From contig NZ_ALWX01000022.1 of NCBI RefSeq assembly GCF_000297495.1, positions 124,001-188,000 of the forward strand: 64,000 nucleotides of DNA, given 5' to 3'. The notes beneath the pieces were generated by a model. That model saw only the letters and a list, made by a program, of their open reading frames with translations, had not been told where the DNA came from and searched no databases. Of the stretch, positions 1 to 64,000 are shown in pieces (position 1 is the first letter of the stretch; each line of letters opens with the position of its first letter). Both the position numbers and the translations under genes were made by a program. This DNA is from Janibacter hoylei PVAS-1 (GTDB lineage Bacteria; Actinomycetota; Actinomycetes; Actinomycetales; Dermatophilaceae).

Positions 1-1281
1 CGCGGATCGGTGAGCAGAAGCAGGCGGGGGAGATCAGTGCGCGTGAGGCGACGTCTCGGCGGCGCGGGTCGCGGTGTGACGTGGCGTTGGCGCGGCGCTG
101 CTCGCCCAGCCAGGCGGACCGGCACGTGGGGTTGGCCAAGGCGTTGGTGGAGGACTTGCCGCACACACTGCAGGCGTTGACCTCGGGTGAGGTGGGTGAG
201 TGGCGGGCGACGATCGTCGCGAGGGAGACGGCGTGCCTGTCCCACGAGGACCACGTGATCGCCGACGAGCGGTTGTCGGGGTGCCTGACCACGTTGGGGG
301 ATCGGCAGCTGCGGGCTGCTGCGCACCGGGTGACGGTGGACCTGGACCAGGAATCCCTGGTGCGCGAGGAGGGAGCGGGCGGTGGCGTCGCGGCGGGTGA
401 GCATCCGCCCCGCGGCCGATGGGATGGCGTGGTTGAGCGTGCTGGGCCCGATGGTCGACGTCGTCGGGGCGTTCGCGGCGCTCAAGGCCGCCGAGCAGGC
501 CCGGTTCGTCGCGACCGGCGACCCCGAGACGGACGCGGCACGTGCCGCGGATGACCGGGGGCGTGGGGCGTGGATGACCGACACCGCTCTGGAGCGGCTC
601 TCGGGCCGGGCGCAGGGGCAGACGCAGCCGGTCGAGATCGGCCTGGTGATGAACGAGAGCCTCCTGATCCCCACCAGCGACACCGCCGGCGAGTCCGAGA
701 GCGGCGTGGAGGTGGTCGGCCACGGCCCGATCCCCGCGGGTACGGCGCTGGAGCACCTGCTGAGTCTCCTCGAAGACGCGAGTGATGCTGAGGGCCGTGA
801 CACGGCGACGTGGTTGCGCCGATTGTGGACCACCCCCGACGGCAAGGACCTGGTGGCGATGGACTCCACCCGCCGCCTCTTCGCGGGCGGGCTGCGCAGG
901 TTCATCCACGCCCGCGACGCCGGGACCTGCCGTGTCCCGTGGTGCGGGGCCCCGATCCGGGACATCGACCACATCACCCCACACGCATCCGGCGGCGCCA
1001 CCAGCGCGGCTGGTGGGTGGGGGACCTGTCAGGCGCACAACCTGGTCAAGGAGACCCCCGGCTGGCGGGCCGAGGTGATCTCGACCGGGCTCGACCCCGG
1101 AGGCGGGGCCCACGAGGTGGTCATCACCACCCCGACCGGCAGCGACCACCACTGCCTTGCCCCACCACTCCTCGGGCACGGACGGGGTCGCGACACTGAC
1201 CCCCTTCGTCGCGGGGCGGGTCCACGGGCCGACCTGCACTGGTCGCCCGTGGAGGAGTACCTCTCCGAGCTCGCTGCCTGA
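1..1281 (+). pseudogene. HNH endonuclease-domain DUF222 protein, 5' partial and frameshifted
   Basis: The gene is open from the window edge. The first part (about 3-365) reads in one frame as the helical DUF222 region, and the rest (about 366-1281) reads in the next frame. The C-terminal part carries the HNH nuclease motif: a zinc-type Cys pair (CRVPWC), then DIDHITPH, then a downstream Asn in NLVKE, at about 910-1060. Removing one base within gcgcg at 362-366 gives a continuous LVRRRERAVASRRVS junction, so this is a single +1 shift. DUF222-HNH proteins occur in many copies in actinobacterial genomes and their role is unclear; I see no intron or transposase context. The break is not in a homopolymer, so it could be real decay or a sequencing error. 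It converges on glpK, with 13 bp between the stops. Confidence 0.75.
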
Positions 1282-1294
1282 GCCCGGCGGGCGG

Positions 1295-2828
1295 TCAGTC
1301 GACGTCCTCGTCGACCCAGTCGAGGGTCTTGGAGATCGCCTTGGTCCAGTTACGGTGCAGTCGCTCGACCTCGGTCTCGTCCATCGACGGGGACCACCGC
1401 TCGTCCTCGGTCCAGTTGTCGACGATCTCGTCCGTCGACTCCCAGTAGCCGACGGCCAGCCCGGCCGCGTAGGCAGCACCGAGCGCAGTGGTCTCGGCGA
1501 TCTTGGGGCGCACGACGTCGACGCCGAGGATGTCGGCCTGGAACTGCATGAGCGTCTCGTTGGCGACCATGCCGCCGTCGACCTTGAGCTCCGTGAGCCG
1601 GCCGCCCGCGCGCTCGGCATCCTCCTGCATCGCGTCGAGCACGTCGCGGGTCTGGTAGGCCGTCGACTCGAGCGCGGCCCGGGCGATGTGGCCCTTGTTG
1701 GCGAAGCGCGTCAGACCGAGGATCGCCCCCCCGGGCGTCGGGGCGCCAGTGCGGGGCGAAGAGCCCGGAGAAGGCCGGCACGAAGTACACGCCGCCGTTG
1801 TCCTCGACGGTCCCGGCGAGCTGCTCGACCTCGGGCGCCTCGCGGATGAAACCGAGGTTGTCTCGCAGCCACTGGATGAGCGACCCGGTGACGGCGATCG
1901 AGCCCTCCAGCGCGTACACGGCCGGCTCGTCGCCGAGCTGGTAGCAGACCGTCGTCAGCAGGCCGTTGTCGCTCGTGACGATCTCCGTGCCCGTGTTGAG
2001 CAGCATGAAGTTGCCCGTGCCGTACGTGTTCTTGGCCGTCCCCGGCGTCAGGCAGGCCTGGCCGAAGGTCGCCGACTGCTGGTCGCCGAGGATCCCCGCG
2101 ATGGGCGTGCCGTTGAGGACGCCCGGCTTGCACTCGCCGTAGACCTCGGACGAGGAGCGGATCTCGGGCAGCACCTGCAGGGGCACCCCGATCGCCTCGC
2201 AGATGGCCTCGTCCCACTGCAGCGTGCGCAGGTCCATGAGCATCGTGCGCGAGGCATTGGTGACGTCCGTGACGTGCACGCCGTCGTTCTCGCCGCCGCC
2301 GGTGAGGTTCCACAGCACCCAGGTGTCCATCGTCCCGGCGAGCAGCTCGCCCGCCTCCGCCCGCTCGCGGGCGCCCTCGACGTGGTCGAGGATCCACGCG
2401 ATCTTGGGCCCGGCGAAGTAGGTCGCGAGCGGCAGGCCGCAGACCTCCTTGAAGCGGTCGAGCCCGCCGTCGGCCGCGAGCTCGTCGACGATCCCCTGGG
2501 TGCGGGTGTCCTGCCAGACGACCGCGTGGTGGATCGGTTGGCCGGTCGCCTTCTCCCACACGACGGTCGTCTCACGCTGGTTGGTGATGCCGACGGCCTC
2601 GATGTGGCCGCTGTTGAGATTGGCCTTGCCGAGGGCCCCGCCGATGACCCGGCGCGTGTTGCCCCAGATCTCCAGCGCGTCGTGCTCGACCCAGCCGGCC
2701 CGCGGGAAGATCTGCTCGTGCTCGATCTGGTCGGTCGCCACGACCGCCCCGTCACGGTCGAAGACCATCGCCCGGGTGCTCGTCGTCCCCTGGTCGATGG
2801 CCAGCACGTAGGTCGTCGCAGCGCTCAT
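1295..2828 (-). CDS. glpK: Glycerol kinase, interrupted by a +1 frameshift in a C7 run
   Basis: Phosphorylates glycerol to sn-glycerol 3-phosphate with ATP in the cytoplasm. The N-terminus has the FGGY-family phosphate loop [13 protein letters not shown], the middle has [13 protein letters not shown], and the C-terminal lobe has the signature [17 protein letters not shown]. The frame breaks right after PDARG. The top strand has seven Cs at 1726-1732; with six the protein continues as [18 protein letters not shown] to the normal C-terminus, giving 510 residues, the usual length. An indel in the read is therefore likelier than a dead gene. It is divergent from glpD with 59 bp between starts, the common glp pairing, although no glpF or glpR is seen here. 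The ATG at 2828 gives the conserved [15 protein letters not shown] start. Confidence 0.93.
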
Positions 2829-2875
2829 GGCCGCATCCTGTCAGGTTTGGGTTCGGCCACGGCGGCAGACGCGAC

Positions 2876-2881
2876 TACCTT
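2876..2881 (+). promoter_or_regulatory. Leaderless-type -10 box of glpD
   Basis: TACCTT ends 6 nt before the glpD ATG, so transcription would begin at or next to the start codon. No Shine-Dalgarno sequence is visible in between. TAnnnT directly upstream of the start is the known leaderless promoter arrangement in actinobacteria; use here is inferred. Confidence 0.5.
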
Positions 2882-2887
2882 TGTGCC

Positions 2888-4594
2888 ATGACGACTCCCA
2901 CACCTCTGGACCCCCAGCAGCGCGCCGAGGCCTGGCGCCGCATCGCGAGCCAGGACCTCGACGTCCTCGTCATCGGGGGTGGCGTCACCGGCGCCGGGGT
3001 CGCCCTCGACGCCGCGACGCGCGGCCTGAAGGTGGCGCTCGTCGAGCAGCGGGACTTCGCCTCGGGGACCTCGTCGCGCTCGAGCAAGCTCTTCCACGGA
3101 GGGGTGCGCTACCTCGAGCAGCTCAACTTCGGGCTCGTCCGCGAGGCGCTCAAGGAGCGCGAGCTCATGCTCACCCGGATCGCGCCGCACCTGGTCAGGC
3201 CGGTCTCCTTCCTCTACCCCCTCGAGCACCCGGTCTGGGAGCGCCCCTACGTCACCGCGGGCCTGACCCTCTACGACACGATGGGCGGCGGCCGGTCCGT
3301 GCCGCGGACCAAGCAGCTGACGAAGGGGGGAGTGCGTCGCCTCGTCCCGGCGCTCAAGCCCTCCGCCCACCACGGCGGGCTGCTCTACCACGACGCCCAG
3401 TGCGACGACGCTCGCCACACCCTCACCGTCGTGCGCACTGCCGCCTCCTACGGCGCCACGGTGCTCAACTCCGCCAAGGTCACCGGCCTGCTCCACGCCG
3501 GTGAGCGCGTCGTGGGCGCCCGGGTGCTCGACGTCGAGACCGGTGACGAGGTCGAGGTGGGGGCCTCGGTGGTCATCAACTGCACCGGCGTGTGGACCGA
3601 CGACATCCAGACCATGGCCGGGGGGCGGGGGCGCTTCCACGTCCGCGCGAGCAAGGGCGTGCACATCGTCGTCGCCCGTGACCGGGTCAACTCCGAGACC
3701 GGCCTGATCCTGCGGACGGAAAAATCCGTGCTCTTCTGCATCCCGTGGGGCACCCACTGGATCATCGGCACGACCGACACCGACTGGAACCTCTCCCGGG
3801 CGCACCCCGCTGCGACCTCGGCGGACATCGACTACATCCTCGAGCAGATCAACGGCGTGCTCCTCACGCCGCTGACCCGCGACGACATCCAAGGCGTCTA
3901 CGCCGGCCTGCGACCGCTGCTCGCCGGGGAGTCGGAGGAGTCCTCGCAGCTCAGCCGCGAGCACGCCGTCGCCCGGCCCCAGCCGGGCCTCATCTCGATC
4001 GCCGGTGGCAAGTACACGACCTATCGCGTCATGGCCGCCGACGCCGTCGACGCCGCTCGTGAGGATCTCTCGCCCGGCGTGCCCGACAGCGTCACCGAGC
4101 ACATTCCGCTGGTCGGGGCCGAGGGCTACCAGGCTCTGGTCAACCAGCTCGACACCCTGAGCCGGCGTCACGACCTGCCGGTCTGGCGGGTGACCCACCT
4201 GCTCGACCGTTACGGCTCTATGGCCGTCGACCTCTTCGCCATGATCGACGAGGACCGCTCTCTCGCAGAGCCGCTCGCAGGAGCGGCGGAGTACCTCCGG
4301 GTCGAGGTGGTCTACGCGGCGCGCCACGAGGCCACCCTCCACCTCAACGACCTGCTGACCCGGCGCACGCGCATCTCGATCGAGACGACCGACCGGGGTG
4401 TCGAGGCGGCCGAGCCGGCAGCCCAGATCCTCGCGGCCGAGCTCGGGTGGGACGAGGAGCGCACGCGCTCGGAGGTCGAGCACTACCTGCGGCGGGTGCA
4501 GGCGGAGATCGAGAGCCAGCAGATGACCGAGGACGAGCGGGCCGACGCCGAGCGCACCGAGGCCACCGACATCCGCACCTTGGCAAAGGGCTGA
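2888..4594 (+). CDS. glpD: Glycerol-3-phosphate dehydrogenase, aerobic FAD type
   Basis: Oxidises glycerol 3-phosphate to dihydroxyacetone phosphate at the membrane and passes electrons to quinone, the step after GlpK. The 568-residue length is normal for the GlpD/GlpA family. A Rossmann FAD motif lies near residues 22-45 (DVLVIGGGVTGAGVALDAAT), followed by EQRDFASGTSSRSSKLFHGG, the family signature. The substrate-site block IIGTTDTDWN and the late FAD-contact motif SIAGGKYTTYRVMA are both present, followed by the C-terminal DAO domain. The start follows a TACCTT box at leaderless spacing. It is divergently arranged with glpK. A G6 run inside this gene (near 3323) is in frame, so not every long run is affected by the indels seen elsewhere. 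Confidence 0.96.
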   Translation: MTTPTPLDPQQRAEAWRRIASQDLDVLVIGGGVTGAGVALDAATRGLKVALVEQRDFASGTSSRSSKLFHGGVRYLEQLNFGLVREALKERELMLTRIAPHLVRPVSFLYPLEHPVWERPYVTAGLTLYDTMGGGRSVPRTKQLTKGGVRRLVPALKPSAHHGGLLYHDAQCDDARHTLTVVRTAASYGATVLNSAKVTGLLHAGERVVGARVLDVETGDEVEVGASVVINCTGVWTDDIQTMAGGRGRFHVRASKGVHIVVARDRVNSETGLILRTEKSVLFCIPWGTHWIIGTTDTDWNLSRAHPAATSADIDYILEQINGVLLTPLTRDDIQGVYAGLRPLLAGESEESSQLSREHAVARPQPGLISIAGGKYTTYRVMAADAVDAAREDLSPGVPDSVTEHIPLVGAEGYQALVNQLDTLSRRHDLPVWRVTHLLDRYGSMAVDLFAMIDEDRSLAEPLAGAAEYLRVEVVYAARHEATLHLNDLLTRRTRISIETTDRGVEAAEPAAQILAAELGWDEERTRSEVEHYLRRVQAEIESQQMTEDERADAERTEATDIRTLAKG

Positions 4595-4679
4595 CCTCCC
4601 GGACACGCCACCGTCACCTGCACACCCTGACCGGTCCACCCGGCGCCCACGGCTCACCTCGGGCGTCTCGTCAGGTGAC

Positions 4680-6062
4680 GTGACGACCGACTCGGCGGTC
4701 GTCTGGGCCCGGGCGGACCGCCCTTCGCGGATGGTGGCCACGCTCACGGGGCGAGGCCGCTCCCGCCGCACGATCCGCGGGCCGTGGGTCACGCCGGGCA
4801 CCGACCACACGGGCAAGATCGACCTGCGCCTTCTCGCACCGGGGCGCCGGCACGAGATCGAGGTGGCCTTCGAGGACGAGCACGGCCGCCGCGGCGAGAG
4901 CGCCGACCTGAGCTTCACCACGGCCGACCGGGGCCGGGGGAGCCAGTCCTTCGTCTGGACCGGTGACACCGCCGGGCAGGGCTGGGGGATCAACCCGGAC
5001 CTCGGCGGGTACGTCGCCTACCGCGCCATGCACGCGACGCGCCCGGACTTCTTCATCCACTGCGGCGACACGATCTACGCCGACGGGCCGATCGAGGCGA
5101 GCGTCACCGTGCCCGACGGGCAGGTGTGGCGCAATCTCGTGATCCCCGAGGTGTCTGACGTTGCCCAGACCCTCGCCGAGTTTCGCGGGCGTCACCGCTA
5201 CAACCACCTCGACGGCAACCTGCGCGCCATGTACGCCGACGTCCCCGTGATCGCCCAGTGGGACGACCACGAGACGACGAACAACTGGTACCCGGGCGAG
5301 GTCCTCGAGGACCCCCGGTACGACCGCGAGCGGCGCGTCGACGTCCTCGCGCGCTACGCCAAGCGCGCGTGGTGGGAGTGGCAGCCGATCAGCAACGGTC
5401 AGGACCGACGCGACGGGCAGCGCATTCACCGCAGGGTCTCGCGTGGTAGGCACCTCGACGTCTTCTGCCTCGACATGCGCACCTTCAAGGACCCCAACAC
5501 CCCGGGTCTCGAGCAGCGCCGCACCAGCCTCATCGGCGACGAGCAGGTCCGCTGGCTCGCCCGTGAGCTCAAGCGTTCCACCGCGACGTGGAAGGTCATC
5601 TCGGCCGACCTGCCGCTCGGCATCGTCGTGCCCGACGGCGATGCCCAGGAGTCCCTCGCCAATGCCGACGATGGTGCGCCGCTCGGCAAGGAGATCGAGC
5701 TGGCCTGGCTGCTGCGTGAGATCAAGCACGTGCCCGGAGTCGTGTGGATCACCGCCGACGTGCACTACTGCGCCGCCCACCACTACAGCCCTGAGCGAGC
5801 GGCCTTCACCGACTTCGCGCCCTTCTGGGAGTTCGTCGCCGGGCCGATCAACGCGGGCACCTTCGGGCCCAACGAGATGGACGGCACCTTCGGCCCCCGG
5901 GTCGACTTCGTCAAGAGCGCCGATCACCCCAACCAGTCGCCGCGGGGCGGCAACCAGTTCTTCGGTCACGCCGACATCGCCGACGACGGCACGCTGACCG
6001 TCACCCTGCGCGACGCGCAGGGGACGGTGCTCTACACGCGGGAGCTGTCGCCGGAGCGCTGA
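4680..6062 (+). CDS. phoD: PhoD-like alkaline phosphatase (N-terminus uncertain)
   Basis: Metallophosphoesterase of the alkaline phosphatase D family, which hydrolyses phosphate mono- or diesters with a Ca/Fe-type centre. Visible metal-ligand blocks are WTGDTAGQG, HCGDTIYADGP, AQWDDHETTNNWYPGE and TADVHYCAAHHY, in the expected order. The given start is a GTG at 4680, but the frame is open upstream and translates there as LTSGVSSGDV, matching the conserved GVASGD opening seen in the second PhoD of this window. No ATG, GTG or TTG lies in frame between 4572 and 4680. The real N-terminus is therefore probably longer, perhaps reached through another indel near 4645-4655. No signal peptide is visible in the part that can be read. 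The 3' end overlaps the convergent permease by 31 nt. Confidence 0.85.
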   Translation: MTTDSAVVWARADRPSRMVATLTGRGRSRRTIRGPWVTPGTDHTGKIDLRLLAPGRRHEIEVAFEDEHGRRGESADLSFTTADRGRGSQSFVWTGDTAGQGWGINPDLGGYVAYRAMHATRPDFFIHCGDTIYADGPIEASVTVPDGQVWRNLVIPEVSDVAQTLAEFRGRHRYNHLDGNLRAMYADVPVIAQWDDHETTNNWYPGEVLEDPRYDRERRVDVLARYAKRAWWEWQPISNGQDRRDGQRIHRRVSRGRHLDVFCLDMRTFKDPNTPGLEQRRTSLIGDEQVRWLARELKRSTATWKVISADLPLGIVVPDGDAQESLANADDGAPLGKEIELAWLLREIKHVPGVVWITADVHYCAAHHYSPERAAFTDFAPFWEFVAGPINAGTFGPNEMDGTFGPRVDFVKSADHPNQSPRGGNQFFGHADIADDGTLTVTLRDAQGTVLYTRELSPER

Positions 6063-7470
6063 CCGGCGTCCTCGAGGACGATCGGGCGCCGCCCTTCGCC
6101 GCGCACGAGGGCGAACCACGCGATCGTCAGCAGCACGAGCGCCCCCGCACCGACGAGGAAGGCATTGCGTCCGTCCTCGGTCGTCGCGAGCAGGACGATG
6201 ACGCCGACCATGAAGGTCATCGCGATGAGGTTGAGCACGGGGAAGAAGGGCATCGCGAAGCCGCCGGGCCGGGCACCCTCGCGCGCCATGCGGGCGCGCA
6301 TCCGCAGGTGCGCCAGCAGGATCATCAGCCAGGTGAAGACCGTGGCGAAGGAGGCGATCGCGGCGACGAAGAAGAAGAGCCGGTCCTCGATGACGAGGAA
6401 GAGCACGAGGCCGACTCCGCCTGCGGCAAACATGCACACGACCGGGTAGATCGGGATGTGCGCCCGCGGGGACAGGTGGAGGAAGGAGCGCGGGGCGTGC
6501 CCCTGCTCGGCGAGGCCGTACATCGTCCGGGAGCAGGCGTAGAAGATCGCGTTCATCGCGGACAGGGCGGCTGTGAGGACGACGAAGTTCATCACGTGCT
6601 GCGCCGCCGGCACCTGGAGCGCGGCGAAGACCTCGACGAAGGGGGAGGACTCACCGGTGACCTCGTCCCACGGGATGATCGACATGATCACCGCGAGCGC
6701 CGCGACGTAGAAGAGCAGGATGCGGAAGGGCACGGTGTTGACCGCGCGCGCGATGGAGTGCTCCGGGTCGTCGGCCTCGCCGGCCGTCATCCCGAGCGTC
6801 TCGATGCCGCCGAATGAGAAGACGACGACGCTGAAGCTCATGATGATGCCCCACAGGCCGAAGGGGGGCGAAGCCGTCGTGGCTCCACAGGTGGGCGAAG
6901 TCCGGGGTCGTGCCGCCGACCTCGCGTCCCCAGAGGATGAGCGCGAGTCCACCGACGACGAGGGCGATGATCGCCGTCACCTTGATGAGGGAGAACCAGA
7001 ACTCCATCTCCCCGAAGACCCGCACCGCCATGAGGTTGAGCGCCCCGATGAGGGCGATCGCCGCCGCCATCCACACCCAGCCGGGGACCCCGGGGAACCA
7101 CAGCCCCATGTACGTCGCGACGGCCGTCATGTCGGCGATGGCGACGACGGCCAGCTCGAGCCAGAAGACCCAGCCGACGATGAAGCCCGCGTACGGGCCG
7201 AGGAAGGAGCCTGCGTACTGGGCGAAGGACCCTGCGACGGGGTGGCGCACGGCCATCTCACCGAGGGCCCGCATGACGACGTAGACCATGAAGCCGGCGA
7301 CGGCGTAGGCGACGAGGACGGCGGGGCCGGCGGCCTGGATGGTCTCGGACGATCCGTAGAAGAGGCCGGTGCCGATGGCGGTGCCGAGCGCGATGAACTG
7401 CACGTGGCGGGGGGTTCAGCCCGCGGTCGAGGTGCTCGTGCTCGGGGACGGTGGTGGGGGAGTCGGACAC
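6032..7470 (-). CDS. APC-family amino acid permease, broken by two +1 frameshifts
   Basis: Proton-coupled amino-acid uptake permease of the APC superfamily, AAT group, integral membrane with about 12 helices. Three frame segments join into one protein. VSDSPTTVPEHEHLDRGLN leads, through a G6 run (7409-7414), into RHVQFIALGTAIGTGLFYGS, the family's first-helix signature. A second G6 run (6863-6868) joins SHDGFAP to FGLWGIIMSFSVVVFSFGG, which contains the conserved helix-6 FSFGG motif. Dropping one G from each run gives 478 residues, the normal length. The GTG at 7470 is chosen because it restores the usual short hydrophilic N-tail ending in RGLN. Substrate is not predictable beyond neutral or aromatic amino acids. 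Both breaks look like sequencing indels. Confidence 0.85.
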
Positions 7471-7528
7471 GGCTGGAGACCCTACGCGCTCGCCGGGGGT
7501 GCCGCGGCACCGGTGGCAGGATGTCGGT

Positions 7529-7920
7529 GTGGGGATCTTCAGCCGGCGACGCCGTCCGACTCCACCACCACCCGGGGGCCAACGCGGGGTACCTCGAGGC
7601 CGACGACGGTGAGGTCTTCGGCCTGCACAACCTCGCGGCTGCTGCGGCCCGGGCACCGGAGAAGGAGTGGCCGCAGATGGTCGGGCACCCACCTCGACGC
7701 GCTGCTCGACAAGCCGGTGCCGGAGGGCCCACCGCACCCGCGGTCCGTCCTCGTGCGTCTGCACCGCCCCGACGAGATGCCGTCGCCACCCGAGTACCAC
7801 CGTGCCGCGGACGGGTCGATGAGCGTCGTGATCCGCCGGGGCGAAGGGGGCATCGACGTGGTCGTCGAAGGCGCCTTCGCCCGGGCCTTCACCGATGCGG
7901 TGGAGGGCGACGAGGACTAA
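7529..7920 (+). pseudogene. Small hypothetical protein, two +1 frame breaks
   Basis: I recognise no family. The frames join as VGIFSRRRRPTPPPP, then GANAGYLEADDGEVFGLHN and onward to PQMV, then GTHLDALLDKP through to VEGDED, giving about 129 residues with one base removed from G5 at 7574-7578 and one from GGG at 7683-7685. The joined product is acidic in its C-terminal two thirds and basic and proline-rich at the N-terminus, with no transmembrane segment. It lies 43 bp upstream of hflX in the same direction and is divergent from the permease. Codon usage matches the neighbours. The second break is in a run of only three Gs, so genuine decay cannot be excluded. The GTG start is tentative. Confidence 0.5.
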
Positions 7921-7963
7921 TGGCTGGCCTGCGGGCGTTGCAGGGTGAGATCCTGAGGAGAAC

Positions 7964-9463
7964 ATGACAGAACCACTGCGCAGCGCCCACGACGGCGGCG
8001 ACGACATCACCATCAACCCGACCATCGACCGGGTCCTCTCCCGACGCGCCCAGGCGCTCGCCGACGACGACGGCTTCGTCGACAGGAGCGACTACGACGG
8101 CGAGCAGCTCGACCGCGAGGAGCGCTCCGCCCTTCGCCGTGTCCAGGGCCTGTCCACCGAGCTCGAGGACATCACCGAGGTCGAGTACCGCCAGCTGCGG
8201 CTCGAGCGGGTCGTCCTCGCCGCGGTGTGGACCGACGGCCGGGTCGAGGACGCCGAAAACTCGCTGCGAGAGCTCGCCGCGCTCGCCGAGACGGCCGGCT
8301 CGGAGGTGCTGGCCGGTGTCCTCCAGCGCCGGCAGAACCCCGACCCGGGCACCTACCTCGGCTCGGGCAAGGCCCTCGAGCTGCGCGACATCGTCGTGGC
8401 GGAGGGGGCCGACACCGTCGTCTGCGACGACGAGCTCAGCCCGAGCCAGCGGCGCGCCCTCGAGGACGTCGTCAAGGTCAAGGTCATCGACCGCACGGCG
8501 CTGATCCTCGACATCTTCGCCCAGCACGCGACCTCGCGCGAGGGTCGCGCGCAGGTCGAGCTGGCCCAGCTGACCTATCTCCTGCCGCGTCTGCGCGGTT
8601 GGGGTGAGTCGATGTCCCGGCAGGCCGGCGGTCAGGCCGCCGGCGGTCAGGGCATGGGCTCGCGTGGCCCGGGTGAGACGAAGATCGAGCTGGACCGTCG
8701 CCGGATCAACTCGCGCATCGCCAAGCTCAAGCGCGACATCGCGGGGATGAAGACCCACCGCGACACGAGCCGCTCCTCCCGCCGGCACAACGGCACGCCG
8801 TCGGTCGTCATCGCCGGCTACACCAATGCCGGCAAGTCCACCCTGCTCAACCGGCTGACCCACGCGGGCGTGCTCGTCGACAACCAGCTCTTCGCGACCC
8901 TCGACACGACGGTGCGGCGCTCCGAGACCGCCGACGGGCGCGAGTTCACCCTCGCGGACACCGTCGGCTTCGTCCGCCACCTGCCCGAGCAGCTCGTCGA
9001 GGCCTTCCGCTCGACGCTCGAGGAGGTCGGCGACGCCGACCTGCTGCTGCACGTCGTCGACGGCTCGCACCCCGACCCCGAGGGGCAGATCTCCGCCGTC
9101 CGCAGCGTCCTCGCCGACGTCGACGCGACCGACGTCAAGGAGGTCGTCGTCATCAACAAGGCGGATGCGGCCGACCCCGAGGTCGTCGACCGGATCCTGC
9201 GCAACGAGCGCTACTCCGTCGCCGTCTCGGCGCGCACGGGCCAGGGCATCCCCGAGCTGCTCGACCTCGTCGCGGAGGAGCTGCCCCGACCGGACATCGA
9301 CGTCGAGGTGCTCGTGCCGTATGCGCGCGGTGACCTCGTCAGCCGACTGCACGACGAGGCCGAGATCCTCGCCGAGGAGCACGTCGCCGAGGGCACCCAC
9401 CTCCGGGCACGGGTGCACGGTGACCTCGCGGCCGAGCTCACCCCCTTCGCCGCCGCCGGCTGA
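7964..9463 (+). CDS. hflX: GTPase HflX, ribosome-associated
   Basis: Ribosome-binding GTPase that splits or rescues stalled 50S/70S particles under stress; cytoplasmic. The 499 residues comprise an N-terminal HflX nucleotide-binding domain (motif NPDPGTYLGSGK near residue 125), then the glycine-rich linker MSRQAGGQAAGGQGMGSRGP and GETKIELDRRR. After these comes the G domain with G1 GYTNAGKST (about 284-292), G3 DTVGF and G4 NKAD. The actinobacterial-type N-terminal extension rich in Asp is present. An AGGAGA ribosome site sits just before the ATG at 7964. The gene stands between the small unknown gene and the convergent exporter, with 2 bp between the stops. Confidence 0.96.
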   Translation: MTEPLRSAHDGGDDITINPTIDRVLSRRAQALADDDGFVDRSDYDGEQLDREERSALRRVQGLSTELEDITEVEYRQLRLERVVLAAVWTDGRVEDAENSLRELAALAETAGSEVLAGVLQRRQNPDPGTYLGSGKALELRDIVVAEGADTVVCDDELSPSQRRALEDVVKVKVIDRTALILDIFAQHATSREGRAQVELAQLTYLLPRLRGWGESMSRQAGGQAAGGQGMGSRGPGETKIELDRRRINSRIAKLKRDIAGMKTHRDTSRSSRRHNGTPSVVIAGYTNAGKSTLLNRLTHAGVLVDNQLFATLDTTVRRSETADGREFTLADTVGFVRHLPEQLVEAFRSTLEEVGDADLLLHVVDGSHPDPEGQISAVRSVLADVDATDVKEVVVINKADAADPEVVDRILRNERYSVAVSARTGQGIPELLDLVAEELPRPDIDVEVLVPYARGDLVSRLHDEAEILAEEHVAEGTHLRARVHGDLAAELTPFAAAG

Positions 9464-9465
9464 CC

Positions 9466-10056
9466 TCAGAGGGCGAGCAGCACGCCCAGCCCGATCATCG
9501 TCACGCCGATGACGGCGTCGAGGACGCGCCACGTCCGCGGGCTCGCCAGCGGTCGGGCCAGCGCCCGGGCGCCGAGGGCGAGGCCGGTGAACCACACCGT
9601 GCTGCCGACCACGGCGCCGCCGGCGAAGGCCCACCGCTCGTCCTCGAAGCCGTTGGCGATCGACCCGAGCATGAGGACGGTGTCGAGGTAGACGTGGGGG
9701 TTGAGGAAGGTGATCGCGAGGGTCGTCGCGACCACGGACCCCCTGGAGGCGGGTGCGGTCGCCCCGAGACCAGTGGGGCGGGTGGCGCGACGCAGGGCGA
9801 GCAGGCCGTAGCCGACGAGGTAGGCGGCGCCGACCCACGTGACGACGCGCACCAGCCCGGGGTGGCTGCTCACGAGCGCCCCGACCCCACCCGTGCCGAG
9901 GGCGATGAGCGTGGCGTCCGCGGCGATGCAGATCGCCACGACCGGCAGCAGGTGCTCACGACGGATGCCCTGGCGCAGGACGAAGGCATTTTGCGCACCG
10001 ATGGCGACGATGAGCGTGAGGCCGGTGAGCAGACCGGCGAGGGCAGTGGTGAGCAC
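9466..10056 (-). CDS. argO: LysE/ArgO-type amino acid exporter
   Basis: Inner-membrane exporter of basic amino acids (lysine/arginine), 196 residues with about six hydrophobic helices. The family N-terminal signature is visible: a hydrophobic helix followed by VAIGAQNAFVLRQGI, then VVAICIAADATLIALGTGG. The conserved NPHVYLD motif lies in the middle (about residue 116). It is transcribed divergently from a LysG/ArgP-type LysR regulator, the classical lysE-lysG arrangement in which the regulator, charged with lysine, arginine or histidine, activates the exporter. The start is a GTG with TAGCGT 6 nt upstream, so the mRNA is probably leaderless. Whether the substrate is Lys or Arg cannot be told from sequence. 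Confidence 0.9.
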   Translation of the reverse strand: MLTTALAGLLTGLTLIVAIGAQNAFVLRQGIRREHLLPVVAICIAADATLIALGTGGVGALVSSHPGLVRVVTWVGAAYLVGYGLLALRRATRPTGLGATAPASRGSVVATTLAITFLNPHVYLDTVLMLGSIANGFEDERWAFAGGAVVGSTVWFTGLALGARALARPLASPRTWRVLDAVIGVTMIGLGVLLAL

Positions 10057-10062
10057 GGGGCA

Positions 10063-10068
10063 ACGCTA
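10063..10068 (-). promoter_or_regulatory. Leaderless-type -10 box of argO
   Basis: On the minus strand TAGCGT ends 6 nt before the GTG of the exporter. Together with the lysG box at 10114 it defines a divergent control region of about 70 bp (10057-10125) where the LysR regulator would be expected to bind. No clear T-N11-A dyad was resolved by eye. Confidence 0.5.
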
Positions 10069-10113
10069 GGTGGACGTGGCGAGCAAGCCCAGCGAAAGAT
10101 CCTTGGGGATCAT

Positions 10114-10119
10114 TAGCAT
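10114..10119 (+). promoter_or_regulatory. Leaderless-type -10 box of lysG
   Basis: TAGCAT ends 6 nt before the ATG of the LysR-type regulator; no ribosome binding site separates them. It lies in the shared divergent region with argO. Confidence 0.5.
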
Positions 10120-10125
10120 TGCTTC

Positions 10126-11037
10126 ATGCAGCTCGATCAGCTGCGAGCGCTGCTCGCCGTCATCGACACCGGGACCTTCGACGCCGCCGCCGGCGTGCTC
10201 CACGTGACCCCCTCGGCGGTGAGCCAGCGGATCAAGGCGCTCGAGCGCGATGCCGGCCGGGTGCTCGTCCAGCGCACCGCCCCCTGCCGTGCTACGGCTG
10301 CGGGGGAGACGCTCGTGCGCACGGCCCGCCAGATGGTCCTGCTCGAGGACGAGGCGCGTGCCGCGCTGGGCGAAGGGAGTGACGCCCCCGTCGCGCTGCC
10401 GGTCGCGGTCAACGCCGACTCCCTCGCGACGTGGTTCGCGCCGGTGCTCGGGGCGGCCGCGGGCTGGGAGGGCACCCGGCTGCAGCTCGAGGTCGAGGAC
10501 GAGGAGTACAGCGCTGACCACCTGCGTCGGGGTGGGGTGGTCGGGGCCGTGACGGCCAACCCCGTACCGGTGTCAGGCTGCCGCACCGAGCCGCTCGGCG
10601 CGATGCGGTACCTCCCGGTGGCCGCTCCGCAGCTGGCGGAGCGCTTCGCCCGGGGCCGCGGGTACGACTGGTCGGCGATGCCGGTGCTGCGCTTCAACGC
10701 CAAGGACGACCTGCAGCTCGGGGTGCTGCGCGACCTCGGGGTGGGTGCGCCGCCGCCGACCTCGCAGGTGCCCTCCTCCGAGGGCTTCGTCGCGGCGGTG
10801 CGGGCCGGGCTCGGCTGGGCGATGGTCCCCGAGGCCCAGCTCGAGGACGACCTCGACACCGGCCGCCTCGTGCTGCTGCGCCGCCGGGAGCACCGCGACG
10901 TGCCGCTGCACTGGCAGGTCTGGACCCTGGCCACCCCACGCATCGCGCGGCTCACCGACGCGGTGCACGACGCGGCCCGGAGGCTGCGTCCGGTGCGGGG
11001 GGCCGCAGGTCTTCCGGTTGTCGGTGCGCAGGCCTAG
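10126..11037 (+). CDS. lysG: LysR-family regulator ArgP/LysG
   Basis: Transcription activator of the divergent argO/lysE exporter, sensing intracellular lysine, arginine or histidine. The 303 residues carry an N-terminal winged helix-turn-helix: MQLDQLRALLAVIDTGTFDA, then GVLHVTPSAVSQRIKALER, where the PSAVSQRIK recognition helix is typical of ArgP. A LysR substrate-binding domain spans about residues 90-290. The deduced function rests on both this HTH and the adjacent exporter. The ATG at 10126 is at leaderless spacing from TAGCAT. The next gene (VOC protein) starts 9 bp after the stop but has its own -10 box overlapping this stop codon. Confidence 0.92.
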   Translation: MQLDQLRALLAVIDTGTFDAAAGVLHVTPSAVSQRIKALERDAGRVLVQRTAPCRATAAGETLVRTARQMVLLEDEARAALGEGSDAPVALPVAVNADSLATWFAPVLGAAAGWEGTRLQLEVEDEEYSADHLRRGGVVGAVTANPVPVSGCRTEPLGAMRYLPVAAPQLAERFARGRGYDWSAMPVLRFNAKDDLQLGVLRDLGVGAPPPTSQVPSSEGFVAAVRAGLGWAMVPEAQLEDDLDTGRLVLLRRREHRDVPLHWQVWTLATPRIARLTDAVHDAARRLRPVRGAAGLPVVGAQA

Positions 11038-11040
11038 CGT
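11035..11040 (+). promoter_or_regulatory. Leaderless-type -10 box of the VOC gene
   Basis: TAGCGT overlaps the lysG stop codon and ends 6 nt before the ATG at 11047, so the downstream gene may be expressed independently of lysG. Confidence 0.45.
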
Positions 11041-11046
11041 CGGGCC

Positions 11047-11454
11047 ATGGCATCGAAACTCAACCCGTACCTCAACTTCGACGGCAACGCCCGCGAGGCG
11101 ATGGAGTTCTACCAGTCGGTGCTCGGCGGTGAGCTGCTCGTCCACACCTTCGGCGACAGCATGCCCGATGCCGGCGAGATCGCCGACCAGGTCATGCACG
11201 CCAGCCTCGTCACCGAGGCCGGCTACACGATCTTCGCCAGCGACACCCCGCCCGGGATGGCCCGCACCCTCGGCACCTCGGTGACGGTCAGCATCAGCGG
11301 TGACGACACCGAGCAGGTGCGCAGCTACTGGGCCGGGCTCACCGCCGGGGCCCAGATCGAGATGCCCCTCGAGATGCAGATGTGGGGCGACGAGTACGGC
11401 TCCTTCACCGACCGCTACGGCATCCCGTGGATGGTCAACATCAGCGGGAGCTGA
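11047..11454 (+). CDS. VOC-superfamily protein, PhnB-like
   Basis: A 135-residue single-domain protein of the glyoxalase/bleomycin-resistance/dioxygenase (VOC) fold, PhnB/3-demethylubiquinone methyltransferase-like subgroup. Markers are the opening KLNPYLNFDGNAREAMEFYQ, the segment FGDSMPDAGEIADQVMHASL, and the closing YGSFTDRYGIPWMVNI. These small proteins are cytoplasmic; many have no proven reaction, so enzyme activity should not be assumed. Its 3' end overlaps the convergent isochorismatase-like gene by 14 nt. The start codon ATG follows a TAGCGT box at leaderless distance. Confidence 0.85.
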   Translation: MASKLNPYLNFDGNAREAMEFYQSVLGGELLVHTFGDSMPDAGEIADQVMHASLVTEAGYTIFASDTPPGMARTLGTSVTVSISGDDTEQVRSYWAGLTAGAQIEMPLEMQMWGDEYGSFTDRYGIPWMVNISGS

Positions 11455-12010
11455 GCACGTCCGAGCTCGTCGCGACGACGATCTGGGGCGCGTAGAGCCC
11501 CATGACCTGCAGCGCCGCGGCGTGGCTGTCCTCGCTGGAGCCGGCGCAGGCATCGGCGGCCACCACGACGGTGGCGCCAGCGTCAGCGGCGGGGAGCGCG
11601 GTGGAGATGACGCAGCAGTCGGTCGAGACGCCCGCCAGCACGAGGGTGGGCGTCTCGCCGGTCGTGCGGGTGATGCCCTCGCCCCACTTGCCGAAGGTCG
11701 ACACGTCGACCGTGCCCCGGCTGCTCCAGCCGTTGGCCGGGGAGACGAGGTCGAAGAGCGGGTCGGTCGCCGGTCGGTCGGCGAAGGACCAGCGCTCGAA
11801 GTAGGGCCCCCACGAGCCCGGACGATCGGCGCCCGGCACCCACCGGGTCACCAGCGTGCGGTCCGCTCCGAAGCCCGAGCGCAGGCTCTTGATCGGGCCG
11901 AGCGCGTCGTCAAACATGGGCGACCCCCACTCGGAGCCGCGGTCGGCGAAGACCCGCTGGGGGTCGATGACGACGAGCCAGGCGTCGGAGAGGTCGGGCA
12001 GCTCGCTCAT
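11441..12010 (-). CDS. Isochorismatase-like cysteine hydrolase
   Basis: A 189-residue hydrolase of the isochorismatase/nicotinamidase fold. Candidate catalytic residues are the Asp in VVIDPQRVF (N-terminus), a Lys in TFGKWGEG, and the nucleophile Cys in AGVSTDCCVISTALPA. The family hydrolyses amides, imides or vinyl ethers. The start overlaps the stop of the upstream NCS1 permease by four bases (ATGA at 12007-12010), so the two are translationally coupled. That suggests the hydrolase acts on the imported purine, pyrimidine, hydantoin or allantoin-type compound; this is inference from context. The ATG at 12010 was preferred over longer readings because of this coupling and of homology starting at SELPDLSDAWLVVIDP. 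Confidence 0.88.
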   Translation of the reverse strand: MSELPDLSDAWLVVIDPQRVFADRGSEWGSPMFDDALGPIKSLRSGFGADRTLVTRWVPGADRPGSWGPYFERWSFADRPATDPLFDLVSPANGWSSRGTVDVSTFGKWGEGITRTTGETPTLVLAGVSTDCCVISTALPAADAGATVVVAADACAGSSEDSHAAALQVMGLYAPQIVVATSSDVLSSR

Positions 12011-13494
12011 GCCTGCTCCTCCTGGCGGCGCACGGTGCCCCGGCGCGCGACCCAGGTGATGACGAAGGCGAGCACGAGGGCGACGATGACGCCGAGGTTG
12101 GCGTAGGACCAGTCGCCGGCCCAGTAGTTGCCCGCCGGGTCCTCGACGAGCTCGGTGCCCATGAAGGCCTTGAGCAGATAGCCCTGCCAGTTGTTCCACG
12201 TCGAGTCCGGCATGGCGTTGGTGACCAGTCCCCAGCCGATGACCGAGGTGAGCACCATCGTGCCGACGGAGGTCCAGTCGATCGACCCGTAGCGACCGCG
12301 GGCGTCGAAGAGGGCCTCCTCGTCGTAGTCACGGCGGCGCAGCGCGAGGTCGGAGAGGAAGATGCCGGCCCACGCCGCGAGCGGCACGCCGAGGGTGATG
12401 AGGAAGGACTGGAAGGGCCCGAGGAAGTTTTCGGCGAAGAAGACGACGTAGATCGTGCCGAGGGTAAGCAGCAGCCCGTCGAGACCGGCAGCCGCGGGGC
12501 GGGGGATGCGCACGCCGAGGCTGAGCAGCGTCAGGCCGGAGGAGTAGATGCCGAGCACGGCACCGGAGACGAGTGCGAGGACCGCCGCGACGCCGAAGAT
12601 CACGAGGTACCAGGTCGGCAGGATCGTCGCGAGCGTGCCGACGGGGTCGGCGGCGATGCCGGCGCTCAGGGCCTCGTCCGAGCCGGCGAGGCCGATGCCG
12701 TAGGCGACGAGGAGGGCGGGGGCGAGGGCGCCGCCCAGGGTGTTCCACGCGACGATCGCGCCGGAGGGGGCCTGGCGGCTCTGGTAGCGCGACCAGTCGG
12801 CGGCGATGTTGATCCACCCGAGCCCGAAGCCGGTCATCACCATGATGAGGGCGCCGAGGACCTGCTGGGTCGAGCCACCTTCGAGCGCGGTGAGCGCCGA
12901 CCAGTCGATGTGGCGCACGGTCAGGGCGAGGTAGAGCAGGGTCGCGATGCCGGTGAGCCAGGTGAGCACCGACTGCAGCCGCATGATCAGGTGGTAGCCC
13001 GCGACGGAGGCGGTGACGATGAGGGCCGCGACGACGAGCATCGCGACGACCTTGGTCGGCGTGCCGCCGCCCCAGCCGAGCTCGCGCATGACGGTCGCCG
13101 TGGCGAGCGTCGCCATGATCGCGAGGAAGGTCTCCCAGCCGATGGAGACCACCCACGAGACGACGCCGGGGAGCTTTTGCCCCTGCACGCCGAAGGCGGC
13201 CCGCGAGATGACCATGGTCGGTGCCGACCCGCGCTTGCCGGCGACGGCGACGAGCCCGCACAGCAGGAAGGAGACCACGATGCCGACGAGGGAGACGACG
13301 AGGGCCTGGAGGAAGGAGATGCCGAAGCCGAGGACGAAGCTGCCGTAGGAGATGCCGAAGACCGAGACGTTGGCGGCGAACCACGGCCAGAAGAGGTCAG
13401 CGGGTCGGGCGGTGCGATCCGCCTCGTCGATGATCTCGATACCGGTGGTCTCGACGCCCGCGCGGCGGACGGACTCGAGGGAGTCAGCGCTCAT
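12007..13494 (-). CDS. NCS1-family purine/cytosine-type permease
   Basis: Integral-membrane nucleobase:cation symporter-1 type transporter, 495 residues, about 12 helices. The N-terminus ETTGIEIIDEADRTARPADL and the following WPWFAANVSVFGISYGSF match the conserved start of this family. Helix 3 carries MVISRAAFGVQGQKLPG, and helix 6 carries GLGWINIAADWSRYQ, which contains substrate-contact positions. It is co-transcribed with the isochorismatase-like hydrolase through an ATGA overlap. The ATG at 13494 was chosen because upstream residues of the longer frame have no similarity to permeases and lie over the divergent HD gene. Substrate is unresolved among cytosine, purines, allantoin and hydantoins. 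Confidence 0.9.
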   Translation of the reverse strand: MSADSLESVRRAGVETTGIEIIDEADRTARPADLFWPWFAANVSVFGISYGSFVLGFGISFLQALVVSLVGIVVSFLLCGLVAVAGKRGSAPTMVISRAAFGVQGQKLPGVVSWVVSIGWETFLAIMATLATATVMRELGWGGGTPTKVVAMLVVAALIVTASVAGYHLIMRLQSVLTWLTGIATLLYLALTVRHIDWSALTALEGGSTQQVLGALIMVMTGFGLGWINIAADWSRYQSRQAPSGAIVAWNTLGGALAPALLVAYGIGLAGSDEALSAGIAADPVGTLATILPTWYLVIFGVAAVLALVSGAVLGIYSSGLTLLSLGVRIPRPAAAGLDGLLLTLGTIYVVFFAENFLGPFQSFLITLGVPLAAWAGIFLSDLALRRRDYDEEALFDARGRYGSIDWTSVGTMVLTSVIGWGLVTNAMPDSTWNNWQGYLLKAFMGTELVEDPAGNYWAGDWSYANLGVIVALVLAFVITWVARRGTVRRQEEQA

Positions 13495-13512
13495 TCGGGC
13501 AGAATCGCACAG

Positions 13513-14172
13513 GTGGAGACCCTGAGGAGCCGGTGGCACGCCGATGTCACCGCACTGTGCCCGACCGCGCTGCCGGAGCGGGTCGCTGCCGAGGTCACCG
13601 ACCTGCTCGACCGCTGGCTCAAGGACCACCGCTCGTACCACGACGCCGTCCACCTGGCAGAGGTCCTCGCGGCCCTCGACGAGCTGCACGAAGGGGGTGA
13701 CCTCCCCGCCCTCGAACGGCGCCTCGCAGGGCTGGTTGCCTGGTACCACGACGCCGTGTACGACCCGGCGGCCCCGCCGGGGGCCAACGAGGAGGCGTCT
13801 GCGGTGCTCGCCGAGGAGCGGCTCACCGCGCTCGGCCTGCCGGCCGAGCGCGTGGCGCACGTGGCGACCCTGGTGCGCGACAGCGCGACCCACGAGATGA
13901 GCAGCACCGACGCGGCCGCCCGCGCCTTCCACGACGCCGACCTGTGGGTGCTCGCCGCGCCGACCGAGCGCTTCGACGCCTACTGCCACCAGGTGCGCCT
14001 CGAGTACGGCGACTACTCCGACGCGGACTACGCACGGGGGAGGGCGACGGTGCTCACCCCCTTCGTCGACCGGGAGCGGCTCTACCTCACCGACCACGCG
14101 CACCGGCGGTGGAGCGGTCGAGCCCGCGTCAACCTGCGACGCGAGCTCGACCGGCTCCGGTGTGGCCCGTGA
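13513..14172 (+). CDS. HD-domain phosphohydrolase-like protein
   Basis: A 219-residue protein of the predicted metal-dependent HD phosphohydrolase group (COG4339-like). Histidine and Asp-containing blocks are RSYHDAVHLAEVL (about residue 55), AWYHDAVYDPAA (about 78) and DSATHEM with FHDADLWVLA further on, consistent with a metal site. Cytoplasmic; the substrate is unknown. The GTG at 13513 is 18 nt from the divergent NCS1 permease start, and CAGAAT at 13500-13505 lies at leaderless spacing. It converges on the DUF4333 lipoprotein with a 10-bp gap. Longer upstream readings overlap the permease and are shadow sequence. Confidence 0.8.
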   Translation: METLRSRWHADVTALCPTALPERVAAEVTDLLDRWLKDHRSYHDAVHLAEVLAALDELHEGGDLPALERRLAGLVAWYHDAVYDPAAPPGANEEASAVLAEERLTALGLPAERVAHVATLVRDSATHEMSSTDAAARAFHDADLWVLAAPTERFDAYCHQVRLEYGDYSDADYARGRATVLTPFVDRERLYLTDHAHRRWSGRARVNLRRELDRLRCGP

Positions 14173-14182
14173 GGGCCTCCGG

Positions 14183-14710
14183 TCAGGGCGTGTAGGCGGA
14201 GTTCTCCAGCGACAGGTAGTACTGGATGTTGTCGCCGACCACCGCTGCCCAGTCGACGGTGATGGTCAGCCGGGTGACGTTGCCGTCGGAGTCCATCCAC
14301 GAGCACTTCTGCGTCTCGTCGGCGACGAGCGCGATGCCCCCCTGGCACGACAGGGTCACGTCGGAGGGGATCGTGCCCTCGGCGTGGTCCTCGACCTTCT
14401 GCGTCAGCGTGTTGACGTCGATCTTCTTCGAGGTGTCGGTGTTCGGCGTGGACCCGGCGGGAGGGGTGCTGGGCGCATCGCCCGAACCAAAGGTCGGGCT
14501 CGACGTGGAGCTGGCCGTCGTGCTCGGCGTGAAGGTCGGTGCGGACGTGGTGCTCTGGTCCGTGGGCTCGGAGGTCTGGCTCTGCTCCTGCGACGACTCG
14601 GTGACCGTCACGGTCGAGCCGCCGTCGCCGATACCGCCGCAGGCGGACAGGCCGAGGGCGGCGATCGCGACGAGCGCGCAGGATCGGGCGGTGGTCAGGT
14701 GCTTGCTCAT
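14183..14710 (-). CDS. DUF4333 lipoprotein
   Basis: Predicted membrane-anchored lipoprotein of 175 residues. The signal peptide ends in the lipobox LSAC (Cys at about residue 24), then comes a long Ser/Thr/Pro-rich linker (about 30-90). A C-terminal DUF4333-type domain follows, with its two conserved cysteines in TLSCQGG and KCSWMDSDG. DUF4333 domains occur in actinobacterial surface lipoproteins of unknown role. Unlike most neighbours it has a real leader with an AGGGGA ribosome site upstream of the ATG. It is convergent with the HD gene and stands alone. Confidence 0.85.
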   Translation of the reverse strand: MSKHLTTARSCALVAIAALGLSACGGIGDGGSTVTVTESSQEQSQTSEPTDQSTTSAPTFTPSTTASSTSSPTFGSGDAPSTPPAGSTPNTDTSKKIDVNTLTQKVEDHAEGTIPSDVTLSCQGGIALVADETQKCSWMDSDGNVTRLTITVDWAAVVGDNIQYYLSLENSAYTP

Positions 14711-14819
14711 GTGCTGGATGTCCCCTTGTGTCCGGTGCTCGATGAGTGGGTTGGTGCGCCACCCAGCGTAGGAGGCCGGTGGCGAGATCGCCTGACGAGC
14801 CGCGGAGGACCGGCGCGGG

Positions 14820-15104
14820 TCAACCTGCGTCGGGAGACCGCCCGGATCGCTCGGCCTGCGTGACCCGCAGCCCGCTGCGGATGAGGCGGCGGATCAGGTC
14901 GCTCCCCGCGACCGGCTGGGCGCCGGCGGCCACGACCTCGTCGTAGCGCTCGGCGGGCACGTCGTAGTGGTCCTCGTCGAAGAGGCGCCGTGGCAGGCGC
15001 ACCCGCTCGGCGAAGTCGTGCAGCTCCGCCAGGGAGGTGTCCGACACGAGGTGGCTCCACGTGTGGCCCCAGCCGGGCCACGTGGGTGGGTCGACGAGGA
15101 TCAC
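14820..15104 (-). CDS. DUF4031 family protein
   Basis: A 94-residue protein that starts [37 protein letters not shown], then [16 protein letters not shown], which is the conserved DUF4031 pattern. Further on, [20 protein letters not shown] is also typical. Function unknown. The GTG overlaps the TGA of the upstream ABC ATPase (GTGA, 15101-15104), giving translational coupling. In the raw sequence a +1 indel in the ATPase makes the two look like one 368-residue protein; that fusion is not real in my reading. Cytoplasmic, no membrane segment. Confidence 0.8.
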
Positions 15105-15902
15105 AGCGGGTCGAGGATCCGCTGGAGGAAGGCCTGCGTGCGCGGCTGCTGCGGGTCGAGGATGACCCGCTCGGGGGGGCCCGTGCTCGACGACGAGCCC
15201 GCCGTCGATGAAGAGCACCTCGTCGGCGACCTCGCGCGCGAAGCGGATCTCGTGGGTGACGACGACCATCGTCCAGCCGGCCTCGGCGAGGTCGCGCATC
15301 ACGGCGAGCACCTCGCCGACGGTCTCCGGGTCGAGGGCGGAGGTCGGCTCGTCGAAGAGCACGACCGCCGGCCGCTGGGCGAGGGCCCGGGCGATGCCGA
15401 CGCGCTGCTGCTGGCCGCCGGAGAGCTGGTAGGGGTACTTGTCGGCGTGCTCCGACAGCCCGACCTGCTCGAGGAGCGTCCGGGCCCGCTCCCGCGCGGC
15501 CTCGGGGTCCTCGCCCTGGACGACGACCGGGCCCTCGGTGATGTTGTCGAGGGCGCTCTTGTGGGCGAAGAGGTTGTGGCCCTGGAAGACGAAGCCGCTC
15601 TGCGCCCCGAGCGCCTCGACCTGCGCACGCTGTCCCCGGGGGAGGCTGCCGCGCCGGCTCGGGGTGAGCTCGGCGAAGTCGACGCTCGCGCCGCCGATGG
15701 TGATGACGCCGGAGTCGGGCCGCTCGAGCCCGCCGAGCGCCCGCAGCAGCGTCGTCTTGCCCGAGCCCGAGGGGCCGAGGACGACGCTCACCTCGCCGGT
15801 GCCGACCTCGAAGGAGATGTCCTGCAGGACCTCTTTGTCACCGAAGCTCTTGCGCACGTGCTGCACGGTGACGGCGGGGGTGCCTGCCTCAGGCTGCGAC
15901 AT
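15101..15902 (-). CDS. Polar amino-acid ABC transporter ATPase (frameshifted near the C-terminus)
   Basis: ATP-binding subunit of a polar amino-acid uptake system (GlnQ/HisP/TcyN type). Walker A is GPSGSGKTT, the signature [15 protein letters not shown], Walker [13 protein letters not shown], and the H-loop [10 protein letters not shown]. After VVEHGPP the frame shifts at a G7 run (15173-15179, top strand). With six Gs the protein ends [18 protein letters not shown] and ILDPL, the standard terminus of this family, at 266 residues. The start overlaps the end of the binding-protein/permease gene by 14 nt. A slightly longer insertion between Walker A and the Q-loop ([17 protein letters not shown]) is seen. 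The break is most likely a sequencing indel. Confidence 0.92.
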
Positions 15903-17355
15903 AGCGGCTGAACCTCTCCTCGGCACGGTCCTGGACGAGCGAGAGGACCGTGCAGATGATCCAGTAGTAGAGCGCGGCCAGGCCGAACATCGGCATGTAC
16001 TGGAAGGTCGGGGCGGCCGCGAAGCGGGCCGCCTGGGTCAGCTCGACGACGAGGATGATCGACGTGAGCGAGGTGTCCTTGAGCAGCGAGATCAGCGTGT
16101 TGGACAACGGCGGGATCGCCGTGCGGGCCGCCTGCGGCAGGATGATCCTGCGTAGTGCGGTCGTGCGGCTCATGCCGATGGTCTGCGCGGCCTCCCACTG
16201 GCCGCGGGGGATCGACTCGATCGCCGAGCGGATGATCTCGGCCGCGTAGCCACCGACGTTGAGCGAGAGGGCGATGACCGCCGCGACGAAGGGCGGGAAG
16301 TCCACCCCGATCTCCGGCAGTGCGTAGAAGATGAGGAAGAGCTGCACGAGCAGCGGTGTGCCGCGGATGACCGAGATGTAGGCGCGCGCGAGACCGCGGG
16401 GGAGCGCCGACGTCGACATCCGACCGATGGCCGTGACGAGGGCGAGCGCGAGCCCGACGACGAAGGAGATCGCGGTCAGCGGGATGGTGACGGCGATGGC
16501 CTTCCACGCCATGGGCCAGGCATTGGTCTTGACGAGGTCCCAGGAGCTCGGGGTGGCGTTGTCGGCGCTGAAGTACTTGTCGTAGATCTGCTGGGTGGTG
16601 CCGTCCGCCTCCATCTCGGCCAAGGCCTTGTTGATCTCCGGCATGTAGCCGGAGCCCTTCTTGGCGGCGAAGACGGACTGCGCCTTGTCATCGGTCTCGG
16701 CGACGACCTTGACCCCGGGGTCGGGGGCGGTCGCGATGTAGTTGCGCACCGCGAGCTTGTCGTTGACGATCGCGTCGACGCGGCCCTCCTTGAGGCTGGC
16801 CATCGCCTCGTTCATGCCGTCGACGCCGACGACGTCGGCGCCGTGCTCCTCGGCCACCTCGGCCCAGCTGCTCGTGATGTTTTCCGCGGCCTTCTTGCCC
16901 TTGAGGTCCGAGAGCTGCGTGATGCCCTCCGGGTTGTCCTCGGCGACGACGAGCACGCCGGCGGTGTCGACGTAGGGGTCGGAGAGGTCGTAGAGCTTCT
17001 CGCGCTCCGGGTTGACGTTGACCTGGTTGGCGACGATGTCGAATCGTCCGGCGCCCAGCGCGGCAAACATTGAGTCCCACGGGGTGCCGACGAACTCGAC
17101 CTCGACACCGAGCCGCTCGCCGACCGCCTTGATCACCTCGACGTCGAAGCCGGTGAAGTCGTCGCCCTGCTTGACGGAGAAGGGGGCGTACACCCCTTCG
17201 GTCCCGACGCGCAGGGGGTTGGGCACCTTGCTCGCCGTGGTGTCGGAGCGCTCGGTCGGTGCTGCGGACGCCGACGGTGGGGCGAGGAGTGCCGGGCCGA
17301 GCGCGAGGGCCAGGGCCAGGAGGAGTTGCGCGAGGCGCCGGGGGAGGGTGATCAT
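15889..17355 (-). CDS. Amino-acid ABC transporter: binding protein fused to permease
   Basis: One 488-residue polypeptide combines a Sec signal peptide (about 1-32, ending SASA), a family-3 solute-binding domain (about 45-265), and a HisM-type permease domain (about 280-485). The binding domain carries [32 protein letters not shown] and [20 protein letters not shown]. The permease domain contains [20 protein letters not shown] and the EAA loop [20 protein letters not shown], which contacts the ATPase. Cystine/polar amino-acid systems such as TcyA/TcyB-like ones are the closest in sequence pattern; substrate is inferred only. The downstream ATPase and DUF4031 are coupled. TATCCT lies 8 nt upstream of the ATG. 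Confidence 0.93.
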
Positions 17356-17363
17356 CAGGCGTC

Positions 17364-17369
17364 AGGATA
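17364..17369 (-). promoter_or_regulatory. -10 box of the amino-acid ABC operon
   Basis: Minus-strand TATCCT ends 8 nt before the ATG at 17355, giving a leaderless or nearly leaderless transcript for the binding-protein/permease, ATPase and DUF4031 operon. Confidence 0.45.
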
Positions 17370-17378
17370 TGCCCGCGG

Positions 17379-19961
17379 TCACAGCCGGCGCAGGGCGGTC
17401 GCGAGCACGACGGCCTCGCCGACCCGGTCGGAGGCGTCGAGGTCGACCGTGGCCTCGATGACCCAGTCGCCGTCGCCCTCGGGGTCGGCGAGCGTCTGGC
17501 GGACCTCCCACAGCCGCACGTCCGGGGCCTCGTCCGGGTCGAGTCCCGGGGCGGGGCCGCTCGTCTCCTCGACGTGCAGGTGGTGCGGGCCCCGGGCGTC
17601 CTGATCGGTGCCGATCCGGTCGTGCTCCTCCCAGTAGTCGCCGAGGGCGACGTCCCAGTCGTCGTACCGCATGACGGGGGAGCGGTCGTCGTCGGCGAGC
17701 TCGGCCGCGGCCTGCTCGATGGCAGCGAGGGCGGTCAGGTCGTCGCGCGCGGCCCGCTCGACCCGCTGCCACAGGGCGCCGCGGACCATGGTGCGGAAGG
17801 GGCCGGTGCGCGCGGTGAGCGGGCGCGGCGGGGCGGCGGCCTCCCGCCCTTCGGCGAGCCGGGCGGCCGCGTCGGGGTCGGAGAGAGCCTCCCACTCGTC
17901 GAGCAGCGACGAGTCGGTCTGGCGGACCGTCTCGCCGAGCCACTCGACGATCTGGGCCAGCTCGGGCGAGGAGTAGCTCTCGGGCACGGTGCGGGTCAGC
18001 GTGCGGTAGGCGTCGGTGAGGTAGCGCAGGACGAGTCCTTCGCGGGGGGCGAGGGTGAAGCGGCGCACGAAGTCGGCGAAGGACATGCCCTCCTCCCACA
18101 TGAGGCGCACGACGGACTTCGGGACGAGGGCCTCCTCCGGCAGCCACGGGTGGGTCTGCCGGTAGGTCTCGAAGGCGGCGGTCAGCTCCTCGGCGAGCGG
18201 CCGCGGCCAGGTGATCTCGTCGAGCAGCCGCATCCGCTCCTCGTACTCGATGCCGTCCGCCTTCATCTCGGCGACCGCCTCGCCGCGAGCGGCGTGCTGC
18301 TGCGCCATGAGGATCGCGAAGGGCGCCTCGAGGACCGCCTCGATCGTCGAGACGACGTCGAGGGCGTGGGTCGGGGAGTCGGGGTCGAGCAGGTCGAGCG
18401 CTGCCAGCGCGAAGGGGGCGAGCGGCTGGTTGAGCGCGAAGTCCGGGGGCAGGTCGAGGGTGAGCGCCACGGTGCGGCCGGTCGGGTCCGGCGCGGGCAG
18501 CCGCTCGAGCACCCCGGAGTCGAGCAGGCTGCGCCCCAGACGGATGGCCCGTCGGGCGAGGCGAGCCCTCCCCTTCGCGTCCTCGTGGTTGTCGCGGGTG
18601 AGGCGCGAGAGGGCCGCCACCGGGTCACCCGGCCGGGCGACGACGTTGAGGATCATGGAATTGTCGACCTTCATGCGCGAGCGCAGGGTCTCGGGGGTGG
18701 CCGTCGTCAGCTTGGTGAAGGTCTCCTCGGTCCACACGACGAAGCCCTCCGGCGGCTTCTTGCGCTGGACCTTCTTGCGCTTCTTCTCGTCGTCGCCCGC
18801 CTTGAGCAGCGCACGGTGGTTGTCGATGACGTGCTCGGGGGCCTGGACGACGACGTAGCCCTCGGTGTCGTAGCCGGCGCGGCCGGCCCGGCCGGCGATC
18901 TGGAGGAACTCGCGGACCCGGAGCACGCGGTGGCGGGAGCCGTCGAACTTCGTCAGCGAGGTGAAGAGCACCGTGCGGATCGGGACGTTGATGCCGACAC
19001 CGAGGGTGTCGGTGCCGCAGATGACCTTGAGCAGGCCGGCCTGGGCGAGCTGCTCGACGAGCCGGCGGTAGCGCGGCAGCATGCCGGCGTGGTGCACGCC
19101 GACGCCGCGGCGCAGCATCGCGCCGAGGGTGCGACCGAAGCCCGCGGAGAAGCGGAAGCCGGCGAGCCGGTCGGCGATGGCCTGCTTCTCGTCCGCGTCG
19201 AGGAGCTTGAGCGTCTGCAGCAGGCGGGCGTGCTCGGCGGCATTGGCCTGCGTCTGGTGGACGACGTAGACCGGCGCGCGGCGCCACTCGATGATCTCCT
19301 CGATCGTCTCCTGGATCGGGGTGAGCGCCCACGAGAAGGTGAGCGGCACTGGGCGCTCGGCGTCCGCGACGACGACGACGTCACGGCCGGTCCGCTCGGC
19401 GAGGTCGGTCTCGATGGCCCGGGTGTCGCCGAGGGTCGCCGACATGAGGAGCATCTGCGCCTGGGGCAGCTCGAGCAGGGGGACCTGCCAGGCCCAGCCA
19501 CGCTCCGGCTCGGAGTAGTAGTGGAACTCGTCCATGACGACGAGACCGACGTCGGCCTCGTTCCCTTCGCGCAGGGCGAGGTTGGCGAGGACCTCGGCGG
19601 TGCACACGATGACGGGCGCGTCGGCGTTGACCGAGGCGTCGCCGGTGAGCATCCCGACGTTGTCGGCACCGAAGATCGCGCAGAGGTCGAAGAACTTCTC
19701 CGACACGAGCGCCTTGATCGGCGCGGTGTAGAAGGCGACCTCGTCCTTGGCCATCGCGTGGGCGATGGCGCCGGTCGCCACGAGCGACTTGCCGGAGCCG
19801 GTGGGGGTGGCGAGCACGACGTGGTCGTCGCCCAGGAGCGCGAGGAGCGCCTCCTCCTGATGGGGGTAGAGCGGGGTGCCCCGCTCCTGCGCCCACCGGG
19901 TGAACCGCTCGAAGAGGTCGTCGGGTCCCGTGCCGACGGGTACGTGCAGCGGTTCACTCAT
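17379..19961 (-). CDS. DEAD/DEAH-box helicase with DUF3516 C-terminus
   Basis: Superfamily 2 Ski2/Lhr-like helicase, 860 residues. Motif I is ATPTGSGKSL, motif Ia YTAPIKALVSEKF, motif II MDEFHYY (DEFH), motif III MSATLG, and the C-terminal RecA domain has TDTLGVGINVP and QIAGRAGRAGYD. The rest (about 440-860) matches the actinobacterial DUF3516 extension. Role is presumed RNA or DNA unwinding; the substrate is unknown. The ATG at 19961 (MSEPLHVPVGTG) was chosen over the longer reading, which would run into the divergent GNAT gene. The gene ends 24 bp from the ABC operon start on the same strand. Confidence 0.93.
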   Translation of the reverse strand: MSEPLHVPVGTGPDDLFERFTRWAQERGTPLYPHQEEALLALLGDDHVVLATPTGSGKSLVATGAIAHAMAKDEVAFYTAPIKALVSEKFFDLCAIFGADNVGMLTGDASVNADAPVIVCTAEVLANLALREGNEADVGLVVMDEFHYYSEPERGWAWQVPLLELPQAQMLLMSATLGDTRAIETDLAERTGRDVVVVADAERPVPLTFSWALTPIQETIEEIIEWRRAPVYVVHQTQANAAEHARLLQTLKLLDADEKQAIADRLAGFRFSAGFGRTLGAMLRRGVGVHHAGMLPRYRRLVEQLAQAGLLKVICGTDTLGVGINVPIRTVLFTSLTKFDGSRHRVLRVREFLQIAGRAGRAGYDTEGYVVVQAPEHVIDNHRALLKAGDDEKKRKKVQRKKPPEGFVVWTEETFTKLTTATPETLRSRMKVDNSMILNVVARPGDPVAALSRLTRDNHEDAKGRARLARRAIRLGRSLLDSGVLERLPAPDPTGRTVALTLDLPPDFALNQPLAPFALAALDLLDPDSPTHALDVVSTIEAVLEAPFAILMAQQHAARGEAVAEMKADGIEYEERMRLLDEITWPRPLAEELTAAFETYRQTHPWLPEEALVPKSVVRLMWEEGMSFADFVRRFTLAPREGLVLRYLTDAYRTLTRTVPESYSSPELAQIVEWLGETVRQTDSSLLDEWEALSDPDAAARLAEGREAAAPPRPLTARTGPFRTMVRGALWQRVERAARDDLTALAAIEQAAAELADDDRSPVMRYDDWDVALGDYWEEHDRIGTDQDARGPHHLHVEETSGPAPGLDPDEAPDVRLWEVRQTLADPEGDGDWVIEATVDLDASDRVGEAVVLATALRRL

Positions 19962-19998
19962 CTGGCCATCGTCCCAGCGCGCCGATCCGGGTGTCACC

Positions 19999-20985
19999 AT
20001 GGGTCCCGTGACTGCACCACGATCGATCACCACCGATGACCTCTCGCTGCAGCCGCCCGTCGACGACGACGCGCAGCTCGTGGCCGAGCTGATGGACGTG
20101 CCCGTCTCCGCGGAGCGACCCGCGCAGATCGTGCGGGGCTGGCGCGAGCACTGGGACGAGCACGGTTACGGAGCCTGGATCGTGCAGGACGGCGTCGGCG
20201 CTCGGGTGGGCTTCGTCGGGCTGCGTGCCCACGCCGACTTCATCCGGGTGACGATCCGCGTCGTCGAGGGCGAAGGGAGCGACACCCTCGCCGGGCGGGC
20301 GCTGCGGCTCGTCGTCGCGTACTGCCTCGAGTGGCTGCCGGACCTGCCGCTGCGGCTGCGGGTCGCCCCCGAGGACATCTCGACCCGCTTCGTCGCGGAG
20401 GCCGCGGGCATGGTGCACGTGCCCGAGCTCGACCACACCGTCGACGGCGACGCGTGGGAGGTCCTCGAGCTGCCCTACGTGCGGATCGCCGACAAGGTCC
20501 CCGCACGGGCGCGCGAGGCGATGCTGCGGATGTGGGTCGAGGTCAACGACGCCGGTGGCGCCGTGGGCTTCGCGCCCGGTGCGAGCGAAGGGGAGGTCGC
20601 CCGCGTCCTCGACGGGTACATCGCGCGCCTCGGCGACGGCGGGGTGCGGTGCGTCGCGCTGAACTCGCCGCTCGGTGACCTGCTCGGCTTCGGCTTCGTC
20701 GTCCGGCCCACCGGCGCGACGGTGGCCCACACCGCCAACCTCGAGCGGATCATGACCGACCCCGGCCGTCGGGGGACCAACCACGGCGCACTCCTCATGG
20801 CGGGGCTGCACCGCGCGGCCCGCGAGGCGGGGGTCGAGCTCGTGACGCTCGACTACCGCGGCGGGACCGGGCTCGGGGAGTTCTACACCCGCTACGGCTA
20901 CACGGAGGTCGGCCGGGTGCCCGGAGGCGTCCGGGTGGCCCCCGGCGACGACCGTGACGGCGTCATCATGGCGCGCTCGTTGTGA
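19999..20985 (+). CDS. GNAT-family N-acetyltransferase, two-domain
   Basis: A 328-residue protein of two GNAT folds. The first half contains GWREHWDEHGYGAWIVQDG and GFVGLRAHADF; the second half contains FVVRPTGATVAHTANLERIM, followed by RRGTNHGALLMAGLHRAA as the acetyl-CoA pyrophosphate-loop region and ending in FYTRYGYTEVGRVPGG. Such duplicated GNATs resemble mycothiol synthase-like or antibiotic-type acetyltransferases; the acceptor is unknown. The start may be ATG 19999 or GTG 20008; neither has a strong ribosome site. The stop overlaps the GTG of the next unknown gene (GTGA), so they are coupled. It is divergent from the helicase. Confidence 0.82.
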   Translation: MGPVTAPRSITTDDLSLQPPVDDDAQLVAELMDVPVSAERPAQIVRGWREHWDEHGYGAWIVQDGVGARVGFVGLRAHADFIRVTIRVVEGEGSDTLAGRALRLVVAYCLEWLPDLPLRLRVAPEDISTRFVAEAAGMVHVPELDHTVDGDAWEVLELPYVRIADKVPARAREAMLRMWVEVNDAGGAVGFAPGASEGEVARVLDGYIARLGDGGVRCVALNSPLGDLLGFGFVVRPTGATVAHTANLERIMTDPGRRGTNHGALLMAGLHRAAREAGVELVTLDYRGGTGLGEFYTRYGYTEVGRVPGGVRVAPGDDRDGVIMARSL

Positions 20986-21638
20986 CCCACCTCGAGCCCT
21001 TCGGGTACAAGACCGCCTGGCTGGCGGTCCTCGACCGCTCGCAGGCGCAGGTGGCCGAGGCCCTCGGCCTGACCGGCGGGCGCAACGTCTCGGGTGGCGA
21101 GGCCGCCGAGGCCTTCGACGAGGTCGGCCTGCTCCCGCCGGTGCCCGGGGTGGACGGTCGGTGGACCCTGGCGGTCAGCTCCGATCTCGCGGACATCTCG
21201 GCCACCCGGCTCGCCTCGCTGTCGGCGCTGCTCGGCACCCGTGTCCAGGCCTTCGCGAGCCACCGGGTCGTCGAGGCCCACCGGTGGCTCCTGGCGGACC
21301 GCGGGCGACTGCTGCGCCATGTCGAGGTCGTGGGCGAGAGCGGTGAGCTCGTCTGGGCCGGGGTGTCCACTCCCACCGAGACCGGTCTCGGGCTCCCCGT
21401 GCTCGAGGAGATCACCGACGAGGAGGCGCGATTCCAGGTCGTCCTCGACGTCAACGAGGAGACCGTCATGGCGGTCGCGCGCGGCTGGAGCATCGACCCG
21501 ACGACCCTCAGCGGCGAGGTCCCGGGGCACGCGCTCCTCTTCGACGACGTCGACGAGGGCCCACCCCCGCCTGCGCAGGTCGAGGCGCCCTCGCGCACCC
21601 CCTGGCTGTGGTCGAAGCTGGTGCGGCGCAGGACCTAG
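20982..21638 (+). CDS. Uncharacterised protein coupled to the GNAT gene
   Basis: I do not recognise this 218-residue protein. It starts GTG inside the stop of the GNAT gene (4-nt overlap), so the two are likely made together. Visible features: an opening EPFGYKTAWLAVLDRSQAQV and a mixed alpha/beta composition. A conserved-looking GLGLPVLEEITDEEARFQVV is followed by a C-terminal acidic and proline tract FDDVDEGPPPPAQVEAPSRT before PWLWSKLVRRR. No signal peptide, membrane segment or metal motif is evident. Codon usage resembles neighbours, which argues against recent transfer. The next gene, a uracil-type permease, has its own promoter. Confidence 0.7.
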   Translation: MTHLEPFGYKTAWLAVLDRSQAQVAEALGLTGGRNVSGGEAAEAFDEVGLLPPVPGVDGRWTLAVSSDLADISATRLASLSALLGTRVQAFASHRVVEAHRWLLADRGRLLRHVEVVGESGELVWAGVSTPTETGLGLPVLEEITDEEARFQVVLDVNEETVMAVARGWSIDPTTLSGEVPGHALLFDDVDEGPPPPAQVEAPSRTPWLWSKLVRRRT

Positions 21639-21641
21639 CAT
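21636..21641 (+). promoter_or_regulatory. -10 box of the NCS2 permease
   Basis: TAGCAT overlaps the stop of the preceding gene and ends 7 nt before the ATG at 21649: leaderless-type spacing. Confidence 0.45.
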
Positions 21642-21648
21642 TCGGGCC

Positions 21649-22971
21649 ATGACCCAGACCGATCACGACAGCGCGAGCAGACCCCCCTTCGGCCTGGGGT
21701 GGCGAGTCCACGGCGACGGCCGCGGGGTCCGGCCCGGCGAGGTCGTCCTCCCCGGCGAGCGGCTCTCGTGGCCGCGGACGATCGGTCTGGGCGCCCAGCA
21801 CGTCGTCGCGATGTTCGGCGCGACCTTCCTCGTGCCGCTCATCACCGGCCTCCCGCCGGCGACGACCCTCTTCTTCAGCGGCATCGGCACGATGCTCTTC
21901 CTGCTCATCACGGCCGGGCGGGTCCCGAGCTACCTCGGCAGCTCCTTCGCCTTCATCGCCCCGCTCGCCGCGGCGTCGAAGAGCCACGACATGCCCACCG
22001 CCCTCGGCGGCGTCGTCATGGCCGGCCTCGCCCTCGCGCTCGTCGGGGTCGTCGTGCAGCTCGCCGGCGACCGGTGGCTGCGGGCCCTCATGCCCCCGAT
22101 CGTCACCGGCGCGATCGTCGCGCTCATCGGGCTCAACCTCGCGCCGACCGCGAAGGAGAAGTTCGTCCTCTCGCCGGTGACCGCCCTCGTGACGGTCGTC
22201 GTCATCCTCCTCGTCACCGTCGCGACGCGAACCCTCTTCTCCCGCATCGCGATCCTTGTCGGTGTCGCCGCCGGCTACGTCACCGCGCTGCTGCGCGACG
22301 AGGTCGCCTTCACCAAGGTCGAGGCCGCCGACTGGGTGGGCCTGCCGACCTTCACCGCGCCGCACATCGACCTCGCGGTGGCCGGCCTCTTCGTCCCCGT
22401 CGTCCTCGTGCTCGTCGCGGAAAATGTCGGGCACATCCGCTCGGTCGCCTCGATGACGGGGGAGGACCTCGACCCCGTCGCCGGGCGGGCGCTCATCGCC
22501 GACGGGCTCGCGACGACCCTCGCGGGTGCCGGCGGTGGATCGGGCACGACGACCTACGCGGAAAACATCGGCGTCATGGCCGCGACCCGCGTGTACTCGA
22601 CCGCCGCCTACTGGGTCGCCGCGGCCGTCGCCCTGCTGCTGTCCTTCTCGCCGAAGTTCGGCGAGGCGATCGCCACCGTCCCGCAGGGTGTGCTCGGCGG
22701 GGCGGGCGTCGTCCTCTACGGGATGATCGGGCTGCTCGGCGCGAAGATCTGGGTCGAGGCCGGGGTCGACTTCGGCAACCCGATCAACCTCATGACCGCC
22801 GCCGTGGCCCTGATCATCGGCATCGCCGACTTCACGTGGAATGTCGGCGACCTGCAGTTCGCGGGCATCGCGCTCGGGACGGTCGCCGCCCTCGTCGGCT
22901 TCCACGTCATGCGAGGGGTCAACCTCCTGACCCGCGCGGTGCCGGACCCGCTCGAGCCGCTCGACGGATGA
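21649..22971 (+). CDS. uraA: NCS2-family uracil/xanthine permease
   Basis: Integral-membrane nucleobase symporter, 440 residues, 12-14 helices. The cytosolic N-terminus leads into LGAQHVVAMFGATFLVPLIT, the conserved first helix of UraA/PyrP. The substrate-site helix VAENVGHIRSVASMTGEDL and the family signature GGSGTTTYAENIGVMAATRV are present. The latter is the standard NCS2 motif, with E in YAENIG favouring uracil over xanthine. The protein therefore probably takes up uracil. The ATG at 21649 was chosen because it gives the usual length and sits 7 nt after TAGCAT; longer readings overlap the preceding gene out of frame. It is monocistronic here. Confidence 0.92.
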   Translation: MTQTDHDSASRPPFGLGWRVHGDGRGVRPGEVVLPGERLSWPRTIGLGAQHVVAMFGATFLVPLITGLPPATTLFFSGIGTMLFLLITAGRVPSYLGSSFAFIAPLAAASKSHDMPTALGGVVMAGLALALVGVVVQLAGDRWLRALMPPIVTGAIVALIGLNLAPTAKEKFVLSPVTALVTVVVILLVTVATRTLFSRIAILVGVAAGYVTALLRDEVAFTKVEAADWVGLPTFTAPHIDLAVAGLFVPVVLVLVAENVGHIRSVASMTGEDLDPVAGRALIADGLATTLAGAGGGSGTTTYAENIGVMAATRVYSTAAYWVAAAVALLLSFSPKFGEAIATVPQGVLGGAGVVLYGMIGLLGAKIWVEAGVDFGNPINLMTAAVALIIGIADFTWNVGDLQFAGIALGTVAALVGFHVMRGVNLLTRAVPDPLEPLDG

Positions 22972-23015
22972 AGATCTCCTCATCCAGCCCTCACCTGCGG
23001 GTCATGCCCCGTCCG

Positions 23016-23021
23016 TAGGGT
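23016..23021 (+). promoter_or_regulatory. -10 box of the poly-Asp/kinase/regulator operon
   Basis: TAGGGT ends 8 nt before the ATG at 23030, giving an almost leaderless transcript for the three-gene signalling operon. Confidence 0.4.
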
Positions 23022-23029
23022 CCACTGCC

Positions 23030-23461
23030 ATGGGGACAGGACGACTGATCGGCCGGGACGGCCTGCTGCTCGTGGCACTGCTGTGCGTGCCGCTGCTCGT
23101 GCTGTTCGGCTTCCGGGTCGCGGCAGCGCCCTCCGACCCGCCGCCGGTGCAGGAGCGGCCGCTGCAGCTGACGAGCGAGACCAGCGAGCCGAGCGGTACG
23201 TCGACGACGAGGTCGTCCTCGAGCTCGTCGACGACGTCGAAGAGCAGCTCGGCGACGACGTCGAAGACCTCCTCGTCGTCGAAGAGCTCGACCTCGGCCC
23301 CCCGCCGCACCACCCCGCCGGCGTCCACACCGCGCCCGACGTGGACCCCGCCTCCGCCGACGCTGACCACCCGCACCCAGGCACCGGTGCCCTCGTACGA
23401 CGATGACGACGATGACGACGATGATGACGACGACGACGATGACGACGATGACGACGACTGA
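23030..23461 (+). CDS. Membrane-anchored or secreted Ser/Thr/Pro-rich protein with a 20-Asp tail
   Basis: A 143-residue protein of no family known to me. It begins with a hydrophobic signal or anchor segment (about residues 11-30, LLLVALLCVPLLVLFGFRVA). A Ser/Thr/Lys low-complexity region (about 50-95) follows, then a Pro/Thr stretch (about 95-120), then SY and twenty consecutive Asp residues to the stop. The tail is encoded by mixed GAC/GAT codons (23399-23458), so it is not a pure triplet repeat. The stop and the ATG of the sensor kinase share one base (TGATG), so expression is coupled. A cell-surface polyanion next to a sensor kinase suggests binding of Ca2+ or another cation, but that is inference. 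Confidence 0.7.
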   Translation: MGTGRLIGRDGLLLVALLCVPLLVLFGFRVAAAPSDPPPVQERPLQLTSETSEPSGTSTTRSSSSSSTTSKSSSATTSKTSSSSKSSTSAPRRTTPPASTPRPTWTPPPPTLTTRTQAPVPSYDDDDDDDDDDDDDDDDDDDD

Positions 23462-24936
23462 TGCGCGCTGAGCGCCGCCGCCGTCCCCGGCTGGCGAGGG
23501 ACACGATCGTCGGCTGGATGCTGCTCGTGCTCTTCGTCAGCCTGCTGAGCGTCGTCATCATCGTGCGCGAGAGCCTGCACCTGTCGGTCACCGAGCGGGC
23601 CAATGCCGATGTCTCGCAGGAGATCGAGGAGTTTCGCACCTTCACCCAGGAGGGCGTCGACCCCGAGACCTCCAAGCCCTTCACCTCGGCCGAGCGCCTC
23701 CTCACCGTCTACCTCACCCGGCAGCGCCCGGGGGAGGGCGAGGTCATCGTCGGCTACGTCGGGCAGTCGGGCGTCGTCACGACCTCGCCGGGGCCACGGA
23801 CCCCCGACGTCGCGGAGTACGACCTGACCCGCGACCCGGAGCTCATCGCCGCGGCCGAGCGCTCCACCTCGGGCACGACGGACACCGCGGCCGGCGAGAT
23901 GCGCTGGGCCCGCACGGTCGTCGACGTCCCCGGCGGCGACGACGCGATGCTGCTCGTCGCCGTCTTCACCGACGAGGCCCGCGCCGAGGCGGACGGCACC
24001 GTGCGCACCCTCGGCCTCGTCTCCTTCGTCGCCCTCCTCCTGGCCGGCGTCGTCTCGTGGCTCGTCGCCGGGCGGCTGCTGCGCCCGGTGCGCCTCGTCC
24101 ACGAGGCCGCCGAGGAGATCACCGAGCAGGACCTCACCCGTCGCATCGACGTCGGCGACGACGACGTGTCCGGGCTGGCGGCGACCTTCAACCGGATGCT
24201 CGACCGGCTCGAGGAGGCCTTCCGGGCCGAGCAGCGCTTCGTCGACGACGCCGGCCACGAGCTGCGGACGCCGATCACGGTGATCCGCGGGCACCTGGAG
24301 CTCATGGACGACGACCCGCAGTCGCGTGCGGCGACGATGCGCATCGTCACCCAGGAGCTCGACCGGATGAGCCGGATCGTCACCGACCTGCTGGCGCTCG
24401 CCAAGGCCGACCGGCCCGACTTCATCCGCCCGACGGCCGATGTCGACCTGTCGGTGCTCACGGTCTCGCTCGACGCGAAGATCTCGGCCCTGGCCGAGCG
24501 GCGCTGGCAGGTCAGCCGGGTCGCCGAGGGCACCGCCCGTCTCGACGCCGAGCGGGTCACCCAGGCCGTGCTCCAGCTGGCGCAAAACGCGGTGCAGCAC
24601 ACCGTCGAGGGCGACGCGATCATCCTCGGCTCGCAGGTCGACGACGACACCGAGCTCGGGCGCGTGCTGCGGGTCTCGATCACCGACACCGGTCCGGGGG
24701 TGCCGGAGGGCGAGCGGGAGCGGATCTTCCAGCGCTTCGCCCACGGTGAGCCCCCGGACGGGCGCCGGCACAGCGGGGCCGGCCTCGGGCTGGCCATCGT
24801 GCGCGCCATCGCGGAGGGCCACGGCGGGCGCGTGGACGTCGGGGGTCACCCCGGCGAGGGAGCCGTCTTCACCCTCGTGCTCCCCGTGGACGACGAGACC
24901 GGACGCACCGGTCCGGACGAGCAGGAGGCACCATGA
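23461..24936 (+). CDS. Two-component sensor histidine kinase, HAMP type
   Basis: Membrane sensor kinase of 491 residues. There are two transmembrane segments (about 17-38 and 183-205) flanking an extracytoplasmic domain. A HAMP linker (RPVRLVHEAAEEITEQDLTR) follows, then the dimerisation/phosphoacceptor helix DDAGHELRTPITVIRGHLEL with His at about residue 266. The HATPase domain has an N box QLAQNAVQHT, G1 DTGPGVPEG and G2 HSGAGLGLAIVRAIAEGHGG. It overlaps its response regulator by four bases (ATGA) and the poly-Asp gene by one, so all three form an operon. The extracytoplasmic sensor domain could monitor the poly-Asp protein or its ligand; untested. Confidence 0.93.
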   Translation: MRAERRRRPRLARDTIVGWMLLVLFVSLLSVVIIVRESLHLSVTERANADVSQEIEEFRTFTQEGVDPETSKPFTSAERLLTVYLTRQRPGEGEVIVGYVGQSGVVTTSPGPRTPDVAEYDLTRDPELIAAAERSTSGTTDTAAGEMRWARTVVDVPGGDDAMLLVAVFTDEARAEADGTVRTLGLVSFVALLLAGVVSWLVAGRLLRPVRLVHEAAEEITEQDLTRRIDVGDDDVSGLAATFNRMLDRLEEAFRAEQRFVDDAGHELRTPITVIRGHLELMDDDPQSRAATMRIVTQELDRMSRIVTDLLALAKADRPDFIRPTADVDLSVLTVSLDAKISALAERRWQVSRVAEGTARLDAERVTQAVLQLAQNAVQHTVEGDAIILGSQVDDDTELGRVLRVSITDTGPGVPEGERERIFQRFAHGEPPDGRRHSGAGLGLAIVRAIAEGHGGRVDVGGHPGEGAVFTLVLPVDDETGRTGPDEQEAP

Positions 24937-25599
24937 GCAGCATCCTCATCGCCGAGGACCACGCGGAGATCTCGAGCTTCATCGACAAGGGGCTGCGGGC
25001 CAACGGCCACCGCACGACGATCACCGCCGACGGTCGGCAGGCCTGGGCTCTCGCGGGCACGGGCGCTTTCGACCTGCTGATCCTCGACGTCGGCCTGCCC
25101 GGGCTCGACGGCTTCGAGGTGCTGCGGCGACTGCGCGGTGACGGTGTCGACGTCCCCGTCATCATCCTCACCGCCCGTGACGGCGTCGACGACACCGTCG
25201 CCGGGCTCGAGGGCGGGGCCAACGACTACATGACCAAGCCCTTCCAGTTCGCCGAGCTGCTCGCCCGCGTGCGACTGCGACTGCGCGAAGGGGGGCGCCG
25301 CCCCCGCCGACGACTCCGCCCTGACCGTCGGTGACCTCAGCCTCGACGTCCGTCGCCGCACCGCGCGGGTGGCCGACCGCGAGGTCGAGCTGACGGCGCG
25401 GGAGTTCGCGCTGCTCGAGGCCTTCGTCGAGCACCCCGAGCAGGTGCTCTCGCGCGAGCAGCTGCTCGGCATGGTCTGGGACATGGACTTCGACCCGGGG
25501 TCCAACGTCGTCGACGTCTTCGTCCGCTCCCTGCGGTCGAAGATCGGGTCCGAGCGGATCGTCACGGTGCGCGGCGTGGGCTACCGGCTCAGGGGATGA
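24933..25599 (+). CDS. OmpR-family response regulator, interrupted by a +1 frameshift in G6
   Basis: DNA-binding partner of the preceding kinase. The receiver domain has E8/D9, the phosphoacceptor Asp52 in LLILDVGLPG, Thr in ILTARD and Lys in MTKPF. The winged-helix effector domain contains LTAREFALLEAFVEHPEQVL, SREQLLGMVWDMDF and VDVFVRSLRSKIG. The two halves are in different frames. Removing one G from the run at 25290-25295 joins RLREGG to AAPADDSALTVGDLSLDV, giving 221 residues, the usual OmpR length. The break is therefore likely a sequencing indel. Its 3' end overlaps the convergent NarL-type regulator by 11 nt. Confidence 0.9.
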
Positions 25600-26209
25600 G
25601 CCCCTCCTCGCGCGCCCGGGCCACGGCCGCGGTGCGCGAGTCGACGTCGAGCTTGGTGAAGACGTGCACGAGGTGCGTCTTGACCGTCGCCTCGGAGATG
25701 ACGAGTGTCCGGGCGATCTCGCGGTTGCTCAGGCCCCGGGCGACCGCCGCGACGATCTCCACTTCGCGGGCGGACAGCTCGGGTCGCGGGCGTGACATGC
25801 GGGCGACCACCCGCTGCGCGAGCGCAGGTGCCAGCACCGTCTCGCCCCCGGCCGCCCGGACGACGGCCTCGACGATGTCGGCCGGTGCGGCGTCCTTGAG
25901 CAGGTACCCCGAGGCGCCCGCCTCGACGGCGCGGACGATGTCGCGGTCGGTATCGTAGGTCGTCAGCACAAGGACCTCCGGGGCACCGCGACCTGACCGC
26001 AGGGCCCGCGTCAGACCCACCCCGTCCAGGCCATCGCCGAGCCGCAGGTCGGTGACGACGACGTCCGGGTCCTCTCGCGCGGCCACCTCGAGGCCGCCCT
26101 CGCCATCGGCAGCCTCACCGACGACGGTGATCCGGTCGTCCTGGCCGAGCAGGGCGACGATGCCCACGCGGGTCACCGGGTGGTCCTCGACGACGACGCG
26201 CACGCTCAC
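25589..26209 (-). CDS. NarL/LuxR-family response regulator
   Basis: A 206-residue response regulator: receiver domain with E8/D9 in VEDHPVTRVG, phosphoacceptor Asp54 in VVVTDLRLG, Thr in VLTTYD and Lys in YLLKDAAP. A C-terminal LuxR-type HTH follows (LSAREVEIVAAVARGLSNRE, then TLVISEATVKTHLVHVFTKL). The GTG start at 26209 overlaps the proper TGA of the kinase gene (GTGA). In the raw reading the kinase runs into this gene without a stop because of a C7 run at 26217-26223, producing a false 620-residue hybrid. It is the last gene of an MMPL-kinase-regulator operon. Confidence 0.9.
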   Translation of the reverse strand: MSVRVVVEDHPVTRVGIVALLGQDDRITVVGEAADGEGGLEVAAREDPDVVVTDLRLGDGLDGVGLTRALRSGRGAPEVLVLTTYDTDRDIVRAVEAGASGYLLKDAAPADIVEAVVRAAGGETVLAPALAQRVVARMSRPRPELSAREVEIVAAVARGLSNREIARTLVISEATVKTHLVHVFTKLDVDSRTAAVARAREEGLIP

Positions 26210-27424
26210 GAGCCCTCCCCCCCGACGCGTCGGCAGGGGCGCCCACGCGGAGACCGCGGTGCCCTCGCCGGGCGTGGACTCGACGGCCAGGCCGCCGCCG
26301 ACCTCTCGCAGGCGGGCCCGGGTGGCGCGCAGGCCGTAGCCCCCTTCGCCGGAGGGGGCGGCGCCCGATGCCCACCACGCGTCGGTGTCGAAGCCTCGGC
26401 CGTCGTCGACCACGTCGACCCGCACGGTGTCATCGGTGGCGTCGAGGGTGACGACGACCCGCCTGGCCCGGGCGTGGGTGCGGACATTGGCCAGGGCTCC
26501 CTGGACGCAGCGCAGCAGGGTCACCTCCGTCGTCGTCGGCAGCGGGGGGAGCTGGCCGATGACGTCGACCTGGGCGTCGACCCCCGACTCCGTGCCGAAG
26601 CGATCGGTGACGCTACGGACGGCGCCGGCGAGACTCCCTTCGTCGAGGTCGGCGGGCGCGAGCGCGGCGACGACCCGCCGCGACTCCTCGAGCCCGCGGG
26701 TGGCACCGTCCTCCAGGTGGGCGAGCAGCTCACGCACCCGCTGCGGGTCCTCCTCCGTGCGGGCCGCGCGGGCGAGCAGGACGATCGACGAAAATCCCTG
26801 CGCGATGCCGTCGTGGATGTCGCGGGAGAGGCGGGTGCGCTCGCTGCTCGCGCCTTCGGCGCGCTGGACGCGGGCCAGCTCGTCGGTGAGCGCCGCGCTC
26901 TCCTCCTGCGCCGCGTAGAGCGAGGCGATGAGGCGCTGCCGTTCGATGCCGTCGCGCACGAGGGCCTGCTGCGCCTTGGCGACACCCAGGGCCACGACCA
27001 TGCCGATGCACGGGCCGATCATCGCCGCGTACGACGCCTCACCCGTGTGCCGCACCGGCTCGAGGGCGACGACCACGAGGACGGCGAGCGAGATGAGCAC
27101 CGCGGGCAGCAGCGGCAGGACGTGCCCGGCGAGCAGCCAGAGGGGGAAGGCCAGCCAGACGTTTTCCGGCGAGACGAGCACGAGCAGGCCCCACAGGACC
27201 ACGAGCCCGACGAACCACGCCGTGCCACCGCGGCCGGCCCGCGCCAGACGCGGTCCGACGGCGTACCACGCGACGAAGGCCGCGAGCGTCGCGAGCTCGG
27301 CGACGGGATGGGCGCCGTCGGCGATCGATCGGCCACCGCACACGAGCACGAGCACGGCGAGCAGCGTGTGCTGACCCAGGCGCAGCCAGCGGCCGGTGCC
27401 CGTCGGGTCGGTGCTCGTCGTCAC
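26206..27424 (-). CDS. NarX-type sensor histidine kinase (frame disturbed at its end)
   Basis: Membrane histidine kinase of the HisKA_3 class, about 405 residues. The N-terminal half holds several hydrophobic helices (about 15-165). The dimerisation helix contains RLSRDIHDGIAQGFSSIVLL with the phosphoacceptor His, and the HATPase domain has VDDGRGFD and GEGGYGLRATRARL. The start is the GTG at 27424, which overlaps the MMPL stop (GTGA); an in-frame ATG 27 nt upstream is the alternative. With one C removed from the C7 run at 26217-26223 the protein ends RRGEGS and stops at 26206, again overlapping the next start by GTGA. This regular coupling is my reason to reject the fused reading. Confidence 0.88.
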
Positions 27425-29498
27425 GACCGCGACGCTACCCGGCTGGGCCACCAGAAGCGGTCCCCGACGAGCGCGGTCGCCGCCGGCACGACGACGGTCC
27501 GCACGAGCAGCGTGTCGAGCAGCACGCCCAGCCCGACGACCAGGCCGAGCTGCCCGAGGACGACGAGCGGCAGCACCCCGAGCGCGGCGAAGACCGCGGC
27601 GAGGACGATGCCGGCGCTCGTGATGACCGCACCGGTGCGGGCGACCGCGCGGGTGACCCCGTCACGGGTGCCGTGCTCGACGGCCTCGGCCCGGGCCCGG
27701 TGCACGAGGAAGATCGTGTAGTCGATGCCCAGCGCGACGAGGAAGAGGAAGGCCACGAGCGGCACCTGCACGTCGAGCGCCGGGTGGCCGAGCAGGTGCT
27801 CGTCGAGCCAGGCGCCGAGGCCGAGCGCGGCGAGAGCGCTCGACGCGTTGAGGGCGAGCAGCACGAGCGGGCCGACGAGCGCCCGCAGCAGGACCACGAG
27901 GACCCCGAGGCTCACGAGCAGGACGAGGGGCACGACGGTGGCGAGGTCGGCCTCGGCTGCCGAGCGGGCGTCGAGCAGCTCGGCGGAGCCGCCCCCGACG
28001 AGGGCGTCGGCGCCGGGCACGGCGTGCGCGCTCTCCCGCACGTGCTCGGCGAGGTCGAGGCTGGCCGGCGTACCCGGTGCCGGTTCACCGATGACAGTGA
28101 GCCGGGCCAGCCCCTGCCCGTCCGTGCCCGCCGGCGCGACCGCGGTCACGCCCGTCACCTGCTGGAGGGTGCTCGTGAGGCGGGTGGCGCTCCCTTCGTC
28201 CGTCGTCACGACGAAGGGAGCGGCCGACCCGGCCGGGAAGTGCTCGGCGACGACCTGGAGCCCGGCCGCCGACTCGGAGGCGGTGCGGAAGGAGTCGGCC
28301 TGGCTCAGCCCGACGCGGGCGCCGAGCAGGCCGGAGGCGAGCGCCGCGAGCACGACCAGGCCGACGCCGAGGTGCAGCGCGGGCCGGGCGACGACCCGAC
28401 GGGCGACCCGGGCCCAGACACCTGCGTGCGCGAGGTCGTCGCCGGGGTGGGGGACGAAGGGCCGGAAAACGCGACGGCCGACGAGGGCCAGGGCCGCGGG
28501 CAGGAGCAGGACGACCGCGGCGAGGGCGACGAGCAGGCCGACGGCAGAGGCGAGCCCGAGCCCGCGGGTGCCGGGCACGGCCGCGAGGAGGAGGGTCGCC
28601 AGGGAGAGGACGACGGTGACATTGCTCGCGACGATCGCCGGGACCGTCGCCCGCCATGCTGCGGCCAGCGCCGTGCGGTGGTCGTCGTGCTCGTGCAGCT
28701 CCTCGCGGTAGCGCGAGATGAGCAGCAGGGCGTAGTTGGCGCCGGCGCCGAAGACGAGGACCGACACGATGCCGGCGTCGAAGGGGAGGCCGCTCGCCTC
28801 ACCGACGGCGGCCGCCACGGTCCCGGCGAGCTGGTCGGCGACGCCGACGACGAGCAGCGGCACGAGCCACAGGACGGGGGAGCGGTAGGTGAGCAGGAGC
28901 AGCAGCGCGACGACCCCGATGGTCACGGCGAGCAGCGTGAAGTCCGCCCCGTCGAAGGAGGAGGCGATGTCGGCGCCGATCGCGGGGCCGCCGGTGACCT
29001 GCACGGTCAGGTCGGCCGGTGCGTGGTCGGCCACGTCGGCCCGCAGGTCGGTGATGGTCTGGACCTGCGTCGCGCTGTCGTCGCTCGTGGCGACGGGCAC
29101 GGTCACCGTCGCCGCCAGCCCGTCATCGCTCACCTGCACGTGGGCGCGCTCGCCGGCCCCGAGCTCGTGGGCCAGCTGCGCCAGGCCCCGCTCGTCGGCC
29201 GTCGACAGGCTGCCGCCGTCCCCCTTCGTCGCCACGAGGAGGACGGGCGCGGTGTTGCTGCCGGGGAAGCCCTCGAGCTGCTCCGCCACCACCGCCGACT
29301 CCGCCGATTCCGGGTACGCCGCGCCCCCCGCGGCGGCGCCTGCGCCGACCCCAGGAGGACCGACGCCTGCCCCACGACGACGACGGCGAGCACGAGCACG
29401 AGGGCAGATCCCCGCCGCCCGAGGATGCGCTGGACGAAGGGGGAGCGGGTGGCTGTGGGCGAGGGCTGGGAAGGTGCAGGGCGCAGGTCTGGCGTCAT
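27421..29498 (-). CDS. MMPL/RND-family membrane transporter (frameshift near the N-terminus)
   Basis: Large inner-membrane protein of the MMPL family (lipid or hydrophobic-compound export, proton-driven), about 692 residues. It has one N-terminal helix, an extracytoplasmic loop, a block of about five helices, a second loop, and a second block; SVLVFGAGANYALLLISRYR and FLFLVALGIDYTIFLVHRAR are the paired family signatures in helices 4 and 10. The first about 50 residues (MTPDLRPAPSQPSPTATRSP onward, helix LVLVLAVVVVGQASVLLG) are in another frame. One missing base near the C6 run at 29324-29329 (or C4 at 29349-29352) would reconnect it. It heads an operon with a NarL-type two-component pair, which may control it. 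Confidence 0.88.
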
Positions 29499-29783
29499 GC
29501 CATCCAGTCCACCGCCGAAGGGGGTCCCGCCACATCGCGCGGGAGGTTGGTCCTGCGATCAACCTTTCGATGGACCCCGGCGACACCACCGAGCGGACGG
29601 CAGGGGAGGTCGGCGCCGGCCCGCTCCCGACGAAGAAGGCCGGCGCGCTGCCGAAGTCCCTCCTTGTCGTGTGGGCACGTTGTCGTTCTCGACTTCGACT
29701 TGACGCTGCGCCGACCTCCTTCGTCGTCCGCTGGCTGTGGATCGCCCGCCGTGCTCGTCGGTGAGGGCGCATAAGGTGGGGTC
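29499..29783. other. Divergent intergenic region MMPL/dinG
   Basis: The 285 bp between the MMPL start and dinG are the longest gene-free stretch in the window. I see no ORF with coding character, no tRNA and no terminator hairpin. It must hold the MMPL promoter (minus strand) and the dinG promoter (-10 at 29772-29777). AT-richer patches occur at 29560-29575 (atcaacctttcgatg) and near 29690, possible regulator sites, unproven. Confidence 0.4.
29772..29777 (+). promoter_or_regulatory. Leaderless-type -10 box of dinG
   Basis: TAAGGT ends 6 nt before the GTG at 29784; no Shine-Dalgarno lies between them. This supports the GTG start. Confidence 0.45.
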
Positions 29784-32006
29784 GTGTCATCGTCCGTGGA
29801 GTCCCTGCTCGCTGCTGCCGTCGGGGGAGTGGGTGGGTCGACCCGGCCGGGGCAGGTCGAGATGGCCAAGGCCGTGGCCCACGCCATCGACGCCGAGGAG
29901 CACCTGCTCGTCCAGGCCGGCACCGGCACCGGCAAGTCGCTGGCCTACCTCGTCCCGGCCGTCGAGCACGCCCAGCGGGTCGGCAAGCCGGCCGTCGTCG
30001 CGACGGCGACGCTCGCCCTCCAGGGGCAGATCGTCGACCGCGACATGCCCCGCCTCGCCGATGCCCTGACACCGCACCTGCGCCGGCGCCCGACCTACGC
30101 GATCGTCAAGGGCCGGCGTAACTACGTGTGCAAGCACAAGACCGAAGGCGGCTTCCCCGACGACGAGGACGGGCTCTTCGACGTCGGTGAGGCCGACGCC
30201 CAGGCCGGGTGGCTGGGCAAGGAGGTCGTCCGCGTCCGCGAGTGGGCTGAGGAGACCGAGTCCGGCGACCGCGACGAGCTCGTCCCGGGCGTCTCCGAGA
30301 AGGCGTGGCGCCAGGTCTCCGTCTCCGCGCAGGAGTGCCTGGGCTCGAAGTGCCCGATGGTCACCGAGTGCTTCGTCGAGCGCTCGCGCGAGGCCGCCAA
30401 GGACGTCGACGTCATCGTCACCAACCACTCCTTCATGGCCATCGACGCCTTCGAGGGGCGCCCGATGCTGCCCGACCACGACGTGCTCGTCATCGACGAG
30501 GCGCACGAGCTCGTCGACCGGGTCACCTCGACGGTCACCGACGAGCTGGCGCCCGGTGGCGTGCGCGCGGCGGCCAAGCGGGCGCGCAAGTACGCCGAGT
30601 CCTCCGACGCCCTCGACGACATCGCCTCCGACCTCGAGGCGGTCCTCGAGGAGGCGCCGGAGGGACGGCTGGCCACCGGCATCCCCGACGCGCTCGCCAG
30701 CGTCCTCGGGCGCTGCCGCGACGTCAGCCGCAACCTGCTCACGGAGATGAAGCCGCCGAAGGGGGAGCAGGTCGACGGCACCCGTCAGGTCGCCCTCGCG
30801 GCGGTCGACGAGGTCCACGAGACGGCCGGCCGGATGCTCGAGGAGCACGAGCTCGACGTCATCTGGGTCAGCCGCGACCTGCGTCGCGGGCCGCTGCTGC
30901 GGGTGGCGCCGATGAGCGTGGCGATGCGGATGCGCGAGCGGATCTTCGGCACGGGCGCCACCGACGACGACGAGGGCGTGCGCGACCGCACGGTCGTGCT
31001 CACCTCGGCGACCCTCGAGCTCGGCGGGACCTTCGACGCGGTCGCGGGCACCCTCGGTCTGCGGGGGCCGGGAGCACCGGAGTGGACCGGGCTCGACGTG
31101 GGGTCCCCCTTCGACTACCAGCAGCAGGGCATCGCCTACGTCGCCGAGCACCTGCCGGCCCCCGGCCGGGACGGGCTGGCGCCGCAGACCCTCGACGAGA
31201 TCGAGGCGCTCGTGCGGGCCGCCGGTGGGCGCACGCTCGGGCTCTTCTCGTCGATGCGCGCGGCCAAGGAGGCCTCCGAGGCGATGCGCGAGCGGCTCGA
31301 CGAGTCCTTCACCGTGCTCTGCCAGGGCGAGGACATGATCGGCACGCTGGTGCGGGACTTCGCACGTGACCCGCGCACGATCCTCTTCGGGACGCTCACC
31401 CTGTGGCAGGGCGTCGACGTGCCCGGCAGCAGCTGCCAGCTCGTCATCATCGACCGCATCCCCTTCCCCCGGCCCGACGACCCGCTGAGCTCGGCGCGCA
31501 CGCAGGAGATCGCGCGGCGCGGCGGCAACGGCTTCATGGCGGTCTCGGCGACGCACGCCGCCCTGCGCCTGGCGCAGGGTGCCGGCCGGCTCGTCCGGCG
31601 CGGTGACGACCGGGGCGTCGTCGCCTTCCTCGACCACCGGATGATCAAGGCGCGCTACGCGGGCTTCCTCCAGCGCTCGCTGCCGCCCTTCTGGCCGACG
31701 ACCGACCGCCAGCTCGTCCTCGGCGCGCTGACCCGCCTCGACCAGATCGCGCCGCCGCCGCTACCCGTGGCCGAGCCGGGCAAGCGGAGCATGACCGGCA
31801 CGGTCGCCGACCCCGGTCCCGCCGCTGGTGCGCGGACCGCGGTCGTGCAGGGCGAAGGGTGGTCCGTCCAGGACGACGACGAGCTGCGCGACGGCGTCGA
31901 CCTCGGGCTGCCCCTCGAGGAGCTGGCCGCATCCCTCGACCGGGAGGAGTCCGCGGTCGCGGCCCGCGCGCAGGCGCTCGGTCTGCGTGTCCCCACCCGC
32001 GGATAG
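29784..32006 (+). CDS. dinG: DinG-family iron-sulfur ATP-dependent DNA helicase
   Basis: XPD/DinG-like superfamily 2 helicase, 5'-3', linked to repair and resolution of DNA secondary structure or R-loops. The 740 residues include Walker A AGTGTGKSLAYL (about 45-56). Four cysteines probably ligate a 4Fe-4S cluster: C116 in RRNYVCKH, and C185, C190 and C196 in ECLGSKCPMVTECF. Motif II is VIDEAHEL, and motifs V/VI include FGTLTLWQGVDVPG and AQGAGRLVRRGDDRGVVAFLD. The last about 70 residues form an extra tail with an SANT-like VQDDDELRDGVDLGLPLEEL segment. GTG start at leaderless spacing. Monocistronic; the aldo/keto reductase after it has its own -10. Confidence 0.94.
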   Translation: MSSSVESLLAAAVGGVGGSTRPGQVEMAKAVAHAIDAEEHLLVQAGTGTGKSLAYLVPAVEHAQRVGKPAVVATATLALQGQIVDRDMPRLADALTPHLRRRPTYAIVKGRRNYVCKHKTEGGFPDDEDGLFDVGEADAQAGWLGKEVVRVREWAEETESGDRDELVPGVSEKAWRQVSVSAQECLGSKCPMVTECFVERSREAAKDVDVIVTNHSFMAIDAFEGRPMLPDHDVLVIDEAHELVDRVTSTVTDELAPGGVRAAAKRARKYAESSDALDDIASDLEAVLEEAPEGRLATGIPDALASVLGRCRDVSRNLLTEMKPPKGEQVDGTRQVALAAVDEVHETAGRMLEEHELDVIWVSRDLRRGPLLRVAPMSVAMRMRERIFGTGATDDDEGVRDRTVVLTSATLELGGTFDAVAGTLGLRGPGAPEWTGLDVGSPFDYQQQGIAYVAEHLPAPGRDGLAPQTLDEIEALVRAAGGRTLGLFSSMRAAKEASEAMRERLDESFTVLCQGEDMIGTLVRDFARDPRTILFGTLTLWQGVDVPGSSCQLVIIDRIPFPRPDDPLSSARTQEIARRGGNGFMAVSATHAALRLAQGAGRLVRRGDDRGVVAFLDHRMIKARYAGFLQRSLPPFWPTTDRQLVLGALTRLDQIAPPPLPVAEPGKRSMTGTVADPGPAAGARTAVVQGEGWSVQDDDELRDGVDLGLPLEELAASLDREESAVAARAQALGLRVPTRG

Positions 32007-32009
32007 CCT
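32004..32009 (+). promoter_or_regulatory. Leaderless-type -10 box of the aldo/keto reductase
   Basis: TAGCCT overlaps the dinG stop codon and ends 6 nt before the ATG at 32016. Confidence 0.45.
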
Positions 32010-32015
32010 GTCGAC

Positions 32016-32990
32016 ATGCAGACCTCACGCCTGGGCCGCTCCGGACTCGCCGTCTCCGTCGTCGGGCTGGGGTGCAACAACCTCGGTCGCGCCGGCACCG
32101 TGACCGCGACGCAGGAGGGCACCGACGCCGTCGTGCACGCGGCGCTCGACGCGGGCATCACCCTCTTCGATGTCGCCGACGTCTACGGTGCCGAGGCCGG
32201 GCTGTCCGAGACGATGCTCGGGCGGGCCCTGGGCTCGCGGCGCGACGAGGTCGTCCTCGCGACGAAGTTCGGCATGGACGTCGGTGGCATCGGGGGTGGG
32301 GACTTCGGGGCGCGGGGGTCGCGGCGCTACGTCACGCGGGCGGTCGAGGCCTCGCTGCAGCGGCTGGGCACCGACCACATCGACCTGTACCAGTTCCACA
32401 CCCCCGACCCGGCGACGCCGATCGAGGAGACGCTCGATGCGCTCGACGACCTCGTGCGGGCGGGCAAGGTGCGCTACATCGGCCACTCCAACTTCGCCGG
32501 GTGGCAGATCGCCGATGCCGAGCACGTGGCTCGGGCCCGGGGCGGCAGCCGCTTCGTCTCGAGCCAGAACCACTACAACCTCCTCGACCGGCGGGCCGAG
32601 CTCGAGGTGACGCCGGCGGCCGAGGCCTTCGGCCTGGGGGTGCTGCCGTACTTCCCGCTGGCCAACGGTCTGCTCACGGGCAAGTACTCGCAGGGCACCG
32701 CGCCCGAGGGCAGCCGGCTGACGCACGCCCGCCAGCACCTGCTCGAGCAGATCGACCTCGACCAGCTGCGGGCCTTCGGTGACTTCGCGCGCGAGCGCGA
32801 CCTCACCGAGCTGCAGGTCGCCTTCTCGTGGCTCGCCTCCCGCCCGGCGGTGAGCAGCGTCATCGCGGGCGCGACCCGGCCCGAGCAGGTCGTCGCCAAT
32901 GCCGCGGCGGCCGACTGGGTGCCGACCGCCGAGGACGAGGCCGCGCTCGACGAGATCTTCCCGCGGGTGCCCAAGGTGGCACTGTTTTGA
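32016..32990 (+). CDS. Aldo/keto reductase
   Basis: NADPH-dependent aldo/keto reductase, TIM barrel, 324 residues, cytoplasmic. The expected catalytic tetrad is visible: Asp and Tyr in FDVADVYG, Lys in VLATKFG, His in LYQFHTPDP. The NADP-binding end SSVIAGATRPEQV is also present. Its sequence is of the YajO/Tas-like group; the physiological substrate cannot be assigned. The stop codon TGA overlaps the TTG start of holA (TTGA), so the two are translationally coupled although functionally unrelated. Confidence 0.92.
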   Translation: MQTSRLGRSGLAVSVVGLGCNNLGRAGTVTATQEGTDAVVHAALDAGITLFDVADVYGAEAGLSETMLGRALGSRRDEVVLATKFGMDVGGIGGGDFGARGSRRYVTRAVEASLQRLGTDHIDLYQFHTPDPATPIEETLDALDDLVRAGKVRYIGHSNFAGWQIADAEHVARARGGSRFVSSQNHYNLLDRRAELEVTPAAEAFGLGVLPYFPLANGLLTGKYSQGTAPEGSRLTHARQHLLEQIDLDQLRAFGDFARERDLTELQVAFSWLASRPAVSSVIAGATRPEQVVANAAAADWVPTAEDEAALDEIFPRVPKVALF

Positions 32991-33944
32991 GCACCCCGTC
33001 GCTCGTGCTCGTCCAGGGGCCCGAGGCGGTCCTCGCCGACCGGGCGCTGGAGCAGGTCGTCGCCGACGTGCGGGTGACCTCGCCAGAGGTCGAGGTCGTC
33101 ACCCTCCGGGCGGAGGGCTACGAGGAGGGCGAGCTGGGTGTCCACGCCAGCCCCTCCCTCTTCGGCGAGGACAAGCTGATCATCGTGCGCGACCTGCACC
33201 AGGCCCCCGACGCCCTGCAGCTCGACCTGCTCGGCTACCTCGCCGACCCGGCCGACGACGTGACCCTCGTCGTCACCCACGCCTCGGGCAACAAGGGCAA
33301 GAAGGTGCTCGACACGCTCAAGAAGGCCAAGGCCCTCGTGCTCGAGGCGCCGGCGATCAAGAGCGACCGCGACAAGGCCGACTTCGTGACCAACGAGTTT
33401 CGCCGGGCCCGGCGCAAGGCGGATGCCGGCGCGGTCCAGGCGCTCGTCGAGGCGGTGGGCAAGGACGTGCGTGAGCTGGCCTCGGCCTGCCAGCAGCTCG
33501 TCGACGACACCACCGGCGTCATCGACGCCGAGGTCGTCGAGCGCTACCACGGCGGCCGGGTCGAGGCCACCGGCTTCAAGGTCGCCGACGCCGCCGTCGC
33601 CGGGCAGACCGGTGAGGCCCTGCGCCTGCTGCGGCACGCGGTCAACGTCGGCGTCGACCCGGTGCCGATCGTCGCGGTGCTCGCGCAGCAGCTGCGCCAG
33701 CTGGCCAAGGTCGGGGGGAGCGGGCCGAGGCCGCAGCGCCGACCTCGCCAGGGACCTCGGCATGGCGCCCTGGCAGGTCGACAAGGCTCGCCGTTCGCTG
33801 CAGGGCTGGACCGGTGAGGGCCTGGGTCGCAGCATCCAGGCCGTCGCCGCCGCCGACTTCGAGGTCAAGGGCGGTGGCCGCGACCCGGTCTACGCCGTCG
33901 AGCGGGCGATCCTCGTCATCGCGGCCAAGGGCGTCACGGGGTAG
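32987..33944 (+). CDS. holA: DNA polymerase III delta subunit (frameshifted at G6)
   Basis: Clamp-loader delta subunit, which opens the sliding clamp in replication. The TTG start overlaps the upstream TGA; translation [20 protein letters not shown] is the conserved actinobacterial opening. Typical blocks follow: [38 protein letters not shown] and [11 protein letters not shown]. After [10 protein letters not shown] the frame shifts at the six Gs of 33713-33718. Removing one gives [20 protein letters not shown] and the C-terminal helices to a TAG at 33944, 318 residues, the normal length. The holA-rpsT neighbourhood is conserved in actinobacteria. As holA is essential, a sequencing indel is the sensible explanation. 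Confidence 0.93.
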
Positions 33945-33953
33945 CTGGCGGGT

Positions 33954-33983
33954 TTGGCTGGGGCCGCTGGCCGCTGCTAGATT
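33954..33983 (+). promoter_or_regulatory. Candidate promoter of rpsT
   Basis: TTGGCT (33954-33959), 18-nt spacer, TAGATT (33978-33983). It would give a leader of roughly 135 nt before the rpsT start, unusual here where many starts look leaderless, and room for autoregulation by S20. By-eye match only. Confidence 0.4.
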
Positions 33984-34125
33984 TGCTCCTCGCGTGCGCG
34001 CATGGTCGTGCGCGCAACGCAGCACCACCCAGGGTGTCTCTCCCACGGTGTCCCCACGCCGGTCCCGAGATGCCTTGCCGCCCTCTACGGCAGAAGCTCG
34101 ACCAACCCAGTCAAGAAAGATTCCT

Positions 34126-34386
34126 GTGGCAAACATCAAGTCCCAGATCAAGCGCGTCAAGACCAACGCGGCCCGCACCGAGCGCAACCGCGCCTACAAG
34201 TCGGAGCTGCGCACGTGGATCCGCAAGGTCCGCGAGGCCGCCGACGCCGGCGACCGCGACGGTGCGCAGACCGCGCTCGTCACCGCGAGCAAGAAGCTCG
34301 ACAAGGCCGTCAGCAAGGGCGTCCTGCACGCCAACCAGGCGGCCAACAAGAAGTCGGCTCTGGCCAAGCGGGTCAACAAGATCTGA
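34126..34386 (+). CDS. rpsT: 30S ribosomal protein S20
   Basis: Binds 16S rRNA early in 30S assembly. The 86-residue product starts GTG ([20 protein letters not shown]), then [18 protein letters not shown] and [20 protein letters not shown], all conserved S20 segments; very basic as expected. An AGAAAG element precedes the start, and the longer upstream readings in the same frame are not conserved. It sits directly after holA and is followed by a strong terminator. In related genomes lepA often follows closely; here a PemK-like gene and two exported phosphoesterases lie between. Confidence 0.96.
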
Positions 34387-34402
34387 TCTGCCTCATGGCA
34401 GC

Positions 34403-34444
34403 ACGAAGGGGGCCGGTCACCGCGAGGTGACCGGCCCCCTTCGT
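34403..34444 (+). terminator. Terminator hairpin after rpsT
   Basis: A perfect 19-bp stem (arms 34403-34421 and 34426-34444, loop GCGA) begins 16 nt after the rpsT stop. It lacks a U-tract, as is common for high-GC terminators. The stem carries the CGAAGGG heptamer on both strands. It also lies at the end of the convergent PemK-like gene, so it may act in both directions. Confidence 0.8.
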
Positions 34445-34455
34445 CATGGGCCAGA

Positions 34456-34546
34456 GTGCGCATCTCCCTAGGGAAATGCGCACCCCCGGCCGTATTTCCC
34501 TAGGGGAATGCGCACCCCCTGCCGCATGTCCCTAGGGAAATCACCA
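34456..34546. repeat. Three palindromes in exact 32-bp phase
   Basis: Three copies of a CCCTAGGG-centred inverted repeat lie in the convergent intergenic region. Copy 1 (34456-34483) is a 28-bp palindrome, GTGCGCAT, T/C, TCCCTAGGGA, A/G, ATGCGCAC, with one mismatched pair. Copies 2 and 3 keep the core TCCCTAGGG and part of the arms. The dyad centres are at 34469/34470, 34501/34502 and 34533/34534, exactly 32 bp apart (about three helical turns). Use as a regulator array, REP-like element or nucleoid-protein site is open. Confidence 0.75.
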
Positions 34547-34547
34547 C

Positions 34548-34988
34548 TCACACGGGATCGTCGTCGTAGTCCCGGCCGGCGGCGACGGCGCGCACCGCCT
34601 CCACGACGGCGGCGAAGACCCGCTCGTCGAGCACCGCGCCCTCACGACGGACCGCGGCCGGGTCGAGGCGCACGATGCGGTTGACCCGCACCTCGCTGCG
34701 CCGCCCCTCGCGGTCCCAGGCGCCGGCTCCGATGTCGATCCAGCGCCGACCCGCCCGAGCCTCCTGCTCCGCGTCGAGGTCGTGGTCCTGGCTGGTCACC
34801 TGCAGGCCGAGCAGCCAGTCGCCGTCCTCGCCGACGAGCAGCACCGGGCGGTCCTTGCCCTGACGGTGGTCCTCCTCGTACGGCACCCAGGCCCACACGA
34901 CCTCGCCGGGGGAGGGTCTCGGGTCGTCCGGGGTCGGCGCCCAGCGCAGGTCAGGCGTGCCCGTGAAGTCTCCGGGGTACTCGCTCAT
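34548..34988 (-). CDS. PemK/MazF-like protein without an adjacent antitoxin
   Basis: A 146-residue protein with the PemK-like (SH3-like, MazF-type) core: [20 protein letters not shown], then [20 protein letters not shown] and [12 protein letters not shown]. MazF relatives are sequence-specific endoribonucleases. Here the usual N-terminal start of the toxin is extended by about 25 residues, and no antitoxin gene is seen either side, so it may be a domesticated member rather than a toxin. The Arg of KDRPVLLVG typical of active MazF is present. ATG at 34988 is preceded by TAGCGT at 8 nt. It ends right beside the palindrome array. Confidence 0.72.
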
Positions 34989-34996
34989 AGCACGTC

Positions 34997-35002
34997 ACGC
35001 TA
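34997..35002 (-). promoter_or_regulatory. -10 box of the PemK-like gene
   Basis: Minus-strand TAGCGT ends 8 nt before the ATG at 34988. Confidence 0.35.
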
Positions 35003-35097
35003 GCGGTGACGCCGGTGAAAAGGATCACCTCTTCGACATCCGTAGCGGACACCTTGAGGTTGCCCACCGGTCATCAAGCCTCGAGAGGCTCACCGAC

Positions 35098-36780
35098 ATG
35101 ACCGCCACACCCGACTCACCCCTGCCCGGACCCGCCCGGCGCGACGTCGTCCGCGGCGCGGCCGCAGGTGCCGCCGTCGCCACGGCGACGGTCGCCCCCT
35201 TCGCCACGAGCCCGGCGCAGGCCGCCACGACGACGGGCTTCCTCCACGGCGTCGCCTCCGGCGACCCGCTGCCCACCGCCGTCGTCCTGTGGACCCGCGT
35301 GACGCCGACCGCCGACGCCACCCCGGGCTCGGGGCGCGGCGCGCGCGTCACCGTCACCTGGGAGGTCGCGACCGACGCGTCCTTCCGCACCGTCGTGCGC
35401 CGGGGCTCGATGACGACCGGCACCGAGCGCGACCACACCGTCAAGGTCGACGCGACCGGCCTCACGCCCGCGACCCGCTACGCCTACCGCTTCCGCAGCG
35501 GCGGCTCGGTCTCGCCGACCGGCTGGACGAAGACCGCGCCCGCGGCCGGCTCCACCCCGAGCCGGCTGCGCCTGGGTGTCGTGTCGTGCTCCAACTGGGA
35601 GGCCGGCTACTTCGCCGCCTACCGCCACCTCGCCGCTCACCAGGGCCTGGACGCCGTGCTCCACATGGGCGACTACCTCTACGAGTACCCCACAGGTGAG
35701 TACGGGGCGGCGAAGGGGGCAGTGCGCACCAGCGAGCCGGCGCACGAGATCGTCACCCTCGCCGACTACCGCATCCGCCACGGGCACTACAAGACCGACC
35801 CCGACCTGCAGGCGCTGCACGCCGCCGCTGCGTGGATCACGACGTGGGACGACCACGAGAGCGCCAACGACGCCTGGATCGGCGGAGCCGAGAACCACGA
35901 CCCGCTGACCGAGGGCAGGTGGCGTGACCGCGCCGCGGCGGCCCGCCGCGCCTACGACGAGTGGATGCCGATCCGCCTCTCCGGCACCGCCGCCATCGGC
36001 GACGGCAGCCAGATCTTCCGGCAGTTCTCCTTCGGCACCCTCGCCGACCTGCGGATGCTCGACCTGCGCACCTACCGCAGCGAGCAGGCCTCGGCGGCCC
36101 GGCTGGGTGCCGTCGGCGACGCCGACCGCACGATCACCGGCGATGCCCAGATGACCTGGCTCAAGCAGTCGCTGAGCAGGTCCACGGCGACGTGGAAGCT
36201 CGTCGGCAACCCGGTGATGATCGCGCCCGTGACCTTCGGCGCGGTCGACGTCGAGGTGGGTCGGGCCCTGCACGACATGGGTGGGGTGCTGCCCCCAGAG
36301 GGGATCCCGTACAACGTCGACCAGTGGGACGGGTACACGGCCGACCGCCGCGAGCTCATCGACCACATCGCCGACCACGCGATCGACAACACCGTCTTCC
36401 TCACCGGTGACATCCACTCGGCCTGGGCCTGCGACATCCCCAAGAACGTCGGCACGTACCCGCTGAGCCGGTCCGTCGCCGTCGAGTTCGTCGGCACGTC
36501 GGTGACCTCCAACAACCTCGACGACATCCTCAAGGTCGAGCCGCGCACCCTCTCGCTCGCCGTCGAGGGGGCCATCCGTGGGGCCAACCTCCACGTGCGC
36601 TACCTCGACTTCGACCGGCACGGCTACTCCGTGCTCACCCTGACGCCCGCGCGGGCGCAGATGGACTGGTACGCACTCGCGGACCGGACCGACCGGCAGT
36701 CCACCGCGCGGTGGAGCGCCGGGTTCGAGACCCTGCCCGGGACCAACCGGGTCCGCCGCGTCTGGAAGGCCGCCTCATGA
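35098..36780 (+). CDS. phoD: Tat-exported alkaline phosphatase D
   Basis: Secreted phosphodiesterase/phosphatase of the PhoD family, 560 residues. The N-terminus has a twin-arginine signal ([20 protein letters not shown] ending SPAQA, cleavage about residue 43), consistent with folded, cofactor-loaded export. The N-terminal domain opens [20 protein letters not shown]. Metal-site motifs follow in order: [54 protein letters not shown] just upstream supports the ATG at 35098 instead of the upstream GTG or ATG readings. The stop overlaps the next phosphoesterase start (ATGA), so they form an operon, presumably for phosphate scavenging. No clear Pho box was resolved. Confidence 0.94.
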
Positions 36781-38024
36781 GCACCCCCACCCGCCGTACC
36801 GTCATGCGCGTCGCCGCCGCGAGCGGCGCGACGATCACCCTCTCGGCTGCGGCTGGTGCGAGTGCCGCCTCCGCGGCCACCACCCGCAGCCGCAAGCGGG
36901 TCTACGTGCTCGTCACCGACGGGCTGCGCCCGGACGAGATCACCGTCGCGCGCACGCCCAACCTCCACCAGCTGCGCTCGACGGGAGCCTGGTACCCCAA
37001 CGCGCGATCGCTGCCCATCATGGAGACGATCCCCAACCACGTCATGATGATGACGGGGGTGCGACCGGACCGTAACGGCGTGCCGGCCAACAAGATCTAC
37101 GACCGCACGCTCGGCGAGGTCCGCGACATGGACCGCGAGAGCGACATCAAGGCCCCGACGATCTTCGAGCAGCTCGAGACGAAGGGGGTGACCGGCGGCA
37201 CCGTCCTGTCCAAGGACTACCTCTACGGGATCTTCGGCGAAAAGGCGATGTACCGCTGGGAGCCCAAGCCGCTCATGCCGATCACCGACCACGCGCCCGA
37301 CGGCTACACCTACGACGCCCTGGTCAAGATGATCGGCGCCGCCGACCCCAACCTCGTCTTCGCCAACTTCGGCGACATCGACCGGGTCGGGCACGCAGAC
37401 CCCGGTGGCACGGTCACCGTCCCGGCCATGCGCTACGCGGCCCTCAACAACACCGACCGTCTGATCGGCAACTTCGTCAGCTACCTCAAGTCGACCAACC
37501 GGTGGAAGGACTCGCTCGTCATCGTCCTCGCGGACCACTCGATGGACTGGTCCATGGGCCACCGGGTCATCTCGCTCGGGGCGCCGATCTGGTTCGACCG
37601 CACGCTGCGCGACAACGTCGAGATCGCGCAGAACGGCGGAGCGGACTGCCTCTACTGGACCGGGCCCGCCGGTGGCAGGGCGGCCGGGCTGAAGCGCCTG
37701 CGCGAGCTCGTCCTCAAGCAGCAGGGCGTGCTGTCCGTGCACACGCCCGCCGAGCTGCGTCTGAGCCCCAACGCCGGCGACCTCGTCGTCTACTGCAAGG
37801 CGGGGTGGCGCTTCTCCGACCCGACGATCTTCAACAACCCCATCCCGGGCAACCACGGGCACCCGGTGACCAAGCCGATCCCCTTCATCGTGGCCGGCGG
37901 AGCCGCCCAGGTGAGGCCCGGGGTGCGCACCGCGGTCGCGCACACGATGGACGTCGCGCCGACGATCGCGCAGTACTTCGGCCTGCCGACGACGGGATAT
38001 GACGGGAGATCGCGTCTGGTCTGA
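36777..38024 (+). CDS. Tat-exported alkaline phosphatase-superfamily phosphodiesterase
   Basis: Type I phosphodiesterase/nucleotide pyrophosphatase-like enzyme, 415 residues. A twin-arginine signal ([20 protein letters not shown], cleavage after SAASA) precedes the catalytic domain. Alkaline phosphatase-superfamily metal sites are visible: [15 protein letters not shown] (first Asp), [20 protein letters not shown] with the probable nucleophile Thr in [32 protein letters not shown] and [16 protein letters not shown]. It is coupled to PhoD by an ATGA overlap, so the two exported enzymes probably degrade phosphodiesters outside the cell in sequence. lepA follows 49 nt later. Confidence 0.9.
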
Positions 38025-38073
38025 GAGGATGGGCCACTGAGCCCTGTCCCGACGAACCCGAGGTCCGCAACCC

Positions 38074-39930
<1,857 letters not shown>

Positions 39931-39978
39931 CGGCGCGATGCTGACGTGACGCAGCCGACGCCGGGGACCCTTCCCGGC

Positions 39979-39998
39979 CACTAAGCGCTGGCTTAGTG
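39979..39998 (+). promoter_or_regulatory. TetR-type operator overlapping the promoter of the DUF4442 gene
   Basis: CACTAAGC-GCTG-GCTTAGTG is a perfect 8-bp inverted repeat with a 4-bp spacer, ending 8 nt before the ATG at 40007. Its right arm overlaps TAGTGT (39994-39999), which sits 7 nt before the ATG as a leaderless -10. A repressor bound here would block transcription directly. No TetR gene lies nearby, so a distant regulator, for example of fatty-acid metabolism, is inferred. Confidence 0.65.
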
Positions 39999-40006
39999 TG
40001 GCGGTC

Positions 40007-40483
40007 ATGGCACAGCAGACCTTCGACCTCTACCAGCGCGTCACGAGCCTCCCGGCCGGCAAGCGGATCTTCTCCCTGCTCTACGCCGTCAAGGCGCCGT
40101 ACTTCGCCACCGTCCGACCGAAGGTGCGCGAGGTCCGCGCCAACCACGCCGAGCTGTCGATCCGCAACCGCAAGCGGGTGCACAACCACATCGGCACCCT
40201 CCACGCGATCGCCGTGTGCAACGGGCTCGAGGCCGCGATGGGTCTGCTCGCCGAGGCAACCTGCCCGAGCGACCAGCGATGGCTGCCGCGGGGCCTGCGG
40301 GTGAGCTACCTCGCCAAGTCGACGACCGACCTGCTGTGCGTCGCCGAGACCGACCCCGAGCAGTGGACGGGCGAGGCTCCCTACGACGTCGACATCCGGG
40401 TCAAGGCGGTGCGCACCGACGGCGTCGTCGTCGTCGAGGGCGTCATCCCCGTCTACGTCACTGCCAAGCCGAAGAAGGCCTGA
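40007..40483 (+). CDS. DUF4442 hot-dog thioesterase-like protein
   Basis: A 158-residue protein of the DUF4442 family, hot-dog fold, related to PaaI-type acyl-CoA thioesterases. It has the family opening LYQRVTSLPAGKRIFSLLYA, the central helix motif NHIGTLHAIAVCNGLEAAMG with the conserved NHIGT, and closing VKAVRTDGVVVVEGVIPVYV. It probably acts on acyl-CoA or acyl-ACP; not proven for the family. ATG 40007 is preferred to GTG 39998 because the latter lies inside the operator. Transcription looks repressor-controlled through the 39979-39998 dyad. Confidence 0.82.
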   Translation: MAQQTFDLYQRVTSLPAGKRIFSLLYAVKAPYFATVRPKVREVRANHAELSIRNRKRVHNHIGTLHAIAVCNGLEAAMGLLAEATCPSDQRWLPRGLRVSYLAKSTTDLLCVAETDPEQWTGEAPYDVDIRVKAVRTDGVVVVEGVIPVYVTAKPKKA

Positions 40484-40486
40484 GCC

Positions 40487-41260
40487 TCACCCCACGAGCC
40501 GGTCGCGCAGCCGCGTGACCTCCTCCTGGGTCCACCCGGCGGCCTCCAGCCAGCCGATCGTCCCGCCGAACTCCTCGTCGAGGTGGGCGAGCACCGCCGC
40601 CATCGACTCCGCGCGGGGCAGCTGCTCCTCGAGGGTGTGGGTGGGCAGTGACCTGCGGTAGGGCTCGACCTCGATGAGGCGATCGATGATCCGCTCGAGC
40701 CGCCCGGCGGTCAGGACGTAGTCGGCGACGATCTCCTCGTCGGGGACCCCGGCGACCGCCAGAGCCATCCCGACGACCGTGCCCGTGCGGTCCTTGCCCG
40801 CGGCGCAGTGGACGACGGTGCCTCCGGCGCTGTCCCGGATCGCGGCGAGTGCCGCGGCGACGGAGTCGGGGCGCCGCGTGAGGTAGCCCGTGTAGTGCCG
40901 GGCCCAGAAGGCCCCGTCCCGCGGCGCGGGGTCCCCGCGACCCCACCGGACCGCCAGTGCCTCCTCGACCGTCTCATCGGCCCCGAGGTCCTCGCGCAGC
41001 AGGCTGTGGTGGTGGTGGGTCAGCGGGGTGGAGCGCAGCGGCCCGGCGCCGGTGACCTCGTGCTCGACGTGGCTGCGCAGGTCGACGACGTCGGTCACCC
41101 CGAGCACCTCGACGAGGTGACGGACGTCCCCTTCGCTCAGGTCCTGGAGGTTGTCGCTGCGGATGAGCCGCCCCTCGCGGGTGGTGCGGCCGTCGCGGGT
41201 GGGCAGGCCACCGAGGTCACGCATGTTGACGACGCCGTCGAGCTCGATCCACCGGGTCAT
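40487..41260 (-). CDS. Tyrosine-protein/lipid phosphatase, DSP-like
   Basis: A 257-residue phosphatase of the bacterial Y_phosphatase3 family (LipA/MptpB type). The conserved start is DGVVNMRDLGGLPTRDGRTT with the NxRDLGG motif. The P-loop is VVHCAAGKDRTGT, with nucleophile Cys, Lys-Asp at the phosphoinositide-phosphatase positions, and Arg, typical of dual-specificity and lipid-active members. DVVDLRS is the general-acid-side block. ATG 41260 was chosen because TACCGT lies 7 nt upstream at leaderless spacing and the alternative GTG at 41269 would fall in that box. It is divergent from hemW. Confidence 0.87.
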   Translation of the reverse strand: MTRWIELDGVVNMRDLGGLPTRDGRTTREGRLIRSDNLQDLSEGDVRHLVEVLGVTDVVDLRSHVEHEVTGAGPLRSTPLTHHHHSLLREDLGADETVEEALAVRWGRGDPAPRDGAFWARHYTGYLTRRPDSVAAALAAIRDSAGGTVVHCAAGKDRTGTVVGMALAVAGVPDEEIVADYVLTAGRLERIIDRLIEVEPYRRSLPTHTLEEQLPRAESMAAVLAHLDEEFGGTIGWLEAAGWTQEEVTRLRDRLVG

Positions 41261-41267
41261 GCCGCCC

Positions 41268-41273
41268 ACGGTA
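41268..41273 (-). promoter_or_regulatory. Leaderless-type -10 box of the phosphatase gene
   Basis: Minus-strand TACCGT ends 7 nt before the ATG at 41260 and helps decide the start codon. The divergent hemW begins 20 nt away, so the two promoters overlap. Confidence 0.45.
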
Positions 41274-41292
41274 TCGGTGGGAGGATGGGACG

Positions 41293-42456
41293 GTGCGTCC
41301 CCCCTTCGGCATCTACCTGCACGTGCCCTTCTGCACGGTCCGATGCGGGTACTGCGACTTCAACACCTACACGGCCACCGAGCTGGGCCCCGTCGGCGGC
41401 GCGAAGGGGGCGAGCGTCGCCACCTTCGTCGACGCCGCGATCGGCGAGCTCGACCTGGCGGCGCGGTCCGTGGGCACGGACCGCCCGGTCTCGACGGTCT
41501 TCGTCGGGGGCGGCACGCCGACGCTGCTGCCCCCGCAGGACCTCGTGCGCTTCCTCGATGCCGTGCGGGAGCGGTGGGGCCTGGACGACGATGCCGAGGT
41601 GACGACGGAGGCCAACCCCGACAGCGTCACCGAGGAGTCGCTGCGGGTGCTCGCCGACGGCGGTTTCAGCCGGGTGAGCATCGGCATGCAGTCGGCCGTG
41701 CCGCAGGTGCTCGCGACGCTCGACCGCACCCATGACCCTGCCAACGTCGCCCGTGCCCTGGCCGCGGCCCGTGCCGCGGGTCTCGCGGTGAGCCTGGACC
41801 TCATCTACGGCACGCCGGGGGAGACCCTCGACCAGTGGCGCACCTCGCTCGAGACCGCCGTCGCCCTCGAGCCCGACCACCTGTCCGCCTATGCCCTGAC
41901 CGTCGAGGACGGCACCAAGATGGCCGCCCGGGTGCGTCGGGGCGAGCTGCCGATGCCGACGGGTGACGACGAGGCGGACAAGTACGAGCTGGCCGACGAG
42001 CTGCTCGCCGCGGCCGGCTACGGCTGGTACGAGATCAGCAACTGGGCCCGCACGCCCGCCGACCGCTGCCGGCACAACGAGGCCTACTGGCGCAGCCACG
42101 ACTGGTGGGGCGTCGGCCCGGGCGCGCACAGCCACGTCGACGGCGAGCGCTGGTGGAACCTCAAGCACCCGGCGACATGGGCCAAGGCGCTGGCCGAGGG
42201 GGACCCGGCCGCCGAGCGTGAGGTCCTGACGGCCGAGCAGCGCGCCGACGAGGACGTCCTGCTCGGGGTGCGTCTCGTCGACGGGCTGCCGACCGATCGC
42301 TTGACGCCGCAGGGGCGTCGGGCCGTCGCGGGCCTCGTCGCCGACGGCCTCGTCGAGGGCCGGGCCGCGATCGGCGGCCGCGTCGTCCTCACCCGCCGTG
42401 GACGACTGCTGGCCGACACCGTCGTCCACCACCTCGTCGGGAGCGCAGGTGCCTGA
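41293..42456 (+). CDS. hemW: HemW, radical SAM heme chaperone
   Basis: Coproporphyrinogen III oxidase-like radical SAM protein, 387 residues. HemW binds heme and delivers it to membrane proteins; it was formerly annotated as oxygen-independent HemN. The 4Fe-4S motif is CTVRCGYCDFN (C14, C18, C21, CxxxCxxC), without the extra cysteine after it that true HemN has. VFVGGGTPTLLPPQDL and SIGMQSAVPQVLATLDRTHD are conserved, and a HemN C-terminal domain follows. GTG start. Its stop lies inside the start of the TRIC gene (8-nt overlap). In many actinobacteria hemW lies near hrcA and lepA, as here. Confidence 0.94.
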   Translation: MRPPFGIYLHVPFCTVRCGYCDFNTYTATELGPVGGAKGASVATFVDAAIGELDLAARSVGTDRPVSTVFVGGGTPTLLPPQDLVRFLDAVRERWGLDDDAEVTTEANPDSVTEESLRVLADGGFSRVSIGMQSAVPQVLATLDRTHDPANVARALAAARAAGLAVSLDLIYGTPGETLDQWRTSLETAVALEPDHLSAYALTVEDGTKMAARVRRGELPMPTGDDEADKYELADELLAAAGYGWYEISNWARTPADRCRHNEAYWRSHDWWGVGPGAHSHVDGERWWNLKHPATWAKALAEGDPAAEREVLTAEQRADEDVLLGVRLVDGLPTDRLTPQGRRAVAGLVADGLVEGRAAIGGRVVLTRRGRLLADTVVHHLVGSAGA

Positions 42457-43099
42457 CGTCCCGCAGATCCCCGACCTCATCGCCGCCTTCGACCTGCTCG
42501 GCGTCTTCGCCAACGGGCTGCTCGGTGGGGCCGTCGCCCGGCGCTACCAGCTCGACCCGGTCGGCTTCTGCGTGCTCGCCGTCGTCTCCGCCCTCGGGGG
42601 TGGCGCGATCCGCGACGTGCTGCTCGACGTCCAGCCGGTGGCGCTGACCGACCTGCGGTACCTCACGGTGGCGCTCACGGCCGCCCTCATCGCCTTCCTC
42701 GTCCCGCTCGACGGGCGCCGCTGGCGGCAGGTCTTCCCCTGGGTGGACGCCGTGGCGCTCGGCACCTGGGCCGTCGTCGGCACCCAGAAGGCGCTGCTGC
42801 TCGACATCCACTGGTTCCCGGCGATCCTGCTCGGCGTACTCACCGCGTGCGGGGGAGGAGTCGTGCGCGACGTCATGCTCGGCAGCGTGCCTGCGATCCT
42901 GCAGCGCTCCGAGCTCTACGCGACCGCGGCCTTCGCCGGCGGCGCCTCCTTCGTCCTGCTCCAGCTGGTGACCACTGATCCGCTCGCCTCGTTGGGCGCA
43001 CTGCTCATTGGCGGCGGCGTGTGCGACCTCGCTCGACGGCGTGGGTGGATGCTGCCGACCGAGCCGAAGTGGCGCCCGAGCCGGGTGCACCGCCGCTGA
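42449..43099 (+). CDS. TRIC/UPF0126-family cation channel protein
   Basis: Integral membrane protein of 216 residues with two tandem UPF0126 (TRIC) repeats. Each repeat has a glycine-rich ALGGGAIRDVLL or ACGGGVVRDVMLG signature, about seven helices in total. Prokaryotic TRIC proteins form K+-permeable trimers; the bacterial role is unclear. The GTG at 42449 overlaps the hemW end by 8 nt, so the pair is coupled. The basic tail WRPSRVHRR is cytoplasmic by the positive-inside rule. Confidence 0.88.
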   Translation: MPDVPQIPDLIAAFDLLGVFANGLLGGAVARRYQLDPVGFCVLAVVSALGGGAIRDVLLDVQPVALTDLRYLTVALTAALIAFLVPLDGRRWRQVFPWVDAVALGTWAVVGTQKALLLDIHWFPAILLGVLTACGGGVVRDVMLGSVPAILQRSELYATAAFAGGASFVLLQLVTTDPLASLGALLIGGGVCDLARRRGWMLPTEPKWRPSRVHRR

Positions 43100-43167
43100 C
43101 CCGGTGTCGATGACCGCTTCGCGGACGCAGGTGTGCGGGCGCTTACCCCATGGCGCACGATGAGGGC

Positions 43168-43923
43168 ATGACCACGACTCGTACCGCCATCGTCACCGGA
43201 GCCGCCCGCGGGATCGGCCGGGCCATCGCCCTTCGCCTCGCCACGGACGGCCACCACGTCGCCGTCCTCGACCTCGACGAGTCCGCCTGCCAGGTGGTCG
43301 TCGACGAGATCACCGAAGGGGGCGGGACCGCTCTCGCCGTGGGCGTGGACGTCTCCGACGCCGAGCAGGTCGAGGCGGGCGTCGCTCGGGTCGCCGCAGA
43401 GCTCGGCGCCCCGACCCTGCTCGTCAACAACGCGGGCATCATCCGCGACAACATGCTCTTCAAGATGTCGGTCGACGACTGGGACTCCGTCATGGCGGTC
43501 CACCTGCGCGGCGCCTTCCTCATGACCAAGGCGGCCCAGGCCCACATGACCGCGGAGAAGTACGGCCGCATCGTCAACCTCTCCTCGACCTCCGCCCTCG
43601 GCAACCGGGGCCAGGCCAACTACTCCGCCGCCAAGGCCGGCATGCAGGGCTTCACCAAGACCCTCGCCATCGAGCTCGGCAAGTTCGGTGTCACCGCCAA
43701 TGCCATCGCTCCCGGCTTCATCCAGACCGACATGACCGCGGCCACCGCCGAGCGGATCGGCGTGCCCTTCGAGGACTTCCTCGCCCACGCCGCCAAGGAG
43801 ACCCCCGTCGGTCGCGTCGGCCAGCCCGAGGACATCGCCGCCACCGCATCCTTCCTGCTGTCCGAGGAGGCCGGCTTCGTCTCCGGCCAGGTCATCTACG
43901 TCGCCGGCGGCCCGCGCGACTGA
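43168..43923 (+). CDS. fabG: FabG-like short-chain dehydrogenase/reductase
   Basis: NAD(P)-dependent SDR, 251 residues, probably 3-oxoacyl-ACP or -CoA reductase. The cofactor motif is VTGAARGIGRAIAL, then NNAG in LLVNNAGIIRDNMLF. The catalytic residues are Ser in LSSTSALGN, Tyr and Lys in ANYSAAKAG. The C-terminus GFVSGQVIYVAGGPRD is typical. ATG 43168 follows a GAGGG element and begins the conserved TRTAIVTG; ATG 43150 is an alternative giving six extra residues. Monocistronic, convergent with DUF3097 (4-bp gap). Because many SDRs share these motifs, the exact substrate is uncertain. Confidence 0.88.
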   Translation: MTTTRTAIVTGAARGIGRAIALRLATDGHHVAVLDLDESACQVVVDEITEGGGTALAVGVDVSDAEQVEAGVARVAAELGAPTLLVNNAGIIRDNMLFKMSVDDWDSVMAVHLRGAFLMTKAAQAHMTAEKYGRIVNLSSTSALGNRGQANYSAAKAGMQGFTKTLAIELGKFGVTANAIAPGFIQTDMTAATAERIGVPFEDFLAHAAKETPVGRVGQPEDIAATASFLLSEEAGFVSGQVIYVAGGPRD

Positions 43924-43927
43924 CCCG

Positions 43928-44803
43928 CTACTCGGCCGTGACGAAGTCGATGAGCTCCTCGACGCGGCCGAGCAGCGCCGGCTCGAGGTCGGCGTAGGTG
44001 CGCACGGTGGCGAGGATCTGCTTCCAGGCACGGGCGATGTCGGCCTGGGTGTCGTGGGCCCAGCCGAGGTGCTGGCAGATGCCCTTCTTCCACTCGATCG
44101 AGCGGGGGATCGTCGGCCAGGTGTCCATGCCGAGACGCTGGGGCCGGACCGACTGCCAGACGTCGACGTAGGGGTGGCCGAGGACGAGCACGTGCTCAGG
44201 GGCGACCCGGTTGGCCTTCTCGACGATGCGCGACTCCTTGCTGCCCGGCACGAGGTGGTCGACGAGCACGCCCATCCGGCGGCCGGGGCCGGGAGCGAAG
44301 TCGCGGATCGCGGCAGCCAGGTCGTCGACGCCGTCGAGCGGCTCGACGACGACACCCTCGACGCGCAGGTCGTGGCCCCAGACCTTTTCGACGAGCTCGG
44401 CGTCGTGGCGCCCCTCGACGAAGATCCGCGAGCCTCGGGCGACGCGGGCCTTGCCGTCGTGGACGGCGACGGAGCCGCTCGCGGTGCGCGAGGCCTGCTG
44501 CTGGGCGGCGGCGAGGGCCGCGCGCTGCGCAGCCTTCGGCGGGGTGAGAGTCACGGGGGCGCCGTCGACGTGGAAGCCCGGCCCGAGCGGGAAGGCCTTG
44601 ACCTTGCCACGGCGGTCCTCGAGGTGGACGACGTGGACGCCGCCGGCCTTCTCCACCGCGACCACGGCGCCGACCCAGCCGGTCTCGACGTCCTCGACGA
44701 CGGTGCCGGTCACCGCCTCGAGGGCGCGGGAGGTGGGCCGCGCCAGCCTCCCCTTCGACTGCCAGCCGGCCGAGAGGACGTCCTTGCCGTATCGATCGCT
44801 CAC
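43928..44803 (-). CDS. DUF3097 protein
   Basis: Actinobacteria-specific protein of unknown function, 291 residues. It opens VSDRYGKDVLSAGWQSKGRL and has GTVVEDVETGWVGAVVAVEK. Then comes a toprim-like segment IFVEGRHDAELVEKVWGHDL, where EGRHDAE is reminiscent of an acidic nucleic-acid-enzyme site. Next are MGVLVDHLVPGSKESRIVEK and LGHPYVDVWQSVRPQRLGMD. The GTG at 44803 is chosen because TACCGT lies at leaderless spacing and the longer reading has no conservation. It is divergent from hrcA, a placement common in actinobacteria. Confidence 0.88.
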   Translation of the reverse strand: MSDRYGKDVLSAGWQSKGRLARPTSRALEAVTGTVVEDVETGWVGAVVAVEKAGGVHVVHLEDRRGKVKAFPLGPGFHVDGAPVTLTPPKAAQRAALAAAQQQASRTASGSVAVHDGKARVARGSRIFVEGRHDAELVEKVWGHDLRVEGVVVEPLDGVDDLAAAIRDFAPGPGRRMGVLVDHLVPGSKESRIVEKANRVAPEHVLVLGHPYVDVWQSVRPQRLGMDTWPTIPRSIEWKKGICQHLGWAHDTQADIARAWKQILATVRTYADLEPALLGRVEELIDFVTAE

Positions 44804-44809
44804 GCAGGG

Positions 44810-44815
44810 ACGGTA
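44810..44815 (-). promoter_or_regulatory. Leaderless-type -10 box of the DUF3097 gene
   Basis: Minus-strand TACCGT ends 6 nt before the GTG at 44803. Confidence 0.45.
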
Positions 44816-44878
44816 GGCCGAAGGGCGGTCGCCGGCGCAGGCGGCACGCCGGATTCCGGGGAATGCCCGCCCCGGTCG

Positions 44879-44884
44879 TAGACT
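44879..44884 (+). promoter_or_regulatory. -10 box of hrcA-dnaJ
   Basis: TAGACT directly abuts the CIRCE dyad, so the expected transcription start (about 44891) lies inside the operator, a geometry suited to HrcA repression. The leader is about 50 nt with a strong AGGGAGG ribosome site at 44931-44937. Confidence 0.5.
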
Positions 44885-44910
44885 TGGCACTCAGGTGGAC
44901 CGAGTGCCAG
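44884..44910 (+). promoter_or_regulatory. CIRCE operator upstream of hrcA
   Basis: TTGGCACTC-N9-GAGTGCCAG matches the CIRCE consensus TTAGCACTC-N9-GAGTGCTAA in arm length and spacing, with one unmatched terminal pair between the arms. It lies 33 nt before hrcA. HrcA binding here would autoregulate hrcA-dnaJ; heat release is the established mechanism. Confidence 0.9.
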
Positions 44911-44942
44911 CGGTCCGAGCATCGTGTCGAAGGGAGGTCCGC

Positions 44943-45980
44943 ATGAGCCAGGAGCAGCGGCGCATGGCCGTGCTGAGCGCCATCATCGAGGACTACGTGC
45001 AGACCTCCGAGCCGGTGGGTTCCAAGGCCCTCCTGGACCGGCACCAGCTCAACGTCTCGGCCGCGACGGTGCGCAACGACATGGCCGCGCTCGAGGACGA
45101 GGGCCTCATCGCGGCGCCGCACACCTCCGCCGGGCGGATCCCCACCGATGCCGGCTACCGGCTCTTCGTCGACCGCCTGGCAGCCGTCCGCCCGATGTCG
45201 AAGGGCGAGCGGGCCGCCATCACGAGCTACCTCGAGGGCGCCGACGACCTCGACACCGTCCTCGACCGGACGGTGCGTCTGCTGTCGACGCTCACCCGTC
45301 AGGTCGCCGTCGTGCAGTACCCCTCGCTGACCCGCAGCACCGTCCGGCACGTCGAGCTCGTCCCGATGAGCCGGACGCGGCTCATGGTCGTCGTCATCAT
45401 GGGCAGCGGCCGCGTCGAGCAGCGGATCATCCCGATCAACGTCGACTACACGACCGCGGTGGGGGCCGAGGCCCTCGCCAGCGCGCGTGCGCGGATCAAC
45501 GCCGCGACCCACGACCGGCGCCTCGCCGAGGCGCTCACCTCGCTCGCGACCCTCCACGAGGACGACCGTGAGACCGAGGACGCCCTGACGGCGGGCGTGC
45601 TCGCCGCGCTCGACGCGGCGCTCGCGGAGGAGCGGGCGACCAAGGTGACGCTCGCCGGCACCGCCAACCTCGCCCGCAGCTCCGGCGACTTCCCGATGAC
45701 GCTCGAGCCGGTGCTCGACGCCCTCGAGCAGCACGTGGTGCTGCTGCGCCTGCTGAGCGCCGAGGCCCACGACGCGTCGACGGGCGTCTCGGTGCGCATC
45801 GGCGCCGAAAACCCGGTCTCGAGCCTGCAGTCGACCTCCTTCATCACCTCGGGCTACGGCGCGGGCGACGAGCACGTCGGTGCCGTCGGCGTGCTCGGCC
45901 CGACCCGCATGGACTACCCGGCGACCATGGCGCAGGTGCGCGCTGTGGCCGCCTACCTCTCGCGGATCGTGGACGCCTGA
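44943..45980 (+). CDS. hrcA: Heat-inducible transcription repressor HrcA
   Basis: Repressor of class I heat-shock genes, binding CIRCE as a dimer and stabilised by GroEL. The 345 residues have the N-terminal winged helix [30 protein letters not shown] and [20 protein letters not shown]. The family motif [20 protein letters not shown] follows, then the GAF-like domain ending in [20 protein letters not shown]. The ATG at 44943 is set by AGGGAGG 5 nt upstream and by the homology start. It is autoregulated through the CIRCE element at 44884-44910 and is followed by dnaJ 55 nt downstream. Confidence 0.97.
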
Positions 45981-46035
45981 CCGGCGCCACCCCGCACCCG
46001 ACCGACATCGACCACGACCCACGAGGACCTCACGC

Positions 46036-47154
46036 GTGAACGACTACTACGAGGATCTGGGCGTCAGCCGCGAGGCCACGCCCGAGGAGATCAAGCGGGC
46101 GTACCGCAAGCTCGCCCGCACCCTGCACCCTGACGTCAACCCCGGCCCCGAGGCGGAGGAGCAGTTCAAGCGGGTCTCGCAGGCCTACGACGTCCTCTCC
46201 GACGAGACGAAGCGCCGCCAGTACGACATGGGCGGTGACCCCTACGGCGGTGCGCACGAGGGCTTCGGTGCCGGCTTCAGCTTCAGCGACATCATGGAGC
46301 AGTTCTTCGGCCAGGCCGCGGGCGGCGGTCGTGGGCCGCGCTCGCGCTCCTCACGTGGGCAGGACGGCCTCGTGGGTCTCGAGATCGACCTCGCGACGGC
46401 GGTCTTCGGCGGCGAGCAGGACCTGACGATCGACACCGCGGCGGTGTGCGGCTCGTGCTCCGGCGACGGGGCCCAGCCCGGCACCGGTCGCCGCACGTGC
46501 GACACCTGTGGTGGACGCGGTGAGGTCCAGCAGGTGCAGCGCTCCTTCCTCGGCCAGGTGATGACGAGCCGTCCGTGCCCGACCTGCCAGGGCTTCGGCG
46601 AGGTCATCCCGAGCCCCTGCCACGAGTGCTCCGGCCAGGGCCGCGTGCGCAGCCGCCGCACGATGAAGGTGCGCATCCCCGCCGGTGTCGACACCGGCAC
46701 CCGCATCCACCTCGCCGGCGAAGGGGAAGTCGGTCCCGGTGGTGGGCCGGCCGGCGACCTCTACGTCGAGCTGCGGGTCGCCGAGCACGAGACCTTCACC
46801 CGGCGCGGCGACGACCTGCACGCATCGGTCGCGGTACCGATGACGGCAGCCGCCCTCGGCGTGACGATGAGCTTTGCCACCCTCGACGGCGAGCAGGAGA
46901 TCACCATCAAGCGGGGCACCCAGCCCGGCGACACGATCGTCCTGCCCGGGCTCGGCGTGACCCATCTGCGGCACGAAGGGCGTGGCGACCTCGTCATCCA
47001 CGTCGACGTGCGCACCCCGACCAAGCTCGATGCCGAGCAGGAGCAGCTGCTGCGCGACCTCGCGCGGCTGCGTGACGAGGAGCAGCCCGACGGCGAGCTC
47101 CACGACGTCGACTCCGGCTTCGTCGGACGCCTGCGGCACGCCTTCAAGCGCTGA
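46036..47154 (+). CDS. dnaJ: Chaperone DnaJ (Hsp40)
   Basis: DnaK co-chaperone, 372 residues. The J domain starts [20 protein letters not shown] with HPD in [15 protein letters not shown]-rich stretch follows, then four CxxCxGxG zinc repeats: [24 protein letters not shown] and CHECSGQG. The two C-terminal peptide-binding domains come last. The GTG at 46036 begins the J domain exactly, so upstream reading is unlikely. This is the hrcA-linked DnaJ2 of actinobacteria (a second dnaJ is usually in the dnaK operon, not seen here). Heat regulation through CIRCE is expected. Confidence 0.96.
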
Positions 47155-47172
47155 CGGCCCGGACGCCGCGCG

Positions 47173-47952
47173 ATGTTGCGCCGCTTCGTCGGCCTCGACG
47201 GCACACCGCAGGCGTCGGCGGCGCTCGAGACGTCGCTGCGCACCACCCCTGAGCAGCTCGGGCCGGTGCGCGCCCGGCACACCGTGCCCGCCGCCTCGCG
47301 TCCCGTGGCGGCCCTGCTCGCGGTCGTCGGGGTCGTGGTGGTCCTGGCCGTCGCGACCGCGACCGTGCTCGTGGTGCTCGGCGCGCTGCCGGCGGCCGCC
47401 GTCCTGTGCCCTCTGGCCATCGGGGTGGCCGTGGCCGTGCTCGTCGGGGTGGGTCTCGCGGCCACCCACGACAGCCGGGGCATCGAGGTGCGCGCCCACG
47501 GCCTGATCGTCGGCTCGCGCCCGGTCCCCTTCGCGACGATGGACCCCGGCCGCATGGTGTGGGCGACGTCCGCCCGGGCTGCCCGCTCCGTCGTCACGCT
47601 CGCCCGGCGCCGCCGGGTGGCCGGCGGGGAGTGCCTGCTGCTCAACGGCACCGACGGGCCCGACGCCGTCGACGACTGGCGAGGCCTCGGGGGCAGGTAC
47701 GACCCGTTGCCGCGGGCCCCGCGGCTGGACACCCCCTTCGTCTGGTGGGCGCTCGGCCCGCGCGACGTCGGCGCCTTCGTCCGTGACCTCGAGGCGGCGA
47801 TGGTCGCCGACGGCTACCCCGTGCACGGGCTCGCCGACCACCTGGCGCGGCACCGGACCGACGTGCCGGCCGGTCGCGAGGCCCTCCCGCGCCGGGCGCC
47901 GCACGACCCGCCGCTGTGGCGGGCCCGACCAGGGGCAGGATTGGGGCCATGA
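47173..47952 (+). CDS. Uncharacterised two-helix membrane protein, paralogue A
   Basis: A 259-residue protein of no family I can name. It has a short N-tail and two hydrophobic helices (about 43-65 and 70-95). A cytoplasmic or exposed domain follows, with RPVPFATMDPGRMVWATSAR and, near the end, TPFVWWALGPRDVGAFVRDL then EAAMVADGYPVHGLADHL. The same blocks recur in the gene at 48686-49471, so the two are paralogues flanking rsmE. The stop overlaps the rsmE start (ATGA), and dnaJ ends 18 nt upstream, so it lies in the hrcA-dnaJ-rsmE transcript. Confidence 0.78.
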   Translation: MLRRFVGLDGTPQASAALETSLRTTPEQLGPVRARHTVPAASRPVAALLAVVGVVVVLAVATATVLVVLGALPAAAVLCPLAIGVAVAVLVGVGLAATHDSRGIEVRAHGLIVGSRPVPFATMDPGRMVWATSARAARSVVTLARRRRVAGGECLLLNGTDGPDAVDDWRGLGGRYDPLPRAPRLDTPFVWWALGPRDVGAFVRDLEAAMVADGYPVHGLADHLARHRTDVPAGREALPRRAPHDPPLWRARPGAGLGP

Positions 47953-48689
47953 CCGCACCACTCTTCGTCGTCGACCCCGGTGCCCTCGACCGTCTCGGGG
48001 TCGCCGACGTCGTCGACCTCACCGGGCCGGAGGCCCACCACGCCGCGGCCGTCGTGCGGCTCGCGGTGGGGGAGCACGTGCTCGTCGCCGACCGGCAGGG
48101 CGCCCGCGTGCTCACCGAGGTCACCGAGGTCGCCCGAGAGCTGGTGCGGCTGCGGGTGCTCCAGCGCGCCGACGAGCCGGAGCCTTCCCTCCGCCTGACG
48201 CTCGTGCAGGCCCTGGCCAAGGACGGGCGGGACGAGGACGCCGTCGAGGCCGCCACCGAGCTCGGCGTCGACACCGTCGTCCCGTGGCAGGCCGACCGGT
48301 CGATCGTGCGGTGGAAGGGCCCCAAGGTCGACAAGGGCCTGCGCAAGTGGGCCAATGTCGTCGAGCGGGCCGCGAAGCAGTCGCGGCGCGGCCGGTGGCC
48401 CCAGGTCGACGGGCTCGTCACGAGCTCCGCCCTCGCCCAGCGCTGCGCGGGCGCGACGACCTTCGTGCTGCACGAGGACGCGACGACCCCGCTGGCCACC
48501 GCGCCGCTCCCGGACTCCGGCGAGGTCTTGCTCGTCGTCGGGCCCGAAGGGGGGATCTCGCCCCAGGAGCTCGAGGCCTTCGTCGCCGCTGGCGCCACGC
48601 CCGTGCGGCTGGGGGCGCAGGTCCTGCGCGCCTCGACCGCCGGGCCGGCCGCCATCGCGGTCATCAGCGCACGAGGCCGCTGGACGTGA
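47949..48689 (+). CDS. rsmE: 16S rRNA (uracil-1498-N3)-methyltransferase RsmE
   Basis: Methylates U1498 of 16S rRNA; SPOUT-class enzyme with trefoil knot, 246 residues. The N-terminal PUA-like domain contains LTGPEAHHAAAVVRLAVGEH. The conserved catalytic-domain blocks are LVQALAKDGRDEDAVEAATE, VVERAAKQSRRGRWPQV, LLVVGPEGGISPQELEAFVA and RLGAQVLRASTAGPAAIAVI. This matches the well-known dnaJ-rsmE order. Both ends overlap the flanking paralogous membrane-protein genes by four bases (ATGA and GTGA), so the three are tightly coupled. Confidence 0.95.
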   Translation: MTAPLFVVDPGALDRLGVADVVDLTGPEAHHAAAVVRLAVGEHVLVADRQGARVLTEVTEVARELVRLRVLQRADEPEPSLRLTLVQALAKDGRDEDAVEAATELGVDTVVPWQADRSIVRWKGPKVDKGLRKWANVVERAAKQSRRGRWPQVDGLVTSSALAQRCAGATTFVLHEDATTPLATAPLPDSGEVLLVVGPEGGISPQELEAFVAAGATPVRLGAQVLRASTAGPAAIAVISARGRWT

Positions 48690-49471
48690 CGCGCCAGTAC
48701 TACGCCTGGGCCGGCGGGACCCCGGACGACCACGCCGCGCTGGCCCGCATGTCAGCTGCCGGCCCGGCCGACATGGGGCCGCTGCTCGCGTCCTTCCGGG
48801 GCGGGGTCGGCGCCCGGGCCCTGGGGCGCTCGCTCGCCCTCCTCGCGCTCGTCTGCGTCGGGCTCGGCGCGATGGTGGCCGGGCTCGCCCCCGGCGGGCC
48901 CTCGCTCGCGCTCGTCGTCGGGGCGTGGTGCGTCGCGGCCGCGGTGTACCTCCCGGCCATGCTCGTCGTCCACCTGGCCGCCCGCCGCACCCGGCAGGAC
49001 GTCCACCGCCACGGGCTCGTCGTCCGCGGCCCGGGGAGTCGGGCCGAGGCGCTGCCCTGGGAGTCGATGGACCCCGGCCGCATCTTCATCGCGACGAGCG
49101 TCCGCGCGATGACGCGGATGCCGCTCGCCCTGCCCCGCCAGCAGGCGGTCCTGCCCCCGGGCGTCGTCGTCAACGCCTGGACCGACCGCCCACTCGGGTC
49201 GCTGCCGGTCGCCGAGGCGCTCTCCCAGGGGTACCGGTACCAACCGGCTCCCACCGACAGCCCCTTCGGCTGGTGGCAGCTCGGGCCGAGCGACCCGCGA
49301 GCCTTCCTCCAGGCGGTCGAGGCGGCGATGGTCGCCGACGGCTACCCCGCGGCGGGACTGACCCCCTTCGTCCTCGCCCGCAGGGTGCGTGCCGGTGACC
49401 TGCGCCGCGCCCCTGAGCTGCAGCGGGAGCGGGCCCTCGTCGACCCGGTCGTGGGGCTGCCGCAGGGCTGA
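48686..49471 (+). CDS. Uncharacterised two-helix membrane protein, paralogue B
   Basis: A 261-residue protein with two hydrophobic helices (about 46-70 and 75-97). LPWESMDPGRIFIATSVRAM comes next, then DSPFGWWQLGPSDPRAFLQA followed by VEAAMVADGYPAAGL. These match paralogue A (47173-47952) block for block, including MDPGR, the WWxLGPxDxxAF motif and EAAMVADGYP, while the N-terminal 40 residues differ. GTG start inside the rsmE stop (GTGA). I know no function; duplicated genes around rsmE suggest tandem duplication with the methyltransferase left between. phoH follows after 50 bp. Confidence 0.78.
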   Translation: MTRQYYAWAGGTPDDHAALARMSAAGPADMGPLLASFRGGVGARALGRSLALLALVCVGLGAMVAGLAPGGPSLALVVGAWCVAAAVYLPAMLVVHLAARRTRQDVHRHGLVVRGPGSRAEALPWESMDPGRIFIATSVRAMTRMPLALPRQQAVLPPGVVVNAWTDRPLGSLPVAEALSQGYRYQPAPTDSPFGWWQLGPSDPRAFLQAVEAAMVADGYPAAGLTPFVLARRVRAGDLRRAPELQRERALVDPVVGLPQG

Positions 49472-49521
49472 GGCCGATCCGGTCGTCCCGGCGCGGCGCC
49501 GCCCGTAGAATCGGCGGCACG

Positions 49522-50574
49522 ATGCCTCCATCAGACCAGCCCGACCTGCGCGCCCTCGACGCGATCTCCGACGACCCGCGCGCCACCGCGCACGAGCGCG
49601 GCACCCGCTCCCGGCAGACGATCGTCCTGCCGGACAACGTGCCGATGGTCAACATCCTCGGTCCGACGGACGAGCTCCTGCGGACCATGGAGCGCGCCTT
49701 CCCCAAGACCGAGATCCTCGTGCGCGGCAACGAGTTCCGCCTCGAGGGGCCGACCGAGGACCTCGCGATCATCGACCGTCTCCTCGACGAGGTCATGGAG
49801 ATCGTCGAGGCCGGCCAGCCGCTCAACCGCGATGCCATCGAGCGCTCGATCACCATGCTGCGGGGGCAGACCCGGGAGCGGCCCGCTGACGTGCTGACGA
49901 TGAACATCGTCTCCAACCGCGGCCGCACCATCCGGCCCAAGACCCTCGGGCAGAAGCACTACGTCGACGCCATCGGCGACAACACGGTGATCTTCGGCAT
50001 CGGGCCGGCCGGCACCGGCAAGACCTACCTGGCGATGGCCAAGGCGGTCGCGGCACTGCAGGCCAAGGAGGTCAGCCGGATCATCCTCACCAGGCCCGCG
50101 GTCGAGGCCGGCGAAAAGCTCGGCTTCCTCCCGGGCACCCTCGGCGACAAGATCGACCCCTACCTGCGGCCGCTCTACGACGCCCTGCACGACATGATCG
50201 ACCCCGACTCGATCCCGCGGCTCATGGCCGCCGGCACCATCGAGGTCGCCCCCCTGGCCTTCATGCGCGGCCGCACCCTCAACGACTCCTTCATCATCCT
50301 CGACGAGGCGCAGAACACCTCGCCCGAGCAGATGAAGATGTTCCTCACCCGCCTCGGCTTCGGCTCGAAGATGGTCGTCACCGGCGACACGAGCCAGGTC
50401 GACCTGCCCGGCGGGATGGAGTCCGGCCTCAAGGTCGTCCAGCGCATCCTCACCGACATCGAGGGCGTCCACTTCGCCCACCTCGACGCCTCCGACGTCG
50501 TCCGCCACCGGCTCGTCGGGGAGATCGTCGGGGCCTACGACCGATACGACGCGACGAAGGGGCAGCGCCGATGA
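49522..50574 (+). CDS. phoH: PhoH-like ATPase
   Basis: Cytoplasmic PhoH/YbeZ-type ATPase with presumed RNA-related role, 350 residues. Walker A is [20 protein letters not shown], Walker [21 protein letters not shown], followed by [20 protein letters not shown]. The N-terminal [15 protein letters not shown] is the KH-like region. It is coupled to ybeY through an ATGA overlap, the widespread phoH-ybeY-CNNM-era arrangement, which ties it to rRNA processing. A TAGAAT box at 49506-49511 lies 10 nt before the ATG, so there may be an internal promoter. Confidence 0.95.
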
Positions 50575-51041
50575 GCATCGACGTGCTCAACGAGACCGAC
50601 CACGACGTCGACGAGGTCGAGTTCGTCGACCTCAGCCGCTACGTGCTCGAGCAGATGCGCGTGCACCCGCAGGCCGAGCTGTGCATCCGCTTCGTCGACG
50701 AGGCGACGATGACCGTCCTGCACGAGCAGTGGATGGACCTCGCCGGCCCGACCGACGTCATGAGCTTCCCGATGGACGAGCTGCGGCCCGGTCGCGAGGG
50801 CGAGACCTCCGCCGAGGGGGTCCTCGGCGACATCGTCGTGTGCCCGTCGGTCGCGGAGCGGCAGGCCGCCGCAGCGGGCCACGCCGCCATCGAGGAGATG
50901 CTCCTGCTGACGACGCACGGGATCCTCCACCTGCTCGGCTACGACCACGCGGAGCCCGACGAGGAAAAGGAGATGTTCGAGCTGCAACGCCAGCTGCTGC
51001 TCACCTTCCTCGCCGGCCGCGGCCGGGAGGCCCAGGGGTGA
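50571..51041 (+). CDS. ybeY: Endoribonuclease YbeY
   Basis: Zn-dependent RNase for 16S rRNA 3' maturation and 70S quality control, 156 residues. The metal motif [11 protein letters not shown] (HxxxHxxGYDH) is intact, followed by [16 protein letters not shown]. The conserved [11 protein letters not shown] and [14 protein letters not shown] are present. Starts inside the phoH stop (ATGA) and ends inside the next start (GTGA), so it is translated as part of a coupled chain. Confidence 0.95.
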
Positions 51042-52327
51042 CCACCCTGATCATCGGCGCGGTCGTCGCGATCGTCGCCGCCTTCGTCCTCACCCTCGTC
51101 GACGCCGCCATCGGCTCGGCCTCCCGCGTCGCCGCGGAGGAGGCCGACAGCGCGGGACGAAGGGGGGCACCCGCCCTGCGCCAGATCCTCGCCGACAGCG
51201 CGGGACCGATCTCCGTCATCGCCTTCCTCCGGGCCATCGCCGAGGCGAGCGCGGCCGTGCTCATCACCCTCGTCGTCGTCGGGCAGGTCGAGCGGACCTG
51301 GGTCGCGCTGCTCGTCTCCGCCGGGATCATGGTCGTCGTCACCTTCGTCCTCGTCGGGGTCTCCCCACGGACCCTCGGGCAGCAGCACAGCACGCCGATC
51401 GCGCTCGCCGCGGCGCCCGCGGTCATCGGGCTGCGTCGCGTGCTGGGCCCCTTCGCCCGGCTGCTCGTCACCTTCGGCAACGCGGTGACGCCGGGGCGCG
51501 GCTACCGCGACGGGCCCTTCCGCTCCGAGGCCGAGCTGCGCGACCTGCTCGACCTCGCGGGGGAGTCCGCGCTCATCGAGGACGAGGAGCGCGACATGCT
51601 CCACTCGGTCTTCGAGCTCGGCGACACCATGGCCAGCGAGGTCATGGTCCCGCGCACCGACATGATCACTATCGAGTCGGACAAGCCGGCGCGCAAGGGG
51701 CTCAACCTCTTCATCCGCTCCGGCTTCTCCCGCGTCCCCGTCGTGGGGGAGTCGAGCGACGACATCGTCGGCCTGCTCTACCTCAAGGACGTCGTGCGCC
51801 GCCTGCTGGCCGACGAGACGAGCCGTGATCTGCCGGTCTCGCAGTTCATGCGGCCGGCTCCCTTCGTCCCCGAGAGCAAGCCCGTCGACCACCTGCTGCG
51901 CGAGATGCAGCGCGACCAGATCCACGCCGCGATCGTCGTCGACGAGTACGGCGGCACTGCCGGCCTGGTGACGATCGAGGACATCCTCGAGGAGATCGTC
52001 GGCGAGATCACCGATGAGTACGACCGCGAGGGGCCCGGTGTCGAGGAGCTCGACGACGGCCGATACCGGGTGCCGGCGGGGCTGCACGTCGACGACCTCG
52101 CCGAGCTGCTCGACGTCGACCTCGAGGACGAGGAGGTCGACACCGTCGGTGGCCTCATCGGCAAGATCACCGGCCGGGTGCCGATCGTCGGCACGACCTG
52201 CGAGGTCGCCGGCCTGCGGCTCACGGCTGAGAAGATGTCCGGACGACAGCACCGGATCGCGACCGTCATCGTCGAGAGGACGGCACCGGTGCGCGACGGG
52301 CACGAGCACGAGGAGGTCGACGCATGA
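51038..52327 (+). CDS. CNNM/CorC-HlyC family membrane protein
   Basis: Hemolysin-C/CorC-like transporter-associated protein, 429 residues, probable Mg2+/Co2+ efflux. An N-terminal DUF21/CNNM transmembrane domain (three to four helices, about 1-150) is followed by two CBS domains. The region [20 protein letters not shown] marks CBS1, and [20 protein letters not shown] with [14 protein letters not shown] marks CBS2. A C-terminal CorC domain comes last ([28 protein letters not shown]). The GTG at 51038 overlaps the ybeY stop and the TGA overlaps the era ATG. Longer upstream reading runs over ybeY and is not conserved. Confidence 0.92.
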
Positions 52328-53247
52328 CCGACGAGACCCAGTGGCGGGCGGGCTTCGCCTGCCTGGTGGGCCGGCCCAATGCCGGCAAGTCGACGCTGAC
52401 CAATGCGCTCGTCGGCGACAAGGTCGCCATCACCTCGAGCAAGCCTCAGACGACGCGGCACACGATCCGTGGCATCGTCACGCGCGAGCACCAGCAGCTC
52501 GTGCTCGTCGACACGCCGGGCCTGCACAAGCCCCGCACCCTGCTCGGCGAGCGGCTCAACGACCTCGTCCGCGAGACCTTGCTCGAGGTCGACGTCATCG
52601 GCTTCTGCATGCCCGCCGACCAGCGGATCGGCCCCGGCGACACCTACATCGCCAAGGACCTCGCCGAGCTGCAGCGGGCCAAGCGGGTGCCGGTCGTCGC
52701 CATCGCGACGAAGGCCGACGCGGTCGACCGCGAGCGCCTCGCCGAGCACCTCATCGCCATCGACCAGCTCGGCGACTGGGCCGCCATCGTCCCGTGCTCC
52801 GCGGTCCGTGGGGACCAGGTCGACGACGTGCTCGCCGTGCTGGGTGGCTACCTGCCGCCCTCGCCCGCGCCGCTCTACCCCGTCGACCAGGTGAGCGACG
52901 AGGACGACGAGAAGATGATCGCCGAGCTCGTGCGCGAGGCCGCCCTCGAAGGGGTCCGCGACGAGCTCCCGCACAGCCTGGCCGTCGTCGTCGAGGAGCT
53001 CGTCCCGCGCGAGGGTCGACCCGACGACGATCCGATGCTCGACGTGCGGGTCAACGTCTTCGTCGAGCGGGACAGCCAGAAGGCGATCATCATCGGTCGC
53101 GGTGGCTCACGACTGCGCGAGGTCGGGACGACCGCGCGGGTCGGGATCGAGGAGCTGCTCGGTCAGAAGGTCTTCCTCGACCTGCACGTCAAGGTGGCCA
53201 AGGACTGGCAGCGCGACCCCAAGCAGCTGCAGCGCCTCGGCTTCTGA
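52324..53247 (+). CDS. era: GTPase Era
   Basis: Essential Ras-like GTPase binding the 3' end of 16S rRNA during 30S assembly, 307 residues. G1 GRPNAGKSTLTNALVG, G2 with SSKPQTTRHTIRG, G3 DTPGLHKP, G4 TKAD. A C-terminal KH domain contains IIIGRGGSRLREVGTTARVG, the RNA-binding GxxG loop. It overlaps the CNNM gene by ATGA, ending the coupled phoH-ybeY-CNNM-era block. No terminator hairpin is obvious before the next gene's region. Confidence 0.97.
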   Translation: MTDETQWRAGFACLVGRPNAGKSTLTNALVGDKVAITSSKPQTTRHTIRGIVTREHQQLVLVDTPGLHKPRTLLGERLNDLVRETLLEVDVIGFCMPADQRIGPGDTYIAKDLAELQRAKRVPVVAIATKADAVDRERLAEHLIAIDQLGDWAAIVPCSAVRGDQVDDVLAVLGGYLPPSPAPLYPVDQVSDEDDEKMIAELVREAALEGVRDELPHSLAVVVEELVPREGRPDDDPMLDVRVNVFVERDSQKAIIIGRGGSRLREVGTTARVGIEELLGQKVFLDLHVKVAKDWQRDPKQLQRLGF

Positions 53248-53308
53248 GGTCACGACTCGGTCACAGGCATTTGGGCTCCGGGTGCGCTTTGGGTCAAAGT
53301 GAGTGGCT

Positions 53309-53324
53309 GGGCAGCATGCTGCCC
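53309..53324. promoter_or_regulatory. 16-bp perfect palindrome in the leader of the BCCT gene
   Basis: GGGCAGCATGCTGCCC lies 72 bp before the transporter start. The 148 bp between era and this gene contain no ORF. Downstream of the palindrome, 53324-53370 has CGCTAAC and GGGAGGAGCGG elements that loosely recall a structured leader. It may be an operator, a terminator of era or part of a riboswitch; unresolved. Confidence 0.4.
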
Positions 53325-53395
53325 GCTAACGCCACCGACTCTGACTTGGGAGGAGCGGCCCGGGCGGCTCCAGCGATGTCCGGGTCGGACGACAC

Positions 53396-55240
53396 GTGAC
53401 TGCACCTACGCAACCGCCACCCTCTGGCAAGAACGCCCCGCCGCGCGACACCCGTCGGGTGGACCACCCGGCCCTCGAGCCGCGCATCCTGCGCAAGCAG
53501 GACAAGCTGGGCATCGACTGGATCGTCTTCGGCATCACCGCCGTGCTGTCCGTCGCCTTCGTCCTGTGGGGTGTCATCAGCACCTCGTCGCTGTCCAGCG
53601 CCTCGGAGAGCGGACTCGACTGGGTCGTGACCAACACCGGCTGGCTCTTCGCTCTGGCCTCGACCGGCTTCGTCTTCTTCGTCATCTGGCTGGCCGCCAG
53701 CAAGTACGGCAACATCCCCCTGGGCGCCGACGGCGAGGAGCCGGAGTTCCGCACCATCTCGTGGATCGCGATGATGTTCTCGGCCGGCATGGGCATCGGC
53801 CTGATGTTCTGGGGTGCCGCCGAGCCGCTCGCGCACTACCTCACGCCGCCGCCCGGCACCGGTGAGGCGGGCAACGACAGCTCGACGCGTACCGCGATGG
53901 CGACGACCCTCTTCCACTGGACGCTCCACCCCTGGGCGATCTACACCGTCGCGGGTCTGGCCATCGGCTACGGCGTCTTCCGCAAGGGTCGCGGCCTGAC
54001 GATCAGTGCGGTCTTCGAGCCGCTCATCGGCAAGCGCCAGGTCAACGGTCCGGTGGGCAAGGTCATCGACATCTTCGCCATCTTCGCCACGCTCTTCGGC
54101 TCCGCGACCTCGCTCGGCCTCGGTGCCCTGCAGATCGCCTCCGGCGCCAAGATCGTCGGCTGGGCCGACGACGTGACCAACACGGTCCTCGTCCTCATCA
54201 TCGTCGTGCTGACGATCTGCTTCATCTTCTCGGCCGTCTCCGGTGTCGAAAAGGGCATCCAGTGGCTGTCCAACACCAACATGGTGCTGGCCTTCGTCTT
54301 GGCCGCCTTCGTCTTCGTCGTCGGCCCGACGATCTTCATCCTCAACCTCGTCCCGACCTCGCTCGGGACCTACATGCAGCACCTCATGGAGTACGCCGCG
54401 CGGACCAACGCGCAGGGCGAGTCCGGCATCAAGGGGTGGCTGTCCGGCTGGACGATCTTCTACTGGGCGTGGTGGGTCAGCTGGACCCCCTTCGTCGGCA
54501 TGTTCATCGCCCGCATCTCGCGGGGGCGCACCATCCGTGAGTTCGTCACCGGCGTGCTCCTCGTCCCGAGCACCGTCAGCCTCGTGTGGTTCGCGATCTT
54601 CGGTGGTGCCGCGATCAAGGCGCAGGAGATGGGCGCGACGCTCGACAAGTTCGGCGACGGCGAGGAGAGCACGCTCTTCGCGCTGCTCGACTCGATGCCG
54701 TGGGCCGGGGTCACCTCGATCCTCGTCATGGTGCTCGTCGCGATCTTCTTCGTGTCCGGCGCCGATGCCGCCTCGATCGTCATGGGTTCGCTCAGCGAGC
54801 GCGGCACCCTCGAGCCCAACAGGTTCACCGTGATCTTCTGGGGTGTGGCCACCGGTGCCGTGGCCGCGATCATGCTGACGATCGGCGGCGAGGACTCGCT
54901 GACCGGTCTGCAGCAGATCACGATCATCGCGGCCCTGCCCTTCGTGCTCATCATGATCGGCATGGCGGTCGCGCTCGTGAAGGACCTGCAGTCCGACCCG
55001 ATGGCGGTGCGGCGCGCCTACGCCGTCGAGGCCCTCAAGCAGGCCGTCGTCGCGGGTGTCAAGGAGCACGGGGACGACTTCGTCCTGTCGATCGACCACG
55101 CCGAGCCCGGCGAGGGCATCGACCGGGACAAGGTGCTGCACGCCAGCAACGGTGGCTCGGCGACGGCCACCGAGCAGGGAGAGGCAGCCACCGAGCAGGC
55201 AGAGACGGACCCGCGGCCGGGCGAGACGCCGACCGCCTGA
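53396..55240 (+). CDS. BCCT-family glycine betaine/choline-type transporter
   Basis: Sodium- or proton-coupled osmoprotectant importer, 614 residues, 12 helices. Conserved blocks: DWIVFGITAVLSVAFVLWGV, the helix-3 region ISWIAMMFSAGMGIGLMFWG with the GxGIG motif, HPWAIYTVAGLAIGYGVFRK, and the substrate box YWAWWVSWTPFVGMFIARIS with the Trp cluster that binds trimethylammonium. Charged N- and C-terminal tails (about 40 and 75 residues) are of the kind that sense ionic strength in BetP; the C-tail is acidic (TEQGEAATEQAETDPRPGET). GTG start; a GTG-proximal ribosome site is not evident. A hairpin follows the stop. Confidence 0.93.
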   Translation: MTAPTQPPPSGKNAPPRDTRRVDHPALEPRILRKQDKLGIDWIVFGITAVLSVAFVLWGVISTSSLSSASESGLDWVVTNTGWLFALASTGFVFFVIWLAASKYGNIPLGADGEEPEFRTISWIAMMFSAGMGIGLMFWGAAEPLAHYLTPPPGTGEAGNDSSTRTAMATTLFHWTLHPWAIYTVAGLAIGYGVFRKGRGLTISAVFEPLIGKRQVNGPVGKVIDIFAIFATLFGSATSLGLGALQIASGAKIVGWADDVTNTVLVLIIVVLTICFIFSAVSGVEKGIQWLSNTNMVLAFVLAAFVFVVGPTIFILNLVPTSLGTYMQHLMEYAARTNAQGESGIKGWLSGWTIFYWAWWVSWTPFVGMFIARISRGRTIREFVTGVLLVPSTVSLVWFAIFGGAAIKAQEMGATLDKFGDGEESTLFALLDSMPWAGVTSILVMVLVAIFFVSGADAASIVMGSLSERGTLEPNRFTVIFWGVATGAVAAIMLTIGGEDSLTGLQQITIIAALPFVLIMIGMAVALVKDLQSDPMAVRRAYAVEALKQAVVAGVKEHGDDFVLSIDHAEPGEGIDRDKVLHASNGGSATATEQGEAATEQAETDPRPGETPTA

Positions 55241-56347
<1,107 letters not shown>

Positions 56348-56392
56348 CGGCGCCTCGTCCCACCCGTCACCCGATTCTCGGGTCACCCGATG

Positions 56393-56437
56393 AACCCCGG
56401 CTTCGCAAGGGTTTGGTACTCCTGCGAAGCCGGGGTT
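56393..56437. terminator. Bidirectional terminator between asd and the nitrilase cluster
   Basis: AACCCCGGCTTCGCA and TGCGAAGCCGGGGTT form a 15-bp perfect stem with a 15-nt loop. It lies between convergent asd (+) and the glycosyltransferase (-), with T-rich sequence on the asd side, so it can end both transcripts. Confidence 0.8.
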
Positions 56438-56445
56438 TCTCTTGC

Positions 56446-57567
56446 TCAGCGCGAAGGGAGGACCGCTCGGGCCGTCGTCGCGTCGAGGTGGCGGACGTAG
56501 AAGTCCTCGTGCGCGGAGGCCGCCGCGGCCCAGGTGTAGCCGGCCGCCAGCTCCCGCCCGGGCTCGGCGTGGCACGGGGGGTCGGACAGCGCAGCGTCGA
56601 GCGCCGCCGCCAGACCGTCGACGTCGCTGCCGTAGCGCACGGTGTCCCCGAAGACCTCCCGCAGCACCGGGAGGTCACGGGCGACGACAGGTACCCCGGC
56701 GGCGAGTGCTTCCATCGCCGCGAGCCCGAACCCCTCCTTCGTCGAGGGGAAGCCGAGCACCTGTGCGCCGGCGACGAGTGCTGGCAGCTCGTCGTCGTCG
56801 ACCGGCCCCAGCACGAGCGGGCTGACGCCGAGCTCGCGGGCGCGGGCTTCACATCGGGCGCGGTAGTCGCGGTAGTCGAAGAGCGTCTCCCCACCACCGA
56901 TGACGAGCTGCAGATCGCGGCGGTCGAGCCGGGCGAAGGCCTCGAGCAGGTCGATCGTGCCCTTGCGCGGCTCGATGCCACCGAGCGCCAGGACGTAGCC
57001 GCCCAGCCGGGCGGTCCAGGCGTCGCGGGCGGGCGCACCCTCGGGGCCGGCAGCGCGGGCGAACCGGCCCGCGTCGACCCCGTTGGGAATCACCGCCGCG
57101 CGGTAGCCGTAGGCGGCCTCGACCTCGTCGGCAACCGCCCGCGAGACGCAGATGCGCGCGGCCGGGGCGTGGATGGCACGCTCGTGGCAGGAGACCAGAC
57201 GAGGTGTCGTGAAGGCGTCCAGGTGGTGGATGGTGCGGATGGGCGCGACGCCGGCGTCGAGCACGGCATTGGCCGAGATGCAGTCCTGCGCGTGCACGAC
57301 GTCCGCGCCGGTGTCGAAGGCCGCGGCCAGAGCCGCGATGGACCGCTCGATGCGGTCACCGACGCTCTCGTCCTCGCGAGAGACGAAGGGGACGACCCGC
57401 ACCTGCACGCGCGGGTCGAGGTCCCGGAAGAAGGCGCGGTCACCGCCCCGTCCCAGGGTCCAGATCTCGACGTCGTGCCCGCGGGCCGCGAGTGCCTCCG
57501 ACAGGGCGAGCGTGTGGACGACCCCGCCACGGGGCTTGGTGGAGTAGGTGAGCTGGGCGATACGCAT
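56446..57567 (-). CDS. MSMEG_0565-family glycosyltransferase (GT4)
   Basis: GT-B fold glycosyltransferase, 373 residues, last gene of the nitrogen-starvation type cluster. The N-terminal domain opens MRIAQLTYSTKPRGGVVHTL with the GG nucleotide loop. The C-terminal half has LALGGIEPRKGTIDLLEAFA, VLGFPSTKEGFGLAAMEALA and AGVPVVARDLPVLREVFGD, the retaining GT4 donor site with the EGFGLAAMEALAAG signature. Genes of this type accompany the MSMEG_0565-0572 cluster in actinobacteria; the acceptor is unknown. Lies 31 nt after the pseudo-nitrilase and probably shares its transcript. The terminator at 56393-56437 follows. Confidence 0.88.
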   Translation of the reverse strand: MRIAQLTYSTKPRGGVVHTLALSEALAARGHDVEIWTLGRGGDRAFFRDLDPRVQVRVVPFVSREDESVGDRIERSIAALAAAFDTGADVVHAQDCISANAVLDAGVAPIRTIHHLDAFTTPRLVSCHERAIHAPAARICVSRAVADEVEAAYGYRAAVIPNGVDAGRFARAAGPEGAPARDAWTARLGGYVLALGGIEPRKGTIDLLEAFARLDRRDLQLVIGGGETLFDYRDYRARCEARARELGVSPLVLGPVDDDELPALVAGAQVLGFPSTKEGFGLAAMEALAAGVPVVARDLPVLREVFGDTVRYGSDVDGLAAALDAALSDPPCHAEPGRELAAGYTWAAAASAHEDFYVRHLDATTARAVLPSR

Positions 57568-57598
57568 GGGTCGTCCGATCGTGCGCCGCCGGTGACGG

Positions 57599-58459
57599 TC
57601 AGGCGCTGGTGGTGGTGAGTCGGTAGGCGTGCTCCACGCGCTGGTGGATGTGGTCGAGGGAGCGGCGGGCCCGCGCCACGGCAGTGCTGACGTCGGCCTC
57701 GGCGACGGCCAGTCCCCCCTTCGCCCAGGTCTTGGCGACGATCTCGCCGGCGGGGTCGACGACCTTGGCCTGACCGAGGAAGCGCAGGCCCCCGAGCACC
57801 CCGGTCTGGTTCGACGACACGAGGTACACCTGGTTCTCGGCGGCCCGGGCGCAGTCGTAGAGGTCGAAGAGGTGGGCCTGGCGGTCGTTGCGGATCCGGT
57901 CCGACCGGTCGGTGACGCTGGCGGGCCACGCGCTGAGGCAGGTCACCACCTCGGCGCCGTCGAGGGCCAGCGTGCGGGCGGCCTCGGGGAAGGTCTTGTC
58001 GAAGTCGATGAGCATGCCGATCCGTCCGACAGGGGTGTCGAAGGCCCGGAAGCTGTCGCCGGGGCGATAGGCCTCGGCCTCGCCGAGCGGTAGGTGCACC
58101 TTGCGGTGCACGCCGAGCAGGCCGTCGCCGCTCACGCAGGCCGCGGTGTTGAAGCGCACCTCCTCGCCGTCGACGACGGCGCGCTCCGTGAGGCCGAAGC
58201 AGACCGTCATCCCGCCCGCCAGCGACACGACGGTGGCGAGCTCGGGCCCGTCGAGCGCGATGGCCGGAGGGAGGTCGACCCCCGTGCTTCCCGGATGCCT
58301 CAGATCGCCGAGGTAACCGCCGATCGTGGCGTCCGGGAGGACGAGCAGGTCGACGCCGCGTTCGCGGGCCTGCTGGACGATGCTGGACAGCTTGGTGAGA
58401 GTGCGCTCGACGTCGCGTCCGAAGTGTGCGGCCACGGCCGCCATCGTCACGGTGCTCAT
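57599..58459 (-). CDS. Nitrilase-superfamily paralogue lacking the catalytic Cys and Glu (probable pseudoenzyme)
   Basis: A 286-residue carbon-nitrogen hydrolase-fold protein, clearly related to the nitrilase at 60037-60939. Shared blocks are VLPDATIGGYLGDLRHPG, GLLGVHRKVHLPLGEAEAYR, GDSFRAFDTPVGRIGMLIDF and DKTFPEAARTLALDGAEVV. In the active nitrilase these read FPEAAIGG (Glu) and GMQICYDK (Cys). Here the Glu position is Asp43 and the Cys position is Asp152 (codon at 58004-58006), while Lys120 is kept. Without the nucleophile it cannot do nitrilase chemistry, so a structural or regulatory partner is likely. It has its own -10 box (58466-58471) and lies between flavin oxidoreductase and glycosyltransferase genes. 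Confidence 0.88.
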   Translation of the reverse strand: MSTVTMAAVAAHFGRDVERTLTKLSSIVQQARERGVDLLVLPDATIGGYLGDLRHPGSTGVDLPPAIALDGPELATVVSLAGGMTVCFGLTERAVVDGEEVRFNTAACVSGDGLLGVHRKVHLPLGEAEAYRPGDSFRAFDTPVGRIGMLIDFDKTFPEAARTLALDGAEVVTCLSAWPASVTDRSDRIRNDRQAHLFDLYDCARAAENQVYLVSSNQTGVLGGLRFLGQAKVVDPAGEIVAKTWAKGGLAVAEADVSTAVARARRSLDHIHQRVEHAYRLTTTSA

Positions 58460-58465
58460 CGGCCC

Positions 58466-58471
58466 AGACTA
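58466..58471 (-). promoter_or_regulatory. Internal leaderless-type -10 box before the pseudo-nitrilase
   Basis: Minus-strand TAGTCT ends 6 nt before the ATG at 58459, in the 20-nt gap after the flavin oxidoreductase stop (58480). This would allow the pseudo-nitrilase and glycosyltransferase to be expressed apart from the rest of the cluster. Confidence 0.45.
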
Positions 58472-58479
58472 GGGACGCG

Positions 58480-59733
58480 TCAGGCCGCGCGGGCGGCCGC
58501 GCCCTCGGCGACGAGCGATGCCACGTGCTCCGCGTCGCGGGCGATCGCGTGGAACCGCCCGGAGCCCCATGTGTGGAGCCACGGCAGCCCGAGGAAGTGG
58601 AAGCCGGGCACGGACGTGGCACCGCGCTCGTGCCTCGGGTGGCCATCCTCGTCGAGGACGCCGAGCTCGCCGAGCCAGCCCCAGTCCGCCCGGAAGCCGA
58701 CGGCCCAGACGATGCTGCCGCTGTCGCGGAGGTCCAGGCTGCTGCCCCCGGGCCGTGGTTGCCACACGGGGGTGTGGCGTGCCTCCACGGGGGCGTCGAT
58801 GCCTTCGCGCTCGATGTACCGGTCGATGTCGTCCTTGATGGACTCGGCGACCGAGTCGGCGTGGTCGAGGTTGCTCGCCAGGGAGTCGTCGAAGTGGACT
58901 GCCCCGTCGACGACCGCGAGCGCCCGGCCGTGCAACGCCATGCCGCCGACGGCGAACTGCCGCAGATCGATGTCGCGGCCGCCGTCGCGCCCCGTGACGT
59001 AGTGGTTGGTGGACTCCCGCTTGGTGAGGCCGCGCGTCGTGACCGGCACGTCGTACAGGCCCATCTCGGCGAGCCAGGTCATACAGTCCCTGCCCCGGTA
59101 GAACCGGGCGACACGGGGTGCCCGGCCCACGGCGAGATGCACGTTGCGGCCCTCGATGTGCAGGTCCTCGGCGATCTGGGTGCCCGACTGCCCGGTGCCG
59201 ACGACGAGCACCGGCCCCTCCGGCAACTGGCGCGCGTTGCGGTACTCGTGCGAGTGCACCTGCGTGACCGACACCGGGACGTCCTTCGCCCAGTCGGGCA
59301 CCACGGGCTCGTGGTACCCACCGGTGGCGGAGGTGACGGTGTCGGCGGTGAGCACCCCGGCCGAGGTGACGACGGTGAAGCCGCCCTCCGGTCGCTGCTC
59401 GACCCGGACGACCTCGACGCCCTGCGCGACGGGGGCGTCGAAGGTGTCGGCATACGCCCGCACCCAGGCGTGGACCTCGTCGCGCGTCATGAACCCGTCG
59501 GGGTCCGGGCCGTCGTACGCGTATCCCGGGAGCCGGCAGTGCCAGTTCGGCGTGACGAGCGTGAAGGCGTCCCACCGTCCGTCGCGCCACTCGTGGCCGA
59601 CCTCGTCACGCTCGATGACGATGTGCCGGATGCCCCTCTCGACGAGGTGGCGGCTGAGCGAGAGGCCGGCCTGCCCGCCTCCCACGATGACGGCGTCGTA
59701 GTGGTCACCTGCGATGACTGGGGTCGGGATCAT
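58480..59733 (-). CDS. MSMEG_0569-family flavin-dependent oxidoreductase
   Basis: FAD/NADPH-dependent monooxygenase-like enzyme, 417 residues. FAD motif VIVGGGQAGLSLSRHLVERG, a flavin-monooxygenase fingerprint-like VTQVHSHEYRNARQL, NADPH motif VLVVGTGQSGTQIAEDLHIE, and the late FAD-contact IVWAVGFRADWGWLGEL. In the characterised Nit1C set this corresponds to NitH. Flavin monooxygenases of this kind oxygenate N- or S-containing substrates; the actual one is unknown. The ATG overlaps the stop of the MSMEG_0570-like gene (ATGA), so they are coupled. Confidence 0.88.
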   Translation of the reverse strand: MIPTPVIAGDHYDAVIVGGGQAGLSLSRHLVERGIRHIVIERDEVGHEWRDGRWDAFTLVTPNWHCRLPGYAYDGPDPDGFMTRDEVHAWVRAYADTFDAPVAQGVEVVRVEQRPEGGFTVVTSAGVLTADTVTSATGGYHEPVVPDWAKDVPVSVTQVHSHEYRNARQLPEGPVLVVGTGQSGTQIAEDLHIEGRNVHLAVGRAPRVARFYRGRDCMTWLAEMGLYDVPVTTRGLTKRESTNHYVTGRDGGRDIDLRQFAVGGMALHGRALAVVDGAVHFDDSLASNLDHADSVAESIKDDIDRYIEREGIDAPVEARHTPVWQPRPGGSSLDLRDSGSIVWAVGFRADWGWLGELGVLDEDGHPRHERGATSVPGFHFLGLPWLHTWGSGRFHAIARDAEHVASLVAEGAAARAA

Positions 59734-60044
59734 GATCCGGTCCTCTCGAGCTGCGGTTCCATGGTGAGCACCTCGACCTCGGCCGTCGGGTGGACGTCGG
59801 CCGGGTAGTGGGCGGCCGTGGCCGCGATCGTCTGCTGCGACTGCATGGCCGAGGTGCAGGCCATGCCGTACTTCGCGCGCACGCGCTCGCTGGCCTCGCC
59901 CAGGGCCGCGCCCGTCCGGGCGACGAAGTCCGCAAGCGGGTACCGGGCACCCGCCTCGAGGTGGTCGTGCATCACCAGGCTGGGGGAGTAGTGCGAGGTC
60001 TCGGCGCCGTCCGGCCAGCGCACGGAGAAGGTCATCTCAGGCAT
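59730..60044 (-). CDS. MSMEG_0570-family small protein
   Basis: A 104-residue protein of the Nit1C-type cluster with unknown function. Opening MPEMTFSVRWPDGAETSHYS, central SLVMHDHLEAGARYPLADFV, and a segment TSAMQSQQTIAATAAHYPAD that is typical of the family. No signal peptide or membrane segment, mildly acidic. It overlaps the nitrilase end by 8 nt upstream and the flavin oxidoreductase start by 4 nt downstream. The start ATG at 60044 gives MPEMTF; a second ATG three codons later is possible. Confidence 0.82.
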   Translation of the reverse strand: MPEMTFSVRWPDGAETSHYSPSLVMHDHLEAGARYPLADFVARTGAALGEASERVRAKYGMACTSAMQSQQTIAATAAHYPADVHPTAEVEVLTMEPQLERTGS

Positions 60045-60939
60045 GGGCGAGCTCCCGCCACCGGTCGACGTGCGGCGCCGAGACCTCGGCCACCGGGCCG
60101 TACACGTGCGGGCACCGGTCGCGCAGGTGGAACATCCCGGCACGCATGGTCCGGAAGGTCGCGTCGACGTCGATCTCCGCGATCGCCAGCCCGGTCCCGA
60201 GCAGGGTGGTGGCGAGGATGTTGCCGCCCGGGTCGACGACCTTGGCGTTGCCGACGTAGCGCAGCGAGCCGAAGGTGCCGGACTGGTTCGACGCCATCCA
60301 GAAGACCTGGTTGTCCAGGGCACGCGCGATGTCGAACTGGTTGAACCGGTAGGTCCAGCGGTCCTCCTGCAGGTTGTCCGCCGTCGCGGTCCGGGCGGCG
60401 GGCCATGCGGACATGCTCACGACGATCTCGGCACCGTCGAGGGCGAGCATGCGGGCGGCCTCGGGGAAGGCCTTGTCGTAGCAGATCTGCATGCCGACGC
60501 GGCCGACCGGGGTGTCGAAGGCGTGGTAGCTGTCACCCGCGGAGTACGACATGTTCTCGCCGAGCGGCTGGTGCACCTTGCGGTAGGAGCCGTAGATCGT
60601 GCTGCCGTCGAGACACACCGCGGCGTTGTAGCGGGTGCTCCCGTCGTCGGCGAGCTCGCAGAAGCCGATCGTCAGCACGATGTCACCCGCGAGCTCCTGC
60701 ACGCGTCGGATCTCCGGTCCGTCCAGCCGGATCGCCGGCGGCAGGGACCTGCTGGTCGTCTGCAGGGTGTCCCCGTGGTTGCCGAGCGACGAGAGGTAGC
60801 CGCCGATCGCGGCCTCGGGGAAGGCGACGAAGGAGACCCCCTCGGCGCGGGCGTCGTCGAGCAGCTGGGCGATGAGGGCGTAGTTCTGCTCCAGGTCCCG
60901 GGTGAAGTTCGCGGACACGGACGCGATTTTGATGGTCAT
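60037..60939 (-). CDS. Nitrilase, Nit1 (Sll0784/NitC) family
   Basis: Carbon-nitrogen hydrolase that converts nitriles to acids plus ammonia or to amides, 300 residues. The catalytic triad is complete: Glu42 in FVAFPEAAIGG, Lys121 in YGSYRKVHQPLGENM, and Cys153 in GMQICYDKAFPEAA. The surrounding cluster identifies it as the Nit1-type nitrilase. In Pseudomonas Nit1C the homologue is linked to growth on cyanide as nitrogen source; in cyanobacteria the cluster is induced by nitrogen starvation. The gene starts 8 nt after the Sll0783-like gene and overlaps the MSMEG_0570-like gene. Its non-catalytic paralogue lies two genes downstream. Confidence 0.93.
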   Translation of the reverse strand: MTIKIASVSANFTRDLEQNYALIAQLLDDARAEGVSFVAFPEAAIGGYLSSLGNHGDTLQTTSRSLPPAIRLDGPEIRRVQELAGDIVLTIGFCELADDGSTRYNAAVCLDGSTIYGSYRKVHQPLGENMSYSAGDSYHAFDTPVGRVGMQICYDKAFPEAARMLALDGAEIVVSMSAWPAARTATADNLQEDRWTYRFNQFDIARALDNQVFWMASNQSGTFGSLRYVGNAKVVDPGGNILATTLLGTGLAIAEIDVDATFRTMRAGMFHLRDRCPHVYGPVAEVSAPHVDRWRELAHA

Positions 60940-60947
60940 CGCAGGCC

Positions 60948-61475
60948 TCAGAGGTTGTAGGTGGAGTTGATGATGGCGCCCTTGCGGGCGTAGTGGATGA
61001 GGGCGTCCTGCACGTCCAGGGGGTGCGCGGGGATGACGCCCTCGATGAGGTCCTCCTCGCGGATGCCGTGGAGCGCGAGCCCGAAGCGACAGCAGTAGAC
61101 CGTGCCGCCCTCCTTGATGAAGGTCTCGAGCGAGTCGTTCATGTTGAGCTCACCCGGGAAGCCCGAGTCACCCGAGGTCGGGAACCCGCGGTTCGCGGTG
61201 GCCGCCAGGGTGCCCGGTCCGTATAGGTAGATCGCGGACTCGAAGCCCTTGCGCAGGGCGCGGGTGGCCTGGAGGACGGCGACGAAGCTCACCGACGACT
61301 CGTGCGGGATCCCGTGGATGAGGGTGAAGTAGCTCTCCCCGTCCTCGGCCTGATAGTCGGGGAAGATCTTCGTCGAGCCGTACACGTTGCTGCCCTTGGG
61401 CAGGGCGGGGTGGGGGATCTCGCCGAGCGACTTGGCGATGTTGTCGGCGATCTGGGCGTCGATGTCGTTGGTCAT
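60948..61475 (-). CDS. MSMEG_0572/Sll0783-family nitrogen starvation response protein
   Basis: A 175-residue protein with a DsrE-like look: TLIHGIPHESSVSFVAVLQA, RKGFESAIYLYGPGTLAATA, FIKEGGTVYCCRFGLALHGI and REEDLIEGVIPAHPLDVQDA. The paired cysteines in VYCCRFG are notable and may be functional. In Synechocystis, sll0783 is induced under nitrogen starvation and its loss impairs polyhydroxybutyrate formation (from memory). The corresponding gene in Nit1C is NitB. Start ATG 61475 has AAAGG a few bases upstream; the gap to the upstream GNAT-AIR gene is 33 nt, so it belongs to the operon. Confidence 0.9.
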   Translation of the reverse strand: MTNDIDAQIADNIAKSLGEIPHPALPKGSNVYGSTKIFPDYQAEDGESYFTLIHGIPHESSVSFVAVLQATRALRKGFESAIYLYGPGTLAATANRGFPTSGDSGFPGELNMNDSLETFIKEGGTVYCCRFGLALHGIREEDLIEGVIPAHPLDVQDALIHYARKGAIINSTYNL

Positions 61476-61508
61476 GGTGGTGCCTTTCGTGGGGGGTGCG
61501 GTGGGTGA

Positions 61509-62912
61509 TCAACCGGGCAGGAGCCCGGTGGCTGTGGGGCAGGCGGCGTCGGTCTCGACGCCGTCCGGCCAGAGGAGGCGCACGCCGGGCTCGGCGGTGG
61601 CGGTGCCGATGCGCGCGGTCCGCGCGATCGGGGAGGTCATCCGCTCCTGCCCGGGGCGGTCGGCGGTGAGCATGGCGAAGCCGGGGAAGCAGGTGAGCCA
61701 GTCGCCGAAGGGGACGCCGTCCGGTGCGGGGATCGAGTCCGGTTCGAGGGTTGCCCCGACGGCCGACGCCTCGGCGAGCATCGCGGCCGTGCCGACGATG
61801 CCGGCCATGCTGACGTCCTTGGCCGCTGCGGGACGAGCACCCGCGACGAGCGACCCCAGTGCGCGCAGGTCGGCGCCGGTGCGGGTGGAGGTGCTGTCCC
61901 ACTGACGGCCCTCGAATCCGGGACGCCAGCGACCGTGCAGGTCGACGGTGAGCGAGATGTCGTCCCCACGGCGCGCGCCACCACCGGGGACCGGGGCGTC
62001 CGTCCGGCCGAGGGCGGTGACGGTGAGCGCGGAGGGCACACCGATCTGGGTGTGGCCGCCCAGGACGGGCACACCCCACGCCTGGGCGGCGCTGCGGATG
62101 CCACCGACGACCCGCCGGGCGATCTCGGGGGAGGGTGCGCCGATCGCGTCGAGGAGGCCGACCGGCAAGGCGCCCATCGCGGCGAGGTCGTTGACGTTGA
62201 CGAGCACGGCGCACCAGCCAGCCCACTCGGGGTCCCGGTCGACGAGGGCCGGGAGGATCGCGTCGCAGGCGGCGACGACGTCGGTGCCGGGGACAGGGGC
62301 TCCGTCGTCGCCGAGGAACTCGGCCCCGCCGAGGGCGAACGGGCTGTCCTGCCGCAGGTCGCCGACGAGAGAGCCCAGCTCGCTCTTGGTGGCCGCCACG
62401 AGGTCGCGGATCCGGGTGATGGGCCAGCGCATCCGCACGTGCGGCGTGCCCTGGATGCGCGTCGCCCCCCAGGCCGTCCACCCGAGTCTGCGGAAGAGGA
62501 CCTCGTTGGGCTCCTGGACGGTCGCCTCGAAGCGCAGTACGCCCATCCGCAGCGCGGTGGCGCAGGCCTCGCGGACGAGGGCGGGCCCGATGCCACCGGA
62601 CTGGCGAGCGTCCCGACGGACCACGAGCCGGCTGCCCGTCCACCAGCCGATGTCGCGCCCCGGAGTGGCGGGGGCCAGCCTGACGCCGCCGAGCACTCGG
62701 CCGTCTGCGCTGCGGGCGACGAGGACGATCGTGCGCGGGTCGTCGTCGAGATCGTCGTGGTCGACGTCGAGGACGCGTTGCTCGGCGACGAAGACCTCGC
62801 GGCGCAGGGCCCGGTAGTCCGCCGTCTCACGGGGGTCGGCACGGCCGATGGTCCAGGCTCGCGTGTCGTGGGCCACCGTCGGGCCCATGAGCGAGGGGAT
62901 CTCGAGCCGCAT
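61509..62912 (-). CDS. GNAT-AIR synthase fusion (Sll0786-Sll0787 family)
   Basis: A 467-residue two-domain protein. Residues about 1-165 form an N-acetyltransferase domain (ETADYRALRREVFVAEQRVL, GGVRLAPATPGRDIGWWTGS, ALVREACATALRMGVLRFEA). Residues about 175-467 form an AIR synthase/PurM-like domain (CAVLVNVNDLAAMGALPVGL, GVPVLGGHTQIGVPSALTVT, KDVSMAGIVGTAAMLAEASA). In cyanobacterial and Pseudomonas clusters the two are separate genes (NitE and NitF). No homopolymer lies at the join, so I take the fusion as real. The ATG at 62912 shares a base with the radical SAM stop (TGATG), implying coupled translation. Long upstream readings in the frame are shadow of that gene. Confidence 0.87.
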   Translation of the reverse strand: MRLEIPSLMGPTVAHDTRAWTIGRADPRETADYRALRREVFVAEQRVLDVDHDDLDDDPRTIVLVARSADGRVLGGVRLAPATPGRDIGWWTGSRLVVRRDARQSGGIGPALVREACATALRMGVLRFEATVQEPNEVLFRRLGWTAWGATRIQGTPHVRMRWPITRIRDLVAATKSELGSLVGDLRQDSPFALGGAEFLGDDGAPVPGTDVVAACDAILPALVDRDPEWAGWCAVLVNVNDLAAMGALPVGLLDAIGAPSPEIARRVVGGIRSAAQAWGVPVLGGHTQIGVPSALTVTALGRTDAPVPGGGARRGDDISLTVDLHGRWRPGFEGRQWDSTSTRTGADLRALGSLVAGARPAAAKDVSMAGIVGTAAMLAEASAVGATLEPDSIPAPDGVPFGDWLTCFPGFAMLTADRPGQERMTSPIARTARIGTATAEPGVRLLWPDGVETDAACPTATGLLPG

Positions 62913-63997
62913 CAGGCACCTGCCGTCTGCAGTGCGCTGCAGGCGCCGCAGGCGGCGCACCCGGCTCGCTGGTCGGCGCCGCGCATCCCGGCGTCCCGCA
63001 GCAGTGTCGCCACGCGGGCCGTGACGTCGTTGACGACCTGTCGGTCGGGGGCCGGGACGTGGTCGACGTCGGTCGCGAGGGTCCCAGCGAGCGGGCGGAA
63101 GGGGACGACGAAGGGGTAGACGCCCATGTCGACGAGCTCCCGTGCTCCGTCGACGAGTTCGTCCGGGTCCTCCCCGAGCCCGACGAGCAGGTAGGTCGAG
63201 ACCTGGTTCCGGCCGAAGACCCGGACCGCCTCCCGCCAGGCCGTGCGGTACTCGGCCATGGTCACGCGTGACTTGCCCGGCATCCAGCGGGACCGTACGG
63301 CGTCGTCCATCGACTCGACGTGGATGCCGATGGATCGGGCGCCGGCGTCGTAGAGGTCGGTGATCGCCTGCAGGTCCGCGGGTGGCTCGCACTGGACCTG
63401 GATCTCCAGCGAGGGCACCGCGTCCTTGACCGCCCGGACGCATCGGGCGAGGTGCTTGGCTCCGCGGTCCCACCCGTTCGACGTCCCGGTGGTCATCACC
63501 ATGCTCGTCACGCCGTCGAGGCGGACCGCCGCCTCGGCGACCTCGGCGAGCATCGCCGGGGTCTTGACGGCGATCGTCGAGCCGGCGTCGAGGGAGGCCT
63601 CGATCGCGCAGAAGCGACAGCGCTCGCTCTCCGCGTACCGCACGCACGTCTGCACGACGGTGGTGGCGAGCACGTTGGTGCCGTGGAGCTTGCCGATCTT
63701 GTCGTAGGCGACGCCGTCCGCCGTCGACAGGTCGTAGAAGCGGGGGCGGGCGACGGGGGAGATGTCGAGGCCCAGGTCCGCGCCGTCAAGCGTCAGACGG
63801 CCGGCCGGATCGACGACGTAGGGGCTGCTGCTGTCGAGCCGGAGTGCGGCTCCGAGGCCATCGATGGCAAAATGGCCGTCATCGCTCGGGCCCGCACCGC
63901 CCGTACGGCGGACCGGTGCGTCGCTACGGACGCCGAGGATCGCGATGTCGACACGGGTGGAAACGCGGTCGGGGTTCGGTGTCGGGTTCGGGGCCAT
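62912..63997 (-). CDS. MSMEG_0568-family radical SAM protein
   Basis: Radical SAM enzyme of the Nit1C-type cluster (NitD), 361 residues. The FeS-binding cysteines are C118, C127 and C130 in QTCVRYAESERCRFCAIEAS, a CX8CX2C spacing instead of the usual CX3CX2C. The SAM-fold strand MVMTTGTSNGWDRGAKHLAR follows. At the C-terminus three more cysteines, C347, C350 and C353 (GCAACGAC), could hold a second cluster. The product is unknown; sibling genes encode nitrilase, acetyltransferase and an AIR-synthase-like enzyme, so it may make a nitrogen-containing metabolite. It is the first gene seen of the operon; the promoter lies beyond the window edge. Confidence 0.9.
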   Translation of the reverse strand: MAPNPTPNPDRVSTRVDIAILGVRSDAPVRRTGGAGPSDDGHFAIDGLGAALRLDSSSPYVVDPAGRLTLDGADLGLDISPVARPRFYDLSTADGVAYDKIGKLHGTNVLATTVVQTCVRYAESERCRFCAIEASLDAGSTIAVKTPAMLAEVAEAAVRLDGVTSMVMTTGTSNGWDRGAKHLARCVRAVKDAVPSLEIQVQCEPPADLQAITDLYDAGARSIGIHVESMDDAVRSRWMPGKSRVTMAEYRTAWREAVRVFGRNQVSTYLLVGLGEDPDELVDGARELVDMGVYPFVVPFRPLAGTLATDVDHVPAPDRQVVNDVTARVATLLRDAGMRGADQRAGCAACGACSALQTAGA

Positions 63998-64000
63998 GCG

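What the first reader, a model, noticed from the sequence alone, without database searches (positions are those of the whole stretch)
47173..49471. Paralogous unknown membrane proteins flank rsmE
Genes A and B, on either side of rsmE, share MDPGR(M/I), TPF/SPF-x-WW-x-LGPxDxxAF and EAAMVADGYP with two hydrophobic helices. All three genes are joined by 4-nt overlaps. This implies an old tandem duplication around rsmE and a stable, uncharacterised family attached to the hrcA-dnaJ-rsmE-phoH-era block.
Basis: partly seen in the sequence, partly recalled or inferred. Interest (0 to 1): 0.5.

Follow-up and report, generated by a model that had tools for sequence, protein, structure and literature searches.

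The report
Orphan toxin-immunity genes flanking rsmE
Two related membrane-protein genes on either side of the housekeeping gene rsmE are most likely leftover antidote genes from bacterial toxin cassettes that related species still carry in the same two places, so they point to an unstudied bacterial weapon system rather than to a partner of rsmE.

Summary
In detail: A (47173-47952) and B (48686-49471) flank rsmE through ATGA and GTGA overlaps and are paralogues (37% identity, E 3e-23) without a Pfam or NCBIfam match. The window is from a Janibacter genome.

The interpretation changes. In other Janibacter, and in two other families of the order, A/B-type genes end a cassette: WXG100-type (type VII secretion) effector, acidic soluble protein, A/B-type membrane protein. 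Cassettes sit in the dnaJ-rsmE and rsmE-phoH slots, and elsewhere. The soluble gene is always beside a WXG gene (11 of 11 Janibacter copies); the membrane gene is an orphan in 11 of 17 (one of them a fragment), also in four genomes without such WXG proteins. Orphans have no adjacent cassette gene. A and B belong to separate clades. Window A is 98.9% identical to J. anophelis A at fourfold sites, against 66-78% for seven of nine neighbouring genes: exchange through dnaJ and rsmE.

Best reading: A and B are retained immunity genes against type VII-secreted, probably membrane-acting toxins, paralleling staphylococcal ExiCD but with another predicted architecture (helical hairpin in a PH-like domain). 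No function was tested. Stable attachment to rsmE is not supported.

The parts
47173..47952 (+). gene A: orphan cassette membrane protein, A clade (linked to beta-type effectors in G151 and G149)
   Evidence: 97% aa identity to J. anophelis A
47296..47469 (+). predicted transmembrane helical hairpin of A (model helices 42-69 and 72-99)
   Evidence: AlphaFold2 model, mean pLDDT 64
47542..47553 (+). DPGR motif of A
   Evidence: sequence; D, P and R invariant and G nearly invariant in 20 aligned members
47949..48689 (+). rsmE; the conserved anchor between two variable slots, not a cassette member
   Evidence: present in 16 of 16 Janibacter
47949..47952 (+). ATGA overlap of A stop and rsmE start
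48686..49471 (+). gene B: orphan cassette membrane protein, clade of G117 whose copy follows an alpha-type effector
48686..48689 (+). GTGA overlap of rsmE stop and B start
48812..48985 (+). predicted transmembrane helical hairpin of B (model helices 43-67 and 74-100)
   Evidence: AlphaFold2 model, mean pLDDT 65
49070..49081 (+). DPGR motif of B
   Evidence: sequence
47137..48131 (.). tract about 99% identical to J. anophelis (end of dnaJ, all of A, first ~180 bases of rsmE) inside sequence that is mostly 80-93% identical on both sides

Best explanation
A and B are retained (orphan) immunity genes of type VII secretion toxin cassettes. The full cassette encodes (1) a secreted effector with an N-terminal WXG100-type domain and a hydrophobic C-terminal region that probably acts on membranes, (2) an acidic soluble protein that goes with the effector, probably as chaperone or inhibitor before export, and (3) the A/B-type protein, which sits in the cytoplasmic membrane by a helical hairpin with a PH-like domain, probably on the cytoplasmic side, and blocks the toxin arriving from neighbours. 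Cells that lost effector and soluble protein keep the third gene because competitors still fire the toxin. The dnaJ-rsmE and rsmE-phoH junctions are slots whose conserved flanks allow the genes to be swapped between strains by homologous recombination; this is why two paralogues flank rsmE. Shown: cassette, adjacency, orphan pattern, separate clades, exchange tract. Inferred: toxicity, immunity, topology, and what the soluble protein does.
For: (a) Cassette order WXG - soluble - A/B-type with short or overlapping junctions beside rsmE in G117, G138, G151 and the non-Janibacter G049, near lepA in J. anophelis; in G119 and in two other families (G303; G269, G321, G256) the same order with other N-terminal domains on the effector. 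(b) Secretion type: 8 of 8 aligned effectors hit WXG100 PF06013 (best 3.1e-7; weaker for most) and TIGR03930; their profile hits PDB EsxA 3zbh at 1.3e-6. The first gene of the G269 cassette is EspC-like over Pfam's cut-off. (c) The same WXG type is found in 11 of 16 Janibacter, the same 11 that carry an FHA-domain FtsK/EccC-type ATPase 81-89% identical to that of G153, with a small WXG100 gene beside it in 11 of 11; the window's genome is one of them (G000:C19). (d) Asymmetry: soluble gene beside a WXG gene in 11 of 11 copies (one pair decayed), membrane gene without either in 11 of 17; Fisher p 0.0009. (e) G144, G126, G150 and G154 keep an intact A/B-type gene with no WXG hit genome-wide, so the gene does not need the effector; G101, G153 and G152 have the secretion locus without the gene, so the locus does not need it. 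(f) The A/B-type gene follows the effector C-terminus: alpha type 9 of 9 by BLAST (11 of 11 with two assigned by eye), beta 2 of 3, gamma 0 of 3, while the soluble gene is in all. (g) Exchange tract over A, and B more diverged (41.5% at fourfold sites) than its neighbours.
Against: No toxicity or immunity was tested. G152 has two effector-plus-soluble pairs and no A/B-type gene in a 90% complete genome, so the gene is not obligatory for a producer. In four orphan genomes nothing shows that the toxin is met. Zipper-like motifs in effector C-termini are not more frequent than in shuffles, and only one effector (L069) gives a match to a pore-forming family that passes 0.01, far below the cut-off (NF041559, 22 of 150 bits). 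The Fisher test ignores kinship and shared slots. In A's clade only two members are cassette-linked, in B's own clade only one. The PH-like fold is weak (best Z 6.8 for B, 5.1 for A; Foldseek E above 0.05).
Confidence: 0.62

Rival explanations
1. The A/B-type protein is an accessory of the effector (membrane anchor, export adaptor or receptor), not its antidote; orphans are relics or have been put to another use. The soluble protein is the immunity factor.
For: The soluble protein is the more faithful partner of the effector (11 of 11), and in known systems soluble proteins can be the immunity factor (TipE for TelE, PMC10434224 passages; ExiAB for cytoplasmic EsxX, PMC12744356).
Against: Orphans are intact in ten of eleven cases and show dN/dS of 0.28-0.53 in seven of the ten pairs compared, all B-clade, so they are under constraint without the effector; of the rest, A_G000-A_G151 is 0.35, the two A genes of G149 0.69, and A_G000-A_G132 has too few changes. 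Cassettes of gamma type and one of beta type lack the gene.
Confidence: 0.17
2. A and B are envelope or lipid-sensing PH-like housekeeping proteins of Actinobacteria that were captured by toxin cassettes; in the window they keep the original envelope role.
For: A distant hairpin-plus-PH-like relative without DPGR, beside a NifS-like gene, occurs in the same genome, so the architecture is wider than cassettes; orphans exist in genomes without the secretion locus.
Against: Found in only 10 of 149 sampled Intrasporangiaceae and 10 of 396 sampled genomes of the order (a lower bound, since only the best candidates were scored), strongly patchy within one genus, exchanged between species, and truncated in G075.
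Confidence: 0.13
3. One reading: an old tandem duplication around rsmE made a stable family working with RsmE or ribosomes.
For: Translationally coupled overlaps with rsmE in the window; in Janibacter 16 of 17 copies lie beside rsmE.
Against: rsmE stands without the gene in 4 of 16 Janibacter; copies occur beside lepA, glnII, acs and an integrase; A and B clades have different effector partners; other cassette genes share the slots.
Confidence: 0.04

Closest known systems
EsxX / ExiAB / ExiCD of Staphylococcus aureus T7SSb (PMC12744356: abstract, first part of Results and the orphan-gene section seen)
   Same: Effector with a secretion-targeting N-terminus and hydrophobic toxic C-terminus; soluble genes that always accompany the effector; membrane immunity genes that also occur alone, even in genomes without effector or T7SS.
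   Different: Targeting domain is WXG100-type, not LXG; one soluble and one membrane gene instead of two pairs; the membrane protein has a predicted two-helix hairpin in a PH-like domain, not six transmembrane helices; actinobacterial; located in slots around housekeeping genes. No toxicity data here.
Tandem T7SS immunity arrays esaG, tipC, tsaI (PMC9484751: abstract and outline seen)
   Same: Non-identical immunity paralogues reshaped by homologous recombination.
   Different: There recombination runs between paralogues within an array; here the visible tract uses the conserved neighbours dnaJ and rsmE.
T7SSd of Actinomycetota (PMC11217815: passages seen)
   Same: FHA-domain FtsK-type ATPase, WXG100 protein and serine/threonine kinase in one locus (G153).
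   Different: TsdH and TsdI were not looked for; MoxR, DUF58 and transglutaminase genes are present here.
BTH_I2691 / Tke5 pore-forming T6SS effectors (PMC12909789: passages seen)
   Same: One beta-type effector C-terminus (L069, residues 140-259) aligns with positions 690-816 of the 858-position model, E 4.6e-5.
   Different: 22 bits against a cut-off of 150; no MIX domain; secretion type differs; the match may reflect hydrophobic composition.
Pfam DUF6232 / DUF6585
   Same: Weak hits of 3 and 4 of 20 members (best E 0.032 and 0.0054).
   Different: Below the curated cut-off where it was shown (DUF6232, 11.7 against 27.4 bits for B); not members on this evidence.

Membership tests
T7SS effector-immunity cassette | effector with a T7SS targeting domain (WXG100, LXG or LDXD) | tested here: met
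   PF06013 and TIGR03930 hits in 8 of 8 aligned effectors, most under the curated cut-offs; profile hits EsxA 3zbh E 1.3e-6
T7SS effector-immunity cassette | T7SS ATPase and WXG100 protein in the producing genome | tested here: met
   FHA/FtsK-type ATPase with small WXG100 gene in 11 of 11 Janibacter that have such effectors or WXG proteins. EccB: 0 of 16, control silent, so uninformative
T7SS effector-immunity cassette | C-terminal toxin activity | not testable with these tools
   only hydrophobic segments and one weak family hit
T7SS effector-immunity cassette | cognate gene directly next to the effector gene, varying with the effector C-terminus | tested here: met
   alpha 9 of 9 (11 of 11 with two by eye), beta 2 of 3, gamma 0 of 3
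Orphan immunity gene | immunity-type gene without its effector in the genome or locus | tested here: met
   11 of 17 Janibacter copies have no adjacent WXG or soluble gene; window genome has no soluble-gene hit
Orphan immunity gene | protects against the toxin | not testable with these tools
   needs an experiment
PH-like domain protein | PH-like beta barrel capped by a C-terminal helix | tested here: inconclusive
   B model: most listed rows are PH, PTB, FERM or FACT domains, Z 5.4-6.8, Foldseek best E 0.08; A model best Z 5.1; mean pLDDT 64-65
ExiC/ExiD (DUF5079/DUF5080) | six-helix membrane protein of these families | tested here: not met
   two-helix hairpin predicted; no such Pfam hit in A or B
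EspG-type chaperone (for the soluble protein) | match to the EspG family | tested here: inconclusive
[quoted passage not shown]
   WXG100, FHA-ATPase and kinase found in G153; TsdH and TsdI not searched

The most novel reading that the evidence does not exclude
The two rsmE junctions of Janibacter are recombination-anchored 'antitoxin islands' of an undescribed actinobacterial type VII antibacterial system, whose membrane immunity proteins use a new immunity architecture: a transmembrane hairpin inserted in a PH-like domain with an invariant DPxR motif.
Probability: 0.45. Interest if true: 0.62.

Novelty: new variant of a known kind. Interest (0 to 1): 0.5.

Why it matters
Antibacterial use of type VII secretion is documented mainly in Bacillota in the papers seen here. 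If A and B are immunity proteins, this gives a ready toxin, partner and antidote set in environmental Actinobacteria, an immunity protein family without a Pfam or NCBIfam entry, and a simple genomic marker (the rsmE slots) by which to read who fights whom within a genus. It also warns that conserved position beside a housekeeping gene need not mean shared function. Searches for Janibacter or Intrasporangiaceae with type VII secretion and for PH-type immunity proteins listed no paper on this system; only the top rows were seen.

Tried and rejected
Tandem duplication around rsmE and a role with RsmE: see rivals. EccB (PF05108): 0 of 16 Janibacter, but the 14 control genomes were silent too, so nothing follows. 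Glycine zippers: counts in effector C-termini do not exceed shuffles (of 500 shuffles, 48 to 227 reach the observed count in six of eight effectors that have motifs; two have none). The claim that the secretion ATPase is absent from the four orphan-only genomes had to be narrowed: G144, G150 and G154 show only the other, type-2 ATPase at the places listed, but G126 also has a divergent relative (41% identity) of the type-1 ATPase, without a WXG hit beside it. PDB by sequence: none for B or the A/B profile; for the soluble family only four hits at E 0.28 or worse. Plasmids searched with B and phages with A: no match; the other two combinations were not run. tRNAs beside five loci: none. The hit G000:C12 was first taken for spurious; its translation shows a real hairpin-plus-PH-like arrangement, so it is kept as a distant relative. 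It was left out of the 17 copies counted. The order-wide search scored only six candidates per genome, so 10 of 396 is a lower bound. Effectors L180 and L183 were typed as alpha by eye, not in the BLAST; L065c (proline-rich C-terminus) was not typed and is not in the alpha, beta or gamma counts. The effector of L042 matches the full WXG profile but not its N-terminal part at 1e-4.

Full report
Observation. Neither matches Pfam or NCBIfam at a meaningful level. The window is from Janibacter: the nearest named relatives are J. anophelis NBRC 107843 and a Janibacter MAG, and 15 genomes of the same genus were available besides its own. In the own genome a single-sequence search finds only A and B; a profile search adds one distant relative.

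What sits beside rsmE in the genus. All 16 genomes have rsmE between dnaJ and phoH, J. anophelis on two contigs that end between A and rsmE. The slot dnaJ-rsmE holds cassette genes in 5 of 16 (G000 A; G132 A; G149 A-like; G151 WXG-soluble-WXG-soluble-A; G152 WXG-soluble), an unrelated small gene in G101, and nothing in 10. The slot rsmE-phoH holds them in 12 of 16: a lone B-type gene in seven (G000, G132, G155, G144, G126, G150, G154), a 61-residue fragment in G075, WXG-soluble-B-type in G117, G138 and G151, and A-type-WXG-soluble in G149; it is empty in G153, G101, G152 and G038. Thus A and B are the surviving third gene of a cassette.

The cassette. The effectors (318-382 aa in the first eight) start with a WXG100-type domain: PF06013 and TIGR03930 hit 8 of 8, mostly below the curated cut-offs, and their profile hits PDB EsxA at 1.3e-6. 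Their C-termini are hydrophobic in seven of eight. The second gene encodes an acidic protein of 260-287 aa (net charge -18 to -24) with no family match that can be trusted. The third is the A/B type (20-member alignment: G30, V106, P119, D124, P125, R127, E207, A209, G214, G219 and R241 of A invariant). The same order effector - soluble - A/B-type is found in G049 (beside rsmE), J. anophelis and G119 (near lepA) and in four genomes' loci of two other families, where the effector has another N-terminal domain and, in G269, an EspC-like gene goes first. In J. anophelis the cassette lies between lepA and the next conserved gene; in the window these two are 79 bases apart (38002-39927 and 40007), an empty site.

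Secretion system. WXG proteins of this type occur in 11 of 16 Janibacter (12 hits in the window's genome, several fused to lipase-like or metallopeptidase-like regions). The same 11 carry an ATPase 81-89% identical to that of G153, each with a small WXG100 gene next to it. In G153 the locus encodes an FHA-FtsK ATPase, WXG100, serine/threonine kinase, MoxR, DUF58 and transglutaminase proteins, resembling T7SSd as described in passages of PMC11217815. The five others have no such WXG hit. G144, G150, G154 and G038 show only a second ATPase type at the places examined; G126 has in addition a 41% identical relative of the first type.

Who needs whom. Genome-wide in the genus, the soluble gene has 11 copies in 6 of 16 genomes, all 11 beside a WXG gene (one pair decayed, beside guaA in J. 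anophelis). The A/B type has 17 copies in 12 of 16 (one a fragment; the distant C12 relative not counted), 16 beside rsmE; 6 stand in a cassette and 11 have no adjacent cassette gene. Fisher p 0.0009, without correction for kinship. Both soluble and A/B type: 5 genomes; A/B type only: 7; soluble only: 1 (G152); neither: 3. Four genomes without any WXG hit keep an intact A/B-type gene. Conversely three genomes with the secretion locus lack it. This is the pattern reported for EsxX: exiAB always with esxX, exiCD also alone, even without T7SS (PMC12744356).

Specificity. BLAST of effector residues 101 to the end groups them: alpha (L037, L040, L043, L035, L065a, L042, L175, L177, L179; L180 and L183 added by eye), beta (L065b, L069, L073), gamma (L185, L186, L107), one untyped. 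The A/B-type gene directly follows alpha effectors in 9 of 9 (11 of 11), is next to beta in 2 of 3 (downstream in G151, upstream in G149) and absent from gamma loci (0 of 3), whereas the soluble gene is present in all. In the tree of 27 rows the A clade (window A, J. anophelis A, G151 upstream, G149 both) has support 100/100 and its two cassette-linked members go with beta effectors; B lies in an eight-row clade (100/99) whose one cassette-linked member, G117, goes with an alpha effector. So A and B look like antidotes to different toxins, not like copies of one gene made around rsmE.

Exchange. Between the window and J. anophelis, identity at fourfold sites is 98.9% for A, 97.5% for ybeY, 41.5% for B and 66.0-77.9% for the seven other genes compared. 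About 1 kb from the end of dnaJ through A into rsmE is some 99% identical. The A tract thus moved by recombination in conserved neighbours; B was replaced by, or descends from, a much older variant. A has 7 nonsynonymous and 2 synonymous changes there, too few for a claim; in the seven B-clade pairs dN/dS is 0.28-0.53, against 0.21-0.32 for rsmE of the same genomes. Outside the genus, G269 has a full cassette beside glnII; G256 has at that place an intact A/B-type gene and before it a fused remnant (by eye).

Structure. AlphaFold2 models of B and A (mean pLDDT 65 and 64, five sequences each) agree on one strand, a two-helix transmembrane hairpin, further strands and a C-terminal helix. For B, nearly all listed matches are PH, PTB, FERM or FACT domains, Z 5.4-6.8, below the level that would settle it; for A the list is short and weaker. 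Arginines flank the hairpin on both sides of the membrane span and none lie in its short loop, which by the positive-inside rule (general knowledge) puts the PH-like part in the cytoplasm.

Conclusion. Cassette membership and orphan state are well supported; immunity is the best explanation of the pattern but untested. The toxin's action on membranes rests on hydrophobic C-termini, the membrane location of the third protein and one weak match to Tke5-like pore formers, and is the least secure step.

Noticed in passing
G000:C12:1705-2283 (L132 1501-2079): Distant third relative of A/B in the window's genome: helical hairpin followed by a PH-like sequence with SIDPAS instead of DPGR, beside a NifS-like cysteine desulfurase gene.
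   Followed up: partly
window about 50331-51230: A second tract 97-100% identical to J. anophelis covers the end of phoH, ybeY and the start of the next gene, in a block otherwise mostly 80-95% identical: recombination here is not limited to cassette genes.
   Followed up: partly
L186 6840-7319 and 9342-9977; L185 5250-5699; L116 8790-9425: Beside guaA-linked gamma cassettes lie other small proteins with a C-terminal hydrophobic segment; in J. anophelis one is retained next to decayed WXG and soluble genes. Candidate second immunity family.
   Followed up: no
G000: C2, C45, C79, C37, C3, C92, C43, C13, C21 (L187-L195): The window's genome has about ten further WXG-domain proteins with varied C-termini, some lipase-like or metallopeptidase-like: a larger set of candidate type VII substrates.
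   Followed up: partly
G000:C11:26776-29461 (L106): The second, type-2 FtsK-type ATPase is split over reading frames in the window's genome: a broken gene or a sequencing error.
   Followed up: no
L041 6721-9708 (G074): An orphan A/B-type gene lies close to an integrase-like and a helix-turn-helix gene, suggesting carriage on a mobile island; no tRNA found in the fetched stretch.
   Followed up: partly
L067 8296-8697 (G101): The dnaJ-rsmE slot of this genome holds an unrelated small secreted-looking gene on the other strand, so the slot also takes other cargo.
   Followed up: no
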